NCBI GenBank assembly: GCA_017309115.1
Contig: JAFLEF010000046.1
Coordinates: forward strand, 1 to 60,990
Direction of reading: 5' to 3'
Length of the DNA: 60,990 bases
DNA from: Verrucomicrobiota bacterium
GTDB taxonomy: Bacteria > Verrucomicrobiota > Verrucomicrobiia > Limisphaerales > UBA9464
The translations under genes were made by a program, and so were the position numbers. The notes beneath the pieces are model-generated. The model made no database searches. It was given only the letters and a program-made list of their open reading frames with translations, and was not told the origin of the DNA. Positions within the stretch are counted from its first letter, which is position 1; each line of letters starts with the position of its first letter. Of the stretch, positions 1 through 60,990 are shown piece after piece.

Positions 1-316
1 GAAGGGAAGAAGACGAAATTCGAAGAAGGAAGAAGAGCCTTCTGAGGAATGGTTCGAAGAAGAAGCTTCGGAAGGAGACGGAATTTCAAACCGCCAGGAT
101 CTCACCAGTTTCGAACCGCCGCTGACAGGCAGCCGTTCTGGAAATCTTGGCTTTGGCGTATTACCATGCTGTTTCAATGCTTTCCCCAAAGCGTAAAGGG
201 CGGGGGCCGTTGGTTGAATCGTTGATTCACTTGCCAATCGTCTCGGCTAACTCCGTAGTGCCAATGTCCAATTTTCCGCTGATCAGCAGGTGGAGGATAT
301 CCGGAAGAATTGCTAC
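1..316. other. Left-edge stretch without a supported gene
   Basis: The first ~100 bases are purine-rich, built on irregular GAAGAAG-type runs. A plus-strand frame stays open from position 2 to about 196, but it has low-complexity composition at the start and resembles no family I recognise. The rest, up to the 3' end of the TPR lipoprotein gene, shows no convincing coding or structured element. It may be the 3' flank of the polysaccharide locus. Confidence 0.4.
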
Positions 317-3300
317 TCATGCCGCCTTGTTCTCGGCCAGCAGCTTCTTCGCTTCGGGGACAAAGGCACCATTGGGGTTCAACGAAATGGCCTTTTCGAG
401 GGCGGCGCGGGATTCGGGGATTTGTTTGAGTCGAAGGTAGGTTAGGCCGAGCTGGAATTGGAGTTCCGCATCTTTGGTCTGAGTCTTTGCCACTTCACCA
501 TAGAGTTGGGCGGCATAGCGGTAGTCGCCTTTACGGTACGCCAGGTTGCCCAGGGTTCTGGCCAGGGCCTCATCCTTAGGCAGCGCCGTCCGGGCCTTGG
601 TGGCGAATTCGTAAGCCTTGGTGTCGTTGTTCAGGCGTTCGCCATAGAGAATCGCCAACTGACGGGTGGAGGGAACAAAGGTGGGGAATCGTTGGAGCAA
701 GCGCTCGTGGGCATCTTTGGCCTCGGCGTATTTGCCCTGTTGTTCCAAGCCCATGGCTAGGGCGTATAGGGCGGGGCCGTTGGTCGACTCGACCTTCAGG
801 ACGCCTTCGATCCAGGGCAGATTCTTCGCGGCATCCGAGGGATTCTGGGCCGCAAGGATCAGACGGGTAAACGCGGCGGCCTCGTTGGTTTCGCCGGCCG
901 GTAGACCAATCCGGATCGCTTGGCCCATCAAATCAACGGCCTCCTTGAGGCGTCCACTGCCGAAAGCCGCTAGGGCCCAATCTGCATAGACCGAAGATTG
1001 ATTGGTTTGTTGCCGGGCGCTGCTTTGGAGCAGTCCAAAGGCGGTCGCAGCATCACCCTTCTGTAGGGCAAGGCGGCCCAGAGTCTGGCTCACCAATGGA
1101 TCGTTGGGTGCCAATCGTTGACCGGCGCGGGCCAGTTCATTGGCGCGGGTGGGGTTTCGGTCCACTTCGAGCAAGGCCAGTCGCGAGACGACTTCGGGCG
1201 CCTGGGGGTTCACCTTGTAGGCGGCTTCCAGGGTCTCGCGAGTCTTAACAAGATTTCCGCTGGCTTCGTAGGCTGACGCCAGGCGCAACAAGGACAGCAA
1301 GTCTGTGGGATTCTCTTGGACCTGCTTTTCCAACGTGGCTAGAGCCACGGTACCGGTCTGGCCCGGCTTGAGGTTCAGGAGCGCCAAGCGCTGTTCCGCC
1401 TCTTCTCGGCCCGAATACTTAGCCGGCGTCTTCAGCGCCGCGTTCAGCATCCGTCGGGCGGCGTCTTCCTGACCCATCATCGCAAAGGTCATTCCGAGGT
1501 GGTACGCGATCTCTGCCTGATCGGGCATCTTCTCGTTCGCTTCGGTGAGCAGTCGCAGTGCTTCCGGATAGTTTTTTCGCCGATACTCGATCCAGCCGAG
1601 GGTGTCGGTGATAGAAGGTTCGTTGGGGGCCAATTCCCGAGCTTTTGCGGCCTGGGTAAAGGCGGCGTCGTAATCCTTCCGGTGTTCCGCCAGCAGGTAC
1701 GCCAGGTTGTTCAGGGCGAGCAGGAAGTTCGGGTTCACCTTCAGGGCAGCCTCGTAGGATTTCTGGGCGTCGTCATTTTGACCCAACTGCGTTTGGATCA
1801 TTCCTTTGAGGGTCAGCGCCGTCAGATTGGAGGGGTTTTTCTTCAGCAGATCATCCAACCGGGCCAGCGACTCTTTGGGCTCGCCCGTGCGCAGATACAA
1901 CTCGGCGAGCATCAGGTACGCGGGCTGAAGCTCCGGCTCCAATTCGATGGCCTTTTCGAGGGCTGATTCGGCGCCGGCTTTGTCTTGCTGAATCGAATAG
2001 ACCCGGGCTCGCAGCAGCCAAAGGCGGGCATTTTTGGGATTCTTATCCAGTTCCGGTTGCAACAGGGCCAAGGCGCGTTCGGCGGAGCGTTGGTCCAGCT
2101 GAAGGTCGATCAATTGCTCGAGCGAAGGAAGGTCATCGGGAGCGAGTTTCCGAACTTGCTCGAAGGCCTTCTGAGCCTCGGCATCCTGCTTCTTCTGGCG
2201 GAGCAACAGCCCGATCTGGAAGGGAATCGAGGCGGTTTTGGGAAAGCGGGTCTGCATCGACCGAAACAGATTCAAGGCGTCATCCGGCCGGTCCGCTGCC
2301 ATATAGGCCCGGCCAAGCAGGAATTGGGCGCGTTCCAACTGAGGCTGGCGTCGGGCGAGGTCGGTGAGGGAGTCAATTGCTTTGGTGGCCTGACCGCGAG
2401 CGATGTTGAGTTCGCTCAAGAGAAGGACGGCACTGATGTTGTTGGTGTCCAGCTCGGCAGCCTTCTCGAGGCTGGTGATGGCCGGCATCAACTGCTTGTT
2501 GAGGAGGTTGGCGACGCCCAGTTGGTACTGGATTGCGCCGGAGCGCGGATTCGCCTCAGCCATGCGCTCGAGCATTTTCACGGCTTCGGCCGGTTTGTTT
2601 TGGGCCAGCCGCAGTTGGGCCTGAAGGGAGCGGGCATCAAAATCGCCCGGCGCTTGGGACAGGGCCCGTTCCAAGAGGCGGTTGGCTTCATCGTAGTTCT
2701 TTTCGCCCATTGCCAGTTCAGCCCGAAGAACCCACGCCGGGGTGCGCTCTGGAGCCTCCTTGTTGATCTCATCCAACAGCGTCTTGGCTTCCTCCAGTCG
2801 ACCGGTGCGAACCAAATAGTTGGCCAACCGGAATCGGGCGGCATCGCCCGGCTTCGAAACCTGAGCCGCAGTGCGGAAGGCCTGCTCGGCCTGATTGGTG
2901 GCTCCTTGCGACCAACGGAGTCCACCCAGAACCAGATTCGCGAGGGCAGATTTGGGGTCGAGCGCGATCGCCTTCTGGATTTCTGCCTCAGCCCCGGCGG
3001 TGTCTTGGCGACGCTCCAAGAGTTGGGCTCGCAGCGCGTGCAGGGCGGCTCGGTTGCCGGACTTCTGTTGAAGTTGATCGACAAGTTGCAGGGCGTCCTG
3101 GATTTCCTTGGGACTCCGGGCGGCATCCACGATCAGTCCCAACGCGACCTCGTTGGTGGGACTGGTGGACAGAATGGCCATCGCCTCGGCGCGGGACTTT
3201 GCGGGATCGCCGCCGGCCAGGAAGACCGTAGCCAGTTGTTGCGCTACCTGTTGGTTATTGGGATCGCGTTTCCGTCCCTCCATCAGGAAGGGAAAGGATT

Positions 3301-3535
3301 CCCGGAACTGCCCCTGACGAAAGAAGATGTCGCCGAGGCGAACGATAGCCGTGACATTGGTGGGCTGCAGGCGAAGGGCGTTCAAGTACTCCAGCTTGGC
3401 CTTCTCCAATTCGTTGCTGTCGTAGAATTTGTTGGCCGTGCGCAGGTAGGTGTCCGGATCTTTGCTGCGGGAGCAGCCGGTGAGGAGTCCGAAGGCGAGG
3501 GAGACGGTGAGGGTGAGGATCGGGAGGATTCTCAT
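317..3535 (-). CDS. TPR-repeat lipoprotein of exosortase/EPS system (PrsT-like)
   Basis: A lipoprotein of about 1072 residues. The N-terminus has a hydrophobic signal peptide ending in a lipobox (LLTGC, Cys about residue 21), so it is probably anchored in a membrane facing the periplasm. The rest is a long run of tetratricopeptide repeats (recurring A-x-x-x-F/Y-x-x-A and NP-x-x patterns), with more than 20 units in two or three blocks. TPR lipoproteins of this size (PrsT) are standard partners of exosortase and PEP-CTERM loci, where they are thought to scaffold polysaccharide or protein export. The reading frame is open further upstream, but the ATG at 3535 is chosen because it starts the signal peptide and forms an ATGA overlap with the exosortase stop codon, implying translational coupling. 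The function is inferred from context and repeats, not from a catalytic motif. Confidence 0.85.
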   Translation of the reverse strand: MRILPILTLTVSLAFGLLTGCSRSKDPDTYLRTANKFYDSNELEKAKLEYLNALRLQPTNVTAIVRLGDIFFRQGQFRESFPFLMEGRKRDPNNQQVAQQLATVFLAGGDPAKSRAEAMAILSTSPTNEVALGLIVDAARSPKEIQDALQLVDQLQQKSGNRAALHALRAQLLERRQDTAGAEAEIQKAIALDPKSALANLVLGGLRWSQGATNQAEQAFRTAAQVSKPGDAARFRLANYLVRTGRLEEAKTLLDEINKEAPERTPAWVLRAELAMGEKNYDEANRLLERALSQAPGDFDARSLQAQLRLAQNKPAEAVKMLERMAEANPRSGAIQYQLGVANLLNKQLMPAITSLEKAAELDTNNISAVLLLSELNIARGQATKAIDSLTDLARRQPQLERAQFLLGRAYMAADRPDDALNLFRSMQTRFPKTASIPFQIGLLLRQKKQDAEAQKAFEQVRKLAPDDLPSLEQLIDLQLDQRSAERALALLQPELDKNPKNARLWLLRARVYSIQQDKAGAESALEKAIELEPELQPAYLMLAELYLRTGEPKESLARLDDLLKKNPSNLTALTLKGMIQTQLGQNDDAQKSYEAALKVNPNFLLALNNLAYLLAEHRKDYDAAFTQAAKARELAPNEPSITDTLGWIEYRRKNYPEALRLLTEANEKMPDQAEIAYHLGMTFAMMGQEDAARRMLNAALKTPAKYSGREEAEQRLALLNLKPGQTGTVALATLEKQVQENPTDLLSLLRLASAYEASGNLVKTRETLEAAYKVNPQAPEVVSRLALLEVDRNPTRANELARAGQRLAPNDPLVSQTLGRLALQKGDAATAFGLLQSSARQQTNQSSVYADWALAAFGSGRLKEAVDLMGQAIRIGLPAGETNEAAAFTRLILAAQNPSDAAKNLPWIEGVLKVESTNGPALYALAMGLEQQGKYAEAKDAHERLLQRFPTFVPSTRQLAILYGERLNNDTKAYEFATKARTALPKDEALARTLGNLAYRKGDYRYAAQLYGEVAKTQTKDAELQFQLGLTYLRLKQIPESRAALEKAISLNPNGAFVPEAKKLLAENKAA

Positions 3536-4482
3536 GAGGCAGTCGGGGATGGAATCGGAACAGAGTTTCGACGGGAGCGTTCTGAGCGATAAAGACCCCA
3601 CAACAGCAGATTGAGGGGAATCAGGGACAAGAGGAAGAATACCGGCCCGCCCCGGTGGTGCAATGCTGAGTCCATAATGGTCGGGTCCACTTCGATCGAG
3701 AGAGTGGCCAGGGTCCAAATTCGGAACGCGTTGCGGGCGAGGCCCAAGGGAATGATGGAGAGAATCAGGAGCGCCCGCTTCCATCCGGTCAGGAGAAACA
3801 TTTGGGCCGCCAGAACGCTCACAATGAACAACACCAATGTGGATCGGAACCCGCTGCACTCTTGCGCCACTTCGATGGTCAGGCCGGGCAGGCGAAACAC
3901 GAGTCCGTCGCGGATCGACGGCATTCCCGTGGCGACGAACATCCATTCAGCGACATCGGCGGAGCCATGTTGCAGGGCAGTTTCAAACAGGTGAACCACG
4001 CTGGCCGGAAGCGGGACCAGGAAGACGAGGAACGCCAGCGGAAAGGCGTAATAGGCGAACATCGAGCGACCCAGCACCAACGCCGAGGCGCTGAGGATTC
4101 CGGTCACATAGGCGAGCATCTGGAACGCGAGGCGTTCATCGCCACTCCAACCGCCCCAAGGACTGCCCAGAGCGGCCCACACGGCGGTGAGCATTCCCAA
4201 GGCGACTCCCCAAGGCCAAGCCGCTGAATTCGGTGAGGGGCATCGGTGTCGTTCGGTCCAGATGAGGTATCCGGAAACCACCGGAATGAGCAGCGCGTGG
4301 GAATACAGGTCCTCCTTGAAGGCCAACTTCGCCAAGACCAGCAAAGGGGCTCCCCAAAGGATCGTCCAAACTCCGACTACCAGGCCCCACCGACGCCAGA
4401 CATGCTCCGCGAGGGGCGCGCCCGACGGTGTCTGGCCAGGGGCCACGGGAGGAGCAGGGTTAAAAGCAGGATCGGCGGTCAC
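3532..4482 (-). CDS. Exosortase (probable VPDSG-type, XrtC-like)
   Basis: Polytopic inner-membrane cysteine transpeptidase of the exosortase/archaeosortase family, 316 residues. It would recognise C-terminal sorting tails, cleave them and transfer the protein to a surface acceptor. The catalytic signature is present: Cys209 in QECSGFRS, Arg254 in the NAFR motif and His275/276 in LHHRGG, each near a predicted membrane helix. About eight hydrophobic segments are visible. A VPDSG-tailed substrate is encoded 3.3 kb upstream in the same direction, so this is probably the VPDSG-specific class (called exosortase C/XrtC). That sub-class assignment is inference from context. The start is GTG at 4482. 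The 3' end overlaps the TPR lipoprotein start by 4 bp. A terminator-like hairpin (4564-4604) separates it from the outer-membrane gene upstream, so it may have its own promoter. Confidence 0.88.
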   Translation of the reverse strand: MTADPAFNPAPPVAPGQTPSGAPLAEHVWRRWGLVVGVWTILWGAPLLVLAKLAFKEDLYSHALLIPVVSGYLIWTERHRCPSPNSAAWPWGVALGMLTAVWAALGSPWGGWSGDERLAFQMLAYVTGILSASALVLGRSMFAYYAFPLAFLVFLVPLPASVVHLFETALQHGSADVAEWMFVATGMPSIRDGLVFRLPGLTIEVAQECSGFRSTLVLFIVSVLAAQMFLLTGWKRALLILSIIPLGLARNAFRIWTLATLSIEVDPTIMDSALHHRGGPVFFLLSLIPLNLLLWGLYRSERSRRNSVPIPSPTAS

Positions 4483-4563
4483 TCTGATTCGGGGCTGAAA
4501 TCGTGCGAAACTTCTCGTTCTTGCCAGAAGGACACAAGCAGGAAGCTTGCTGTTCTCGGATTC

Positions 4564-4604
4564 GAAAGAAAAACGGCCGCACCGGGAGATTCCAAGTGCG
4601 GCTG
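4564..4604 (-). terminator. Rho-independent terminator-like hairpin upstream of exosortase gene
   Basis: On the minus strand a GCCGCAC/GTGCGGC stem (one extra pair beyond a mismatch) with a 13-nt loop is followed by TTTTTCTTT. It lies between the outer-membrane barrel gene and the exosortase gene and would end or attenuate transcription from upstream. Confidence 0.6.
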
Positions 4605-4620
4605 TGCGTTGCCGATAGGC

Positions 4621-4676
4621 CTGTGGCCTGTGGACTGTGGACTGTGGACTGTGGACTGTGGACTGTGGACTGTGGA
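4621..4676 (+). repeat. Heptanucleotide tandem array CTGTGGA
   Basis: One CTGTGGC unit is followed by seven perfect CTGTGGA units (8 x 7 bp). The array sits in the gap between the exosortase and outer-membrane genes, directly beside a foldback element. It belongs to the set of 7-bp arrays found across this window. Confidence 0.95.
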
Positions 4677-4678
4677 CT

Positions 4679-4782
4679 GCGGCAGACTTTCTGCCGCTTT
4701 GGTATCTCCGGGCTTGAAGTCGAATTGTTTGGCGGCCCTGTGCTGCCTCGCGGAAATACCAAAGCGGTAAAAAGTTTACCGC
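4679..4782. repeat. Foldback element with two self-complementary hairpin ends
   Basis: Each end is itself a hairpin: GCGGCAGACTTTCTGCCGC (4679-4697) and GCGGTAAAAAGTTTACCGC (4764-4782). Just inside them is a perfect inverted repeat, TTTGGTAT/ATACCAAA. The two end hairpins differ at four positions, and these form two compensating pairs (C-G for T-A, and G-C for A-T), so pairing is conserved while sequence changed. This resembles a small non-autonomous palindromic element. Confidence 0.8.
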
Positions 4783-4792
4783 ACTCCATAGA

Positions 4793-4822
4793 AGGCGGCT
4801 CGGACGAAGCCTCGCCCTACCA
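4793..4822 (-). repeat. Short palindromic repeat (GGTAGGGCGAGGCT family), copy 1
   Basis: Reads GGTAGGGCGAGGCT then CGTC then CGAGCCGC on the minus strand, a small hairpin with an AGGCT/CGAGCC-type stem. Related copies are at 28043, 28145, 38546 and 53371, in both orientations and always between genes. Confidence 0.7.
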
Positions 4823-4868
4823 TGTCTCCCGCAGATCTCTGGAGTTCCTTGGCGGTATCAAAGGATGG

Positions 4869-6266
4869 TCACCAGCCGTAGGAAAGCTGCATCCCTACCT
4901 GATTGCTATCGAACGAGAGGGCGGCGTCGCTCGAGGTATTCTGACTGAGTAGGTAGAAGATGGACGCCGAACCACGCTGCAAAAATCGGCTGCTCAGGCC
5001 GATGCGGACGAACGAGTAGTCGGTGTTCTGGACCTCTAGGGTCGGATCCAAGGTGCTATTGTTCTCGGTCCAGCGAAATCCCCCAGTCAGTGACAGAAAA
5101 AAGCGCCCCAAGACCCGCTGGCTCAACCCGCCACCGATGGCGGTGGCTAGTGTGAATTGATCATTAAAGAACGACGGGCTGACGGACCGGTTGGCGTACA
5201 CATTGAAGGACGTTTTCTCGGTCATCTGATAGTTGAGACTGCCACTCATGATGGGTGACAGCTTTTGAGACGCACCGGTATCGAGGAACTGTCGGATCTC
5301 GAATCCGCCCGACAGGGAATAACTCAATTTGTCCCCCAACGCTCCGTTCACGGCGACTTGGAGCGACTCATGGGTCATGTCGGTGCCGGGCTCCACCAAG
5401 TCGTACCCGGCGCCCAAGTCGAACCCGACGGAAATCAACTGGCTCAGTTGGTACATGAGACCGCTCTGAACTCCCCATGAAAAGGTGTTGTTGAAATCTC
5501 CCGTCCAACGGAGGGCTTGGGTAATTCCGAGGTCAAGCGACCAAACGGAGGACAACGGGCGTGAGGCCCCGAACTGGGTGGAACTACTGGTTTGCTCGGT
5601 TTGTTGACCGGTCTCCACCAGAGGGTTGTCGGTTTTGGCGAAACTGCTTCCCAAGTTCAGGCCCCAATCCCCGGCGGTGGTCCCTCCGGAAAGGGAGGCG
5701 GATTGATTGACGGTGTTTTGGTAACCGTCGGTCGTGTAGAACACGAGGCTGGGGGTGTAGGAGAGGTTCCAATACTTCCCAAGGTCGAAGGAAACACCGG
5801 GGCTGACCGTGTTGATGAGCGAATTCTCCTCCCGGCCGGGTCCAGCGAGGAGCCCGGTTCCGTAGGTGAGTCCATAGGAGACAAACGGATGGGCAGTGAC
5901 TGGGCCCCAGCGAAGGATCGGGGGAGTGGAGGGAGCGCTACCTCCGGCCATCGGGGGGGGAGCGGGATTGAATCCTGGAACCAAACTGCCGATGGCGTCG
6001 GTTCCCAACCGAGGACCGGTAATCAGATTGTTCGGCGGAAGGTTGGTCTGCCACCACGGCGTGACAGTGTTGGGACTCGTCGGGGTCTTCTCCGGCTCAG
6101 GGTCCTCCGGCAACGTGAGCGGTGCGTAGGGGGAAATCAGTCCTGGGTCAGTGGCTTGGGCTTGGGCGAATGTTCGGCCCACCAGTGCGGGCAGGAGCAC
6201 CGCGGTCAGTCCCCAACGAACACCGAGCAGAAATCGTAGGTTGGATCGGAAGGGTCTTCGGGGCAT
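4869..6266 (-). CDS. Outer-membrane beta-barrel protein of the exosortase/EPS locus
   Basis: About 465 residues. A basic N-terminus and hydrophobic segment ending in an A-Q-A-type cleavage site indicate Sec export. A proline-rich linker (about residues 30-110) is followed by alternating beta-strand patterns typical of a porin-like barrel, and the protein ends in an aromatic residue (SYGW), as barrels inserted by the BAM complex usually do. Its position beside the exosortase fits the outer-membrane components of PEP-CTERM/EPS systems (EpsL-like or related), which may pass polysaccharide across the outer membrane. I do not recognise a specific family. The ATG at 6266 is chosen over an upstream one at 6314 because it gives a clean signal peptide. 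Upstream lie degenerate TTGAGAG heptamers. Confidence 0.7.
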   Translation of the reverse strand: MPRRPFRSNLRFLLGVRWGLTAVLLPALVGRTFAQAQATDPGLISPYAPLTLPEDPEPEKTPTSPNTVTPWWQTNLPPNNLITGPRLGTDAIGSLVPGFNPAPPPMAGGSAPSTPPILRWGPVTAHPFVSYGLTYGTGLLAGPGREENSLINTVSPGVSFDLGKYWNLSYTPSLVFYTTDGYQNTVNQSASLSGGTTAGDWGLNLGSSFAKTDNPLVETGQQTEQTSSSTQFGASRPLSSVWSLDLGITQALRWTGDFNNTFSWGVQSGLMYQLSQLISVGFDLGAGYDLVEPGTDMTHESLQVAVNGALGDKLSYSLSGGFEIRQFLDTGASQKLSPIMSGSLNYQMTEKTSFNVYANRSVSPSFFNDQFTLATAIGGGLSQRVLGRFFLSLTGGFRWTENNSTLDPTLEVQNTDYSFVRIGLSSRFLQRGSASIFYLLSQNTSSDAALSFDSNQVGMQLSYGW

Positions 6267-6299
6267 GGATGGCGCGCGTTTTTCGGGTTTTCTCTCCCA

Positions 6300-6456
6300 A
6301 CACTCAACGTTCAACTCTCAACTTTTTTGGGGCTGCGATCGGAAAACGGGTAAGGGGTAAGCGGTAAGGGGTAAGGTTTGGGAGCCAGCTGAGAGCTGAG
6401 AGCTGAGAGGCGAAGCGGGAAGCGATAAGCGGTAAGCGGGAAGGGGGAAGGGGCAA
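6300..6456. repeat. Composite heptamer arrays (TTGAGAG, GGTAAGS, CTGAGAG)
   Basis: Four kinds of 7-bp unit occur in succession: degenerate TTGAGAG (minus strand, 6300-6323), GGTAAGG/GGTAAGC x4 (from about 6357), CTGAGAG x3 (about 6391-6411) and GGNAAGN x6 (about 6417-6456). A closely similar order of CTGAGAG and GGTAAGS units recurs near 27970-28035. Confidence 0.85.
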
Positions 6457-6470
6457 GCGTGGCGAAGCCG

Positions 6471-6578
6471 GTAGCCGCCGAGGGAACGAGGCGCTGACTG
6501 AAGGGGAGTAACTTCACGCACGAGTTCTGCGGTTACGCGTGAGGGAGCGGAATGGCGCCTCCTGCCGTCGGCGGCTAC
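6471..6578. repeat. GTAGCCGC-ended palindromic element, copy A
   Basis: An imperfect palindrome of about 108 bp that starts GTAGCCGCCGAGGGAACGA and ends in the complementary GGCGGCTAC. Two clear relatives lie 50 kb away (56098-56213 and 56308-56422), in the opposite orientation. Shared internal blocks include GAGGGAACGARGCGCTGACT and GGAGGCGCC. Confidence 0.75.
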
Positions 6579-6604
6579 GGCTCCGCGGACCAGGATTGGT
6601 TTGG

Positions 6605-6635
6605 TCTCTCAACTCTCAACTTTCAACTCTCAACT
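6605..6635 (-). repeat. TTGAGAG heptamer array overlapping a gene end
   Basis: On the minus strand, TTGAGAG and TTGAAAG units run in tandem. The epimerase reading frame enters the array and ends at a TGA within it. Confidence 0.85.
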
Positions 6636-7638
6636 GTCCTCCTCGGTAGTACTCCAGGTACCAATCGACGAACCGGGAGATTCCTACGTCGATCGGGGTC
6701 GAGGGCTGGAAGCCGGTGTCCTGCATCAGGTCGGAAACGTCGGCCCACGTGGCGGGCACATCGCCGGGTTGCATGGGGAGGAAGTTCTTGGCGGCAGTCT
6801 TTCCCAGTTTTTTCTCCAGATGCTCGATCAGTGTCATCAGTTCCACCGGAGTGTGGTTGCCGATGTTGTAGATGCGATACGGGGCGGTGCTCCGCCCGGG
6901 TTCCTGGGCTTCCGCGCCGACCGCAGGCTGGGCTGGGCGCGCTGCCGTGCGAACGATTCCTTCCACGATGTCGTCGATATACGTGAAGTCCCGCCGCATT
7001 TTCCCACTGTTGAAGACATCGATGGGTCGCCCTTCCAGAATGGCTTTGGTGAAGAGAAACAGCGCCATGTCAGGACGTCCCCACGGTCCATACACCGTAA
7101 AGAACCGTAGACCCGTGGTCGGAAGGCCGAAGAGATGGCTGTAGGTGTGGGCCATCAGTTCGTTGGCCTTCTTGGTGGCGGCGTAAAGGCTAACCGGGTG
7201 GTCCACCGCTTGGTCGACCGAGAAAGGCATGGTGACGTTGGTGCCGTAGACCGAACTCGACGAGGCGTAGACCAGATGCTCGACCTGCTGATGTCGGCAG
7301 CCTTCCAGAATGTTCAGGAAGCCTACCAAATTGCTTTCTACGTACGCGTGGGGATTCTCGAGGGAGTAGCGGACGCCTGGTTGTGCGGCCAAGTGAATGA
7401 CTCGTTGCGGCCGATGCGATCGGAACAGGTCCGCAATGCCCCCGGCGTCGGTAAGATCCATCCGGACGAACTCAAAGCCTTGATGGGACTGTAGGCGTTG
7501 GAGCCGGGCTTCCTTAAGTCGGACGTCGTAGTACGGATTCAAGTTGTCGATGGCCACGACCGACTCGCCCTGAGCCAACAGGCGTTGGGCGACGTGGTAG
7601 CCAATAAAGCCGGCAACGCCGGTGACCAGAATCTTCAT
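6616..7638 (-). CDS. UDP-glucuronate 4-epimerase-like NAD-dependent sugar epimerase
   Basis: A 340-residue extended short-chain dehydrogenase of the nucleotide-sugar epimerase group. It has the N-terminal Rossmann motif GVAGFIG, the SSSVYG segment and the catalytic YAATK (YxxxK). The N-terminal half matches the UDP-glucuronate 4-epimerase branch (IDNLNPYYD after the first strand). It would convert UDP-GlcA to UDP-GalA, or act on a related uronic acid such as UDP-GlcNAcA made by the WbpA-like enzyme nearby. The precursor would feed the polysaccharide of this locus. The last codons (QLRVES and the stop) lie inside a TTGAGAG heptamer array (6605-6635), so the C-terminus has been remodelled by the repeat. 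Substrate specificity is inferred. Confidence 0.85.
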
Positions 7639-7756
7639 GCCTCGATCATCAATTCAGTGCGGCATGCACGAAGACACAAGGATGGAGTCCATGGCAAGTA
7701 GAACCATCTTCCCGAGGACGATCAACAATCAGCGGCTCCCCGACTATCCTAAAAGA

Positions 7757-7784
7757 AAAAGGCAGGGATTCCTCCCTGCCTTGT
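7757..7784 (-). terminator. Rho-independent terminator after the VPDSG-CTERM gene
   Basis: A perfect 10-bp stem AAGGCAGGGA/TCCCTGCCTT with a 4-nt loop. On the minus strand the stem is followed by TTTTTCTTTT. It lies about 45 bp past the stop of the VPDSG-CTERM gene and before the epimerase gene, so the VPDSG gene can be a monocistronic unit. Confidence 0.85.
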
Positions 7785-7827
7785 TTTCGCCGGCCTGACG
7801 GGCCGCGATTTCTCAACAACTCTTGTT

Positions 7828-8535
7828 TCAGGCGCGCTTTTGACGCAACACACCGATTCCCACCAAACCTAGCCCTAGCAAAGCCATAGTGGTCCCCGAG
7901 TCCGGTACAGGGGTCACATTTTTGACTAGAACGACCATGTCGTTGTAGTCGGCATCCCCCAGATTAAGATCCTCCCATGCCAAGAGATAGGAGCTTGAAT
8001 CCCAAATGTGAGTAGAACCTTTGATAAGCAAATCATCCCCTTGGCCCTTGTACGCGACCAGATGGTCCTTTTTTCCACCGCTGTTCAATGAAGTATCCGA
8101 GTACCAGGTGTAAGAACCTTGTTTTTCGATGTAGAAGCCAAAGTCGTCCCAAGAGGGAGTGAACGTGATTGAAGAACCATTGGGCGAGGCACTTCCGTCA
8201 AAGAGTTGCTGTTTGCTGCTCACATCTCCCTTTTTGAAGATCCCGAGCTTGTTAACGCCGGCATTCCCAGCGATCTCAAGGACCAACACAGCGCTCGGGG
8301 TGCTTCCGAGAATGTTCCAGTAAGCATCCAATCCGTCGTCCAATTGATCTGAGTCGGAGTCAATGTCGACCGTGAGGGTGTTGCCTGAAAGCAAGCGTAG
8401 CTGCTCTTCGAGGTGTTTGCCGGGGCCGTCCGAGCTACCAGAGGTGGCAACGGGCGTATAAATCGCCCAAGCGGGAGAAGTGAGGAGAGCTGCGGTCAGG
8501 CAGCCTAGAAGGTAAGTGTGTTTTCTGATATTCAT
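7828..8535 (-). CDS. VPDSG-CTERM sorted surface protein with DUF4114 domain
   Basis: A 235-residue exported protein. Residues 1-24 form a signal peptide (MNIRKHTYLL onward, ending SPAWA). The middle carries a DUF4114-like domain with the typical acidic signature WEDLNLGDADYND, a probable calcium-binding or adhesion-type fold. The C-terminus has the tripartite sorting tail VPDSG, then a hydrophobic helix, then RQKRA, matching the VPDSG-CTERM signal for an exosortase. It is the only such substrate in this window and the best candidate client for the exosortase at 3532-4482. The start at 8535 (rather than an in-frame ATG at 8694) is supported by the signal peptide, by GGAG 5 nt upstream, and by a sigma-54 promoter candidate whose start point would fall near 8549. 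A terminator follows. Its role is probably matrix or surface protein; no enzyme motif is seen. Confidence 0.88.
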   Translation of the reverse strand: MNIRKHTYLLGCLTAALLTSPAWAIYTPVATSGSSDGPGKHLEEQLRLLSGNTLTVDIDSDSDQLDDGLDAYWNILGSTPSAVLVLEIAGNAGVNKLGIFKKGDVSSKQQLFDGSASPNGSSITFTPSWDDFGFYIEKQGSYTWYSDTSLNSGGKKDHLVAYKGQGDDLLIKGSTHIWDSSSYLLAWEDLNLGDADYNDMVVLVKNVTPVPDSGTTMALLGLGLVGIGVLRQKRA

Positions 8536-8558
8536 GTGAACTCCGTTCAAAACTCCCA

Positions 8559-8575
8559 TAGCAGAACTGGTGCCG
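8559..8575 (-). promoter_or_regulatory. Candidate sigma-54 (-24/-12) promoter of VPDSG-CTERM gene
   Basis: Minus strand reads CGGCACCAGTTCTGCT: GG and GC are separated by exactly 10 nt and GGCAC and TGC are intact (consensus TGGCAC-N5-TTGC). The start point would be about 8549, 14 nt before the chosen ATG and just upstream of its GGAG. The same CGGCACC-N4-YTGCT pattern occurs at 35712-35728. Confidence 0.6.
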
Positions 8576-8751
8576 TAGTTGTTTTTATCACGAATTGACT
8601 GTAGAGAACTGAAGATGAGTATGTTGAGACCCCAAGGCTGTTTCGAACGGCAGTCTTTGTCGGACAACTTTACAACAATTCCGGCTCCAGCCATTTAGTT
8701 TGTCGGAATTGCTTACAGTATCCGCTGGCGCTTCCTTCACAGTAAACGGGC

Positions 8752-10053
8752 TTACGCCTTCCACACGTGGCCTGGCTGGGTTTCCAAACCGGCCATGGCG
8801 TTGCGGGTGTCAACGATCAGAGGGCACCACTCCGCCAGTTGGCGATAATTGACGGACGAATGGGCGGTCGAGATGAGTGCGCAGTCGAAGGAGGCCACGC
8901 TCTCCTGGGTCCAGGGAATGGAGCGGAGGCCCGCCCATTGCGGATGATCCCGAGTCGGGCGAATCACGGGAACGAACGGGTCGAAATAGGCCACGTCCGC
9001 GCCACCTTCCTGGAGTCGATTCAACAGCACATAGCTGGGCGACTCCCGGTCGTCATCCACATTGGCTTTGTACGCCAGACCCACCACCAAAACCCGGGAT
9101 CCATTCAGCGCCTTTCTCCGTGAATTGAGAGCCTCGACCACCCGCTGAATGACATAGTTTGGCATGGCGGTGTTGATCTCTCCCGCCAATTCGATGAACC
9201 GGGTGGACTGACCGAATTCGCGGGCTTTCCAGGTCAGGTAAAAAGGGTCAATCGGAATGCAATGGCCCCCGAGTCCCGGGCCAGGATAAAACGGCATGTA
9301 GCCGAACGGCTTCGTTTTGGCGGCGGCGATGACCTCCCAAACGTCGATTCCCATGGCGGCGTACACGACCTTGAGCTCGTTGACCAAGGCGATGTTGACG
9401 CTCCGGAAGATGTTCTCGAGCAGCTTGGTGGCTTCCGCTGTCCGGCAGGAGGAAACCGGGACGACCGTGCGGATGGCCCGCTGGTACAAATGGATGGCTT
9501 TCGCCAAACAGGCCGGAGTCAGCCCGCCAACGACTTTCGGAATCTCCGACACCTTGGATTCAGGATTTCCGGGGTCTTCACGCTCGGGGGAGAAGGCGAG
9601 GTGGAACTCGGTTCCCGCCTGGAGTCCCGACCCGGCCTCGAGAATCGGCCGCAAAACCTCGTCCGTGGTTCCGGGAAAGGTCGTGGACTCGAGGACCACC
9701 AACTGACCGCGGCGAAGGTGGGGAGCCAGCGACTCGGCGGTCCGGGTGATGAATGATAAGTCGGGCTCGCGATGAGCGGTGAGCGGAGTCGGAACGCAGA
9801 TCAAGATCGCCTCGACGCCGGCGAGCTCCTCGAAGCGGGTGGTGGCGCGGAGTTGGCCTTGGTTCACCAGTTCCTGAACGGCTCGGCTGGGAATGTGGTG
9901 AATGTAGCTGTCGCCCCGATTGATCGCGTCCACCTTGGCCGCATCGGTATCGAGTCCCGTGACGACCACTCCTGCCCGGGCAAACTGAAGTGCCAGGGGC
10001 ATCCCGACATAGCCGATACCAATTATTCCAAGACTTAAATGCTCCGTTCGCAT
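8752..10053 (-). CDS. wbpA: UDP-N-acetylglucosamine 6-dehydrogenase (WbpA-like)
   Basis: A 433-residue nucleotide-sugar dehydrogenase that oxidises the C6 hydroxyl of UDP-GlcNAc (or a close analogue) to the acid in two NAD+-dependent steps. The N-terminal Rossmann motif GIGYVGMPL is present, as are the central helix region (EATKLLENIFRSVNIALVNE) and the active-site cysteine in GLGGHCIPIDPFY. The region KTKPFGYMPFYPGPGLGG is highly typical of WbpA/WbpO-type enzymes rather than UDP-glucose dehydrogenases. It is 8 bp downstream of the methyltransferase gene and probably co-transcribed with it. With wbpB, wbpE and wbpD near 32-34.7 kb it completes a route to UDP-2,3-diacetamido-2,3-dideoxyglucuronate. 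Distance from those partners (about 22 kb) is unusual. Confidence 0.88.
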   Translation of the reverse strand: MRTEHLSLGIIGIGYVGMPLALQFARAGVVVTGLDTDAAKVDAINRGDSYIHHIPSRAVQELVNQGQLRATTRFEELAGVEAILICVPTPLTAHREPDLSFITRTAESLAPHLRRGQLVVLESTTFPGTTDEVLRPILEAGSGLQAGTEFHLAFSPEREDPGNPESKVSEIPKVVGGLTPACLAKAIHLYQRAIRTVVPVSSCRTAEATKLLENIFRSVNIALVNELKVVYAAMGIDVWEVIAAAKTKPFGYMPFYPGPGLGGHCIPIDPFYLTWKAREFGQSTRFIELAGEINTAMPNYVIQRVVEALNSRRKALNGSRVLVVGLAYKANVDDDRESPSYVLLNRLQEGGADVAYFDPFVPVIRPTRDHPQWAGLRSIPWTQESVASFDCALISTAHSSVNYRQLAEWCPLIVDTRNAMAGLETQPGHVWKA

Positions 10054-10061
10054 TCAATTCA

Positions 10062-10760
10062 TCAAGCCGCGGGCGAGGACTCCTTAACAAAGTCTGGTTC
10101 CCGCACGCGGGTAAACCTACCGATATACAAAATCTGGGAATACAAAATATGTCTCATGCTATTGGCAAGCAATATATCTAAAACTCTCTTTCGCCAGGAA
10201 ATCCGTCTAGCGGGGCCGACGAAATCTGCCGCAAAACCACAACGTGAGAAAAGTTCAGCATAAGTCCTAGCAGTGAACCACCTCAAATGTGTAAAATCCA
10301 TTATTCCAGATCCTGCATAATCCCACCTTCCCCGAATCTGCATCCAAATTACAGACCAATAGCAAACATTCGGCGAGCCAGAAATCACAATAGCTCCTGG
10401 TTTAAGAAACGGGACAATTCTTTGAAGGAAGCTCTCAGGATTTCTCAAATGCTCTAAAACCTCACTCATTATCAAAATGTCAAAATGACTCTCAGGCAAA
10501 TCCAAAACCATGGTCTCCGCATCACCAACCAACACTCTGCCTAAAACAGAAGCGGCCTCACTCGCCGGTCCAGAACACAACTCAACACCCACCGCCGCTC
10601 CACACTTGCGCGTTTTGAGAGCATAGGCAGCCGTAGCACCATTACCACACCCAATCTCAAGTAATGACGCAGTCGGATTCAGCGGGAGCATGTCTATAAA
10701 ATCTCGTCGGGCGGCCCCAAAATAAATCTCAGGCTTTGTGGAGTAGTCAATATGGCTCAT
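10062..10760 (-). CDS. Class I SAM-dependent methyltransferase
   Basis: About 232 residues with a class I methyltransferase fold. Motif I is LLEIGCGNGATAAYAL, followed by GVELCSGPA (acidic ribose-binding residue) and the FDILIMSEVLEHLRNPE segment typical of small-molecule and sugar methyltransferases (Methyltransf_11/23 type). It probably methylates a sugar or lipid-linked intermediate of the polysaccharide. The start is uncertain: ATG at 10760 (MSHIDYS) is preferred, with an in-frame GTG at 10802 as the alternative; neither has a clear ribosome-binding site. Base composition is visibly more AT-rich than the flanking wbpA and marks the edge of the AT-rich cassette. The substrate is unknown. 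Confidence 0.75.
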   Translation of the reverse strand: MSHIDYSTKPEIYFGAARRDFIDMLPLNPTASLLEIGCGNGATAAYALKTRKCGAAVGVELCSGPASEAASVLGRVLVGDAETMVLDLPESHFDILIMSEVLEHLRNPESFLQRIVPFLKPGAIVISGSPNVCYWSVIWMQIRGRWDYAGSGIMDFTHLRWFTARTYAELFSRCGFAADFVGPARRISWRKRVLDILLANSMRHILYSQILYIGRFTRVREPDFVKESSPAA

Positions 10761-10968
10761 GAAATCGTCAATTTGGTACCAAGTGCGACCTGAAACCTGC
10801 ACGATTTAACTCAAAATAATCACTAAAAATTGAAATGTAAATAGACGTGCAATGAAATTTGATTCGACCTTAACCCGCCTATCCAAACGTTTTTATGCTA
10901 TTAATCAAGAAAAATGCCAACCTACCACTCTAATTTTTTGGATGAATTTGGCGGCACTGAAAACGAAT

Positions 10969-11745
10969 CTACTCCAAACAACCCTTTGCGATGGACCTCC
11001 AGAAAACGGCCGGGTCTTGAACACGAAAACCGGGCGAGGTCTTTCGCCGCAGAATTGAATTTACCCGGCGGCGAATAATGTCAGAAATCACTGGAAATGC
11101 ATACCGTGTCACCGTTGTGCAAGACGTATGTACCGGCAATTGTGACAACCACTTTCTTCGCAGAATAAAGTAACACCGCCAAAAGGAGGAAGGCATTATC
11201 AAGTACGGATTTGTGTTATGCAGGCACGGAAGTGAAATACTATAGCATTTCATTCCGCGCCGCCGGGCCTCAAGGCAAATATCTGCCCCATACATATGAA
11301 AAGCGTCTAAGGAAGGATCAAGGTACAATCCGGAACCAATTCTAACGACAAGCAATACCTCGTCGAGAGTACCCACTTCTACCGCTCCTGAAAACGGTGC
11401 ACCCAACCAACGCATCTGCCCAGTACAGAAGATAGATCCATAGTGGACCCCGCTTAAAGACACACCGTACAGTCCAACAACACCCCAATTTGGGTCGATA
11501 GACTCGATATCCCGAATCTTACGTTTGAGGCCGGCAAGCCAGCCCGGAGGCAAATAGACGTCCTGATGTGCTAGAACCGCAACCCTTCCGATGCAAGTCT
11601 CCAACACAGAGTTATATGCCGACGCTGCACTATAAAAGCCTGTCCTCTCAGAAACTTCTGAAAATTGCGCGATGTCAGGAGAAGAGAGAAGGCAATTTCT
11701 GTACAAAGAGTCATTGTTAACAGCAGAATAGAGGCAAATTTTCAT
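10969..11745 (-). CDS. Glycosyltransferase-like protein (GT2-type, StrF/Glyco_tranf_2_5-like)
   Basis: About 258 residues. The start MKICLYSAVNND, the segment CIGRVAVLAHQDVYLPPGW (a conserved HQD-type site in place of DxD) and the later VGLYG region resemble the small glycosyltransferase-like family related to StrF (Pfam Glyco_tranf_2_5). No membrane anchor is seen. It is likely a cytoplasmic transferase adding one sugar of the repeat unit. ATG at 11745 is used; the frame extends to 11790 but with a less family-like N-terminus. AT-rich, like its neighbours. Donor and acceptor cannot be deduced. Confidence 0.6.
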   Translation of the reverse strand: MKICLYSAVNNDSLYRNCLLSSPDIAQFSEVSERTGFYSAASAYNSVLETCIGRVAVLAHQDVYLPPGWLAGLKRKIRDIESIDPNWGVVGLYGVSLSGVHYGSIFCTGQMRWLGAPFSGAVEVGTLDEVLLVVRIGSGLYLDPSLDAFHMYGADICLEARRRGMKCYSISLPCLHNTNPYLIMPSSFWRCYFILRRKWLSQLPVHTSCTTVTRYAFPVISDIIRRRVNSILRRKTSPGFRVQDPAVFWRSIAKGCLE

Positions 11746-11900
11746 AAGCAGCGAGAATCGAAGCACACGGCAAAAGACTGGAAAAAACACTTTAAAACTC
11801 TATTATTCCATAAATAGTAATAACAATTAAGTGAGACCTATTGTCTAGACAGAGAGTAAACCCCGAGGTAAAATTACATCCGGACATCAGAGCGGCTAGG

Positions 11901-13358
11901 CTAACGGGAACCTCCCGGTCGGTAAAGGTGCTGAAAGATCCTGGCCGAAGTAAGGCGCAATATACAGGGTGGTATCAAAGCGATTCCAATTGTCGCTGCG
12001 AATGAGGAGACTATTCCATTCCTCGTCAGACTTGTGCAAAGACTTAGCCCAAGGAGTGACCAAACAACGAGACAAATCCCGGCCGGTAGAGAGTCACGGA
12101 TAGGAACTAATATCCTCCGCTGCAGTCTAAATAATGAAAAGACTGCGGCAAAAATCTCAGACGCAAGAACCCAAAAACAGACGCTCAGGATGCCAGAACC
12201 TGACTGCAAGCTAACAAGAATACCCGGAATGGCCAGCCCTCTTAATAAGTTTGAAAACAAATCAGACTTCGAATCGCCTTTTGCTACGAGCAGAATGCCG
12301 GAAGCGAATCGAAAGAATTTTATCGCCATCGCAGCTGAGAGTAGGGATATTGCAAAGGGATCTAAGACATATCGACCACCGAAAACAAATGAGATCACCT
12401 CAGCTCCAACAAGAAGTAGAGGCGAAAGAACTAGAGTACCCAGAACTGTAAGACTTCCAACGGCGGTGGAATGGAGTTTACGAATTGAATGCAGATCAGC
12501 TGCTTTGGAGAATGTTGGAAGCAATATTCCACTTCCGACTTGCCCACAAACAAACCAAGGAGCCGAAATTATCGACATGGCAAGCGAGTATCGTGCCAGC
12601 TCGTCCACCCCCAAAAATGCAGAGATTATTGGTTGATCAATTGATGTACTCAAGAAAAGTACATAACTTCCAAGAAAGAGTGGCCAACCAAAGATGAAGA
12701 TTTCGCGGGCTGCAGACTGGTCTGTTGAAATGCGATACGGAGTTGTCGCAAAGGCGTGGGTCAATCCGAGCGCAATAAATGTCCTCAAAAGCATAAGAAC
12801 TAAAACAGCCCGGTAATCGTGAAACACGAGCAGAATAGGATACGTAAGAGCCGTCACACCGATTTGTGGGGCTAATTCGTAGGTTGCTGCGGGAACAAAT
12901 CTTAAGTCCCGCTGCATTCGAAAATAGTCGAGATGCTCAAAGGCTCTTGCGAATGGAATCAGCGCGAGGAGAGCAAAAGATGATGTAAGTCCCTGGAAGG
13001 ATGCTATCAGGGCCAATGGATAAGCGGCAACCAGAAGAAGAAATGCGGCTGTGAATCCGGCCAATTGCTGGCAAAAGTGGGCGGAAGAGAGAAAGCCCAA
13101 TCCACTGCCGGCTGGGTTCCTAATGATTTGTAGACCAGGTGAAGCGCGCGCGGTCAGTTCGAGGCCAGAGATTGCAGTCGCGAAGAGTGAGGCCAGACCC
13201 ATATCTGCTTCCGTCAGGAATCGGGCCAGAATTATGTTCCGGACAAAGGAGAGAACGTAAGCCGCCAGCCTAGCAACGGTCAGAATTGTTGAGGCACGGA
13301 GGAGCCCAGACCTCCAAAAGGCTTGAGCCCGAGTGTATAAACTTACTCTGTTTGACAT
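11901..13358 (-). CDS. Oligosaccharide flippase (Wzx/MOP family)
   Basis: A 485-residue integral membrane protein with 12-14 hydrophobic segments spread along its whole length. The N-terminus (LTVARLAAYVLSFVRNIILA followed by RFLTEADMGLASLF) carries the pattern typical of polysaccharide-biosynthesis flippases of the MOP/MATE superfamily. It would move undecaprenyl-linked repeat units to the periplasmic face for polymerisation. It lies in the AT-rich cassette with a polymerase-like gene 4 kb upstream on the same strand, as expected of a Wzx/Wzy-type locus. Confidence in the family is high; its substrate is unknown. Confidence 0.85.
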   Translation of the reverse strand: MSNRVSLYTRAQAFWRSGLLRASTILTVARLAAYVLSFVRNIILARFLTEADMGLASLFATAISGLELTARASPGLQIIRNPAGSGLGFLSSAHFCQQLAGFTAAFLLLVAAYPLALIASFQGLTSSFALLALIPFARAFEHLDYFRMQRDLRFVPAATYELAPQIGVTALTYPILLVFHDYRAVLVLMLLRTFIALGLTHAFATTPYRISTDQSAAREIFIFGWPLFLGSYVLFLSTSIDQPIISAFLGVDELARYSLAMSIISAPWFVCGQVGSGILLPTFSKAADLHSIRKLHSTAVGSLTVLGTLVLSPLLLVGAEVISFVFGGRYVLDPFAISLLSAAMAIKFFRFASGILLVAKGDSKSDLFSNLLRGLAIPGILVSLQSGSGILSVCFWVLASEIFAAVFSLFRLQRRILVPIRDSLPAGICLVVWSLLGLSLCTSLTRNGIVSSFAATIGIALIPPCILRLTSARIFQHLYRPGGSR

Positions 13359-13538
13359 TTGCGCTGCGGGATTGCCCTTTGGTTGAACCCAGATGAGTAA
13401 AGAGTCTCCGTTTCAAAGGCAGCGAGCTGGAAGTCTTGGAGCATGTAAATCATGCCTTCTGTAACTTAGGGATGGAGACGTCTTGGTCTCGAAAAAGGTG
13501 GAGCCCCTTGGGCCTCCAACTATTCCAATAGGAAACCT

Positions 13539-14891
13539 CTACGGTGCGATCTCACGAACATCGGTCGGGACAACGCCGCCACTTTGGAATTGCATCGCGC
13601 CAATATCCCACAATCCACGTCGGATAGCTCCAGAGAAGTCATCGTTAAATATCAATTCACAACTTTTAGCTCTCCCAATAAGAGGGCTATTCCGTGCAAG
13701 CCTGAAAATCCCGGATCCCACTGTAATGAGTCGTGGATCGAGACCATTGATCCCGTTCAACTCGCGGCCGAGATTCTTGAATGTGGTCTTTGAAGTCCCA
13801 GCCCCAATGCCAAAAACACTGTTGTAGTCTCCTATAAAATCGGTAATGGATGCGTCCACAGAGTACCAACCCGTGGCACCGTTCTGTGGGGTACTTCCAC
13901 ACTGATAGAAAATGTTGTTTATCATGAGGCAGTTGGTTGCAACTCCTCGCGTTCCTAAGGCGCGAAAGAGAATTAAACTCCCTGTATTGGTGCCTGAACG
14001 GATAAACGTATTGTTATAGAAGTGCATAGACGGCGCACAGATGCTCATAGCTGCTTCAACTCCGCTCCAAATATTGTTCCTCCACTGCCAACCAAATACA
14101 CCTTGATTACCTTGCGCCTCCAGATTTCCGATTTGGGTCTTTACGCAATTAACAAACAAATTAGCTGATATCAAGTTAGAACAAGCTACCTCACCATTAT
14201 TTGAAAATGCCTGGATCAGATCTGGATGGTTAGAGTTCCCGGTGAGGTTGGACCAGTTAGTAAATACATTGCGAGAAATTGTTGTGAAAGACGAGAGTAG
14301 TCGAATAGCGTCCCAACCACGTTGGCCCGTGAACAGGTTGGATTCCACGAGGTGTCCAGATCCGGTCAGTGATAGCGCATGGTAGTTGGCGTCCCGAAAC
14401 ACGCTGGAAAGCACCTTGACGCCGATGACCGGGTCTTTGGAGTAAACTAGTACTTGATGGACATTCTGGGGACTGGAATCAAAGGTAAGGCGGGAAAGTT
14501 TTAGTCTGTGGGCACCTGCTCCGGCAGTAACGGTTCCTTGATACCCGGTGACGCCTTGTCCATTCAAAATTAGGTTATCAATGCATATGTCTGCGTGACT
14601 CACAAGGAATCCAGCAACCGTCGACAGTTCCGCGTCGACCAAAGAAGTTATCACTATTGGAGCTGCGGAAGTTCCTGAAGACTTTGTTTTTACTATCTCC
14701 GAGTATGTTCCAGGCGAAACATATATCACGTCACCGGCTTTGGCCCGGTCCACTGCGTTCTGGACGGTTCGAAGGGGTGACGCTTGAGTGCCGGTACCAA
14801 AGTCATTCCCATCCTTTGCGACGTAAAGGACGGCCGCCGAGGAATGTTGGAGAATGCACAATAAGAGTAAAGGGAGGATTTGTTTCATCAT
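13539..14891 (-). CDS. Secreted right-handed parallel beta-helix protein
   Basis: A 450-residue exported protein with a signal peptide (MMKQILPLLLL to HSSAA). The mature N-terminus (LYVAKDGNDFGTGTQASPLR, then A-x-x-GDVIYVSPGTY) is the DUF1565-like opening of right-handed beta-helix proteins. The remainder contains the repeating N-x-hydrophobic-x-x-N pattern (for example NLILNG, NNIFYQCGS). Such proteins in EPS loci often bind or cleave polysaccharides (lyase, epimerase or depolymerase), but no catalytic residues can be assigned here. Two adjacent ATGs (14891, 14888) can serve as start. It lies directly beside the IS630 element. Function stays open between polysaccharide modification and adhesion. 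Confidence 0.75.
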   Translation of the reverse strand: MMKQILPLLLLCILQHSSAAVLYVAKDGNDFGTGTQASPLRTVQNAVDRAKAGDVIYVSPGTYSEIVKTKSSGTSAAPIVITSLVDAELSTVAGFLVSHADICIDNLILNGQGVTGYQGTVTAGAGAHRLKLSRLTFDSSPQNVHQVLVYSKDPVIGVKVLSSVFRDANYHALSLTGSGHLVESNLFTGQRGWDAIRLLSSFTTISRNVFTNWSNLTGNSNHPDLIQAFSNNGEVACSNLISANLFVNCVKTQIGNLEAQGNQGVFGWQWRNNIWSGVEAAMSICAPSMHFYNNTFIRSGTNTGSLILFRALGTRGVATNCLMINNIFYQCGSTPQNGATGWYSVDASITDFIGDYNSVFGIGAGTSKTTFKNLGRELNGINGLDPRLITVGSGIFRLARNSPLIGRAKSCELIFNDDFSGAIRRGLWDIGAMQFQSGGVVPTDVREIAP

Positions 14892-14979
14892 AGATTTGAA
14901 GGAACGGCGGTTTATAGGACTAATTGGTAATTCGGGCGCAAAATTTAGAAATATAAGGAACGCGAAATCCTCTATGCTA

Positions 14980-16132
14980 GTGTACTAACCTCTAAGTTGA
15001 TTGCTCCAAGATCTCCAGTTTTTGACGTGCGCGGTGGATCTTGGCCAGGATCTCGGCGCCCTTGGCATGCCACTGGTAGGGAGTCGGGTTGAGATTCCTT
15101 TCGGCCAGATAATCCATGATGGCGTAGGTCAGATCCTTGACGCTTTCAAAGCTCCCGTTGCGGACGACGTCAACCGTCAAGTCACGGAGGAAGCGTTCGA
15201 CCATGTTCATCCAAGAACTGCTGGTGGGTGTGAAGTGCAGGTGAAATCGCGGATGCTTAGCCAACCAAGCTCGTACCTCTGCATGCTTGTGCGTGGCGTA
15301 GTTGTCGAGGATCAGGTGCAGGTCCAATTCTGGAGGTGTCTCCCGGTCAATATGTTTAAGGAAGCGCAGCCATTCGACGTGGGTATGGTGGGCGGCGGTT
15401 TGCGACAGGATTTTACCATCCAAGTAGGACAAGGCGGCGAAGAGAGTCAGGGTTCCGTGCCGAATGTAGTCGTGCGTTTGGGTGCAGACTTGCCCCATTC
15501 CCAGTGGAAGTCCGGGTTGGGTTCTTTCCAAAGCCTGGCATTGGCTCTTCTCGTCACAGCACAGCACCAGGGCTTTCTGGGGTGAGTTGAGGTAGAGACC
15601 GATGATGTCCCAAAATTTTGGTTCAAACTCCGGATCCTGGGAGAGTTTGAACGTCCTCCGGACGTGTGGCTTGATGTCATTGCGGCTCCACAGCTTCTGG
15701 ACGTTGCTCTTGGAAACTCCGGCGTGTCGCGCCATCGATCGGATACTCCACTGGGTACGTGTCAGCGGCGGTTTTGTCACTTCCGTCAAAACTTTGTTAA
15801 GGCGAGCGACTGGAAGCCGCACGGGTCGACCACTTCGAGGAGCATCCTCCAAGCCCGCCATCCCCATTTTGGCAAAGCGCCTGCGCCACTTTCCTACGGT
15901 CTGCTCTGGAACCTCAAGGGAGTGGGCGACCTCCTGGCTGGGGTTTCCCTTTGCCGCCTGAAGAATGATCTGTGATCTGAGAACCGTGGCCGCCGAAGAA
16001 CTCGTCGCGCGAACCCGCCGCCCAAGCTCCTTGACCTGTTCCGGCGACAACTCGATCCGCGGCGCACCTCTCGGCATGCGGAGACTTTGCCTAGGCTTTT
16101 CTACTCCGTAAATGATTTAGTGGTAAGTACAC
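14980..16132. mobile_element. IS630-family insertion sequence, complete
   Basis: About 1153 bp with imperfect terminal inverted repeats: left GTGTACTAACCTCTAAGT, right (complement) GTGTACTTACCACTAAAT, 15 of 18 matching. It is flanked by TA at 14978-14979 and 16133-16134, the dinucleotide target duplication expected of IS630/Tc1-mariner elements. The single transposase gene is intact. It sits in the gap after the acyltransferase stop codon (3 bases away), so no gene appears interrupted. It marks the AT-rich cassette as a site of recent mobile activity. Confidence 0.92.
14992..16077 (-). CDS. IS630-family transposase
   Basis: A 361-residue DDE transposase. An N-terminal helix-turn-helix region (about residues 10-130, with SLEVPEQTVGKWRRRF and HAGVSKSNVQKLW) precedes the catalytic domain. 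The triad is D175 (VLCCDEKSQ), D258 (LILDNYATHK) and E294 (SSSWMNMVERF), giving a D-35-E spacing typical of IS630. Full length and uninterrupted, so probably active. It is GC-richer than the flanking cassette genes. Confidence 0.95.
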   Translation of the reverse strand: MPRGAPRIELSPEQVKELGRRVRATSSSAATVLRSQIILQAAKGNPSQEVAHSLEVPEQTVGKWRRRFAKMGMAGLEDAPRSGRPVRLPVARLNKVLTEVTKPPLTRTQWSIRSMARHAGVSKSNVQKLWSRNDIKPHVRRTFKLSQDPEFEPKFWDIIGLYLNSPQKALVLCCDEKSQCQALERTQPGLPLGMGQVCTQTHDYIRHGTLTLFAALSYLDGKILSQTAAHHTHVEWLRFLKHIDRETPPELDLHLILDNYATHKHAEVRAWLAKHPRFHLHFTPTSSSWMNMVERFLRDLTVDVVRNGSFESVKDLTYAIMDYLAERNLNPTPYQWHAKGAEILAKIHRARQKLEILEQST

Positions 16133-16136
16133 TAGG

Positions 16137-17000
16137 TTAGACGACTCGACGAAATACGACAGTCTTGCTGCAAAGGAGTACAACTAGCGTGGTAAGTACG
16201 AATGAAATTGCGCCCTTGCTGAGAAGTGGGGTGGTTGTCCAGGTCCGAGAAACCAAGCCGATCACAATTGGGTGGACAAGGTAAATGCCCAACGTCCGTG
16301 ATGCCAAAGTATTAAGCAAAGAGTTTGAGGGAATAGTAGAACAGGATGTAAAAAGTACCAGAATTTGGGCGATGGAGTACGAAAGCGAAAAGAAGGGATC
16401 AAAAGGCAACACTAAAAGAGGAGCCGCTGAGAGTCCAGTTATCGTATTAATGTGCCTAGAAGAACTGATAAAACGATGGACAAGAAGACCGAAAATTATC
16501 GCCGGGCTGCAGTAAATATAGCTACCAAGGGGCGGATCGAGGGACAGTAGTCTTCTTTGGAATAACACACCAAGAATAAGCGCGACATACAGCGCGGAGA
16601 GCCCTTTGAAAGAAACTCCGAAAATCTCGTTGTGGTACAAAAATAGGACTCCAGTTACGAGAGACAGAAATGGAAGAAACCATAATCCCTCCCACGGACC
16701 TGACAAAATTCGAAGAGGAAGCCAACCCCCATCAATCCAAGGTCGCGCTGCAACAACCTTCAGTATCGCATACACACAAAACCAGAACATCCAAGGTACT
16801 ATGAGCTTCTTTTGCCGATCCATGTGAGCGATACGTCTGAGCCTTGGATCGTCTGGAGGTCGAGTAAATACAATTGCAATTGCAACAAAGTACACGAGTG
16901 CAAATAGAAGCACGTCTCTTCCGGGAAGAGATGGGATGTGGAAAAATACAAGGGATGCCGCCGAGAAAATCTTCGCGAGGTCAATGGCTCCATTGCGCAT
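16137..17000 (-). CDS. Membrane acyltransferase (acyltransferase_3 family)
   Basis: A 287-residue polytopic protein with about 8-10 hydrophobic helices. The opening (IDLAKIFSAASLVFFHIPS), the KKLIVPWMFWF segment and GPWEGLWFLPFL match the O-acyltransferase family that acetylates or succinylates exported sugars. The N-terminal catalytic-type His is retained in FFHIP. At 287 residues it is shorter than the usual 330-370. The stop lies 3 bases from the IS630 right end, but it precedes the target site, so the insertion itself did not truncate it. It is 4 bp downstream of the polymerase-like gene and probably translated from the same message. Confidence 0.75.
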   Translation of the reverse strand: MRNGAIDLAKIFSAASLVFFHIPSLPGRDVLLFALVYFVAIAIVFTRPPDDPRLRRIAHMDRQKKLIVPWMFWFCVYAILKVVAARPWIDGGWLPLRILSGPWEGLWFLPFLSLVTGVLFLYHNEIFGVSFKGLSALYVALILGVLFQRRLLSLDPPLGSYIYCSPAIIFGLLVHRFISSSRHINTITGLSAAPLLVLPFDPFFSLSYSIAQILVLFTSCSTIPSNSLLNTLASRTLGIYLVHPIVIGLVSRTWTTTPLLSKGAISFVLTTLVVLLCSKTVVFRRVV

Positions 17001-17004
17001 GTTG

Positions 17005-18303
17005 TTATTTATAGTCGTAATGTGGACTAGGGTTTAAAGAGTCCTCGTCGATAGCAATGCCATCAACCGCCTTTAAAGTGGCGATCATTGCGAGTGTTGC
17101 GTAGAGGAAGAGAAACGATTGATCAAAATAGGCAACAGAAATACATGAGGCAGCGTGGGCAAATAGGGAAGACCCAATACACCAAGCCAGCCAAGCATTA
17201 GACCCTGTATAGTAGCACTCGCGAATGACAGTTCCTACAAAACTAAACGCACATACAAGGCAGGAAATAAACAGAATCGCTTGGGGTAAGCCCCCGCTTA
17301 CCGCATTCGCGATGTAGTGATTAGTGATATCTGTATGATCAGAGCTAAATGGGACTCCGGTTGGCATCCAGTGCCGAGTGTAATCGGTTCCCGCAAGCCA
17401 CCACTCGCCTAAGTGAGAAAATGTAGAGCGAATTAGCTCGGCCCGATGCCAGCCTGTACTACTCCCAGTAAGATCAATACTTGCAATCACGAAGTATGCG
17501 GGTCTCGTCATCGCGACTTCCAAAGCCAAATATATGCAAACAACTATGTACCTCACCATCCGCATTGATCGCCGAAGTGCCCAAAAGCAGAGTCCGGCAG
17601 TTGCAAAGAGAGTGCTCATAATGGGGCCGGAGGATGCGCATGTAATCACGACGGCGAGAGACGCTACTACTCCGGTCAAAGACATTGCCCGATGTTTAGA
17701 GTAGATAGCACCCATGAGTGGTATCAATGATGCCGCTACGGTGCCGGCTAGGATCGCGTGAGAAAATGGTCCTTGAGCCCGTAGTCTTCCGTTGCGGACA
17801 GTTACGGCCTCTTGAGCGCCCCCGAATACTGAGAATAGGTTTCGGCCGGTTGCTTGCTCGAGAATCATTTCAATAGCTAGGGGAACAAGAAGAATTGCAA
17901 TAATTTGAATTAAATGGCGAATATCATTTGGAGATGCAACAAGTACGCGAGTTAAGAAATAGATACCCAAAGAGTTAAAAACAACGCCTAGTCTATATAC
18001 AGTCGCATCGTATGGCGTCGCGTGATAAAGTCCCGAACAAACGGTCCAAAGCCCCCATAATAATAGCAGTTTGTCCAACCTGTTTAGACGCGAGGTCAGG
18101 TTTTCTTTTCGGACTAGAATACGCAAAAGGCCAATAAAAATTAATATCCGGATAAAGTGGAAATTAAATGGCCCGATAATAATCTTTTGTCCCAAAGTCA
18201 TGTAGCAGGCGCCTACCAAGAGGGGAAGTGCTGCCCAGCGTCGGGGTAGCGTTAGAAGCGATGCTACCGAACAGAGTAAGAATATTGTGGCGGCGACAGT
18301 CAC
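17005..18303 (-). CDS. O-antigen ligase/polymerase-like membrane protein (Wzy-type)
   Basis: A 432-residue protein with about 11-12 membrane helices and a larger periplasmic loop around residues 280-340 (RAELIRSTFSHLGEWWLAG with the G-T-D-Y segment after it), the layout of O-antigen ligase/polymerase (Wzy_C-like) proteins. These have low sequence conservation, so the call rests on topology, the loop and context: a flippase, glycosyltransferases and initiating transferases in the same locus. It would polymerise repeat units in the periplasm. The start is GTG at 18303. Strongly AT-rich compared with housekeeping genes in the window. Confidence 0.7.
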   Translation of the reverse strand: MTVAATIFLLCSVASLLTLPRRWAALPLLVGACYMTLGQKIIIGPFNFHFIRILIFIGLLRILVRKENLTSRLNRLDKLLLLWGLWTVCSGLYHATPYDATVYRLGVVFNSLGIYFLTRVLVASPNDIRHLIQIIAILLVPLAIEMILEQATGRNLFSVFGGAQEAVTVRNGRLRAQGPFSHAILAGTVAASLIPLMGAIYSKHRAMSLTGVVASLAVVITCASSGPIMSTLFATAGLCFWALRRSMRMVRYIVVCIYLALEVAMTRPAYFVIASIDLTGSSTGWHRAELIRSTFSHLGEWWLAGTDYTRHWMPTGVPFSSDHTDITNHYIANAVSGGLPQAILFISCLVCAFSFVGTVIRECYYTGSNAWLAWCIGSSLFAHAASCISVAYFDQSFLFLYATLAMIATLKAVDGIAIDEDSLNPSPHYDYK

Positions 18304-18332
18304 AAGGCATGTTTGTTAGACCTGTGTGTTAT

Positions 18333-19079
18333 TTAAAACCTGATTTTATCAAGAAGGTTTTTGGTTAATATTGAGTATGCTCTAGGAGTAAGATGCAAGG
18401 TATCCTTGGCATACTCTGCGGACAAGTAGCCGGCGGCAGTTGTTGGGAAGGGAGGAGGGAGTACGTAAAGGTTTGATCGAGTCGATTGGACGAGGGCCAG
18501 ATTAATTGCACTGACTTGAATGGGAATGTCCGCGTCCCAGAGTGGAAGTCGAGCTATGGATGGAGCCCTTGGTGGAATAATCGGGAGAAAGTATGTTGGA
18601 ATATTTGACTCTGTGGTAATGCGAGCCATCTCTTGGAGGTTCCGATACGTAATATCAGCCTGGAGGGGAATGGACTGGGCTGTCGCAGCTGCCGCTACAA
18701 GATCGTTGATTCCAGCTTGAATGACGACGGCATCAGGCTTAAATCTTAAAACCGAGTTTTGAAGACTCAGTAGGAGCTGCGTGCTGGTTGCACCAGGTTT
18801 GGAGGTGTTTAGGAAGGTAGTGCCCGGAAGGATGGGGGCTGGTTTCCATTGGTGCAATCGGGAGTCACCGTAGAGGATAATAAGACGATTGGTGTGGTTT
18901 CGAAGTAGGTCGAGATTGGTCTCGGAATCAGTATTCAAACCGAGAGGGTTTAAAGTAGAAGACTTGTATAATTTGTAGTAGTATCTAGCGAGATAGAGGC
19001 CCGCAGTAGAAGTGAGTAAAAGAAATCCAATTACTACGGTGATAGTAGTCGTGATAAATAGTCCTTTATGGCGGAACAT
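18333..19079 (-). CDS. SGNH/GDSL-family hydrolase, membrane-anchored
   Basis: About 248 residues. An N-terminal membrane helix (about residues 8-30) is followed by an SGNH hydrolase domain: block I YGDSRL (nucleophile Ser), block III AGINDL, and the C-terminal catalytic pair in KDTLHLTP (Asp and His). Such enzymes in polysaccharide loci usually remove or transfer O-acetyl groups in the periplasm, complementing the acyltransferases encoded on both sides. The ATG at 19079 is chosen since it directly precedes the anchor and lies 3 bp from the stop of the acetyltransferase gene upstream. Substrate unknown. Confidence 0.78.
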   Translation of the reverse strand: MFRHKGLFITTTITVVIGFLLLTSTAGLYLARYYYKLYKSSTLNPLGLNTDSETNLDLLRNHTNRLIILYGDSRLHQWKPAPILPGTTFLNTSKPGATSTQLLLSLQNSVLRFKPDAVVIQAGINDLVAAAATAQSIPLQADITYRNLQEMARITTESNIPTYFLPIIPPRAPSIARLPLWDADIPIQVSAINLALVQSTRSNLYVLPPPFPTTAAGYLSAEYAKDTLHLTPRAYSILTKNLLDKIRF

Positions 19080-19081
19080 AA

Positions 19082-19609
19082 TTATAGATTTGTCGCGGCG
19101 GCATGGGATTCCTCGAGAATTCCCCACTTTAGAGTGCGTATGTTGGATCTAAGAATGCGGGCGGGGTTTCCTGCGCACATTGAATGTGAGGGGACGTCCC
19201 TGGTAACTACGGATCCAGCACCAATTATACAATGATCACCAACAGTGATACCAGGAAGGATTATAGCATATGCTCCAATAAAACAGTTCTTCCCTATAAA
19301 TGTATCTGCGTGAAGTAGTCGAGACATGTCGTGCGAGAGTATGACAGCGTGGAATGATACATACGTTCCGGCTCCAATATGTATTCCCTTTGGATTCGTA
19401 AGGTCGAAGTTTGCCTTTAGGGAGAAACGGCAGGAAGAATCAATGTCCATCCCGAGGACTTTTGTTAAATGCCATCTCCGCAGGTCGATTAGTAGATTAC
19501 GAACTCCTAGAATTATTCTGCGGATCAATCCCTTTTTGTACGGCTTGTGTTGTCGAGGGTGCGGAGTTTCTTTGTTGGGGAGTTTTTTGTCTGGCACGTT
19601 TTTTTCCAT
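19082..19609 (-). CDS. Hexapeptide-repeat acyl/acetyltransferase (WcaF/CapG-like)
   Basis: A 175-residue left-handed beta-helix acyltransferase. Hexapeptide repeats (I-G-x-x-x-x pattern) run from about residue 70. The C-terminal consensus CIIGAGSVVTRDVP then CAGNPARIL is canonical for sugar O-acetyltransferases of the LbetaH/NodL-WcaF type. The N-terminal 45 residues are basic. It probably O-acetylates a sugar-nucleotide or lipid-linked sugar in the cytoplasm. It is the 5' gene of a tight run (spacing 3 to 29 bp) with the SGNH hydrolase, polymerase-like and acyltransferase genes. Confidence 0.85.
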   Translation of the reverse strand: MEKNVPDKKLPNKETPHPRQHKPYKKGLIRRIILGVRNLLIDLRRWHLTKVLGMDIDSSCRFSLKANFDLTNPKGIHIGAGTYVSFHAVILSHDMSRLLHADTFIGKNCFIGAYAIILPGITVGDHCIIGAGSVVTRDVPSHSMCAGNPARILRSNIRTLKWGILEESHAAATNL

Positions 19610-20037
19610 TTTATGCGGAAGTAGTTCTTACGCTTGCGGCTTGCTGTAGGTGTGAGTAAACAGGGTGAGTGAAATGCCTCAAGTTTTGACCGCTGAGGTT
19701 TGTGGTTTTTGGCTTTACGGCAGCCGATGTGGGAGGTGGCAGTGGTGAGATTTGGCGATATCTAAAAAAGGAAGTTCTGAAAGGGTTTAATTAGCATTTT
19801 TGGCTATCGGAGGTACCCAGATTAGAATGGAGGGAATTCTACCTGTCACTTAAATTTGGCTTAGGAAATGGTAATTAATGTAAAAATGTTAGGCGCAATA
19901 AAAGCGAGATAGTTGTAGTCGTAGCAAGATGTAGAAATGAAGTAAGTTGCCATAGTGGAAGACGTTTGGTTAAGTGGGTTTCTGTTTGGGTGATTTCGGA
20001 TGATGGGTTAGAGGGTAACAATTGGCCGGGTTGTCTT
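19610..20037. other. 428-bp gap without a recognised gene
   Basis: AT/GT-rich stretch between the acetyltransferase gene and the GT2 gene. No conserved reading frame, terminator or repeat family of this window is evident. It should hold the promoter for the acetyltransferase operon, but no site can be pointed to. Confidence 0.5.
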
Positions 20038-20982
20038 TTACCATCCTGTTCTCCATTTTTGCCGCTGACGAAAAACGACGGTCCAGGCTCGCGACTTGGA
20101 AGTTGAGTGCTTGGTCAGGCGGTGGGAGTCGCGAAATGCTTCTGCTGTCGCGCGGATTCCTGAGGCTAGGACGAGAAGATACTGACCGAGGCGGGCGTTC
20201 AGAGTGGTCCAGTGCTTACGCATCAGGCTACATTTTCCGCGGAATAGTTTGATGAGTTTCTGTTCGTTTGAGGTTTCTGAGGCGGCACCGTAGTGGATTA
20301 TGACCGATTTTGGCGTCACTCGAGGTAAAGCGCCGAGTGAACGGGCTCGAAGACAGAGATCTACCTCTTCGCCGTACATAAAAAATTCGGGATCAAAGCC
20401 TTTAAGGCGGTCCCAAAGTACCCGGTCAATCAATAGGTAACATCCGACCACGACCGCGACATCAAGTGGGGCGTCCACGGAACTCCAAAGATGGATGGAT
20501 TCGGGATTGAAGAGTCGGGTTCGAGGAAATATGTGCGTCAGCCCGACGGAATAGCAAAACAGGCTCCAGACCGTCATGTCCCCCCGACAGGAGGGATTGG
20601 GAACTCCATGTTCGTCGATTGTTCGTCCGCCCCAGATTCCGCAGGAAGGATTCTGATCGGCAAATTCGAGCAGAGTTTTTAATGAGCCAGGGAGCGTTAC
20701 CGTATCAGGGTTCAACAATAATAGTCTGCGTCCGGTGGCCAGTCTGGCTGCTTCGTTGTTGGCACGGGCAAAGCCTAAATTGGTCTTTGAGGCAATGAGA
20801 CGAACCTCCGGGAAGAGGGCCCGGATTTTGGATTCCGAGTCATCTGACGAAGCATTGTCAAAGACGATAATCTCGGAGTTGCTGATGTTCTCCTGCTCCC
20901 GGAGAGAATTCAGACACGCCACGGTCAAATCTGACGTGTTGTAGGAGATGATGAGGATGCTGCATTCGGGCACGCGACTCAT
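20038..20982 (-). CDS. Glycosyltransferase family 2 (rhamnosyltransferase-like)
   Basis: About 314 residues. GT-A fold of the GT2 family: SILIISYNTSDLT at the N-terminus, VFDNASSDDS for nucleotide binding, LLLNPDT (DxD-like) and the acceptor region FFMYGEEVDLCLRARS, which matches the ED-type motif of rhamnosyltransferase-like GT2 enzymes. It would add a sugar to the lipid-linked repeat unit at the cytoplasmic side of the membrane. The start at 20982 (MSRVPECS) gives the normal N-terminus; the frame is open much further upstream, but that extension overlaps the next gene. Donor sugar unknown. Confidence 0.88.
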   Translation of the reverse strand: MSRVPECSILIISYNTSDLTVACLNSLREQENISNSEIIVFDNASSDDSESKIRALFPEVRLIASKTNLGFARANNEAARLATGRRLLLLNPDTVTLPGSLKTLLEFADQNPSCGIWGGRTIDEHGVPNPSCRGDMTVWSLFCYSVGLTHIFPRTRLFNPESIHLWSSVDAPLDVAVVVGCYLLIDRVLWDRLKGFDPEFFMYGEEVDLCLRARSLGALPRVTPKSVIIHYGAASETSNEQKLIKLFRGKCSLMRKHWTTLNARLGQYLLVLASGIRATAEAFRDSHRLTKHSTSKSRAWTVVFRQRQKWRTGW

Positions 20983-21017
20983 AGAGGCGGGTGTGAGGGA
21001 ATTGGATCTGGGAGTTG

Positions 21018-21986
21018 TCACCAACGACGGCCCTTGAAGATAAGGTGGGTAAGCCGCGCCCTGCGTTCGTCTTCCATAATTCGGCACAGCGCGGGTGACA
21101 AGGCTCGTGGGCGACGGCGGATACGGCAAAAGCCGTAGGAGGTGAGTCGGATGATGGAGCCGATCACCCAAGGATACTCTGCCATCCGAAACAGGCATTT
21201 CGAGAACTGAAAACCGAGGCCGGTTCCAAGTGCGTAGTCTCGTTCCCCATATTGCCAGCGGCGTCGGAAGTGGCCTCCCTGGGCAGAGTTTCGCGGTTTG
21301 AGATGATCGATCCTGATGTCCCGGAACGTCCGCGTCTTGAAGCCGGCATGACGAACCAAGCAATTAGTCACCGCATCCCAACCTCCTTCGGGAATTTCGG
21401 CGAAAGGCAGGCAAGAGGAAAGTGCTAGACGACGGAACAGTTGGACTGCCCCGGCGATCTCTTCAGAACTGACCCCATCCATGTTGAGAGTGCCCACATC
21501 AATCACGGCACCGCCTGCCAGCCCAAGAGTAGGGTCGGAATCGAACTTGTTCAGAATGGCTTCGTAGTAGTTTGCTGGTAGTCGAATGTCTCCATCGAGG
21601 ACTCCGAGGAACTCGTAATGTCTCACAGTCAGCTGGTTGACCGCGAAATTGAGAGCACGGGCGACATTGGCGAAGTCCCGGATGGGGGAGGTCTCCCGGC
21701 TAACGATGCGGATCCAAGGATTCTTCTTAGTAACCTCGGAAAGTATGTGAGGCGTGCGGTCAGACGAACCATCATCCACAATCACCCACTCGTGGGGTCG
21801 AACCGTCTGGGCTAGGACACTGTCAATGGTTGTCTGAAGGGTCCGTTCCTCGTTCTTGACCGCTGTGACCAGCACGTAAACTGGGCTGGTGGACGGTGTT
21901 GGGAGATCACGAGGACCGGATCTGGGGATGCCTAATTCAGAAGGAGTTTTGTATCCGTCGACTGTGTGTAAACGAGAGCCGGGCAT
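21018..21986 (-). CDS. Glycosyltransferase family 2
   Basis: A 322-residue GT2 enzyme: YVLVTAVKNEERTL, then VIVDDGSSDRT (nucleotide-binding aspartates), then FLGVLDGDIRLP (DxD metal site). The C-terminal part contains a WQYGERDYALGTG segment typical of membrane-associated GT2 proteins. The N-terminal 30 residues, before the fold starts, are poorly conserved and the start could lie downstream. It is 35 bp upstream of the second GT2 gene and probably co-transcribed with it. GC content is back to the level of the non-cassette genes, so this gene lies at the other edge of the AT-rich cassette. Confidence 0.88.
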   Translation of the reverse strand: MPGSRLHTVDGYKTPSELGIPRSGPRDLPTPSTSPVYVLVTAVKNEERTLQTTIDSVLAQTVRPHEWVIVDDGSSDRTPHILSEVTKKNPWIRIVSRETSPIRDFANVARALNFAVNQLTVRHYEFLGVLDGDIRLPANYYEAILNKFDSDPTLGLAGGAVIDVGTLNMDGVSSEEIAGAVQLFRRLALSSCLPFAEIPEGGWDAVTNCLVRHAGFKTRTFRDIRIDHLKPRNSAQGGHFRRRWQYGERDYALGTGLGFQFSKCLFRMAEYPWVIGSIIRLTSYGFCRIRRRPRALSPALCRIMEDERRARLTHLIFKGRRW

Positions 21987-22008
21987 GGTACGTGGGGATA
22001 GATGCGCA

Positions 22009-22503
22009 CTACCGCGTGGTGTTCGGATTCACGTTCCGGAGATAGTTTCCTATAAACTGGACAATCCCTTGTGTGTTCGGAGTTCGATGTTTTGGGCGAA
22101 AGGTCTTTAAGGCCTCGCAGCGAGTCGGCAGGTCGGATTCCTCGTACGCCACCAGGACACAACCCAGGGACTCAAACTTGCGGGCTGTGTAGAGTTGATG
22201 GTCGTTGACGTGTTCCCCGAACCGCTTCAGGCGGGGCAGGACGACCATGGGCTTATGGTATTTGAGGGCGGCGTTGATGCTGCCGATGCCCGCATGGCTG
22301 ATCAGTCCGGTTGAGCGACTGATGACGTCTTCAAAGGCGTCCTTCGCGAGCACTTCGGTGTGCTTCATGTGCTTCGGGCGGTACTCGCCTGGGCCGATCT
22401 GAGCGAACACCTCTTCCTGGATCTGCCCCTGGGCGATTGCGAGATCGACGGCCTTAACGAGCCGGTCGAATCCGAAGAGCGTGCCGATGGTGAGGAAGAG
22501 CAT
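22009..22503 (-). CDS. Glycosyltransferase catalytic half (Alg13/PssE/EpsF-like, GT28 C-terminal)
   Basis: A 164-residue protein equivalent to the C-terminal domain of GT28 enzymes. The start MLFLTIGTLFGFDRLVKAVD and the SHAGIGSINAALKYHKPMVV motif (UDP-sugar-binding loop) are characteristic of Alg13/PssE/Cps14G. Together with the Alg14-like partner encoded just upstream it would form a heterodimeric glycosyltransferase at the membrane, the partner recruiting this catalytic subunit. A TTGAGAG array fills the 182 bp between the two genes. Confidence 0.88.
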   Translation of the reverse strand: MLFLTIGTLFGFDRLVKAVDLAIAQGQIQEEVFAQIGPGEYRPKHMKHTEVLAKDAFEDVISRSTGLISHAGIGSINAALKYHKPMVVLPRLKRFGEHVNDHQLYTARKFESLGCVLVAYEESDLPTRCEALKTFRPKHRTPNTQGIVQFIGNYLRNVNPNTTR

Positions 22504-22510
22504 CGTTTAG

Positions 22511-22679
22511 TTGAGAGTTGAGAGTTGAGAGTTGAGAGATCGGAATGGGATTACCGCATTTGGTACCAAATGGGTCTGATTAGGGGAGTTTTTCAACGAA
22601 TTCGAAAGGCGCATGGTAGGAATTGGGATCGTTTTCTGATTTCTTGGTCTCTCAACTCTCAACCTTCAACTTTCAACTC
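22511..22679. repeat. TTGAGAG heptamer arrays between the two glycosyltransferase halves
   Basis: Four perfect TTGAGAG units lie at 22511-22538 on the plus strand. A complementary array (CTCTCAA/CTTTCAA units) occupies 22650-22679. The two arrays face each other and could pair as a long hairpin across about 110 bases. Confidence 0.88.
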
Positions 22680-22685
22680 CTGTCT

Positions 22686-23135
22686 TCAAATCACTTCCCC
22701 AGCGTACTCGACGCCGGGGTACTTGGCGGCGACTTCGGGCCATTGGGACATCACGAGGTGGGCGAAGGGGCGGACGAGGCGGCCGCTGAGGGATAGTTTT
22801 TGGGTGTTGGCGATGCTGTCCACCCAGACGACTCGGGCGCCGAAGAGACGTCCAATGAGGCAGGACAGGATCCCGGGGGCAGCCCCGGTGCTGACCACCA
22901 CTTGGGGACGTTCCTGGGCGATGGCGCTGAAGCATTGGGAGAGAACGCGGAGCATCAGGAACGGATGGTTTCGGTTGCATTCGCCCACGACGTACGTGGG
23001 TCCTTGGGCGCGGAGCCGGTCGGCGCCGACTTCCAACGAGGTAATCCAGCAGACTTGATGCCCTTCCCAAGCCTTAGAAAGTGCCTGGAGTTGAGAGAGA
23101 TGGCCTCCTGCGGAGGCGACCAAACAGATTTTCAT
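22686..23135 (-). CDS. Glycosyltransferase anchor half (Alg14/PssD/EpsE-like)
   Basis: A 149-residue protein matching the oligosaccharide biosynthesis Alg14-like family: N-terminal CLVASAGGHLSQLQ with the GGH motif, then VVVSTGAAPG, and VVWVDSIANTQKLS near the C-terminal half. In characterised pairs (PssD/PssE, Cps14F/G, Alg14/Alg13) this half binds the membrane and lipid-linked acceptor and activates the catalytic half. The partner follows at 22009-22503. Confidence 0.9.
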   Translation of the reverse strand: MKICLVASAGGHLSQLQALSKAWEGHQVCWITSLEVGADRLRAQGPTYVVGECNRNHPFLMLRVLSQCFSAIAQERPQVVVSTGAAPGILSCLIGRLFGARVVWVDSIANTQKLSLSGRLVRPFAHLVMSQWPEVAAKYPGVEYAGEVI

Positions 23136-23269
23136 GATTCTGGGACTGGGGACGGAATCCCGAACGTTGAGATTTCGATCTCAGGTCTGCGGACCGCCGT
23201 CTAGGGAATTCTCTTAGCAGGCTAAGGGCCTTCCCAGAATCAGGAATTTGGAGGTCTTTAAGGAGCCGC

Positions 23270-24030
23270 GGATGGAGAGCGTTTAACCGCAGATTGACGC
23301 CGATTAGCGCAGATTCTGGGGAGGGGTAATCTGGAAAGCCGGAAAACAGGAAAAAGACAGTGAACTAGGAAGGTAGTTTGTCCGCAGATTAACGCCGATT
23401 GACGCCGATTTTCGGGATTCGAACTCACGCGAAGAGGATGATTTTTCCTGGAGGTGGAGGACCGACCAATCTGAAATGGAACCTGCTCTATTCCTTCATG
23501 CTTTCTTGTTTTCCAGATTCGTTTTTCTGGTGGTCTTGGTATTCGGCTGAACGAGAGGGAGAGAGTAATCTGGAAAGCCGGAAAACAGGGAAAAGACAGT
23601 GAACTAGGAAGGGAGTTTATCCGCAGATTAACGCCGATAGACGCAGATTTTCGGGATTCGAACTCACGCGAAGAGGATGATTTTTCCTGGAAATGGGGGG
23701 ACCGACCAATCTGAAATGGAACCTGCTCTATTCCTTCATGTTTCCTTGTTTTCCAGATTCGTTTTTCTGGTGGTCTTGGTATTCGGTTGAACGAGAGGGA
23801 GAGAGTAATCTGGAAAGCCGGAAAACACGAAAAGGCAGGAAACCGTGAAGGGAGTTCAGCCGCAGATTAACGCCGATTAACGCAGATTCTTGGGAGGGGT
23901 AATCTGGAAAGCCGGAAAACAGGAAAAAGACAGTGAACTAGGATGGGAGTTTGTCCGCAGATTAACGCCGATTGACGCAGATTTTCGGGATCCGAACTCA
24001 CGCGGTCATCCGCAGATTAACGCCGATGGA
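23270..24030. repeat. Tandem ~240-bp repeat block with internal 10-bp subrepeats
   Basis: Two nearly identical units start at the TAATCTGGAAAGCCGG block (23327 and 23566; spacing 239), followed by a third start at 23806 (spacing 240) and a partial one at 23900. Each full unit has a CCGCAGATTAACGCCGATT segment made of GATTRACGCC decamers, a TCGGGATTCGAACTCACGCG block, and an internal inverted repeat (AATCTGGAAA near one end and TTTTCCAGATT near the other). The whole 980-bp gap upstream of the WcaJ-like gene's 3' end contains no gene that I can support. Spacing and unit size exclude CRISPR. Confidence 0.9.
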
Positions 24031-24088
24031 CCCCAATCCCATTAGCGTGAACCGCGTTTTTGATGTGCTGATTGCCAGGATTTTTCTC

Positions 24089-24110
24089 TCAGCTCTCAGC
24101 TCTCAACTGG
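24089..24110 (-). repeat. CTGAGAG heptamer array
   Basis: On the minus strand, TTGAGAG followed by CTGAGAG units run in tandem just past the 3' end of the polyprenyl glycosylphosphotransferase gene. Confidence 0.85.
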
Positions 24111-24116
24111 TTCGTG

Positions 24117-25550
24117 TCAGGACGCGCCTTTGCCCAACAGGACGACGGGGATGGTGCGGAGGAGGATGTGGAGATCGAGCCAGAAGGACCAATTCTCGAT
24201 GTATTGGCGGTCCAGTTCCATCCACTGATCGAACGTGAGTTCGTTTCGACCGCTGACTTGCCAGAGGCAGGTGAGGCCCGGTCGGATACTCAGGCGACGG
24301 CGATTGAGCCATTCGTACTTATCGACTTCACTGGGAACCGGGGGCCGAGGCCCGACCAGGCTCATCTCGCCTTTCAGCACGTTGAGGAGCTGGGGCAGTT
24401 CGTCGATGCTGGTCTTCCTGAGGAAGCGACCGACGGGGGTGATCCGAGGATCGTTGCGGATCTTGAAGACCGGTCCGCTCATTTCGTTGAGGTGGGCGAG
24501 ATCTGCCTTCCGCTTTTCCGCGTCGATATACATCGAACGGAACTTGTACATGCGGAATCGGCGCTTGTTCATGCCCACGCGCTCCTGCACAAAAAAGACC
24601 GGGCCAGGAGTCGAAAATTTGACGATTAGACCCACGACCAGGAACAGCGGGACCAGCAGAATCAGCAGCGTGCCGGACACCAGAATGTCCACGAGTCGCT
24701 TGGCGAGCAGGTGCCACAACTGGGCTTCGCGGAAGAAGGTGATGACGTAGCGGCCCTCAAAAACCTCCACCTGGGAGCGGGAGAGAACGTGGAGGTCCAA
24801 GCCCGTCGGCAGGAGCCGAACCACCACGCCCAATTGTTTGCCCAACTGCACAATCTCCAAGCCGGTGGCAAAATGCTCCTGGAGGGGAAGGTTCACGATG
24901 ACCTCATCCACGACGCCTTTCTCCAGAATTCCCTTGAGGCGGTCGAGGGCTCCGAGAAGGGGCCAGTTGGACTTGGCCTCGGTCAGTTGGTTCGGTTCGG
25001 GGACTAGGAGTCCCTCAATCTTGTAACCCAACTCCGGTCGACGTTCGATCCGGTCGGCCAATTGCTCGGCGTCGAGTCGGTTTCCAATGATCAAGAGGTG
25101 TCGATAGTTGCGTCCGGAGCGCCGCAGCGCTTTGAGGATTTGGTGGATGACCACCCGGCTCAGCACCATCAATCCACTCGTAATCAGCCAGAACAGAAGA
25201 ATTACCCAACGGTTGAAGCGCCCTACTTCAAAGACTTCACCAACGATAATCAGGAGAAAGGCACAGACTGTGGTGGCCTTCAAAACATCGACAATTTGCG
25301 GAAGCAGGTCATTGAACCGATTTGCGTCGTAACGGATGAAAAGGTTGAGGACGAACGCCCAACCAGCGAGGACCGCCAGCAGCCCCAGTCCGTCTTCCAG
25401 ACGGTAGGCGACGCGGAACAGGTACGAGATTCGGTCGAGATCGCCCTTTTCAAAAGCGATGACGATGACCAAGAACAGCGTCACCATCATCAAAGCTACG
25501 TCAAACAACCGGAACAGCTGGATGAAAAGTTTATGTCGAAGGCGGATCAT
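24117..25550 (-). CDS. Undecaprenyl-phosphate sugar phosphotransferase (WcaJ/WbaP-type)
   Basis: A 477-residue initiating transferase that moves a sugar-1-phosphate from a UDP-sugar to undecaprenyl phosphate. It shows four N-terminal membrane helices, a CoA-binding-like Rossmann region (LLIIGNRLDAEQLADRI), and the C-terminal catalytic domain: the FKIRNDPRITPVGRFLRKTS motif, IDELPQLLNVLKGEMSLVGP then RP, and GLTCLWQVSGRN. This is the complete exopolysaccharide polyprenyl glycosylphosphotransferase architecture. A second, shorter initiating enzyme is encoded at 34704-35507. It starts the lipid-linked repeat unit at the inner membrane. Confidence 0.93.
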   Translation of the reverse strand: MIRLRHKLFIQLFRLFDVALMMVTLFLVIVIAFEKGDLDRISYLFRVAYRLEDGLGLLAVLAGWAFVLNLFIRYDANRFNDLLPQIVDVLKATTVCAFLLIIVGEVFEVGRFNRWVILLFWLITSGLMVLSRVVIHQILKALRRSGRNYRHLLIIGNRLDAEQLADRIERRPELGYKIEGLLVPEPNQLTEAKSNWPLLGALDRLKGILEKGVVDEVIVNLPLQEHFATGLEIVQLGKQLGVVVRLLPTGLDLHVLSRSQVEVFEGRYVITFFREAQLWHLLAKRLVDILVSGTLLILLVPLFLVVGLIVKFSTPGPVFFVQERVGMNKRRFRMYKFRSMYIDAEKRKADLAHLNEMSGPVFKIRNDPRITPVGRFLRKTSIDELPQLLNVLKGEMSLVGPRPPVPSEVDKYEWLNRRRLSIRPGLTCLWQVSGRNELTFDQWMELDRQYIENWSFWLDLHILLRTIPVVLLGKGAS

Positions 25551-25600
25551 TCGCGGGAATGAAGGGAAAGGCGGTGGGCGGGAAACTACCTGCTAACCAG

Positions 25601-25628
25601 TTGAGAGTTGAGAATTGAGAGTTGAGAG
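25601..25628 (+). repeat. TTGAGAG heptamer array
   Basis: Four units, one with an A substitution (TTGAGAG, TTGAGAA, TTGAGAG, TTGAGAG). It is preceded by AACCAG, as are several other arrays in this window. Confidence 0.88.
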
Positions 25629-25746
25629 AAAAGACCTGAAGTCCAGCACGCTTTCCATCACCCAACAGGGACTTGCCCGATCTACTTTATCCAACGCTTC
25701 TCGACATTCCCTATGGGCGTTCATTCGTGGTGGGTATTGTTCCGGC

Positions 25747-27963
25747 TCAGTGCGCCATGTGGATTGCTAAAGGGGAGGGAAGCAGCCGGGATACCAGAGT
25801 TAGCAACCGATCCTTCTCCTGTTGCCAACGGTGCCGACGGTAGATGGCGTGTCCCCGACGAGTTAAATGGGCGAGTTCGACGGGATGTCGGTAGGCCCAC
25901 ACAATCTGTTCAGCCAGACTGGCGGGGTCGTTGGGCAAAAAGAAGAGCAGGTCCTGCGGCCCAAAGTAGTCCTGAATTCCCCGGGTGGCCGGTACAACCA
26001 CAGGACGATTCATGGCGAGATACTCGAAAATCCGGGTCGGAAGATTGATCGCAATGAACGGCGAGAATCGGTTGGGAACAAGTCCCAAATCGGAGTCCAT
26101 GATATGCCGGGCGATGACGTGTTCCGTGACCATCCCGTGAATTTTTAGGCAGTCGGCCACCCCCCGCTGTCGGGCCAATTCGAGTATCTCCTCCAGATAA
26201 GTGTTGGGTTCGCCAAAGATATCCAGAGTCACTCCAGGAATCTGCGGGCGAACCTTCACCAACGCCTCGATCGCGAGGTCCAGACCGTGCCGTTCGGCGA
26301 TCAGTCCGTGGTACATGAGTCGAAATCCTGGAGCGCGGGACGCCGGCGCTGGAAATGCCACCGGATCGAAAATTGATTCCTCGGGAGTGTTCATGACCAC
26401 CTGGACCTTGCTGAATGAACCGCTGCGGGAAACAAACCGCTGACGGAAGGCTTCATTCGGGGTCAAAACCAAGTGTGAGAAATGGATGCAGTGCCGTTCC
26501 ATCCAGCAGAGCAGCCGAATCAACCAATCGTCCGAGTCGCGCCGGTAAAGACTCATGAACAGTTCCGGCATCGGATCGTGCAGATCCAAAATCACCCGGG
26601 CGCCGAGACAGCGAGGAATCCAAGACGCCAGCACCAGGAAGTCCGGCATGTTGTGCGCATGAATGACATCGTAGCGCCGGGACAGGGATCGCTTGGTGAG
26701 CAGGCCGGCACACCAGGCGAAAAACATTCCGTACTGAAACGCATAGGTGAGTTTGCCGCCCCGGCGTTGGCGGAGCGGGACGCGGGTGACCTGAACGCCG
26801 GAAATGGTTTCCCAATACGGAGCGGGGGTCTTTTCCTGAAGACAGATCAACTCGACCTGAGCTCCAGCGGCGGCGAGTGCCTCCGCGGCTCGGCGGGGAC
26901 GGGAGTCGGAGGGGTAACAGGAGTAGAGAAGGACGCCGACGCGCCGGCCGGCCAACGAATTGGAATCGGTAGGTTTGGCTCCGTTTGGCGCCGCGACTGG
27001 CTTTGGGGAGGGTTCCACCTCAGCAGTCGATTTCCGGACGGAATTGTACCAGTGGGCGAGGTCCCGAGGCAGCGCGTACCAGGCTCGGTCCCCAAACCCC
27101 CGGGCGGCTTTGAGGAATTGAACGTAATGGTCGACCGGATACGTGCGCCCATCGTCGGCCTCATCTTCAAAGCGGAGGTAATCCGGATGGACATTGATCA
27201 GGGCCATTCCTCCCTGTTCGCCGACCCAAGCGAGCTTTTGAAGCCAAATGGCTGGCGACGATTCTCCCAGGACCAAAAACAGCGTGGAGTCCTGCGGAAT
27301 CGAATACGGCAACTCGACGTAGCCTTGCTGGGACTTGGGTGAATTAGCGTCGCCAGATTCCGGGGCGGCGACCCAGAACGGATAGATGGTTCCGGCGCCG
27401 TCGGGCTGGGGTTCGAACGGATCGATGTCGAAGGTGGAGGCGTCGTAGGTGATCTCAAGGTCATGCAGCCATTCGAGATTGTGGTGCATGAACCCGGAGC
27501 GAAACCCGACGGCATTCCATTCGCGCAGATACTGGTTGATCTTCTGCGCCCGTTGCCGAAATCCCTCTCGACTGCGGTATAGGCTGCCGTCGTGCGCGAG
27601 GTCGTGTACCCCCACTTCGAACCCGTTTTTTTTCAGCCAAGCGATGAGCTCATGGGGGACCGGATAGCGGCCTTCGGGGATGAAGTTGTAGGAGGACCGA
27701 AAGCCCAGTGACATCTCCAGTTCCGCCAAACGACGGACTCGGGCGACGCCTTCCGGGCCCTCGACGTCATGGGTCAAAACCACCGAAAGCTGCTTCTGGT
27801 CGGGCCAACCGGGCCAAGACTCCGGGGCCTGACCGGCCGAGGGCAGAATCGGCCAGTTTTGGGGTGACGATTCCCGGAGACGCCGGGCGTGCCACCGTCG
27901 GGCGGTCATTCGCAGCCGCCAGGGAAGAAGCGGCTTGATCAGGTAGTAAAGGCGATTGCGCAC
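25747..27963 (-). CDS. Polysaccharide deacetylase-like domain fused to GT4 glycosyltransferase
   Basis: A 738-residue two-domain protein. Residues about 55-290 resemble the polysaccharide deacetylase (NodB-type) fold: VVLTHDVEG (metal-binding Asp in an HDVE variant of the TFDD motif), GVHDLAHDGSLY (His pair) and NAVGFRSGF. Residues about 340-725 form a GT-B glycosyltransferase of family 4: VGVLLYSCYPSDSRPRR, DVIHAHNMPDFL, LMYHGLIAERHGLDLAIEAL, and the donor-binding VPNRFSPFIAINLPTRIFEY followed by LAMNRPVVV. A linker rich in Pro/Lys joins them. Both are common in EPS loci as separate genes; the fusion suggests coupled N-deacetylation and sugar transfer. Whether the deacetylase half is active is uncertain given its altered first motif. 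Confidence 0.87.
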   Translation of the reverse strand: MRNRLYYLIKPLLPWRLRMTARRWHARRLRESSPQNWPILPSAGQAPESWPGWPDQKQLSVVLTHDVEGPEGVARVRRLAELEMSLGFRSSYNFIPEGRYPVPHELIAWLKKNGFEVGVHDLAHDGSLYRSREGFRQRAQKINQYLREWNAVGFRSGFMHHNLEWLHDLEITYDASTFDIDPFEPQPDGAGTIYPFWVAAPESGDANSPKSQQGYVELPYSIPQDSTLFLVLGESSPAIWLQKLAWVGEQGGMALINVHPDYLRFEDEADDGRTYPVDHYVQFLKAARGFGDRAWYALPRDLAHWYNSVRKSTAEVEPSPKPVAAPNGAKPTDSNSLAGRRVGVLLYSCYPSDSRPRRAAEALAAAGAQVELICLQEKTPAPYWETISGVQVTRVPLRQRRGGKLTYAFQYGMFFAWCAGLLTKRSLSRRYDVIHAHNMPDFLVLASWIPRCLGARVILDLHDPMPELFMSLYRRDSDDWLIRLLCWMERHCIHFSHLVLTPNEAFRQRFVSRSGSFSKVQVVMNTPEESIFDPVAFPAPASRAPGFRLMYHGLIAERHGLDLAIEALVKVRPQIPGVTLDIFGEPNTYLEEILELARQRGVADCLKIHGMVTEHVIARHIMDSDLGLVPNRFSPFIAINLPTRIFEYLAMNRPVVVPATRGIQDYFGPQDLLFFLPNDPASLAEQIVWAYRHPVELAHLTRRGHAIYRRHRWQQEKDRLLTLVSRLLPSPLAIHMAH

Positions 27964-27968
27964 GGTCT

Positions 27969-28331
27969 GAGCTTAGCTGAGAGCTGAGAGCTGAGAGGCA
28001 AGGCAGCGGAGGGGTAAGGGGTAAGCGGTAAGGAGGCGAAACGCGGTAGGGCGAAGCTTCTGCTGAGCCGTCTCGCTGTCCCAAGTTGAGAGTTGAGAGT
28101 TGAGAGTTGAGAGGTAAATCCTGGGAATCATCACGTTACTTCAGAGGCTCCGCGGAGCGTCGCCCTACTGGTTTTGTCTCTCAACTCTCAGCTACCCACA
28201 AACCGGTTGAGAGTTGAAAGTTGAGAGTTGAGAGAAAAATCCTGGAATCCAGCACGTTAAGAGTGGCGACGGGTTTGTGGACGCAATGCGGATCCGGTTT
28301 ACCGGTTTTCGCTTCTCTCAACTCTCAACTG
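27969..28331. repeat. Composite repeat region upstream of the deacetylase-GT4 gene
   Basis: In order: CTGAGAG units (about 27973-27995), GGTAAGG/GGTAAGC x3 (about 28014-28034), a GGTAGGGCGAAGC palindrome (28043-28070), TTGAGAG x4 (28084-28112), another related palindrome (28145-28170), CTCTCAA units (28177-28192) facing TTGAGAG units (28206-28234), and a further CTCTCAA pair (28315-28330). The block AAATCCTGGAATCCAGCACG follows a TTGAGAG array here and a close variant of it follows the array at 25601. No gene is seen in the 535-bp gap. Confidence 0.85.
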
Positions 28332-28498
28332 GTTTTGACAAGGGCAGACTTCGTCCCCGTCAGTTCGCAGGGGCGAGTGACGAACGCAGGATGGATCGAT
28401 CGGCAGGCAATCCGGGTTTTTGGGTTAAGGAGAGAACTCGGAGTTCTCCCAAGTTGGTTTGGGGACCGGAAGCCTCCGGTCAGGGGCGAGAGCGCCGA

Positions 28499-30727
28499 CT
28501 ACAGGTCTGAATCCAGCTTCCGAGGCAGATAACGGCGATGCTTGTTCAAGACGGCCACCATCTCGGTGTTGGTTTCCGCCATGAGGCTGACCGCTTGACG
28601 GGCGAGTTCGTTGTGGGTTTTTTCTGATTCCAGTACGACCACGGTCATGTCGAACAAGCCGGTCACTCGAGGGGTCGCGCTGGTTTGGGTGACCGGCGGC
28701 AGATCAAAAATAATGTAGTCGTAGTCGCTGGTCTTAATGTCCGCGACTAGGTTGGCAATGCGCTTGGGCAGGACGCCGACCTTGCGATTATTCGGATCGG
28801 TCAGGGACACCATGTAGAGGTTGTCGCTGACTTGGGCGGAATCCCGAGTGCCGGCATTTAGTGCTTTGCTGGCTTCAACGACTTCCTTGCCCTTATGGAA
28901 CGGGTGGACCGAGGGGCCGAGCCGCTGGTTGACGTCGACGTAAAGGACGTTGCCTTCACCCGTTTCCGAAAGTGAGGCGGCAAGGTTCGAGGCGATCGTG
29001 GTGACACCCGCGCCGTGACCACAACTCGTGACCCCAATCAGCTTGGGCTTGTGATGAAGCTCTTTGATCTGGAAGTGCATGATCAACCGATCGCGCAGGG
29101 CTTCGGAACATTTGGCCAGTTCGTTTTGGGTAGTGGCCGCTTCGGGGGAAGGAGAGCCATTGGGATTCGTCGCCGGGGACGGAGGAGGAACCATCTTCGG
29201 CAGCGACATGAACAGGGGCAAGTGAAGGGCGTCCGTGACTTGTTTGGGCCGGCGGATCGATTGGTCGGTGAAAAACTCGATCAAGAAAGCCAGGCCTAAA
29301 CCGAGGCCGATTCCTCCGAAAACAGCCCCTAATAGAATCTTTTTTAGTCGCGAAATATCTCTGCCCGCCGGCGACGCACTTTGAACGACGGAGATGTTTG
29401 AAAGTCGGCTGTTGGAGACGGCATCGTCGACCCGGGCTTGTTCCAAGGAAGTCGAGTAATAGGTGTACTGCTTCTCCGTGATGGCCAGTTTACGTTCCAG
29501 TCCCGCGATCTCGGATTCCTTATCGGCAATCTTCAAGGCCTCTTGCTTCTTTTCTTCCCATTGTTCGCGCAAGACTTTCAGTTTGGCTTCCAAAGCATCG
29601 ATTCGCGCCATTTCCGCCGTAGGGTCTACTGTTTTTCCCGAGACGGTCGTTTTTCCCGGTGGGGTTAGTGAAGCGATTGGAGTGTTGGTGAGTCCTGGGT
29701 TGGCAGCCACCAAGCGATCCCGCTCTGTCAACGTCTCCTTGATTTGGCTGGATACTTTAGTGACAAAAGAGCTGGTAGGCGTGAATTGGAGAAGGAGTTC
29801 TTGCTCGCGCTTCTGGAGAGACTCCAACCGTCCGACAACACTTTGGTAGGCTTTAGTCAGATCCGGTGAAATGGCGATCGGCGGTGTTATTGGCGCTTCG
29901 TTGGTCGAAGGGGTCGCTGGAAGGGGAGTGGAATTCGTAATCCGGGCAAAGGCAGCGCGCCCTTCGGCGAGCTCGGCCTCGGCTGAAAGTATTTCGGTGC
30001 GCAGGCGGCTCACCAAATCCGAGATTGATTTTTGGGCTTCAGCTACCGAGACAATGCCAAGTTCCGTTTTGATTGCTCTTAGTTGACCTTCGGTTTGTTC
30101 GACCAACCCCCTCTTCTGATCCGCTTGCCGCGCTAAATCGTCAAGAACATCAAGTGCACGGTGGATGCGTGCATGCATCTTCAGATATCGTGAGATGAGC
30201 GTTGTAACCACCTCTCGGGCCACCTTGGGGTCTGGATGCTCAAAAGACACCCCTATCACATTACTCTTGGGTCGAACTTTGACTTCAAGGTTCTTTTGGA
30301 TGTAGGCGGCAGCTTCTATGTCGGAATCTCCGCCGCCAAAACCCGCTAAAATATTGGTAGCTCCTATTGACTTGGCGACTTCTTCAGCAAGGTCCAGACT
30401 CATCAGCATTTCAATTTCAGAAGAAATAATGGCGTCGCCTCTACTATCGGGGCTCATTATTTGACTTCCTTCTTCCAGGGCTCCTGTGTCCCGCGATTCC
30501 AAAACATACCTAATCAGTAGTGATGCAGTAGAGATGTATTTAGGAGTAAACGTGAACCACACCACACCCGCTGCGATGAACCCCAACAAACTACAAATGA
30601 TAATCTTCCACTTATGGCGAAAGAGGATGTACGCGATATCCCCGAGTTGAAACGACGGGCCGGCGGCAGGGGTGGCATCCCGGGGTAGCGGGCGTCCGTT
30701 GGCAACATGGAGGGGTGTCGGTTTCAT
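28499..30727 (-). CDS. Wzz chain-length protein fused to tyrosine-kinase-like domain with degenerate Walker A
   Basis: A 742-residue polysaccharide co-polymerase. Residues about 25-130 form a Wzz domain with the first membrane helix (about 42-62). A long coiled-coil periplasmic part follows (about 190-450), then the second helix (about 463-487) and a cytoplasmic BY-kinase-like domain. That domain keeps the fold: IGVTSCGHGAGVTTIASNLA as Walker A, VLYVDVNQR as Walker A' and YIIFDLPPV as Walker B. However the invariant Lys of Walker A (GKT/GKS) is Val575, and there is no C-terminal tyrosine cluster. It is therefore probably not an active autokinase but a structural co-polymerase that sets chain length. 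ATG at 30727 is chosen; it follows the FemAB gene by 29 bp. Same operon as wbpB-D-E. Confidence 0.88.
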   Translation of the reverse strand: MKPTPLHVANGRPLPRDATPAAGPSFQLGDIAYILFRHKWKIIICSLLGFIAAGVVWFTFTPKYISTASLLIRYVLESRDTGALEEGSQIMSPDSRGDAIISSEIEMLMSLDLAEEVAKSIGATNILAGFGGGDSDIEAAAYIQKNLEVKVRPKSNVIGVSFEHPDPKVAREVVTTLISRYLKMHARIHRALDVLDDLARQADQKRGLVEQTEGQLRAIKTELGIVSVAEAQKSISDLVSRLRTEILSAEAELAEGRAAFARITNSTPLPATPSTNEAPITPPIAISPDLTKAYQSVVGRLESLQKREQELLLQFTPTSSFVTKVSSQIKETLTERDRLVAANPGLTNTPIASLTPPGKTTVSGKTVDPTAEMARIDALEAKLKVLREQWEEKKQEALKIADKESEIAGLERKLAITEKQYTYYSTSLEQARVDDAVSNSRLSNISVVQSASPAGRDISRLKKILLGAVFGGIGLGLGLAFLIEFFTDQSIRRPKQVTDALHLPLFMSLPKMVPPPSPATNPNGSPSPEAATTQNELAKCSEALRDRLIMHFQIKELHHKPKLIGVTSCGHGAGVTTIASNLAASLSETGEGNVLYVDVNQRLGPSVHPFHKGKEVVEASKALNAGTRDSAQVSDNLYMVSLTDPNNRKVGVLPKRIANLVADIKTSDYDYIIFDLPPVTQTSATPRVTGLFDMTVVVLESEKTHNELARQAVSLMAETNTEMVAVLNKHRRYLPRKLDSDL

Positions 30728-30756
30728 TCTTGCGAACAGCTCCAATCTAGCGGGAA

Positions 30757-31893
30757 TCAGGCCGCATATCGATAGAGCAGTCGGCCCGCCCATCGGCCGG
30801 TCCACTGGGGCAGGATTTGGAACAGTCGGGTCTGCCAGCCGGAGGTTCGGTCCGGGACCTGTTGGCGACCTCCGCTAGGCAGGACAAACCGGTGATACGA
30901 TTGCCGGATTTCCATCGCTCCCCAGCCCCGTTTGAAGCGTCGCAGACCCTCATGTTGCAAGGAGGTGCGTCCCAAATCCACTTGCTGACATCCCAGGCGA
31001 TAGGCCTCCCGAAAGCCACTCCACATCACCAGTTGATTGGGCCGAAGGGCCTGGTAGGCGAGATCGGAGGCGCCAAATTTGTAGGTCGCGTGCCGGTTGC
31101 TGTGCAGGAACACCGCGCCGGCCACGGGCGCTTTCCCTTGGCGCGCCAAAATCACGAAGCCATGGCCGCGAGCCAGCAACTCTTCCTGGATTTGGGTGAA
31201 GAAGGCCATGGGTTGTGGCGGAGAACCTTGCCTGCGCCGGGTCAAACAATGGAGTCCAAAGTACTCCCGAATCGAGGCAAAATCAGTTCCGATCGAGACT
31301 GTTAATCCGGATTCCCGCGCTTGGCGCAGACTTCGGCGGACGGATGGTTCACAATGTGCCAGTTGACTGGCGTCAGTGGGCTTCAGCGGCACGGAGTGCT
31401 GATAAAACTGAGTCGAGGCCGGGTCCTGCGGTTCCGAAGCTTGTCCCGGGCGGAATTCCAGATCCTGCCAGTGGCGCTCCCGTCCCAAAGCATACGATCG
31501 CCTTAAGATTTGAGTGGCCACGGTGGTTGGGGAGGCGGTCGTTCCTTCCAGAGACCAATCCGAAAGCGCGGGTTCCCGATCCGCCACCAGTAACGGGCAA
31601 CTGTCCGTGAAGGGGAGAGAGACCCCTCGGCGCTGGCCGCGAAGACTCCGAACCTCCATCCACGGCAGGATTCCGACCGGTCGCCCTTCGCGTCGGGCGA
31701 CCACGTAGAACGGGGAGAATCCGTAGGTCTGACGCAACGTTCGGCACCACGCCGAGGTGTGGAAAATTCGAGCTTCTGAGAACTGATTTAAGTCGTTGTC
31801 CCAGCTGGGGTAAGATAATGGGTTTACCGTCTCCAGTGTGACCTCACTGGTACTGGCAAGAACTCTCGCGGGCTGGTCAAGAACGACGCTCAT
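30757..31893 (-). CDS. FemAB/GNAT-family protein of exosortase-linked EPS locus
   Basis: A 378-residue acyltransferase-fold protein. The first half (HTSAWCRTLRQTYGFSPFYV then GRPVGILPWMEV) and the second (SVRRSLRQARESGLTV, GKAPVAGAVFLHSNRHATY, LRPNQLVMWSGFREA) match the double-GNAT FemAB-like proteins that recur in PEP-CTERM/exosortase loci. Known FemAB enzymes transfer aminoacyl groups to peptidoglycan precursors; in EPS loci the acceptor is not established. It overlaps the aminotransferase gene by 17 bp, so it is co-translated with the UDP-diacetamido-sugar pathway. Confidence 0.85.
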   Translation of the reverse strand: MSVVLDQPARVLASTSEVTLETVNPLSYPSWDNDLNQFSEARIFHTSAWCRTLRQTYGFSPFYVVARREGRPVGILPWMEVRSLRGQRRGVSLPFTDSCPLLVADREPALSDWSLEGTTASPTTVATQILRRSYALGRERHWQDLEFRPGQASEPQDPASTQFYQHSVPLKPTDASQLAHCEPSVRRSLRQARESGLTVSIGTDFASIREYFGLHCLTRRRQGSPPQPMAFFTQIQEELLARGHGFVILARQGKAPVAGAVFLHSNRHATYKFGASDLAYQALRPNQLVMWSGFREAYRLGCQQVDLGRTSLQHEGLRRFKRGWGAMEIRQSYHRFVLPSGGRQQVPDRTSGWQTRLFQILPQWTGRWAGRLLYRYAA

Positions 31894-33007
31894 GTTCCAC
31901 GGGGCGGGCCAGGATAGACCGCAGACTGGTCACAACATATTCGGCCTGGGAACGGGTCAGTTCGGGAAACATCGGCAAGGACAGCAACTCGCGCGCGGCG
32001 GCTTCGGCAACCGGGAATGACCCGATCCCGAGTTCCAGGTGGTGGTACGCGGGTTGGCGATGGACGGGAACGGGGTAATGAATGCCGCACATCACGCCTA
32101 GTTCGGCCAAGTCGCGGAGGACCTGATCCCGTTGCGGTACTCGGATCGGAAACAAGTGATAAACGTGGCGGGAGTAAGCGGCTTCCTGGGGAAGGACGAC
32201 ATCCTCGAGATCGGCCAATAGTTCCTGATAGACCCGGGCATTCGCGCGCCGTTGGGTGTTCCAGCGAGGCAGGTGTCGCAATTTCACGCGGAGGACCGCG
32301 GCTTGCAGGGCATCCATCCGGGCATTCCAACCGATGCGACTGTGGTGGTATCGCTTCGATTGCCCGTGATCGCGGAACGACTGGAGCGTGGCGGCCAGGG
32401 TGGGGTCATCGGTGACGATCGCGCCTGCTTCGCCCATCGCCCCCAGGTTTTTACCGGGATAAAAACTAAAACAACCGGTGGCGCCCCAGGTCCCCGCTTT
32501 GCGGCCCTTGTATTCCGCACCGTGGGCCTGGCAACTGTCCTCGACCACGGCCAGACCGTGTTTCCGCGCGATTTCCAAAATGGGATCCAAATCAGCGGTT
32601 TGGCCGTAGAGATGGACCGGGATGATGGCTTTGGTTCGCGGAGTGATGGCCGCGGGGAGAAGTTCGGGATCCAGGGTGTGGTGGACCGGATCCACATCGA
32701 CAAACACCGGAGTCGCCCCGCAGTACGAAATCGCTTCGGCCGTCGCCAGGAAGGTGTTGGGAACGGTGATGACTTCGTCGCCCGGACCGATTCCCAACGC
32801 CAACAGGGAAAGCCACAACGCCTCGGTTCCGCTGCCGACCCCGATGGCAAAGCGGGATCCGCAAAAGGCGGCGAACTCCTCCTCAAATTGGGCCACGACG
32901 GGACCGCCCGCGAAGTAGTTGGAATCTAGAACTTCGGCTACCGCGGCATCGAGGGCGGGCCGGAGCGGTCGGTGATGGGCCGCAAGGTCAACAAAAGGGA
33001 CCTGCAT
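31877..33007 (-). CDS. wbpE: UDP-2-acetamido-3-oxo-glucuronate aminotransferase (WbpE-like, DegT family)
   Basis: A 376-residue PLP-dependent DegT/DnrJ/EryC1/StrS aminotransferase. It has the GSGTEALWLSLLALGIGPGD cofactor-phosphate region, VEDSCQAHGAEYKGR (Asp pairing with the pyridine N) and the Schiff-base Lys in FSFYPGKNLGAMG. Family members convert 3- or 4-keto sugars to amino sugars. Flanked by WbpB- and WbpD-like genes (4 bp gap and coupled), it most likely installs the 3-amino group on the UDP-3-keto-GlcNAcA made by WbpB, with glutamate as donor. The combination of four neighbours makes the specific call strong; the sequence alone supports only the family. Confidence 0.88.
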   Translation of the reverse strand: MQVPFVDLAAHHRPLRPALDAAVAEVLDSNYFAGGPVVAQFEEEFAAFCGSRFAIGVGSGTEALWLSLLALGIGPGDEVITVPNTFLATAEAISYCGATPVFVDVDPVHHTLDPELLPAAITPRTKAIIPVHLYGQTADLDPILEIARKHGLAVVEDSCQAHGAEYKGRKAGTWGATGCFSFYPGKNLGAMGEAGAIVTDDPTLAATLQSFRDHGQSKRYHHSRIGWNARMDALQAAVLRVKLRHLPRWNTQRRANARVYQELLADLEDVVLPQEAAYSRHVYHLFPIRVPQRDQVLRDLAELGVMCGIHYPVPVHRQPAYHHLELGIGSFPVAEAAARELLSLPMFPELTRSQAEYVVTSLRSILARPVEHERRS

Positions 33008-33011
33008 AAAC

Positions 33012-33503
33012 TCAACTCGAAGAGGTTTGTCGAAGAATTCGGGCGGGATTTCCCGCTACCACCGCGCCGGGCGGAACGTCCCGGGTGACCACACTTCCGG
33101 CGCCGATGATGGCGCCCTCTCCGACCGTCAATCCGCACAGAAGGGTGGTTCCGGAACCGATCGACGCGCCCCGCTTGACGACCGTGGGTTCACAGTTCCA
33201 GTCCGCGTCCGTTTGGAGCGAACCGTCGGGATTGGTGGCCCGAGGGAACCGATCGTTGGTGAAGGTGACGTTGTGGCCGACGAAGACTTCATCTTCCAAG
33301 GTGACGCCCTCGCAGATGAACGTGTGGCTTGAGACTTTGCAGCGGCGACCGATTCGCGCGCCCTTTTGAACTTCTACGAACGTTCCAATCTTGGACTCGT
33401 CGCCGATCTCGCATCCGTACAAGTTCACGAATCCAAAGATTCGAACCCCGGACCCGAGCTTTACGTCGGGGGCAATCAGCTGCGTTGCCGCCAGGGTACT
33501 CAC
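33012..33503 (-). CDS. wbpD: UDP-3-amino-GlcNAcA N-acetyltransferase (WbpD-like)
   Basis: A 163-residue left-handed beta-helix acetyltransferase with hexapeptide repeats along its length (IFGFVNLYGCEIGD, then FVEVQKGARIG and HTFICEGVTLEDEVFVGHNV) and the loop TNDRFPRATNPDG, which is typical of WbpD/WlbB and distinguishes it from serine acetyltransferases. It would use acetyl-CoA to acetylate the 3-amino group, giving UDP-2,3-diacetamido-2,3-dideoxyglucuronate. The start is GTG at 33503, forming a GTGA overlap with the wbpB stop. Confidence 0.9.
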   Translation of the reverse strand: MSTLAATQLIAPDVKLGSGVRIFGFVNLYGCEIGDESKIGTFVEVQKGARIGRRCKVSSHTFICEGVTLEDEVFVGHNVTFTNDRFPRATNPDGSLQTDADWNCEPTVVKRGASIGSGTTLLCGLTVGEGAIIGAGSVVTRDVPPGAVVAGNPARILRQTSSS

Positions 33504-34684
33504 GGAGTCTTTACGGACAGCGTGGTTTTTCGGGAGGTTTTGCGGCCATTGGCCCGCGGACTCTCGCTGGGGGTGGGGGCGACCGGTTCAGCTCCGTTCG
33601 TCGCCTTGATTTGGGCCTTCACCGGCCGGCTCGTCGAGTGCCCGTTCCCATGGTGGTGGTGGGTATCGCGGAGCGAAACCGGAGCGCCGTTGTGATCCAG
33701 AGAGCGGGAAGCCGCTTCCAAAATCTCCACCATGTCGCGGGCTTGATGACCGCTGGAAATCGGGGTGGCACCCGTGCGAATGCAGTCGAGGAAGTGCTGG
33801 CATTCCACCTTAAGTGGTTCTTCCTGTTTCACATACGGGATGTAGATGTCGCCGTAGTGGTAGGCGTAATGGAACTCCGCGAAGGTGTCGTAATGGGGCG
33901 GGGAATCAACGCGAGCGTCGAAGATGCGGATCTTGTCGAGGTTGGCGACGTCGTCGTAAACGATCATGCGGCGGCTGCCGACAATGGTCATTTCCCGGGT
34001 TTTGCGGGGATCCAGCCAGCTGCTCTGGATGATCGCCGAGCGATTGCGGGAAAATCCGAGCCACATCGTCGTAATGTCGTGCACGCCTCGGGAAACATTG
34101 GCGCTGCCGCGGCAATTCACGCTCTGGGGCATCTCGCCCATGATGTACTGGATGATCGAAATGTCGTGCGGCGCGAGATCCCAGGCGACGTTGATCTCTT
34201 TTTGGAACAGCCCGAGATTCAGGCGGCGGGCGGAGATGTAGCGGACGTCCCCGATGTCCCCGTCTTCGACGATCTGCTTGATCTTTCGCACCACCGACGA
34301 GAAGAGGAACGTGTGGCTGGCCATCAGGACCAAGCCCTTCTTTTTGGCCAGGGCAATGAGGTCATCGCACTCGGCGCAGCTGGTGGCCATGGGTTTCTCC
34401 ACCAGGACGTGTTTGCCGGCTTCCAGACTGGCCTTGGCCATCCAGTAGTGTTGGCCGACCGAGGTCGCGATCACGACCGCATCCAGCTTGGCTTCCTTGA
34501 GAAAGGCCGCGAAATCCGTGTAAACCGTGGCCTCAGGGTAGAGCGCTTGCATGTGGCGCAACCGCTCGAGGTTGGTGTCGCAGACGGCGCGGAGGCGGCA
34601 ATCCGACAGCGACCGAAAGTTTCGCATCAAGTTGGGGCCCCAATAGCCGCAACCCACCACGCCAATGTTCAGTTTCGAATGCAT
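33500..34684 (-). CDS. wbpB: UDP-GlcNAcA 3-dehydrogenase (WbpB-like, Gfo/Idh/MocA family)
   Basis: A 394-residue Gfo/Idh/MocA oxidoreductase. The N-terminal Rossmann fold starts LNIGVVGCGYWGPNLMRNF; the EKPMATSCAEC segment supplies the catalytic-site Lys, and the C-terminal alpha/beta domain follows (HDISIIQYIMGE has the His/Asp pair). It would oxidise the C3 hydroxyl of UDP-GlcNAcA, supplying the keto sugar for the aminotransferase. The last 60 residues (Pro/Ser/Thr/Lys-rich) are an unusual extension beyond the fold. It is 19 bp downstream of the sugar transferase gene and coupled to wbpD. Confidence 0.87.
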   Translation of the reverse strand: MHSKLNIGVVGCGYWGPNLMRNFRSLSDCRLRAVCDTNLERLRHMQALYPEATVYTDFAAFLKEAKLDAVVIATSVGQHYWMAKASLEAGKHVLVEKPMATSCAECDDLIALAKKKGLVLMASHTFLFSSVVRKIKQIVEDGDIGDVRYISARRLNLGLFQKEINVAWDLAPHDISIIQYIMGEMPQSVNCRGSANVSRGVHDITTMWLGFSRNRSAIIQSSWLDPRKTREMTIVGSRRMIVYDDVANLDKIRIFDARVDSPPHYDTFAEFHYAYHYGDIYIPYVKQEEPLKVECQHFLDCIRTGATPISSGHQARDMVEILEAASRSLDHNGAPVSLRDTHHHHGNGHSTSRPVKAQIKATNGAEPVAPTPSESPRANGRKTSRKTTLSVKTP

Positions 34685-34703
34685 ACTCTGCTTTCTGAGT
34701 GAG

Positions 34704-35507
34704 TTATCCTTGAACCGCAGTGGCTCCGGCTGGTCGGGTCCTAACGGGGACCTGTTTCTTGGGTCCGAAGCGGAGGCGAGCTGTGTCGCGCACCTGACTC
34801 AGGATAGCCCAAGGGGTTTTCAGCAGGATCTTTAGGTCCAAGAGCGGACTCACAGTTGCTATGTAGCACTCGTCGAGCCGTATCATTTCTGGGAACGAAA
34901 GCCGATTCTTGCCGCTGACCTGCCACAGACCGGTCAGACCCGGCAATCCGTTGAAGCGGGAGCGTTGGGTGGGACCATACCAGGCGAACTCAGTCGGAAC
35001 ACAGGGTCGTGGTCCGACAAAACTCATGGTACCTTGAAGAACATTAAGGAGTTGTGGGAGCTCGTCCAAGCCGGTGGCCCGCAACCAGCGGCCGCCGGGG
35101 ATCAGCCGGGGATCCTGATGGTCGAGCTTGGTCATCGGCGCCTGGGTCTGGATGAGCTTGTCCAGATGCTCATCGTGCATCCGGCTTTCCGCGCCGACTT
35201 TCATCGTTCGGAATTTGAGCAATTCGAACCGCCGACAGCCGTAGCCAATTCTCGTTTGTCGGAAAAGCACTGGACCATTGGATAACCACTTGATGGCCAG
35301 AGCGGTGGCCAGCATGACGGGGATCAAGACGGGCGCCAGAAGGAGGATCAGAAAAAGGTCGAGACCTCGTTTCCAAACCGGAACCGCTGGCGGGGGTGTT
35401 GCCACCTCTTCTTGGGAAGAGAGTACGGGCACCTCACCGGACCTTGCGGATTCCAGAAGCACCTGGGAATTCTCAGCGTTGGATTCTTTCAGTTCTGGGA
35501 GCGGCAT
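34704..35507 (-). CDS. Second initiating sugar transferase (bacterial sugar transferase family)
   Basis: About 267 residues. One N-terminal hydrophobic helix (LDLFLILLLAPVLIPVMLA) precedes the sugar-phosphate transferase domain: FRQTRIGYGCRRFELLKFRT, RWLRATGLDELPQLLNVLQG, MSFVGPRPCVP, and GLTGLWQVSGKN. It lacks the multi-helix N-terminus and Rossmann region of the WcaJ-type enzyme at 24117, so it is the short PglC-like class. A Pro/Glu-rich N-terminal stretch precedes the helix. ATG at 35507 is preferred; an in-frame TTG at 35570 is possible. It heads the operon sugar transferase-wbpB-wbpD-wbpE-femAB-wzz, behind a sigma-54 candidate. Confidence 0.88.
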   Translation of the reverse strand: MPLPELKESNAENSQVLLESARSGEVPVLSSQEEVATPPPAVPVWKRGLDLFLILLLAPVLIPVMLATALAIKWLSNGPVLFRQTRIGYGCRRFELLKFRTMKVGAESRMHDEHLDKLIQTQAPMTKLDHQDPRLIPGGRWLRATGLDELPQLLNVLQGTMSFVGPRPCVPTEFAWYGPTQRSRFNGLPGLTGLWQVSGKNRLSFPEMIRLDECYIATVSPLLDLKILLKTPWAILSQVRDTARLRFGPKKQVPVRTRPAGATAVQG

Positions 35508-35711
35508 GAACTCACGGGGTTGAACTGCGGCCGAATCGACAGAAACACGGAGCTCTCTTGGATAAACCAAGGCGAAGGGAAGGGGACCGCTACCGCGACC
35601 CCAAAACCGAAGTGAACTCGGTACTGTACTTCTAACTCCTTGGGAAGAAGCCTGTTTTAAGGACTCCCTCGATTGACGCTACTGCTGTTTCTATTTCATC
35701 CAGTCTTCTCA

Positions 35712-35728
35712 AAGCAACTCAGGTGCCG
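35712..35728 (-). promoter_or_regulatory. Candidate sigma-54 promoter of the wbpB-D-E/wzz operon
   Basis: Minus strand reads CGGCACCTGAGTTGCT: GG and GC are 10 nt apart, with GGCAC and TTGCT intact. The start point would be near 35702, leaving a leader of about 195 nt to the chosen ATG. Apart from this site the gap between the sugar transferase and lnt (about 35571-36157) shows no gene or repeat that I can support; it must also hold the lnt promoter, which I cannot place. Confidence 0.6.
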
Positions 35729-36157
35729 TTGCACGAGTGCGAGTGGGACGCGCTCGTCAAAGCGCTGGGAGTCGATGTTGAGAGACGGGATGCCGACCGG
35801 TCGTAGATCTGATTTTGACCTGTAACACTACCTTGGATTTGAGACTGAGCTGGCGACTGAGTCCGAAGAAACAGACCCATCCGCCTGATGAGAGGGTTGG
35901 TTCTCATGACGGCGCAATCTGACGGTCCGAGTAGACGGCGGTGCTGGAATGCCAGCAAGGAAATTGTCAGGCTGGATGCACTTTGTTTCCGATTGTTGCT
36001 CGAGACACTGAGGTTTGATGGAAAAATGTCGAATGGAAGGGTCGTTGGAGGCGAGTGAAATGCCGATCTCTGACGTCATCGTGTTCGGCCAGCACACTGT
36101 TTACGGCGCGAAGGTGGTTCCGCCGACAGTTTCCGAGTACCGTCTCGGTCTCGGGGC

Positions 36158-37837
36158 ATGAAGCGGGATTTTTCGTCAACCCTCTCTAATTTGCACAAGT
36201 CTATTTTATTCAGATGGATGCGGGAACTGGTCGCAGTCGGAAGCGGGGTTTTAGCAGGGTGCGCGTTTCCCTTGTCGGAATGGTCCGGATTGGCCTGGGT
36301 GGCGCCGGGAATGTTGTTGGCGGCTAGTCTCGGTTTAACGCCGAAACAGAGCTTTCGATTGGGGTGGCTGGCAGGTTGGGTACAGTTCGCAATCTCTCTT
36401 CGCTGGCTGCTCCTGATTCCATTCCCCTCCGGTGCAGTGGCGGGGTGGCTTGCCCTGAGTGCCTATTGCGGACTTTTTTCGGCGCTCTGGCTTTGGTTGG
36501 CGACGAGATGGATCAGAAACCTAGCCTCGCTTCCGGAGACCTGCTCGTGGGTCCAGGCGGCAGATCTGGTCTCACGGCAACCGTGGGGTCGGCGTTTGAC
36601 GCTGTGGTTGGTTTTGGCGGCTAGTGCGACGGGATTGGAAGTGATTCGAGGACGGTTTCTGAGCGGCTTTCCCTGGAACTTTTACGGGATCTCGCAGTGG
36701 CAGAATGCGCCCTTGATTCAGATTGCGTCGGTGACTGGCATTTTCGGGGTGACCTTCCTCGTCTATTGGGTGTCGTTGGCCTTGTTGGGCGCCCTGCTGC
36801 AGGTGCGACGCTCGAGTGAGAATCGGTTCGGCTGGACGGCGGACTTGCGGATTCCCCTGGTGGTCTTGCTCGTGGTGGTGGGCTGGGGCTTTCGGCGGAT
36901 CATGACGGCGCCTCCGGAAGGCCCGGCGACGACACTCGGGTTGGTCCAGCCGAGTATTCCCCAGACCTTGATTTGGGACGATGCGGCCAATCCGGAACGA
37001 TTCGCCAAAGTCTTTGCCCTCACCGAGACAGCGTTGGCGGGTCGGCCTGAGGTGCTGATTTGGCCAGAGGGTTCCTTACCGGACATCACGGAAGCGCAGT
37101 TTCGGGCGGTGACCGGGCTGACCCAAAAGGCGGGCGCCGATTGGATCTTTGGAACGGGCTATGGTCGAGAGGTGGAAGGGAGGCGCGAACACTACAATGC
37201 GGCGCTCCTGGTGGATCCGTCTGGTCGGGTGGTCGATCGCTATCACAAGCGGCGGCTGGTGATCTTTGGCGAGTTCATTCCGTTCGAATACACCTTGCCG
37301 ATCATGAAATGGCTGACGCCCATCGGCAGCAGCTTCACGCCAGGGAAGGAGGCCAAGGCGTTTCGGGTGGGATCGGGAACGAACACGGTGGTTTCGCCGG
37401 TGATTTGCTTCGAAGACATGTTTCCGGAAACCACTCGGGACCACGTGACGCCGGAGACGGACTTTCTCTTGGAGTTGACCAACAACGGGTGGTTTGGAGA
37501 GAGCAGTGCACATTGGCAGCATTCCGCCGGAGCGGTCTTTCGGGCGGTCGAAAATGGAGTGCCGGTGGTCCGGTGTGCCAACAATGGTCTTACCTGCTGG
37601 ATCGATGAATTTGGCCGAACCCGGGATCTGCTGGGCAAGGGCGGCAATGTCTACGCCCCGGGAGTTTTGTTGACGCGGGTGCCGGGTCGCCTCGAGGGGC
37701 AGCCTCGCCCGCTGACGTGGTATCACCGCCAGGGCGACGTCTTCGGAGGCCTGTGCGTGGTGGTTATGATGGGCATGGTGATTTGGGACATTTCGGGGCG
37801 TCGGCGGGCGGTTCGACCGAACCCGGTTCCATTATGA
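36158..37837 (+). CDS. lnt: Apolipoprotein N-acyltransferase
   Basis: A 559-residue inner-membrane enzyme that adds the third acyl chain to lipoproteins in the periplasm. Six or so N-terminal membrane helices are followed by a nitrilase-type domain (about residues 255-510) with the triad Glu in LIWPEGSLPD, Lys in DRYHKRRLVIFGEF and Cys in VICFEDMFPE, then a final helix (about 530-550). The usual length is about 510-530, so it is slightly long. Divergent from the polysaccharide locus. Its stop overlaps the next start (ATGA). Confidence 0.95.
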   Translation: MKRDFSSTLSNLHKSILFRWMRELVAVGSGVLAGCAFPLSEWSGLAWVAPGMLLAASLGLTPKQSFRLGWLAGWVQFAISLRWLLLIPFPSGAVAGWLALSAYCGLFSALWLWLATRWIRNLASLPETCSWVQAADLVSRQPWGRRLTLWLVLAASATGLEVIRGRFLSGFPWNFYGISQWQNAPLIQIASVTGIFGVTFLVYWVSLALLGALLQVRRSSENRFGWTADLRIPLVVLLVVVGWGFRRIMTAPPEGPATTLGLVQPSIPQTLIWDDAANPERFAKVFALTETALAGRPEVLIWPEGSLPDITEAQFRAVTGLTQKAGADWIFGTGYGREVEGRREHYNAALLVDPSGRVVDRYHKRRLVIFGEFIPFEYTLPIMKWLTPIGSSFTPGKEAKAFRVGSGTNTVVSPVICFEDMFPETTRDHVTPETDFLLELTNNGWFGESSAHWQHSAGAVFRAVENGVPVVRCANNGLTCWIDEFGRTRDLLGKGGNVYAPGVLLTRVPGRLEGQPRPLTWYHRQGDVFGGLCVVVMMGMVIWDISGRRRAVRPNPVPL

Positions 37838-38316
37838 ACACCGGATGGTTGATCGGGTCAGCCTGGTTGACGTTTGTACTTTGGGCTTTGGGAGAGTGTT
37901 TTCTGGCGACTCCCCGCTGGCGTGACCGGGCTTGGGTTCGCGGATGGTGGAGTGTGGGGTGCGCTCTTTTGACGCTGCATCTCGGACTTGGCCTCGAATA
38001 CCATCAGTGGAGTCAGGCCGCAGTAGTCCGGGATACGGCTCGGCAGACCGAGGAACTCGTGGGCTGGGCCTGGGGCGGCGGAGTGTGGTTCAACTACCTT
38101 CTGTTGGCGTGGTGGTGGGTTGATTGTGGAAGAAGCTGGTTCGTGGGCTCGTCCTGGAATCGGAAGGGGACCGGCCTCTGGCTTCGGCGCGGGTTCTTTT
38201 TCTTCATGTGGTTCAATGGGGCGGTGGTTTTCGCCGAGGGCGGGAGGCGGATTGGTGCGTTGGTGGTTTGCTTTTTGTTGCTGGGGTGTTGGGGGCGGGG
38301 AAAAGCTGAGAGCTGA
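37834..38316 (+). CDS. Small membrane protein translationally coupled to lnt
   Basis: A 160-residue hydrophobic, Trp-rich protein with four probable helices (GWLIGSAWLTFVLWALGECF, VGCALLTLHLGLGLEY, VWFNYLLLAWWWVDCG, FFFFMWFNGAVVFAEG). I do not recognise a family. The ATG is in an ATGA overlap with the lnt stop. The last codons (KAES and TGA) are written by a CTGAGAG heptamer array starting at 38305, as also seen in the epimerase gene, so the C-terminus may be longer in relatives without the repeat. Confidence 0.65.
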   Translation: MNTGWLIGSAWLTFVLWALGECFLATPRWRDRAWVRGWWSVGCALLTLHLGLGLEYHQWSQAAVVRDTARQTEELVGWAWGGGVWFNYLLLAWWWVDCGRSWFVGSSWNRKGTGLWLRRGFFFFMWFNGAVVFAEGGRRIGALVVCFLLLGCWGRGKAES

Positions 38317-38324
38317 GAGAAAAG
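38304..38324 (+). repeat. CTGAGAG heptamer array overlapping a gene end
   Basis: AGCTGAGAGCTGAGAG gives two to three CTGAGAG units and supplies the TGA stop of the small membrane protein gene. Confidence 0.8.
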
Positions 38325-38352
38325 GCAGCGAAGCGGGAGGCGGTGAGGAAGG

Positions 38353-38498
38353 CGCGAAGCGTTTGGACTGCGCCCGCCCTCTGGCGCTTTGGGGCGCGGG
38401 AATCGCGGCTGGGGTTTGTGGCTGCACTAAGGCGTCAGCAGCCGTGACGAAAAGCGGTAGCTCGCGCCGCTCGCGACCGCAGTCCAAGACGCTTCGCG
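38353..38498. repeat. Foldback element, 20-bp inverted ends
   Basis: Left arm CGCGAAGCGTTTGGACTGCG (38353-38372); right arm (complement) is identical except for one inserted C, at 38478-38498. The 105 bp between contain further GC-rich hairpins. Non-coding, about 146 bp, in the gap between the small membrane protein and the MFS gene. Confidence 0.85.
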
Positions 38499-38545
38499 TG
38501 GGCGACGCGGGTGTGGGAACGAACTGTCTGGGTCCGTTACGCGAA

Positions 38546-38570
38546 CGGCTCGGTGGAACCTCGCCCTACC
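38546..38570 (-). repeat. Short palindromic repeat (GGTAGGGCGAGG family)
   Basis: Minus strand GGTAGGGCGAGGTTCCACCG followed by AGCCG. Related to the copies at 4793, 28043, 28145 and 53371. Confidence 0.65.
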
Positions 38571-38655
38571 CGGGGAAAGCTGAGAGCTACTAACTGCTTC
38601 TACTGGAAGCTAGGGATCGTGACTGGGGGTTCTCGTGCGATACACTGGCGGCCGC

Positions 38656-39930
38656 ATGTCTGCGCTAGCACCGGTTTTGCGGCGACCACCGCTGATTTCC
38701 AGTTGGCTGCCGTTTTACTATGGCTGGGTCAATGTCTTGGTCGCGGCGCTGGCGATGGTGGCGACTTTACCCGGTAGGACCCAGGGGTTGGGGCTGATCA
38801 CGGAATCACTCCTGAAAGAATTCCGGATGGAACCGGCGACCTATGCGCAGATCAATTTGTGGGCCACGTTATTGGGGTCGCTGGCGTGTGTGGGGTTTGG
38901 TCGACTCATTGATCGGCTGGGTAACCGGGTGATGATGGCCTTGACGATTCTGCTGTTGGGAACGGTGGTGGTGGGGATGAGTCAGGTCACCGCGCTTTGG
39001 GCTCTCGCGGTGGCCGTGACCCTGACGCGTGCGTTCGGTCAGAGCGCGCTGTCGATTTCGAGTTTGAGCGTGGCTCCGCAGTGGTTTGGGCGACGTTTAC
39101 CGATGGCCATGGCGGTTTATTCCGTCGCCTTGACGGTCGGGTTTATGGCGGCGTTTCCGGGACTGGGACATGTGATCACGCAGTCCGGTTGGCGGGTGGC
39201 TTGGTCCGGGATGGGCTGGGTTCTGGTGCTCGTGGTGGCCCCATTGGCTTGGGCCTTAATCCGAAGATCACCGGAAGCGTGCGGATTGGAGCGGGAACCG
39301 ACGTTGGTTCCCACGGCGGTGGATGAGGCCCCTGACTTCACGTTGCGCAGAGCACTGGTGACCCCTTACTTCTGGGTCTTTGCGTTGGCCTCCACGTTGT
39401 ATGGCCTGGTGGCTTCTGGAATTGGGTTGTTCAACGAATCCATTTTGGCGGAACGGGGATTCGAAGTGTCGGCTTACCATCAGGCGCTGGCGGTCACCGC
39501 TCTCACCGGGCTCGCAGGCAATTTTCTGGGAGGCTGGCTGGCGACCCGTTGGCCACTGTCCCGGTTGTTGGCCGGGGCCATGGCTCTCCTTGCGGCGGGT
39601 TTGATGGCTTTGCCTTTCTTGAAGTCCCAGAATGATCTGTGGGCGCAATCCGTCCTGATGGGATTGGCGGGCGGACTTGTGGCCGTTCTGTTTTTTACAG
39701 TGTGGGGTCGGACCTATGGCCGCCGCCACTTGGGGCAAATCCAAGGGGCGGCCCAGATGCTGACGGTCGTGGGATCGGCGGTCGGGCCGCTGTGTCTGGC
39801 CGCGGTGGTTTCGCGAACCGGTTCCTATTCTGCGGCCTTTTTCGGATTGGCGGCAGTGGTCGGAGTTGTGGGCATCGCGGCCCTCTGGATCCCGATTCCC
39901 CGGTCGAACGAAATGGCGCGGAAGCCTTAG
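38656..39930 (+). CDS. MFS transporter
   Basis: A 424-residue major facilitator with 12 hydrophobic helices. The loop between helices 2 and 3 has the motif GFGRLIDRLGNRVM (variant of G-x-x-x-D-R-x-G-R/K). The N-terminus (FYYGWVNVLVAALAMVATLP) resembles the oxalate/formate or monocarboxylate-type MFS group, but the substrate cannot be assigned. ATG at 38656 is chosen over GTG at 38635. It is convergent with leuB and the two stop codons overlap (TAG and TAA share bases at 39927-39930). Confidence 0.85.
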   Translation: MSALAPVLRRPPLISSWLPFYYGWVNVLVAALAMVATLPGRTQGLGLITESLLKEFRMEPATYAQINLWATLLGSLACVGFGRLIDRLGNRVMMALTILLLGTVVVGMSQVTALWALAVAVTLTRAFGQSALSISSLSVAPQWFGRRLPMAMAVYSVALTVGFMAAFPGLGHVITQSGWRVAWSGMGWVLVLVVAPLAWALIRRSPEACGLEREPTLVPTAVDEAPDFTLRRALVTPYFWVFALASTLYGLVASGIGLFNESILAERGFEVSAYHQALAVTALTGLAGNFLGGWLATRWPLSRLLAGAMALLAAGLMALPFLKSQNDLWAQSVLMGLAGGLVAVLFFTVWGRTYGRRHLGQIQGAAQMLTVVGSAVGPLCLAAVVSRTGSYSAAFFGLAAVVGVVGIAALWIPIPRSNEMARKP

Positions 39931-41066
39931 ATCGCCCCGGCAATCGCCTCGCCCATCGCTTGGGTTCCCACCTTGAGGGCCGTCGGATCGGCTGGGTTGA
40001 AGATGTCGCCGGTCCGGAGTCCCTGACCGATCGCGTGAGACACGGCGGTTTCGATGGCGACGGCTGCTTCTTCGAGTTGGAAGCTGTACCGGAGCATCAG
40101 GGCCACGCTCAGGATTTGGGCGATGGGGTTCGCCAAGTCCTTCCCGGCGATGTCGGGTGCGGTCCCGCCGGCGGGCTCGTAGAATCCGAAGGTTTGGGCA
40201 CCGGTCGTGCTGCCCAAGCTGGCGCTGGGGAGCATTCCGAGAGATCCGGCCAGGGCCGCCGCTTCGTCACTGAGAATGTCGCCGAAAAGATTCTCGCAGA
40301 GCATTACGTCGAACTGCGTCGGTTTCAGCATGAGCTGCATGGCCGCGTTATCGACAAACATGTGTTCCAGGGTGACGTCTGGGAATTCCTGGCCCATGCG
40401 GGTCACCACTTCGCGCCAAAGAATGCCGTTCTCCAATACATTCGCTTTGTCGATGCTGGTCACCTTTTTGCGGCGGAGGCGGGCGGCCTGGAAGGCCACC
40501 CGGGCAATCCGTTCGATCTCCGGCGTGGTGTACACCATCGTATCGATCGCGCGGTGAAATCGGCGAGGTTGGGCGGCGCCTTCGCGGGCTTCGATGACTT
40601 CCTCGGTTTTCTTCGGTTGGCCGAAGTAAAGCCCGCCCGTCAATTCGCGGACCACCAACACATCCAGACCTTCACCCTGACGTTCAGGGCGGAGCGGACA
40701 GGCGTAGGCGAGGATCTTGGGGAGCCGGACCGGGCGCAGATTGGCGAACAAACCAAATTCCTTGCGGATCCGGAGCAAGGCGGCGCGTTCCGGGCGTTCC
40801 TCCTTGGGAATGGTCGGATCGCGATCCGGGAGTCCGACCGAGCCAAACAGAATGGCGTCGGATTCGCGGCAGAGTTGCAGGGTGGCGTCGGGAAGTGCTT
40901 TACCGGCGGCGTCGATGCCTGCCCAGCCCACGGGGGCTTCGGTAACCTGGAACTGGAGTCCGAAGCGACGCTCAATGGCGCGCAGCACCCGCAGGGCTTC
41001 CCGCATTACTTCCGGACCGATGCCATCGCCGGCCAACGCGGCGATCTTCAAACAAGCTGAACTCAT
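39927..41066 (-). CDS. leuB: 3-isopropylmalate dehydrogenase
   Basis: About 379 residues. Oxidative decarboxylation of 3-isopropylmalate to 2-ketoisocaproate in leucine synthesis. Features: IAALAGDGIGPEVMREALRV at the N-terminus, the RKEFGLFANLRPVRL substrate region, VVRELTGGLYFG, VTSIDKANVLENGILWREVV (catalytic Lys), and the metal-binding LCENLFGDILSDEAAAL. GSLGMLPSASLG and EPAGGTAPDIAGK are the cofactor-binding region. ATG at 41066 gives the normal N-terminus. No other leu genes are adjacent. The cytoplasmic housekeeping call is secure. Confidence 0.95.
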   Translation of the reverse strand: MSSACLKIAALAGDGIGPEVMREALRVLRAIERRFGLQFQVTEAPVGWAGIDAAGKALPDATLQLCRESDAILFGSVGLPDRDPTIPKEERPERAALLRIRKEFGLFANLRPVRLPKILAYACPLRPERQGEGLDVLVVRELTGGLYFGQPKKTEEVIEAREGAAQPRRFHRAIDTMVYTTPEIERIARVAFQAARLRRKKVTSIDKANVLENGILWREVVTRMGQEFPDVTLEHMFVDNAAMQLMLKPTQFDVMLCENLFGDILSDEAAALAGSLGMLPSASLGSTTGAQTFGFYEPAGGTAPDIAGKDLANPIAQILSVALMLRYSFQLEEAAVAIETAVSHAIGQGLRTGDIFNPADPTALKVGTQAMGEAIAGAI

Positions 41067-41168
41067 ACGCGAACCGCGATCTTGTAGACCAAAGTTCAAA
41101 CCTCAAAGCCCAAAGAGAACGGGCAAGCCGTCCGGAAGCCGGGCCGTTGATCGGCCAGTTGAACCCAA

Positions 41169-41711
41169 CTATCTGAGGACCACCAAGCCGAGAAAGGTAA
41201 CGAAGACGCCCCACACGATGCCGCTGACCGCGGCGAGACGAAAGCGGAAGGGCGCTTGGGTTACCCACTGGATGGCGTCGCGGAGACGCCAGGGGGACAT
41301 CGACCACCACATGGCGAGAATCACCCAGACATAGGCCCATCCCGTGATCGCGTTGCGCCACGGACTATCGTGCCAGCGCGCGTGCTCGCACATCCACCAA
41401 GCCGCCATGAGCATGACCACGCTCAGTCCGCGCACCGCCAAGTAATCTCGAACAAACAGACAGCAGCCCACGCCTACGACGGCGAAGCCCACCAGCATCA
41501 GGTTTTTCCAGGGGGCAATGTCCGAAAGGGTTTCGTGCCAGAGGTTCCATTCGAACCACGCCGTGCCGATGAGCATGAGGAGGACCCCCAGCCCACCGTT
41601 GCGGGGGAACTTCTGGAGCCAGGATCCAACCCAGTCCGGTTTCAGCAGGGCCAGACCGTGGGAGACCACCATTCCTGCTCCCAGGAGCAGGCAGAGTTGA
41701 GCAAGGGTCAT
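41169..41711 (-). CDS. Conserved-looking small membrane protein downstream of miaB
   Basis: A 180-residue hydrophobic protein with five or six helices, rich in Trp and Leu (AQLCLLLGAGMVVSHGLALL, LGVLLMLIGTAWFEWNLW, MLVGFAVVGVGCCLFV, LSVVMLMAAWWMCEHARW). No known domain recognised. Its start overlaps the miaB stop (ATGA at 41708-41711), so it is coupled to it. Function unknown. Confidence 0.7.
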   Translation of the reverse strand: MTLAQLCLLLGAGMVVSHGLALLKPDWVGSWLQKFPRNGGLGVLLMLIGTAWFEWNLWHETLSDIAPWKNLMLVGFAVVGVGCCLFVRDYLAVRGLSVVMLMAAWWMCEHARWHDSPWRNAITGWAYVWVILAMWWSMSPWRLRDAIQWVTQAPFRFRLAAVSGIVWGVFVTFLGLVVLR

Positions 41712-43096
41712 GAGTGAGAAAGAGCAGTCAGGGCTGGAGTCGGTTCGTCGTCGATCCCGGTGAGCACGGGAATTCCATAGAGCGTGAAAGCCCCGGCGCG
41801 TTCGACCTGAATCTTCAGGAGTTCGCCTCGGTGCCGTTCATCGCCTTCGAAAATCACAATTCGGTTGGTTCGGGTCCGGCCTTCGAACCGGGCGGCGTTC
41901 CGTCGGCTGGGACCTTCCACCAGGATCTCCACCGTGCTCCCGACGAGCTCGGCGTATTTCCTTGAGGCCAACTCATTGATCGTCGCCAGCAACCGCGCGT
42001 GCCGCTCCTCAATGACCGACTCCGGCAGTTGTCCGGGCATCGAAGCCGCAGGGGTGTCGCGCCGTTGGGAGTATTTGAAGGCGTAGGCCTGGTCGAATTC
42101 CACCTCGCGGCAGAGCGAAACCGTCTGTTCGAAATCCTCCTCCGTCTCGCCGGGGAAACCCACGATGATGTCGGTGGTGATCGCGATTCCGGGCTGAACC
42201 TGCCGCAATTGCTCGATGAGGGAGAGAAAGCGCTCGCGGGTGTAGCCCCGGTGCATTTCCTTGAGAATTCGGTTCGAACCGCTCTGCACGGGAAGGTGCG
42301 CGTGCTCCACGAGCTTCGGCAGCCGGCCAAAGGCTTCAATCAGGTCCGCGCCGTAACCCTTGGGATGCGGCGAGGTAAACCGCAGGCGCTGCAAACCCTC
42401 GACCTCATGTACGGCTTCAATCAGCTGCACGAAGGCCGAGCGACCGTCCTTCACCGGGTAATCTCGTTTACCGAAACTGGTCACGATCTGACCCAGCAGC
42501 GTGATCTCCCGTACCCCGCGATCCACGAGTTCGCGAACTTCGGCCACGATGTCGGGAATGGTCCGGCTCCGTTCGAGTCCGCGGGTGGCGGGGACGATGC
42601 AGAAGGTGCAGTGCTGGTTGCAGCCCTGCATGATGCTGACAAACGCGGTTACCGGGCGTTGACCGCCGGGTCCGGGCAAATGTTCCCGAATGGCAGCCTG
42701 AGAACCGGCTTCCTCAGCGGTATCCACGATGTGGGTCTCGCGGCCGTGCAGGAGGGAGTCCAAATGTTCGCCCACCCGGTGGAACTTTTGCGTGCCAACC
42801 ACCAGGCGCGCGCCGGATTGGACCAATTCCTCGCCCCGGCTTTGGGCCATGCAACCCAGGAATCCCAGGACCGGATGGCGGCCCTGTTTGCGGGCGACGC
42901 CGGCGATGGCCGACATTTTGCCCAAAGCTTTCTGTTCGGCGAGATCGCGAACCGAGCAGGTGTTGAGCAAGACCACGTCGGCCGAAGTTTCATCCGGAGC
43001 CAAAGTGTAGCCCCGGGCTGCCAGCTGGGCGGCCACCGCCTCGCTGTCCCGTTCGTTCATCTGACACCCGTATGTTTTGATGAAAACCTGCGGCAT
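41708..43096 (-). CDS. miaB: tRNA-2-methylthio-N6-dimethylallyladenosine synthase
   Basis: A 462-residue radical-SAM methylthiotransferase that thiolates and methylates i6A37 of tRNAs. N-terminal UPF0004 domain with cluster cysteines in KTYGCQMNERDSE, LLNTCSVRDLAEQ and LGFLGCMAQ; radical-SAM triad in MQGCNQHCTFCIVPATRG (CxxxCxxC); C-terminal TRAM domain (about residues 385-445, ending in a VLTGI-type strand). Length and motif order match MiaB rather than RimO or MtaB. Downstream gene coupled by ATGA. Confidence 0.95.
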   Translation of the reverse strand: MPQVFIKTYGCQMNERDSEAVAAQLAARGYTLAPDETSADVVLLNTCSVRDLAEQKALGKMSAIAGVARKQGRHPVLGFLGCMAQSRGEELVQSGARLVVGTQKFHRVGEHLDSLLHGRETHIVDTAEEAGSQAAIREHLPGPGGQRPVTAFVSIMQGCNQHCTFCIVPATRGLERSRTIPDIVAEVRELVDRGVREITLLGQIVTSFGKRDYPVKDGRSAFVQLIEAVHEVEGLQRLRFTSPHPKGYGADLIEAFGRLPKLVEHAHLPVQSGSNRILKEMHRGYTRERFLSLIEQLRQVQPGIAITTDIIVGFPGETEEDFEQTVSLCREVEFDQAYAFKYSQRRDTPAASMPGQLPESVIEERHARLLATINELASRKYAELVGSTVEILVEGPSRRNAARFEGRTRTNRIVIFEGDERHRGELLKIQVERAGAFTLYGIPVLTGIDDEPTPALTALSHS

Positions 43097-43173
43097 GAAG
43101 CGAAAGTGGCGGGCAACGTAGGGAAGGCGGGAGAGTGAGCCAACGGGTTTTTTGCAGGATCACGGCTGCGGAA

Positions 43174-44700
43174 TCAGCCCAGTAGATTGACGGCGGCGAC
43201 GATGACGACGAAGCCCACCAGATCGAGAATGGCGCCATGACGGACCATCTGTCGCAAGGGAACACACCCCGAGCCGTAGACAATGGCGTTGGGTCCGGTG
43301 GAAACCGGAAGCAGGAAGCCCATGGAGGCTCCCAGACAGGCGGCGAGGGCGGGTTTGAGGGGATCCACCCCGGCCGCTTGGGCAATGGCGATCGCCACTG
43401 GGACCACCATGGTGGCCGAGGCGGTGTTGGAAGTCGCTTCACTGACGAGAATGGCCACCGCGGTGAACAGCACCGTGAACTCAAACACAGTGCGGGCGGG
43501 AAAAATGCCGACCAAGCCGGTGCCAATCCAGTGCGCCACGCCCGTGGTGAACATCTGTTCGCCCAGGGCCATTCCGCCGGCGAACAGGAAAATCGTTCCC
43601 CAGTCGATGCGCACGGCCTCCTTCCAGCCCAGCGTAAATTCGCCCGTTCGCCAATTCACCGGCCAGGCGAACAAGGCGCAGGCCGCCAACATCGCAATGA
43701 CACTCTCGGGTAAGCGGGCGTTAAGCCACAGAACGGTTTCCGAGCGTGGTCCCGACACCAGGCTGATGACGCCGGGCAGAATCCAAAGACAGACCGCCAG
43801 ACCGAAGACGATGAGCACATTGCGCTGCGGAGCGGTCCAGGGTCCGAGTTTGGCCTGTTCCGACATCAGCCACACCGAACCTCCGCGGAGTGACGCTGGA
43901 TCGACCGGACAACGGCGGTAGAAGCTCAACACCAGAAAGCTTCCGAGGACGACCGCGATGGGAAGCCCCAGTTTCATCCAGTCGAAGAAGCCCACCCGAA
44001 TTCCCAGGGTGCGTTCGATCATTCCGATGCCAATGAGGTTGGGCGGCGTTCCAATGGGCGTGGCCAGGCCGCCGATCGAGGCTCCAAAGGCCGTGAGCAG
44101 CATCAGACCGGTGGCGAAGGGCAGGGCGGTGAAGTGGACTTCGCGACCCAGGCGCAGGGATTCGCGGCGGGCAATCTCAGTGGCAATCGCCAGGCCAATC
44201 GGCAGCATCATCGCCGTCGTGGCGGCGTTGGAGACCCACATGGACAGGAAGGTCACGATCACCCCGAAGGCGAAGTAAAGGCGCAAGGGACTTTCTCCCA
44301 CCGCCCGCGCGCCCAGAATCAGAAAAGCCAGCCGCCGATTCAGGCCGTGTTTCATCATCGCCTCCACCAGCATGAAGCTGCCGATGAAGAGGAAAATGAT
44401 CGGGTCGGCAAACGGCTTGTACATGTCCTTGGCCGGGGCGACTCCGAAGACCACTCCCAGCGTCGGACCCAAGAGGGCGGTGGCGGCCATCGGCAGGGCT
44501 TCGGTGAGCCAAAGCACCACCACCAATCCAAGGATGGCCAGCAAGGCGTGACCGGCCGGAGTCAGTCCGCTGATGGGCAGTAACCAGAGACCCAATGCCA
44601 CTGCGGGAGCCACCCCCAGTCCCACCCGTTTCCGCCACCGTTCGAACGCCTCCTCCCCCGGAGAAAGTCGGGCGAGGGTTTCAGGTGAGGCTTCGGACAT
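43174..44700 (-). CDS. DASS-family (SLC13) anion/dicarboxylate:Na+ symporter
   Basis: A 508-residue polytopic transporter of the divalent anion:sodium symporter family. The two SNT signatures are present: SMWVSNAATTAMMLPI (first repeat, about residue 160) and SEATSNTASATMVVPV (second repeat, about residue 425), which form the substrate and sodium sites. The N-terminus has an acidic-basic cytoplasmic segment (about 30 residues). The substrate may be succinate, malate or sulfate; the sequence does not decide. Confidence 0.9.
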   Translation of the reverse strand: MSEASPETLARLSPGEEAFERWRKRVGLGVAPAVALGLWLLPISGLTPAGHALLAILGLVVVLWLTEALPMAATALLGPTLGVVFGVAPAKDMYKPFADPIIFLFIGSFMLVEAMMKHGLNRRLAFLILGARAVGESPLRLYFAFGVIVTFLSMWVSNAATTAMMLPIGLAIATEIARRESLRLGREVHFTALPFATGLMLLTAFGASIGGLATPIGTPPNLIGIGMIERTLGIRVGFFDWMKLGLPIAVVLGSFLVLSFYRRCPVDPASLRGGSVWLMSEQAKLGPWTAPQRNVLIVFGLAVCLWILPGVISLVSGPRSETVLWLNARLPESVIAMLAACALFAWPVNWRTGEFTLGWKEAVRIDWGTIFLFAGGMALGEQMFTTGVAHWIGTGLVGIFPARTVFEFTVLFTAVAILVSEATSNTASATMVVPVAIAIAQAAGVDPLKPALAACLGASMGFLLPVSTGPNAIVYGSGCVPLRQMVRHGAILDLVGFVVIVAAVNLLG

Positions 44701-44790
44701 GACCGGGATCGAAGGCCAATGTCACAGTCTGCACCAAAAGCCAACCCTCCCGGCGCACAGGTCGGCAGTTTTTTTCCATCCGATCGTCCT

Positions 44791-47700
44791 TCAAGGGGGG
44801 GACTTTCGAGGAACCCGCCAACGGCGAACGGCGTCCGAGGAGGTCGAGACCAAGTCTCCTTCGGCCGTCACCGCGAGGCTGAGAATTCCATTGGTGATAC
44901 CCCAAGTGGGTCCTCCGAGAACACCCAACTCCCGTCCGGTGCGACCGTCCCAGATGGAGATCAGACCATCCAGACTGCCCCCGAAAATGCGGGAACCATC
45001 CGCCGTCAAGGCGGTGGACACGAGCACTCCGGCCCGGCTCCGCAGGCGCTGTTTGAGTTTTCCAGACTCCAAGTCAAACAACCGAACCACGCCATCAATG
45101 CCGGCCGTGGCTACGGCTCGACCATCGGGACTAAAGTTTACTGAGGGGATCTGCTGCGCGTCGGTGGCGAGGTCTCGAACAGTTCCGTTCGCCAAATCGA
45201 TCGAGATTACTCGCCCTTGCGCCGAGGCCGCGACCAACCAGCGGTTTCCAGGCGAGAATCGAAAGGTGCTGACCGGTCGGAGGTCAACTCGGGTGACCAG
45301 TTTCTGATCGGCGAGGCGCCAGACGAGCAGGCCATTCACGGAGTCAGAGGTGGCCAGGTATTTGCCGTCCAAACTGAAATCCAGGCCGATTAGCAGTCGG
45401 GACTGAACCGGAATCCACTGGGGGGACTGGATTTCGATCGGTGGACCGTTGGGTTGGGTTTTCCAGCGCAGGCGGCCATCGGGAAAGACCTCGGCGAGGG
45501 TGACCTGGCCCGCGGGGGTGACGTGGACTGCTCCGGCGAAGGAGTCTGCGTCAAACTGTCCCGAAGCGATTTCTGTGTGATCCCGCAGTCGAAAAACGCG
45601 GAAGCGGTCTTGGTCACGGTTGCCCATGAGGTAGTGATCTTCCGAGGCGGACAAAACCACCATTTGGTTAGGGTCAGCAACGAGCTGGACTTCCGGGCCT
45701 CGGGTCAGGGGACGGAGGTGCCATTGGCGGATCACTTGGTCATTGCCGGCGGTCAGGAACGACTGGCCATCGGGCAGGAACTCGAGGTGTCGGGCGAGAG
45801 CGGGATTGCCCTTTAAGCGACCCTCGAGTTGGCGACTGGCGAGATCCCAAACCAGCAGATCAGGGTCGCGTCCAGCGCTGACCAACCGCGTTCCATCGGG
45901 CGAAAAGGCGAGGGCAAACACCAAGTCCTGGTGTCCCCGAAGTACTCCCTTGGGTTCGAGGGTGGTGCCGTCCCAAAGGCGAACCGTTCCGTCGCCGCCC
46001 CCGGTGGCCAGCCAATGACCGTCGGGCGAAAACGCCGCTTTGTAGGGCGACTGATTCCAGACGGCGCGGGCCTCATGACCGGGCTGACGGGCCAGTACGC
46101 GACCGGTGTCGGGATCGAGTAGGTAAATCTGTCCGTCGCGATCCCCCAGCATCAGGCGCTGTCCGTCCGGAGAAAACGTGTACAGCGCCTGATCCATTTT
46201 GAAGGGGACTTGGTGGTCCTTGAGGATACGGCCATCGGGAAGGCCAACCGCCAGCCAGCGCTGACCCGAGCCCAGCCACAATTGATCACCGTGGGGGGAG
46301 AAAGCGAGGGGGCGGACCAGGCCGGGGACGGTGAAACTCGCATTCGTGGTGAAGCTAGGGAGATCGAGGATCCGCACCAGGGTATTGCTGATTCCGGCGC
46401 CTCGATCCACGACCGCGAACTGGGTGCCAGTTCGATTCAAGGCGAGCGTTGGCGAGCGTTGTGGGCTGGCCTCCAGAGACTTGATAGGTTGGCCGGTGGC
46501 AACGTCCCAAAGAATGATCCCACCCAGGGAATCCGAGGACAGCAAGTGCCGACCCTCGGGCAGCAAGGAGACGAGATAGACTTCACCAGTGTGCTGACGA
46601 AGTTCGCGGAAAAAATCGGGTTGAGCCTGCTGGTTTAGAAAGTCCCACTCCCATCCGCGGAGATCTGATTCCCCGGCGGAAGGAATTTGACGATTAAGTA
46701 GGTCGCGCACCTGGCTGTCCCGTCGAGAATTGAGAGCTTCGAAGGCGAGGGCTAGGTCGGCTGCGTAGAGGTTTTCGCGCGTGACGTTCTCGGCGGATAC
46801 GGCCTTCTGGCGCTCCCGTTCCGCCGCTTGCCGGGCTTCGTTGATACGGTAGGCGGCGATCGACGAGCCCACCGCTACGAGCATCACCAACACTGCCGTG
46901 GCGGTGGCGAAGCCGGTGAGCCACGGATGTCGTCGGGCCCGTCGCCACCAGTGCTGCCATACGGGAATGGGCCGGGCGTGAACGGGCTCATCCCGGAGAA
47001 ATCGGCCGAGTTCATCGGCCACTTCCTGGGCGCTGGCGTAGCGTCGGGACGGGCGTTTCTCCAGGCACTTGAGACAAATGGTTTCCAAGTCGAGCGGCAC
47101 CCCGGTGCGCAGACTTCGCGGTGGGACCGGGTCCAGTTCCAGTACCGCGCGGATGGTATCCTCGGCTGTTTCGCCGCGGAACGGAGGTCGATCGGTGAGG
47201 AGGTAATACAGGGTGGCTCCGAGACCGAAGACGTCGGTGTGCCGTCCGACGTCGCCGAAGCGGGAACTGGCCTGTTCCGGCGCCATGAAATTGGGCGAAC
47301 CGGCGCCTTCCGAGCCGGACGCCTGTTCCGGGCGGTCATCCCGGCCGAGCAAGCGGGAGAGTCCGAAATCGGTGAGCTGAGGTTCGTCGTTGTGGTCGAT
47401 GAGGACGTTGGCGGGTTTGAGATCGCAGTGCAGGACGCCTTTGAGATGAGCGTACTGCACGGCGGCGGCGATTTTTTGGGCGTACTGGGCCACTCGTTGA
47501 GCGGAGATCACCTGCCGGCGAGTGAACGCCGCCAAGTTTTGCCCTTCGACAAACTCCATGGAGAAGAAGGGTCGCCCTTCGGCTTCATCCACTTCGTAAA
47601 TTCCGACGATGTTGGGATGATCCAAGCGGGCGGCCAGCCGCGCTTCGGCGAGCAATTCAGCGTGCCCGTGTGGCAACCGAAAGCGTTCGTCTAGCAGCAT

Positions 47701-47826
47701 TTTGACGGCGCAAAGGCGGTCGAGTTCGGGTTGGCGGGCCTTGTAGATGACGCCGTATCCGCCGCGGCCAATTTCCTCCAAGAGTTCGTAGCCGCCAAAG
47801 TTGCAGGGCAGGGCAGGAAGATTCAT
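44791..47826 (-). CDS. Ser/Thr protein kinase with WD40 beta-propeller repeats
   Basis: A 1011-residue signalling protein. Kinase domain about residues 12-280: G-loop EEIGRGGYGVIYKA, catalytic Lys42 (AVKML), catalytic loop HCDLKPANVL (Asp135), DFG at 153-155 and APEQ. A membrane helix lies at about 303-325. The extracytoplasmic or C-terminal part (about 400-1005) contains ten or more WD40 repeats (pattern FSPDG...LASGGGDGTVRLWDG). This architecture is common in Planctomycetes and Verrucomicrobia. Odd: the catalytic loop has HCD in place of the usual HRD, a non-RD kinase, so activation may not need activation-loop phosphorylation. Ligand and substrates unknown. Divergent from nrdJ. Confidence 0.92.
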   Translation of the reverse strand: MNLPALPCNFGGYELLEEIGRGGYGVIYKARQPELDRLCAVKMLLDERFRLPHGHAELLAEARLAARLDHPNIVGIYEVDEAEGRPFFSMEFVEGQNLAAFTRRQVISAQRVAQYAQKIAAAVQYAHLKGVLHCDLKPANVLIDHNDEPQLTDFGLSRLLGRDDRPEQASGSEGAGSPNFMAPEQASSRFGDVGRHTDVFGLGATLYYLLTDRPPFRGETAEDTIRAVLELDPVPPRSLRTGVPLDLETICLKCLEKRPSRRYASAQEVADELGRFLRDEPVHARPIPVWQHWWRRARRHPWLTGFATATAVLVMLVAVGSSIAAYRINEARQAAERERQKAVSAENVTRENLYAADLALAFEALNSRRDSQVRDLLNRQIPSAGESDLRGWEWDFLNQQAQPDFFRELRQHTGEVYLVSLLPEGRHLLSSDSLGGIILWDVATGQPIKSLEASPQRSPTLALNRTGTQFAVVDRGAGISNTLVRILDLPSFTTNASFTVPGLVRPLAFSPHGDQLWLGSGQRWLAVGLPDGRILKDHQVPFKMDQALYTFSPDGQRLMLGDRDGQIYLLDPDTGRVLARQPGHEARAVWNQSPYKAAFSPDGHWLATGGGDGTVRLWDGTTLEPKGVLRGHQDLVFALAFSPDGTRLVSAGRDPDLLVWDLASRQLEGRLKGNPALARHLEFLPDGQSFLTAGNDQVIRQWHLRPLTRGPEVQLVADPNQMVVLSASEDHYLMGNRDQDRFRVFRLRDHTEIASGQFDADSFAGAVHVTPAGQVTLAEVFPDGRLRWKTQPNGPPIEIQSPQWIPVQSRLLIGLDFSLDGKYLATSDSVNGLLVWRLADQKLVTRVDLRPVSTFRFSPGNRWLVAASAQGRVISIDLANGTVRDLATDAQQIPSVNFSPDGRAVATAGIDGVVRLFDLESGKLKQRLRSRAGVLVSTALTADGSRIFGGSLDGLISIWDGRTGRELGVLGGPTWGITNGILSLAVTAEGDLVSTSSDAVRRWRVPRKSPP

Positions 47827-48071
47827 GACGCCAACCGAAACAGTGTCGTCGACGTTGACCTGAGCAAGCGGGAAGTCGGCCGGAAATCACCGGAATTTCG
47901 GGAGAATGTAACGGGTTCCAGGGTGGCGAATTTCCTGCGAGTAAGTTGGGGCAAAATTGCATCGCGGAGCGCGCCTTCAGCCGTTGAAATAGTCCATCCC
48001 AGACGGCTCAACTCCATGCGCCACAAAGACGTTTCGAAGACGTGACACTTTCCCCTAAAAACGCCTTGCCA

Positions 48072-48119
48072 CCACTATATATGGTGGCAGTCTGGTCCCC
48101 CATCCACCATAAGATGGGT
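48072..48119. promoter_or_regulatory. Two NrdR-like boxes upstream of nrdJ
   Basis: Box 1 CCACTATATATGGTGG (48072-48087) agrees with the NrdR consensus (acaCwAtATaTwGtgt) at 13 of 16 positions. Box 2 CCACCATAAGATGGGT (48104-48119) agrees at 10 of 16. Their starts are 32 bp apart (three helical turns), the usual arrangement. They lie 120-165 bp before the nrdJ start in the 410-bp gap shared with the kinase gene. The rest of the gap shows no other site that I can support. Confidence 0.65.
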
Positions 48120-48236
48120 GGCTTTCTCAAGCCCAACGCCGAGGAGGAACTCCAATTTTTGCCGCTAAATGCCTGGCCGCCAGTCCAGACGAACCCACGG
48201 AAGGGTCTTCGTTGAAACCTGACCGGAAGGCTCCCA

Positions 48237-51200
48237 ATGCCGAATCCCAGTAGACCCATGATTGACGCTCCAGAATCGATTGTTGCGGGCCGTCCCGTGA
48301 AACGCGTCCGCCGCCCTGCCTCGCCCAAGCTCGCCACCCGCCGACCGGCGTCGTCCGGCCGTTCCGCCAAAAAAGGCTCCAAAGCCAAGTTGCCGCTCAC
48401 GCGCGTCTTCAGTGACGCCAAGATCAAGCCCTTCGATCAGATCGAATGGGATCGTCGCACGGCCGAGATCACCGATGATTCCGGCAAGGCCGTGTTCAAG
48501 CAGGAGAACGTCGAGGTTCCCAAGTTCTGGTCGCAGCTCGCCACCAAGGTGGTTTGCTCCAAGTATTTTTATGGGGATCCGCAGAAGGCCGGGGAACGCG
48601 AATATTCGGTCCGGCAGTTGATTCATCGGGTCACGCGAACGATCGCCGATTGGGGTATCGCGGATGGGTACTTCAGCGCGGAGGATGGAGAATTGTTCTA
48701 CGAGGAGCTGACCTGGTTGTGCGTGAACCAATACGGGGCGTTCAACTCGCCGGTCTGGTTCAATGTCGGCCTGTACCATCAGTACGGCGTGGGTAAACAC
48801 AGCGATCGCGGCAACTGGTACTGGGATCCGGCGACCAAGGAGGCTCGTCGCGCCTCCACTGCGTACGAGTATCCTCAAGGCAGTGCCTGCTTCATCCAGT
48901 CTGTGCAGGACAACATGGAGAGCATCATGGAGTTGGCCTATTCCGAGGCGATGCTCTTCAAGTACGGCTCCGGGACCGGAACTGACCTGACGCCGATTCG
49001 CAGTGCGCGGGAGAAGTTGTCCGGTGGTGGACGGCCCAGCGGTCCGATGAGCTTCCTGAAGGTCTACGACCAGGTGGCCAATGTGGTGAAGTCGGGCGGC
49101 AAAACCCGCCGGGCCGCCAAGATGAACACCATTCGCGACTGGCATGGTGACATTGAAGACTTCATTACCGCCAAGATGCGGGAAGAGAAGAAGGCGTGGG
49201 CGCTGATCGAGCAGGGTTACGACGGTTCGTTCAACGGCGAGGCCTACGGTTCGGTCATGTACCAGAACGAGAATCTCTCGGTGCGCGTTTCCGACGAGTT
49301 CATGAAGGCGGCCTTGGACGGCAAGCCTTGGCAAACCCGCTCCGTCACCACCGGCAAGGTGCTGGAGGAAAAGGATGCCTCGAAGCTGCTCGACTTGATC
49401 TCCGAAGGCACCTGGGTCTGTGGCGATCCAGGTCTTCAATATGACGGGGCGATCCAGAAGTGGCACACCTGCAAGGGCACGGAGCCGATCCACAGCACCA
49501 ACCCGTGTTCCGAGTATGTCTTCCTGAACAACACAGCTTGCAACCTCGCTTCGTTGAACCTCATGAAGTTCAAGAAGGCTGACGGCGGCTTCGACGTGGA
49601 GCGGTTCAAGGCAGCCGTCCGGATTTACATCACGGCTCAGGAAATCCTGGTCGACAACGCCAGTTATCCGACCAAGGACATCGCCGAGAATTCCCACATC
49701 TTCCGCACGTTGGGACTGGGCTACGCGAATCTGGGTTCGCTGATCATGAGCTATGGGTTGGCGTACGATTCCAATGAAGGTCGGGCACTGGCCGGGGCCA
49801 TCACGGCGATCATGACCGGCGAAGCCTATGAGCAGAGTGCCGAGATCGCCGGCATCATGGCTCCCTTCGACGGCTACAAGAATTCCCGCTGCGCCGGGGT
49901 GGCCAAGCCGGCCGCCAAGGACAATGTCGACTCCATGCTCGGAGTGATCCGTCAGCATCGCGATGCCGTGGAGCAGATTCAGCCCAGCGAAGACTTTGCG
50001 TATCTGAAGGACGAAGCTCGGCGTTCCTGGGACCGGGCTCTCGAACGGGGCTGTGAAGTGGGATATCGCAATGCCCAAGTCACGGTACTGGCGCCGACGG
50101 GAACCATCGCGTTCCTGATGGACTGCGACACCACGGGCATTGAGCCCGACATTGCGTTGGTGAAGTACAAGCTGCTGGCCGGTGGCGGCATGCTCAAGAT
50201 TGTGAACCGAACCGTGCCAGAAGCCCTGCGTCGTCTGGGCTACTCGCCGTCGGAAGTCAGCGCCATCGAGAAACACATCGAGATGCATGACACCATTGAG
50301 GACGTGACGACCGATGATGGTGCCGTGGTGGCGAGCGGGCTGAAGCCGGAGCATCTGTCGGTGTTCGACTGCGCGTTCAAGGCCTTCAAGGGACAGCGCA
50401 GCATTCATTACACCGCGCACCTCGGCATGATGGCGGCGGCTCAGCCCTTCATTTCGGGAGCCATCTCCAAGACGGTGAATCTCCCGAATGAAGCCACGGT
50501 GGGCGACATCCGAAATGCCTACATCGATGCCTGGAAACTGGGTCTGAAGTGCGTGGCAATCTACCGCGATGGTTCCAAGCGCAGCCAGCCGCTGAACACC
50601 AAGAAGACCAACGAAGGTGGCGCTCCGGAGGCGACTCCGCAGGTGCGGACCCTGGAATTGCGTCTCGCCGAATTGGAAGGTGAAGTCTCCCGCTTGCGGG
50701 AAGTGGCGGGTCATCCTGCTCGCCGTCGGTTGCCTGACACCCGGGCGGCTTTCACCCACAAGTTCGAGATCGCCGGTCACGAAGGATACATGACTGTGGG
50801 CGTCTTCGAGGACGGTCAACCCGGCGAGCTCTTCGTTACGATGGCCAAGGAAGGCAGCACGATTGGGGGCCTGATGGACACCATCGGCGCGTTGACCTCC
50901 ATGGCCCTGCAATACGGGGTGCCACTGGATGGCTTGGTGAAGAAGTTCGCGCATCAGCGGTTTGAACCCAGTGGCTTCACCCGCAATCCGGACATCCGGA
51001 GTGCCTCGTCGATTATTGACTACGTGTTCCGCTGGATGGCGTGTCAGTTCATCGCGGGCTACCGCGAAGCCACCTCGCCCCACGCCAAGCAGGTCGAGCT
51101 GGGCTTGCCGGGAGTGGAGGACGAAGAAAAAAAAAACGTGAACCGGCCGGTGGCGGAACTGGCGCGAGTTGACGATGACGCCACCGAAGTCATGGCGTCG

Positions 51201-51383
51201 TCGGTCAAGTCGACCAAGACCACGGTGACGTCCAACGGAACCACCCAAAAACGCTTTGTGGAGCTGGGATTTGCTGGCAATCCGGAAGGCAAGGCCTGTC
51301 CGAGTTGCGGCAGCACCAAGATTCAGAAAACCGGGGCCTGCCACACTTGCTTGAACTGCGGCACCAGCCTCGGCTGCTCCTGA
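48237..51383 (+). CDS. nrdJ: Adenosylcobalamin-dependent (class II) ribonucleotide reductase
   Basis: A 1048-residue reductase converting ribonucleotides to deoxyribonucleotides using a B12-derived radical. The N-terminal 55 residues are basic, Ser/Ala/Pro-rich and probably disordered. The catalytic barrel carries GSACFIQSVQDNM, FKYGSGTGTDLTPIRS, the active-site loop HSTNPCSEYVFLNN, and TVLAPTGTIAFLMDCDTTGI. The C-terminus ends with a cysteine-rich zinc-ribbon-like segment (CPSCGSTKIQKTGACHTC then LNCG) typical of TSCPD-type NrdJ, which re-reduces the active site. A class II enzyme needs no oxygen, so dNTP synthesis is possible under all oxygen levels. GGAAGG stands about 8 nt before the ATG. 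Expression is probably repressed by NrdR. A strong terminator follows. Confidence 0.96.
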   Translation: MPNPSRPMIDAPESIVAGRPVKRVRRPASPKLATRRPASSGRSAKKGSKAKLPLTRVFSDAKIKPFDQIEWDRRTAEITDDSGKAVFKQENVEVPKFWSQLATKVVCSKYFYGDPQKAGEREYSVRQLIHRVTRTIADWGIADGYFSAEDGELFYEELTWLCVNQYGAFNSPVWFNVGLYHQYGVGKHSDRGNWYWDPATKEARRASTAYEYPQGSACFIQSVQDNMESIMELAYSEAMLFKYGSGTGTDLTPIRSAREKLSGGGRPSGPMSFLKVYDQVANVVKSGGKTRRAAKMNTIRDWHGDIEDFITAKMREEKKAWALIEQGYDGSFNGEAYGSVMYQNENLSVRVSDEFMKAALDGKPWQTRSVTTGKVLEEKDASKLLDLISEGTWVCGDPGLQYDGAIQKWHTCKGTEPIHSTNPCSEYVFLNNTACNLASLNLMKFKKADGGFDVERFKAAVRIYITAQEILVDNASYPTKDIAENSHIFRTLGLGYANLGSLIMSYGLAYDSNEGRALAGAITAIMTGEAYEQSAEIAGIMAPFDGYKNSRCAGVAKPAAKDNVDSMLGVIRQHRDAVEQIQPSEDFAYLKDEARRSWDRALERGCEVGYRNAQVTVLAPTGTIAFLMDCDTTGIEPDIALVKYKLLAGGGMLKIVNRTVPEALRRLGYSPSEVSAIEKHIEMHDTIEDVTTDDGAVVASGLKPEHLSVFDCAFKAFKGQRSIHYTAHLGMMAAAQPFISGAISKTVNLPNEATVGDIRNAYIDAWKLGLKCVAIYRDGSKRSQPLNTKKTNEGGAPEATPQVRTLELRLAELEGEVSRLREVAGHPARRRLPDTRAAFTHKFEIAGHEGYMTVGVFEDGQPGELFVTMAKEGSTIGGLMDTIGALTSMALQYGVPLDGLVKKFAHQRFEPSGFTRNPDIRSASSIIDYVFRWMACQFIAGYREATSPHAKQVELGLPGVEDEEKKNVNRPVAELARVDDDATEVMASSVKSTKTTVTSNGTTQKRFVELGFAGNPEGKACPSCGSTKIQKTGACHTCLNCGTSLGCS

Positions 51384-51414
51384 GACACTCGTTGAAGTCA
51401 GTGTAGTTATTCAC

Positions 51415-51445
51415 GGCCGGGCGGAACGCCCGGCCTTTTTCTTTT
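51415..51445 (+). terminator. Rho-independent terminator of nrdJ
   Basis: Perfect 9-bp stem GGCCGGGCG/CGCCCGGCC, 3-nt loop, followed by TTTTTCTTTT. Confidence 0.95.
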
Positions 51446-51475
51446 CCGGGCGAATCGAGTGCGCGTGATTCGGGC

Positions 51476-51507
51476 AAACAAAAAGGGCCGCGGAGAACCG
51501 CGGCCCT
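51476..51507 (-). terminator. Rho-independent terminator of ilvC
   Basis: Perfect 10-bp stem AGGGCCGCGG/CCGCGGCCCT with a 4-nt loop. On the minus strand it runs into TTTTGTTTG. It lies about 20 bp past the ilvC stop, facing the nrdJ terminator. Confidence 0.9.
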
Positions 51508-51528
51508 GTTTGAATTTGGCTTGGTACC

Positions 51529-52551
51529 TCAGTACGCCGCTTGGGCGCCCTTGATGGAACGTTTCTGCATCCACGGCATCAACGAGCGAAGCTTGGCTCC
51601 GGTCTTTTCGATCGGGTGCTTTTCTCCGGCCTTGAGCAGGGCGTTGTACTTCTTGTAGCCGCCCTTGTATTCGGCGACCCATTCCTTGGCGAACTTGCCG
51701 TTCTGAATGTCCTTCAGGGCGGCCTTCATGCGCTTCTTGACCGACGCGTCGATGATCTTCGGTCCGACCGAGACATCGCCCCACTTGGCCGTCTCGGAAA
51801 TCGAGAACCGCATGCCGGCGATGCCAGCTTCGTTCATGAGGTCGACGATCAACTTGAGCTCGTGGAGGCACTCGAAGTAGGCCATTTCGGGCGAGTAACC
51901 GGCTTCCACCAGGGTTTCGAAGCCGGCCTGAACCAGCGCGCTGGCGCCACCGCACAGGACAGTCTGCTCGCCGAACAAGTCGGTCTCAGTTTCTTCCTTG
52001 AAGGTGGTTTCGAGGACCCCGGCGCGGGTGCCGCCGATGCCTTTGGCCCAGGCCAGGGCGATCTTCTTCGCGTCCTTGCCGGGGTTTTGGTAAATGGCGA
52101 TCAAGCTCGGGACACCTTTGCCTTCGGTGTACTGCCGACGGACGATGTGTCCGGGACCTTTGGGGGCGACCAGGATCACGTTCACATCCTTGGGCGGAAC
52201 GATGGTCTTGTAGTGGATCGAGAAACCATGGCTGAAGAGGAGGGTCTTCCCCTTGGACAGGTTCGGCGCGATGTCCTTCTCGTAGGCGGCCGGCTGCTTG
52301 GTGTCAGGCAGGGCGACCATGATGACGTCGGCGCGCTTCACCGCTTCCGCAGTGGGGACGACTTCGAATCCCTTTTCGCGGGCGACGGCGATCGACTTCG
52401 AACCTTCGTAAAGGCCGATGATGACGCTGCAGCCGCTTTCCTTGAGGTTGAGGGCGTGGGCGTGGCCCTGGGAGCCGAAGCCGAGCACGGCCAGGGTTTT
52501 GCCTTTGAACACGCCGAGATCGGCGTCTTTGTCGGTATAGACTTTTGCCAT
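51529..52551 (-). CDS. ilvC: Ketol-acid reductoisomerase
   Basis: A 340-residue class I (short) reductoisomerase in valine, isoleucine and leucine synthesis; NADPH-dependent isomerisation and reduction of acetolactate. Rossmann motif [19 protein letters not shown], the [13 protein letters not shown] segment, metal-binding [12 protein letters not shown] and [12 protein letters not shown] (Glu/Asp ligands) are all present. The gene follows ilvN by 91 bp and both lie behind the leader-peptide attenuator. Cytoplasmic. Confidence 0.97.
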
Positions 52552-52642
52552 AGTGATTGTGAAAGAGTGGAGGTAACGACGGATGACCCGTTCGCGAAAG
52601 CAGGAAGTTCGCGCGGAGGATCGAAGCTGGGACCGGTCAATC

Positions 52643-53116
52643 TCAGGCGCGGGGCAGGGCGACTTGGCCGGTGCGGGTCAGATCGAGAATGCCGAAACCC
52701 TTCATGAGGGTGATGAACTTCTCGATCTTGCCTTCGCCACCGGTGATTTCGATGGTCAGGTTGTCGGGTTGCACATCCACGACCTTGGCGCGGAAGAGTT
52801 CGGCCATTTGGGCCACTTCGGCGCGATTGTCGGAGCCGGTGGCGACCTTGAGCAGGACCAGTTCCCGGTCGATGTAATCGCCTTGGCGGTAATCGATCAC
52901 CTTGACGACGTCGATGAGTTTGCCGAGTTGCTTGACGATCTGTTCGACCGTCGCGTCGTCGCCCCGGGTGACGATGGTCATCCGCGACAGCGAGGAGTCG
53001 TGGGTGGGAGCGACGTTGAGCGAGTCGATGTTGTAGCCGCGGCCGGAGAAGAGACCGGCGACGCGAGTGAGCACGCCGAACTTGTTTTCGACCAGAATGG
53101 AGATGGTATGACGCAT
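52643..53116 (-). CDS. ilvN: Acetolactate synthase regulatory subunit
   Basis: A 157-residue regulatory subunit. N-terminal ACT domain opens with [24 protein letters not shown] (split as [10 protein letters not shown]...), continues with [11 protein letters not shown] and contains the valine-binding loop; the C-terminal half matches the ALS_ss_C domain ([27 protein letters not shown]). It binds valine and feeds back on the catalytic subunit IlvB, whose gene is not in this window. Same operon as ilvC. Confidence 0.93.
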
Positions 53117-53193
53117 GACTGTATCGGTGAACCGGGAACGGACTGGGAACTACCTCCGGGGGACGTTCCGCGGTTCCGATTCCCGCCCCCGAA

Positions 53194-53255
53194 AGCCAAA
53201 ACCCGCGGCGGACCGCGGGCGACCTGGGAGCCGGTGTAGCATGCCGCAGGTCGCC
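53194..53255 (-). promoter_or_regulatory. ilv attenuator: antiterminator hairpin and terminator
   Basis: Right after the leader peptide stop the minus strand has GGCGACCTG, a 20-nt loop and CAGGTCGCC (perfect 9-bp stem, 53218-53255). The 3' arm overlaps by two bases the stem of a second hairpin, CCCGCGG/CCGCGGG (53202-53219), followed by TTTTGGCTTTC. A ribosome stalled at the valine codons would leave the first hairpin free to form; one at the stop codon would cover it and favour the terminator. A weak promoter match (TTGACC, 18 nt, TAGCGT) lies just upstream of the leader start. Confidence 0.75.
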
Positions 53256-53256
53256 G

Positions 53257-53307
53257 TCAGTCCGCGAGGACGACGACGACTACTACGGGATCCAACACCG
53301 GAATCAT
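53257..53307 (-). CDS. ilv leader peptide (attenuator, six consecutive Val codons)
   Basis: A 16-codon frame MIPVLDPVVVVVVLAD with a TGA stop. Eight of 16 codons are Val or Ile and six Val codons (GTA GTA GTC GTC GTC GTC) are consecutive, the pattern of ilv-type leader peptides that sense charged tRNA-Val. It lies about 140 bp upstream of ilvN and directly before two overlapping hairpins. No strong Shine-Dalgarno is visible. Length, composition and position support the role; expression is inferred. Confidence 0.75.
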   Translation of the reverse strand: MIPVLDPVVVVVVLAD

Positions 53308-53370
53308 CGGCGGGAACGCTAAAGGTCCTGGTTTGCGCCGGTCAATGGATTTTGGCCCTGACCCTCACCC

Positions 53371-53395
53371 GGTAGGGCGAGGCTCTGTCGAGCCG
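53371..53395 (+). repeat. Short palindromic repeat (GGTAGGGCGAGGCT family)
   Basis: GGTAGGGCGAGGCTCTGTCG followed by AGCCG. Clearest copy of the family; lies upstream of the ilv leader. Confidence 0.75.
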
Positions 53396-53551
53396 TTCGC
53401 GCTAGGAATGGTGGCGAGTGGCTTTTCCGGGATGCGCCGGCAATGGTGAAACCTCTTTCCCTATCCGAGAAACACGGGGATACCTCCCGCGGAGGCCGCG
53501 GAGTGCGCGGAGGGATGAAAACAATGGGGGCGTTGTCTGAGCCGCACGCGG

Positions 53552-54787
53552 TTACCCCCAGATCAGAATCAGGCCGCCGCCCAGCAGGAGGATCCCGAAT
53601 AGGACAAGAATCTGCCGGCGCAGGGCCGTGGTCCCCAAGACGGCGACCATGCCGCCCTTGAAGATCAGATTGGAAAGGGACGCGAGCAGAATGACCTTGC
53701 CGCCGGTCGTGCCGTCCAATTCCTGGCGGCGGACCAGGGTGGCCGTCGACAGCGTAATGGCATCCATGTCGGTCAGCCCGGACAGAAAGGCCACGCCATA
53801 TAGCCCCCGATCTCCAAAAAATTCGCGTCCGTAGCTGACCGCCAACAACACCACGGCGTACAGCGCGGCAAATCCGAGGGCGACTTTGAGTTCGGTGGGA
53901 TTGGTGGACGCTGGCATTTCGGCGGGTTGTCCCCGGCTGCGCCACCACAGCAAGGCGGATAGTCCAGCGGTCAGAATCAACATCGCGCCCACTGGAGGAA
54001 AGACCTGCCTGAATTGATCCGGGCTGACCATTGCGATCAGAAACAGTACCCGACCGAAGACGACAGTGGACGCGAGCATGATCACCAGCGCGGCGAGGCT
54101 GGTGGCGTGGGTAAGATCTTTCGATCGGCGGGCGTAACTGGCCGTGGTGGCCGTACTGGAAATCAGTCCCCCAAGAATCCCGCCCGCGAGCGCTCCGGCT
54201 TTTCCCCCCAGCCAACTGGCGGCCACGTAGCTGGCGAGTCCGATGCCGGTGATCAACACGACCATCCACCAAATCTGTCGCGGATTGAGCACCCCTCCGG
54301 GACCGAAGCCTCGATCGGGCAGCAAGGGCAGGACCACCAGGGCCACCACCACGAACTGCATGATCGCTCGCATATCACCTTCGCTCAGTCCCCGGGCCAG
54401 GGCGTGCAGCCGGGTACGCAAATGCAGGAGTAACGCTGTGGTCGCTCCCAACACCACCGCGAGCGGGCGTTGATCCAGCGTCGTCAGCACGCCGACCAGG
54501 AACACCACGAGCAACGCCAGTTCGGTGGTGATGCCTGGATCGTAGTTGGGTTGACGGCTTCCCAGAACATTGACCGCCACGAGGAGTCCGGACAGCGAAA
54601 GCAGCCCCAAGCCGATCAACCAGGGCGAATTCCCGACGGTGAGTGTTCCGCAAATGGCTCCCAGCAACGCCGCCAGGGCGAAGGTGCGGATCCCGGCAAA
54701 GGGCGAGGCGTCGCGTTGGCGCTGGAGTCCGACCAACAGGCCGAGCCCGAGGGCGATGGCAAAGTCGATGAAGGTCGGAGATTGCAC
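53552..54787 (-). CDS. MgtC/DUF4010-family membrane protein
   Basis: About 411 residues with twelve or so hydrophobic helices. The N-terminus (IDFAIALGLGLLVGLQRQRD, then AGIRTFALAALLGAICG) is the MgtC/SapB-like domain (about residues 1-135), and the second half, with KAGALAGGILGGLISSTATT then GLYGVAFLSGLTDMDAIT, is DUF4010. Proteins of this type are widespread and sometimes linked to magnesium or other small-ion homeostasis, but the biochemical role is not known. The start is a GTG at 54787 chosen at the fold start; a TTG at 54871 would add 28 residues with no membrane character. Confidence 0.85.
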   Translation of the reverse strand: MQSPTFIDFAIALGLGLLVGLQRQRDASPFAGIRTFALAALLGAICGTLTVGNSPWLIGLGLLSLSGLLVAVNVLGSRQPNYDPGITTELALLVVFLVGVLTTLDQRPLAVVLGATTALLLHLRTRLHALARGLSEGDMRAIMQFVVVALVVLPLLPDRGFGPGGVLNPRQIWWMVVLITGIGLASYVAASWLGGKAGALAGGILGGLISSTATTASYARRSKDLTHATSLAALVIMLASTVVFGRVLFLIAMVSPDQFRQVFPPVGAMLILTAGLSALLWWRSRGQPAEMPASTNPTELKVALGFAALYAVVLLAVSYGREFFGDRGLYGVAFLSGLTDMDAITLSTATLVRRQELDGTTGGKVILLASLSNLIFKGGMVAVLGTTALRRQILVLFGILLLGGGLILIWG

Positions 54788-54901
54788 GGGACGGAATGAG
54801 CCTGCGCTTAGGAAGCGCTCGGAGCAACTTTCCCGCGAAGCTGGGTTGCCCGGAGCGGCTGGGTTGAACAACCCTCCCGCCCGGCCAGTCTGTTGCGACC
54901 A

Positions 54902-56101
54902 ATGATCACCAGTTCCATGGACATAACTTCGCGGACGCGTTTGGTGTTCGGGAATGGCACTCTGACCCGCCTGGGCGAATTAGCCCGCGAACTCGGAGGC
55001 CAACGGGCGCTGCTGGTGACCGACCGGGGCATCGCAGCCGCGGGTCATGCCGATCGCGCTCGGGAGGTTCTCTCCCATGCGGGCGTGGCCGTCACCGTGT
55101 ATGATGGAGTTCGGGAGAACCCGACGACCGGTGACGTGGCTCGCTGTCTGGCCGTGGCCCGGGAGGCGAAGATCGACCTTCTCATCGGATTGGGCGGCGG
55201 CAGTTCCATGGATACGGCCAAAGGCACCAACTTCCTGCTCACCAACGGCGGCGAAATGAAGGATTACTGGGGCGTGGGTAAGGCGTCCCGGCCGATGCTC
55301 CCGTTGATCGCCGTACCTACCACGGCAGGTACCGGCAGCGAATGTCAGTCCGCCGCGTTGATCGCGGATGAAGTCACCCACCAGAAAATGGCGTGCCTGG
55401 ATCCCAAGGCGGCCGCCCGAATTGCGCTGTTGGATCCGGAACTGACAGTCTCGCAGCCGCCGAGGGTCACGGCCGTAACGGGAACCGATTCCTTGGCGCA
55501 CGCGGTGGAGACGGCGGTCACCACCAAGCGGAACCCGATTTCGGTGATGTACTCGCACGAAGCCTTCAAACGGTTGATTAAGGCCTTTCCGCGGGTTTTG
55601 ACGGAACCGAAAGATCTGGAGGCGCGTGGCGAAATGTTGTTGGGAGCCGCCTTTGCCGGTCTGGCCATTGAGTACTCCATGTTGGGAGCTGCGCACGCCT
55701 GTGCGAATCCGCTGACCGCCCACTTCGAGGTGGTTCATGGCGCGGCGGTGGGACTGATGTTGCCGCACGTGATTCGGTTCAACGCCGCCGGCGATGAACG
55801 GATTCAGCGGGCCTACGCGGAATTGGCCAGCGGACCCGAACTGGCCTGCGTCAGCGAAGGACTGGAACCCGCCGTGGAGGCTTTGGTGGCGCGGTTGGAA
55901 GCGCTGCTGAATCTGGCTGGGATTCCGCGCTCGCTGTCCGAAGCCGGAGCGGATCCCCTGCAGATTTCCGCCTTGGCCGCTGAAGCCGCCCGGCAGTGGA
56001 CGGGCAACTTCAATCCGCGCCCGCTGCAGGTGGAGGATTTCGTCGGACTCTACCACGCCGCTTCGGTGCCTCGGGGAGCGGGGGATGGGTTGGCGGCGTA
56101 G
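54902..56101 (+). CDS. Iron-containing alcohol dehydrogenase
   Basis: About 399 residues of the group III (Fe-ADH) family. The nucleotide-binding region is LIGLGGGSSMDTAKG and the loop PLIAVPTTAGTGSE is family-specific. Metal ligands are the Asp in TGTDSLAHAVE, the His of the same segment, and the His residues in GAAHACANPL and FEVVHGAAVGLMLPHV. Likely substrates are short-chain alcohols, diols or lactaldehyde; specificity is not shown. ATG at 54902 is used (a TTG at 54893 and an ATG at 54917 are alternatives). The last 22 codons lie in a tandemly duplicated DNA segment; a second, untranslated copy of the gene tail follows. Confidence 0.9.
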   Translation: MITSSMDITSRTRLVFGNGTLTRLGELARELGGQRALLVTDRGIAAAGHADRAREVLSHAGVAVTVYDGVRENPTTGDVARCLAVAREAKIDLLIGLGGGSSMDTAKGTNFLLTNGGEMKDYWGVGKASRPMLPLIAVPTTAGTGSECQSAALIADEVTHQKMACLDPKAAARIALLDPELTVSQPPRVTAVTGTDSLAHAVETAVTTKRNPISVMYSHEAFKRLIKAFPRVLTEPKDLEARGEMLLGAAFAGLAIEYSMLGAAHACANPLTAHFEVVHGAAVGLMLPHVIRFNAAGDERIQRAYAELASGPELACVSEGLEPAVEALVARLEALLNLAGIPRSLSEAGADPLQISALAAEAARQWTGNFNPRPLQVEDFVGLYHAASVPRGAGDGLAA

Positions 56102-56213
56102 CCGTAGCCGCCGACGGGAGGAGGCGCCAACTCGATCCTTCCCCTGGCGTCACTGCGAGTTGACGCGTGGAGTTGTACCGGGGAAGTCGGCGCTTCGTTC
56201 CCTCAGCGGCTAC
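56098..56213. repeat. GTAGCCGC-ended palindromic element, copy B
   Basis: About 116 bp; begins GTAGCCGTAGCCGCCGACGG, ends CTCAGCGGCTAC. Opposite orientation to copy A (6471-6578). Shared blocks GGAGGAGGCGCC and GCGCTTCGTTCCCTCAGCGG. Confidence 0.8.
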
Positions 56214-56307
56214 AGACAAAGATTTGGCCCGAAATCCTGGTGAAGGATTTCGTCGGGCTCTACCTGGCCGCTTCGGTGCCTCGGGGAGACGGGGATGGGC
56301 TGGGGGC

Positions 56308-56422
56308 GTAGCCGTAGCCGCCGACGGGAGGAGGCGCCAACTCGATCCTTCCCTGGCGTCACGGCGAGCTGACACGTGGAGTTGTTCCGGGGAAGTCAGC
56401 GCTTCGTTCCCTCAGCGGCTAC
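56308..56422. repeat. GTAGCCGC-ended palindromic element, copy C
   Basis: About 115 bp, near-identical to copy B, as part of the tandem duplication. Confidence 0.8.
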
Positions 56423-56512
56423 AACACAGATTTGGCCCAAAATCATTTTGGGATTTGAGCTTTCGGCAATTCTCCGGAATCTCTCCGGCCGGCGCCTGTC
56501 CGCCACACTCAC

Positions 56513-57235
56513 ATGGCCAAAGTCATCGCTGAAATGCTCGTCGAGTCCGTGAAGATGGAACTTCCGGACGTCAAAACGGTTCGCTTCCAATGGCCCGAGG
56601 GTTACGACCCGGGCGAATTCAAAACCGGTCAGTTCATCACCGTGTACTGGCCGCACAAAACCAAGTACAAACGGGCCTATTCCCTGAGTTCCTGTGCCTT
56701 GGATCGCGGGTTTTACGAGGTGACGGTGAAGCGGGACGGCAAGATGGGCACCAGTGTCGTGGATTGGGTCGAAGCCGGAGACAAGATGTTCGTGATTCCG
56801 CCCACGGGTCGGTTTCTCCCGGTGTTCGATCCGCCGGGCAAGCATCTGATCTGTGTGGCCGGCGGCTCCGGCGTGACGCCCTTCCGTGGATTTGTCCGGG
56901 AAGCCACCGCCAAGAATCTCGATACGCGGATCACCATTCTCTACACGGTTCGCACCACCAAGGACATCATCTTTGCCGAGGAGTTCCGCGAACTGGAGGC
57001 CAAGAATCCCCGGGTGAAGTTCATTGTGACCTGCACCCGACTGACCCCGGAAGATCCGTGGACCGGTCGGCGCGGTCGGATCACTCCCGACTGGGTGAAG
57101 AGCTTTGTGGATGATCCGGCCAACACCGTGTTCTACGCCTGCGGCACCAACGAAATGGTCGAGGCGGTGGAGCACTTGGTGGTTCATGATCTGGGTCTGC
57201 CCAAGGAGCAGATGAAGACCGAGAAGTGGGGTTGA
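56513..57235 (+). CDS. Ferredoxin-NADP reductase-like flavoprotein
   Basis: A 240-residue oxidoreductase of the FNR superfamily. FAD-binding barrel (about residues 1-95) with the RAYSLSS motif (RxYS) and GKMGTSVVDWVEAGD; NAD(P)-binding Rossmann half with CVAGGSGVTPFRGF and the C-terminal YACGTNEMVEAVEHLV. No iron-sulfur domain is attached, so electrons are passed to or from a separate partner. It may be part of a hydroxylase or reductase system, but no partner is encoded next to it. Confidence 0.87.
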   Translation: MAKVIAEMLVESVKMELPDVKTVRFQWPEGYDPGEFKTGQFITVYWPHKTKYKRAYSLSSCALDRGFYEVTVKRDGKMGTSVVDWVEAGDKMFVIPPTGRFLPVFDPPGKHLICVAGGSGVTPFRGFVREATAKNLDTRITILYTVRTTKDIIFAEEFRELEAKNPRVKFIVTCTRLTPEDPWTGRRGRITPDWVKSFVDDPANTVFYACGTNEMVEAVEHLVVHDLGLPKEQMKTEKWG

Positions 57236-57306
57236 TTCCCCCGTTCAGGGCGCCTGGCCACCTTTGAGCTTTGAGCCGGGCGCTTTGAACTTAGGCTACC
57301 GGCGTC

Positions 57307-60300
57307 ATGGCGCTCCGGTTCCTGCTCGGATGGTTCCTCCTGGTTTCGTCGGCGTGGGCACAACACGCCACGAACGCTCCGGCGTTCTCCGAGGCTGCCG
57401 CGGGGGCCAAGAAGTTTCAGCTGCTGCCCGGCTTCAAGCTGGACGTCTGGGCGGCGGAACCGCAACTCAGCAACAGCGTCGCCTTCGCCTTCGACGGTCG
57501 CGGTCGGGTGTTTCTCGCGCAGTCCGATCGGTGGGCCATCAGTGTCTTCGACATCACGGCCCACACCAACTGGCTCTGGGAGGATATGTCCTTCCGGAAC
57601 GTGGCCGACCGGTCGGCGTTCCTGAAGCGGGAGTTTGCGACGAACCTCGCGCTGCTCACCAAAGACACCGAGGTGATCCGCTTGGTCGAGGATCGCGATG
57701 GCGACGGGAAGGCGGATTTCCACGCCAACGTGGCCGAGGGATTCAACTCCGTGGCCGATGGCACCGCGGCGGGAATCCTGGCCAGCGACGGGCATCTCTT
57801 CTTTGGGAACATTCCCAATCTCTGGCGGTTTCCTCTGCCCGCGACGGCGCCTGCAAAACCACTCAAGCCCCAGCCCGACCAGCTGCTGGCGCATGGATTC
57901 GGAGTGCACATCGGCGTTTCCGGACATGATCTTCACGGCCTGATTCGCGGACCAGACGGTCGAGTTTACCTGAGCTTCGGGGATCGAGGCGTCTGCCTGA
58001 CCAATCGGGAAGGCGTGGTCATCAATCTCCCGGACATGGGCGGTGTGCTTCGCTGCGAACCGGACGGGCGGAATCTGGAAGTCTTCTGTTATGGACTGCG
58101 GAATCCGCAGGAACTGGCCTTCGACGACGAGGGCAATCTCTGGACGGTCGACAACGACACGGCTGGAGCGGATCCGTGCCGGGTTCTGCATTTGGTGAAG
58201 GGAGGCGACTACGGATGGCGCACCAGTTATCAGCACCACGAAGGATTTGGCCCGTGGGTTCAGGAAGGACTCTGGAAAGGGGGCAAGGATGGCATTTTAC
58301 CGCTGGCGGGGATCGTGAGTCAGGGGCCGAGTGGATTGGCCTATTACCCCGGCACGGGAATGGGCGATCGCCTGAAGGGGAAGTTTGTTCACTGCGATTT
58401 CCCCGGCGGCGTCTGGGAGTTCTCGGTGAAACCTCAGGGAGCTTCCTATGCGGTGAGTTCGCAGGATAAACTGCTCTGGAACTGCTGGCCGACGGATGTG
58501 GATTTTGGACCGGATGGCGGACTGTACGTGCTGGATTGGGTCAGCGGCTGGGGTCAGACGCCGCGGGGCCGGATCTATCGGCTGTCTTGGAGCGCCCCGC
58601 TGGACGCCGAGGAGACGCGCGTCGTCCAAGAGGTGAAGCAAGTGTTGGCGGAAGGAATGGGCGCGCGGTCGGAGGCTGAGTTACTGGGGTGGTTGGGCCA
58701 TGCCGACCGACGGGTGCGCTGGGAAGCGCAGTGGGAGTTGGCGCGACGGGGAGCGGTGGCGGTGCCGGGACTGGTGCAGGTGGCCGGAACGGGCACGTCG
58801 GCCCGGGCGCGCATTCAGGCGTTGTGGGGCTTGGAGCAATTGGCTCGGGTCCATGCCTTGGATATTCGTCCGGCGGTGGCGCCGCTGCGCGGTTTGCTGC
58901 AGGACAGCGATCCGGAAGTCCGCGGCCAGGCGGCCCGATTTTTCGGGGACTTGGGCGAAACCGCCGTCGTGGCGTCCGTGGTTGGTTTGCTGGTCGATCC
59001 TTCCGTGAGAACGCGCTTTCTCGCGGGCGAAGCGCTGAGCGGTTTGGTGACGCCCGAAACGGCCGGGCAGTGGGCGGCCCTGATGGACACGCCCGCCTGG
59101 AAGACCTGGAATGAAGCGACGGATCCGTTCCTACGCCACGCGGCGGTCCGCTGGATCGCGCAGCGAAGTCGGATGGCCACGGACCCGAAGGCTCCGCTGC
59201 GTTCGGGCTTAGAGTCCCCCGAGTTCGAGCTGCGTCTGCGCACGCTGTGGGCCGCGCGGGTGTTGCGGGACAACTTCGTCACCAATTTCCTGAGCGACCC
59301 GGATCCGCGGCTGGTCGAGGAGGCGGGTCGGGCCGTACACGATGTTCCGCTCGTGGGGGGCTTCCCGGCGCTGGCGTCGTTTGTCACCAAGATTGACTGC
59401 CCGCCCGGACTGCATTCCCGGGTGATTAACGCCTGTTTCCGGTTGGGCACCCAACAGCACGCCCAGATGCTGGCGAGCTTTGCCGTGCGGGAGGACATTC
59501 CCGACGCGGCCCGACTCCTGGCCGTGCAAGCGCTGGCCCAGTGGGCGGAGCCCCTGCCGCTGGATCGGGTCAATGGCTTGTGGCGACCGCTGGTGACGGC
59601 CGAACAGGAGCGCTCGGAAACAACTGCGACTCCCGCCAATCCAACCGCCAATCCCCTGCTGGAGCGGGCCGCCCAGTCGGTCCGCAACTTCGGTCGGGCC
59701 TCGGAATTGCCCGTTCTGCCCGCGGACCTCGGGCGCTCGGTGTCGTTCGCCGAAGGAATGGCGGTGAAGCGAAATCCGGTGCCGGCGCGGCGGGCCTTCC
59801 TGCGGGTCGCAGGGGATTTGCTGAATCCGTTCAACCTGACCGAAAGCGGCGTGCCGGCCGGAACCCGCGAAGTTCTGGCGTTACAAATCGCAACCGCCCA
59901 GGCGGCCGCTCAGCTGCAGGTCAAGGAGGCCAGTTCGCCACTCTTCGAACGCTTCGCCCGCACCAACAGCGCACCCGAACTCCGGCGCGCCATTCTGCCG
60001 GCGCTGGCCGCACTGCGCGCCGGTCAGCTGCCCGAGGCCGTCAAGCTGGCCTTGAGTGATGCGGATCCCCAGCTGCGGGCTGCGGCCTTACCGTACTTGG
60101 ACCAATTGGACGGCGGGGATTCCGTGACCTTGCTGGCGGCCTTGTTGCCCCGAGTTCCCACCAACGCGGCGTTGAACGTCCCGCTCGCCCAAGCCGCCCT
60201 GGCCGTGCTCGGTCGGACACCCGGCCCAGCGGCGGACTCCGTCCTGTCGGGTCAGCTGGAGTTGTGGGCCTCCGGTCAACTTCCTGCCGAGCTGCGATTG

Positions 60301-60855
60301 GATGTGGCCGCGGCGGCGCGGGTCCGGTCCGCGCAGAATCCCGAGTGGGCGGCGCGCTTGACCCGCGTTCTGGGAGGGCCGGTGGAGTCAGCGTCGGCGT
60401 GGTTTCCCCTGGTGCAGGTGGGAGGGCAGGCGGCCCAGGGACGGGACGTCTTCTGGAACAATCCCACGGTCCAATGCCTGCGCTGTCACAAAGTCGGAAC
60501 CGACGGCGGAATCGTGGGTCCCAACCTCTCGGACATCGGACGTCGCTTCCCGCGCGAGTATCTGCTCGAGAGCATCGTGAATCCCAACGCTCGGTTCAGC
60601 GCCGGCTTTGAGTCGGCGGTCGTCACGTTGAAGAATGGTGAGACGCACGCGGGAACGGTGAAACGGGAGGACGACCGGGAACTGGTGCTGGAAGTGACCG
60701 ACGGCGAAACCGGACAAACCCAGATCCTGACGCTGCCGAAGGCGGAGGTATCCCAGCGGGAACGGGGACTCAGCGCGATGCCGGAAGGGTTGGCCGAACA
60801 GCTGACCTCGTTCGAGCTGCGGGACTTGGTGGAGTACCTCAGCAGTCTCAAATAG
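57307..60855 (+). CDS. PVC-type heme-binding CxxCH protein with dehydrogenase-like propeller and HEAT repeats
   Basis: An 1182-residue secreted protein characteristic of the PVC group. Signal peptide (residues 1-19, ending SAWAQ). Residues about 35-430 form the membrane-bound-dehydrogenase-like beta-propeller (segments VFLAQSDRWAISVFD, YGLRNPQELAFDDEGNLWTV, YVLDWVSGWGQTPRGRIYRL). A long HEAT-repeat region spans about 440-1030. The C-terminal 140 residues are the PVC heme-binding domain, with CLRCHK (about residue 1057) binding a c-type heme and NPNARFSAGFES, then the TVKREDDRELVLEV strand region. Predicted periplasmic sugar or alcohol dehydrogenase or electron carrier; substrate unknown. It stands 71 bp downstream of the flavoprotein gene. 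Confidence 0.93.
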   Translation: MALRFLLGWFLLVSSAWAQHATNAPAFSEAAAGAKKFQLLPGFKLDVWAAEPQLSNSVAFAFDGRGRVFLAQSDRWAISVFDITAHTNWLWEDMSFRNVADRSAFLKREFATNLALLTKDTEVIRLVEDRDGDGKADFHANVAEGFNSVADGTAAGILASDGHLFFGNIPNLWRFPLPATAPAKPLKPQPDQLLAHGFGVHIGVSGHDLHGLIRGPDGRVYLSFGDRGVCLTNREGVVINLPDMGGVLRCEPDGRNLEVFCYGLRNPQELAFDDEGNLWTVDNDTAGADPCRVLHLVKGGDYGWRTSYQHHEGFGPWVQEGLWKGGKDGILPLAGIVSQGPSGLAYYPGTGMGDRLKGKFVHCDFPGGVWEFSVKPQGASYAVSSQDKLLWNCWPTDVDFGPDGGLYVLDWVSGWGQTPRGRIYRLSWSAPLDAEETRVVQEVKQVLAEGMGARSEAELLGWLGHADRRVRWEAQWELARRGAVAVPGLVQVAGTGTSARARIQALWGLEQLARVHALDIRPAVAPLRGLLQDSDPEVRGQAARFFGDLGETAVVASVVGLLVDPSVRTRFLAGEALSGLVTPETAGQWAALMDTPAWKTWNEATDPFLRHAAVRWIAQRSRMATDPKAPLRSGLESPEFELRLRTLWAARVLRDNFVTNFLSDPDPRLVEEAGRAVHDVPLVGGFPALASFVTKIDCPPGLHSRVINACFRLGTQQHAQMLASFAVREDIPDAARLLAVQALAQWAEPLPLDRVNGLWRPLVTAEQERSETTATPANPTANPLLERAAQSVRNFGRASELPVLPADLGRSVSFAEGMAVKRNPVPARRAFLRVAGDLLNPFNLTESGVPAGTREVLALQIATAQAAAQLQVKEASSPLFERFARTNSAPELRRAILPALAALRAGQLPEAVKLALSDADPQLRAAALPYLDQLDGGDSVTLLAALLPRVPTNAALNVPLAQAALAVLGRTPGPAADSVLSGQLELWASGQLPAELRLDVAAAARVRSAQNPEWAARLTRVLGGPVESASAWFPLVQVGGQAAQGRDVFWNNPTVQCLRCHKVGTDGGIVGPNLSDIGRRFPREYLLESIVNPNARFSAGFESAVVTLKNGETHAGTVKREDDRELVLEVTDGETGQTQILTLPKAEVSQRERGLSAMPEGLAEQLTSFELRDLVEYLSSLK

Positions 60856-60862
60856 GTCTCAC

Positions 60863-60990
60863 CTAGAGTTGCCAGGCGAGGTGGAGCTGACGCTGGTTGT
60901 TCACGCACGGGATGTTTCGGGCCTGCTGCCGCGCCCGGGCTAAGGCGGGCAGCAGCAGGGCAGCCAACACCGCGATGATCGCGATGACCA
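60863..60990 (-). pseudogene. Truncated prepilin-like (type II pseudopilin) gene, incomplete at window edge
   Basis: On the minus strand the frame enters from outside the window and reads VIAIIAVLAALLLPALARAR then QQARNIPCVNNQRQLHLAWQL and a TAG. This is the N-terminal helix of the verrucomicrobial prepilin-type cleavage/methylation family (usual continuation L-A-W-x-x-Y-A-D-D and about 200 more residues). The stop falls exactly where the conserved globular part should begin, so it is probably a truncated remnant, though a very short pilin is conceivable. Its 5' end lies beyond 60990. Confidence 0.65.

Follow-up and report, generated by a model that had tools for sequence, protein, structure and literature searches.

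The best-known cases of classical attenuation come from Proteobacteria and Actinobacteria. In E. coli, the leaders of ilvB (ivbL) and ilvGMEDA (ilvL) carry Val, Leu and Ile control codons, follow the 1:2, 2:3, 3:4 pairing logic and end in an intrinsic terminator. Both leaders have a 5' UTR and a ribosome-binding site. Other leaders are built differently. According to the available parts of two papers, the C. glutamicum ilvBNC attenuator (ilvB-II motif) encodes a branched-chain amino acid (BCAA) leader peptide, is discussed as a leaderless mRNA and has GUA among its control codons (PMC11857589, PMC10272879). The available text of the former argues from mutants that the antiterminator lies next to the terminator and that the two contend for a GCC, which pairs either with GGC or with the 3' arm of the terminator (PMC11857589). 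The accessible excerpt of the latter also describes predicted BCAA leader peptides before ilvB in the ilvB-OMG and Leptospira ilvB motifs, every representative of the Leptospira motif having three or more Val codons in a row (PMC10272879). In Streptomyces lividans, the leader peptides LeuL1 and TrpL2 are transcribed leaderless; in the accessible portion of that report, LeuL1 has no typical Rho-independent terminator and TrpL2 is not followed by a uridine-rich stretch (PMC8079986).

The window analysed here is the whole 60,990-nucleotide stretch from a Verrucomicrobiota bacterium of the order Limisphaerales. On its minus strand, a Val-rich short leader frame precedes ilvN and ilvC, and a predicted terminator-like stem with a T tract lies between the leader and the first gene. 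We consider this region, with a probability of about 0.89, to be a ribosome-mediated transcription attenuator under the control of charged tRNA-Val. Its features are as follows.

53340..53345, minus strand: -35-like hexamer TTGACC, read from the sequence and recurring in relatives
53316..53321, minus strand: -10-like hexamer TAGCGT, with an 18-nt spacer to the -35-like hexamer and 8 nt before the leader ATG
53257..53307, minus strand: leader peptide MIPVLDPVVVVVVLAD with its stop codon, predicted near-leaderless; a Val-rich frame is also present in relatives
53269..53286, minus strand: six putative regulatory Val codons, GTA GTA GTC GTC GTC GTC, read from the sequence
53247..53265, minus strand: region 2, predicted antiterminator 5' arm, GCGGAC-TGA-C-GGCGACCTG (pair counts, state model)
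53208..53226, minus strand: region 3, predicted antiterminator 3' arm, CAGGTCGCC (53226-53218) and GTCCGC (53213-53208) (pair counts, state model)
53198..53220, minus strand: terminator-like hairpin GCCCGCGG-TCCG-CCGCGGGT with TTTT (fold, consensus scan, pair counts)
52643..53116, minus strand: ilvN, acetolactate synthase small (regulatory) subunit (NCBIfam TIGR00119 and NF008864, over cut-off)
51529..52551, minus strand: ilvC, ketol-acid reductoisomerase (NCBIfam TIGR00465 and NF004017, over cut-off)

The leader MIPVLDPVVVVVVLAD has 16 codons, from an ATG at 53307 to a TGA at 53259-53257, and contains the only run of five or more Val codons in the six frames of the window. A sigma-70 consensus scan found no promoter at the threshold that it sets; we read a promoter here because the promoter-like pair recurs in relatives. 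From the position of this pair, transcription would start at the leader ATG or 1-3 nt before it.

In the antiterminator-like hairpin, GGCGACCTG (53255-53247) pairs with CAGGTCGCC (53226-53218), and the last leader codons can additionally be used through pairing of GCGGAC with GTCCGC. The terminator-like stem is formed by CCCGCGG (53219-53213) and CCGCGGG (53208-53202) around the loop TCCG, followed by four consecutive T only (53201-53198). The two hairpins overlap by 2 nt, or by 3 nt if one includes a G-T pair at the foot of the terminator, and region 3 and the terminator base have CC in common. The predicted fold of the 118-nt leader has an energy of -64.4 kcal/mol (z -6.4; 0 of 200 shuffles as stable); in it, the Val codons pair with the sequence downstream of the stop codon and the terminator is present. 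Folded alone, the post-stop part does not stand out: its z is -1.5, and 15 of 200 shuffles were equally stable. A consensus terminator scan of 801 bases returned three terminator-like sites versus 0.5 expected, two of which are the leader hairpin. The ilvN start is 81 nt from this hairpin and outside the pairing.

The preliminary description had claimed a 16-codon leader with six consecutive Val codons followed by TGA, which is present on the minus strand as it said, and two overlapping hairpins, the second of terminator type with TTTT, which sequence, fold and consensus scan confirm. The near-leaderless start that it had called unusual has its counterpart in relatives, where a promoter-like pair also lies close to the predicted leader start.

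For the comparison with relatives, the best 80 of 475 ilvN loci of named genomes were taken together with the window, giving 81 examined loci (the window and L031-L110, out of 110 loci). The other 29 loci (L002-L030) were left out; 26 of them share the 200 nt upstream with a used locus, and L013, L025 and L029 do not. The module script looked for two promoter-like words (-35 and -10), a start codon placed 3-13 nt past the second of them, then a frame 7-30 codons long with CCCG further downstream, and set no Val criterion. The promoter-like pair, near-leaderless leader and hairpin module was found in 50 of the 81 ilvN loci, and the script missed at least L069 (the contig ends) and L093 (found as L185). 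The -35-like word was TTGAC in 32 of the 50 module loci, TTGCC in 14 and another word in 4. The distance from the -10 to the start was 6-9 nt in 50 of 50 leaders and 7-10 nt in 42 of 46 further ones, the presence of a -10 being a search criterion in both sets. Examples of the leader frames are MFPVRNPEFVVVVLAD, MIPADFLVVSVVPPVRD, MTRIAVASLLVVVVPVIGG and MKIAARALVTLVVVVR. The closest named relative among the best 80 of 475, L031 (2349-2459), keeps the promoter, start and terminator and has a leader without Val (MIPTGKAGRFRPKG); the leader of L040 (MKPAVNDKVVRT) has three Val only. Since the sequences are related by descent, none of these recurrence counts represents independent events.

Some loci departed from this arrangement. 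The L031 leader may be a decaying or re-purposed attenuator. In 24 of 29 ilvN loci without the attenuator, a TTGAC lies at most 83 nt from the gene. A small GC hairpin with a T run abuts the ilvN ATG in several attenuator-less loci, some of them 25-30 nt from the expected transcription start; loci with such upstream ends are L057, L073, L075, L082, L083, L097, L099, L102 and L107.

The covariance model R1, which spans the last three codons before the stop through to the T tract, rests on 45 of 47 leaders, with L031 and L040 left out. In its own genome it matched the window leader at E 1e-14, and the next match was at 0.21. In the family, 45 of 51 genomes matched at E 0.01. At E 0.001, R1 matched 109 of the 321 genomes of the order, 54 of the 155 of good quality and 48 of 118 genera; 212 of the 321 had no R1 match under these strict filters. 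We fetched 71 matches, comprising all 64 from outside the family and seven from within it (one seen in the family search only), five of the seven having been chosen as weak second matches. The ilvN gene was downstream of 65 of the 71 (63 of 64 non-family, 2 of 7 family). The six matches without ilvN scored 1.9e-4 to 8.8e-4 and the match in G148, which precedes ilvN, scored 3.0e-4; the E-values overlap with no clean separation, because G148 scores worse than two of the six. Across the phylum, nine of 387 sampled genomes had an R1 match, strong in the own genome alone and 1.4e-4 or weaker in the others, and none of the matches outside the order lay by ilvN or ilvB. A leader frame beside a promoter-like pair was assigned in 59 of the 65 R1 loci (L203 was skipped; L151, L165, L204, L206 and L214 were unassigned), and a -35-like word precedes all 59. 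After removal of L160, which is the same locus as L038 taken from a different start, from 47, 46 leaders were new to R1; the sets of 91, 92 and 94 leaders used below still contain both.

The leaders are rich in Val, and in one frame only. In the 47 distinct leaders, Val accounts for 201 of 723 residues (27.8%) versus 2.1-3.4% in the other frames, and shuffling gave a mean of 53 and a maximum of 71 Val residues. The 46 leaders not used for R1 have 247 Val in 736 residues (33.6%) versus 1.7-2.0% in other frames, each with at least three; without the three codons inside R1, Val still makes up 184 of 598 (30.8%), and positions 3-5 before the stop are 80-89% Val. Five of the 47 have two Val only. 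The codon choice is also biased. GTA makes up 161 of 448 Val codons (36%) in 93 leaders and GTG 44 of 448, while among the 1751 Val codons of ilvN at the same loci GTA is 2.1% and GTG 46%. The strong use in the leaders of a codon that is rare in ilvN fits the idea that tRNAs which are rare or selectively uncharged would serve well as sensors.

Pairing was evaluated on two alignments, A1 (47 sequences) and A4 (92 sequences, 90 distinct). The A1 antiterminator has 12 pairs, the leader-end GGAC with GTCC and GCG(A/G)CCTG with CAGGTCGC. In these, 83.4% of cells are paired versus 34-49% in slid versions, and the covariation score is 0.226 versus 0.04-0.16 slid (3 of 500 shuffles as high); six pairs show double changes, a number equalled by one slid version. 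The A1 terminator is 89.2% paired versus 28-58% slid, with a score of 0.092 versus up to 0.099. On A4, the eight inner antiterminator pairs are 86.5% paired versus 23-50% slid and score 0.179 versus at most 0.087, a value that 27 of 500 shuffles reach; they have 10 double-changed cells, and three slid versions have more (20-27). The A4 terminator is 91.9% paired versus 27-55% slid, scores 0.131 (0 of 500 shuffles as high) and has 14 double-changed cells versus 5.7 in shuffles and at most 13 slid. RNAalifold on A1 returned six pairs and no double changes. Five core terminator pairs are nearly invariant. Covariation is weak because the stems hardly vary, and the alignments point to strongly kept pairing with modest support from covariation. 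When duplexes were swapped between leaders, the native antiterminator surpassed the majority of swapped ones in strength in 38 of 47 cases, the 1:2 pairing gave a weak result (33 of 47) and the terminator a flat one (24 of 47).

A run of 4-6 T occurs within 6-8 nt after the stem in 72 of 94 leaders, and 22 of 94 have no run of four T there. Of the 47 leaders, 11 end in GGGCTTCG in place of a T run and have fewer Val (for example MIPKREQVAVRVAPRG); these are L045, L048, L050, L053, L056, L060, L062, L063, L065, L067 and L071. Such leaders may terminate poorly or act otherwise.

The transcription start, termination, ribosome stalling and valine response that we infer for the window leader would combine as follows. 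Transcription would begin at or 1-3 nt before the leader ATG. When valine is plentiful, a ribosome at the TGA would cover GCGGAC-TGA-GGCGACCTG and leave the antiterminator 3' arm free, and the GC hairpin with its U tract would then halt RNA polymerase upstream of ilvN-ilvC. Under a shortage of charged tRNA-Val, the ribosome would stall on the GTA/GTC run and region 2 would be exposed, pairing with CAGGTCGCC...GTCCGC and taking bases of the terminator stem, and transcription would go on. With no ribosome, the Val codons would pair with region 2 and the terminator would form.

We computed equilibrium pairing in a state model from which the RNA was removed as far as 13 nt beyond the A site. The modelled probability of the window terminator was 1.00 with the ribosome at the stop, 0.00 with the ribosome stalled at Val and 1.00 without a ribosome. 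The inner-terminator version of the model scored 77 of 94 leaders, and a stem-base version scored 91 of 94 (two were skipped and one is without Val). In the stalled state, the inner terminator pairs of relatives fell below 0.5 in only 12 of 76; since these pairs mostly survive stalling, antitermination in relatives would have to act on the stem base or kinetically. The basal pair of the terminator, which adjoins the T tract, was modelled in 91 leaders and stood at 0.96 with the ribosome at the stop, 0.56 stalled and 0.93 without a ribosome. A drop of more than 0.2 on stalling occurred in 57 of 91 leaders and not in 34, and no leader showed a rise of that size. Shuffling the 14 nt that follow the stop reduced the mean drop from 0.40 to 0.10 and left 15 of 91 leaders with a drop above 0.2. 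A competing antiterminator exposed on stalling is thus predicted in the window and in part of the relatives (57 of 91).

The preliminary description had looked to relatives for the leader and hairpins before ilvN, with conserved Val runs and compensating stem changes. The leader and hairpins were found there (50 of 81 ilvN loci). A Val-rich frame recurs, but L031 has no Val and L040 three. Pairing is far above the slid controls, whereas double changes are modest and, for the antiterminator on A4, below three slid versions. Relatives, codon use and the state model support the leader-peptide attenuation that it had recognized from order and spacing; in the model, the switching is complete in the window and partial in relatives.

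The evidence must also be weighed against other readings of the region. The leader might act on translation, or at both levels, through mRNA structure or stability and ilvN translation, with a hairpin that is not an efficient terminator. The short T tract of the window (four T), the 22 of 94 leaders without a run of four T and the 11 of 47 ending in GGGCTTCG would suit this proposal. However, in most leaders (72 of 94) a run of 4-6 T follows the terminator stem within 6-8 nt, the stem shows almost no variation in its five core pairs, and the window ilvN start, 81 nt past the hairpin, is outside the pairing; we regard an action on translation as improbable, though it is the strongest of these alternatives. 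A riboswitch or T-box-like RNA that senses a ligand or tRNA directly, with the short frame incidental, would also be a conserved structured RNA preceding a biosynthetic operon. Such an RNA is very hard to reconcile with the Val content of one frame and the codon use, which are kept while other parts of the leader vary, and the window has no Rfam match at gathering score; at E up to 10 there were two unrelated sub-threshold matches on the other strand, and loci L234, L178 and L214 had no match.

The Val run itself might be a chance product or a slippage repeat, (GTC)n, before an ordinary terminator, as the four consecutive GTC codons of the window and the close relative L031, which has no Val there, could suggest. 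In 125 of 202 pairs of neighbouring leader Val codons the two codons differ, an argument against slippage, and the Val enrichment extends over many genera in one frame only. The comparative data already disfavour this reading, and we give it next to no weight. Attenuation by charged tRNA-Val remains the reading that we prefer.

The ilvB gene sits elsewhere in the same genome (G000:C90) and has a Val leader of its own, which differs in sequence from the ilvN leader.

G000:C90:48332-48426 (locus L234, 1240-1363): ilvB Val leader

It reads MKRITSVVVLVVGGDTAAGTCCA, then ACCCACGGC...GCCGTGGGTTTTTT. A covariance model of the ilvB leader, R2, built from 18 sequences, matches 277 of 321 genomes of the order, 148 of 155 of good quality and 107 of 118 genera, with two or three matches in some genomes. 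All 20 of the fetched R2 matches from other families precede ilvB and have a Val-rich leader, and by eye 18 of 20 leaders end in A-x-G-x-C or one or a few residues after it. In the phylum sample of 387 genomes, 13 had an R2 match, strong in the own genome and one member of the order and 1.1e-6 or weaker in the others; none of the matches outside the order lay by ilvB or ilvN. The modelled ilvB terminator pair was at least 0.96 both at the stop and stalled at Val in 18 of 18 (mean 1.00 without a ribosome). Because this terminator stays formed in every modelled state, the guessed ilvB antiterminator is not supported. As a broader scheme, which we think rather unlikely as a whole, two different near-leaderless Val attenuators on the unlinked ilvN and ilvB genes of Limisphaerales might keep the subunits in step via charged tRNA-Val, the ilvN one having converged on the corynebacterial GCC swap and the ilvB one adding a nascent-peptide-dependent or purely kinetic step.

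Other operons gave little. BCAA leaders before leuA-like genes were found in 1 of 30 cases, the weak candidate L274, all leuA matches being under the family cut-off. His leaders near hisG (0 of 24) and Trp leaders near trpE (1 of 24, doubtful) came from a scan that requires TTGAC and a GC-T tail and can miss leaders.

Versions of the leader recur across an order of little-studied bacteria, and the textbook mechanism therefore appears to operate there too. The two order-wide RNA models provide a testable regulatory circuit for a phylum with few genetic tools. If the reading is true, transcription and translation would be closely coupled in these bacteria, from near-leaderless mRNA ends, and the genes for the acetolactate synthase subunits at two loci would answer the same signal.

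The literature among the matches listed, from a search with subscription journals mostly outside it, contained no attenuator of this type from Verrucomicrobiota, in keeping with the earlier remark that none was known for Verrucomicrobia. The proposed mechanism is of a known kind; the available parts of the sources report leaderless leader peptides, and BCAA leaders upstream of ilvB, in Actinobacteria and other phyla (PMC8079986, PMC10272879). The spread is unusual, and one genome carries two different putative attenuators. Like ivbL and ilvL of E. coli, the window leader has putative BCAA control codons and, by prediction, the 1:2, 2:3, 3:4 logic and a terminator; unlike them, its start is predicted to be near-leaderless and Val dominates. 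The window gave no Rfam match that would link it to the ilvB-OMG or Leptospira motifs, among 4227 models that may not include these motifs. Unlike LeuL1 and TrpL2 of S. lividans, as the available part of their description presents them, it has a hairpin with a T tract, and its start is predicted to be leaderless-like. The arrangement in the window resembles that of C. glutamicum ilvBNC as given in the accessible text, where, as in the overlap of the window hairpins, GCC pairs with GGC; we would guess that this likeness reflects convergence. The C. glutamicum attenuator belongs to another phylum, and here the genes are ilvN-ilvC with ilvB elsewhere; by the same partial account, the window differs from it in its long Val run and in an antiterminator arm that starts from the stop codon.
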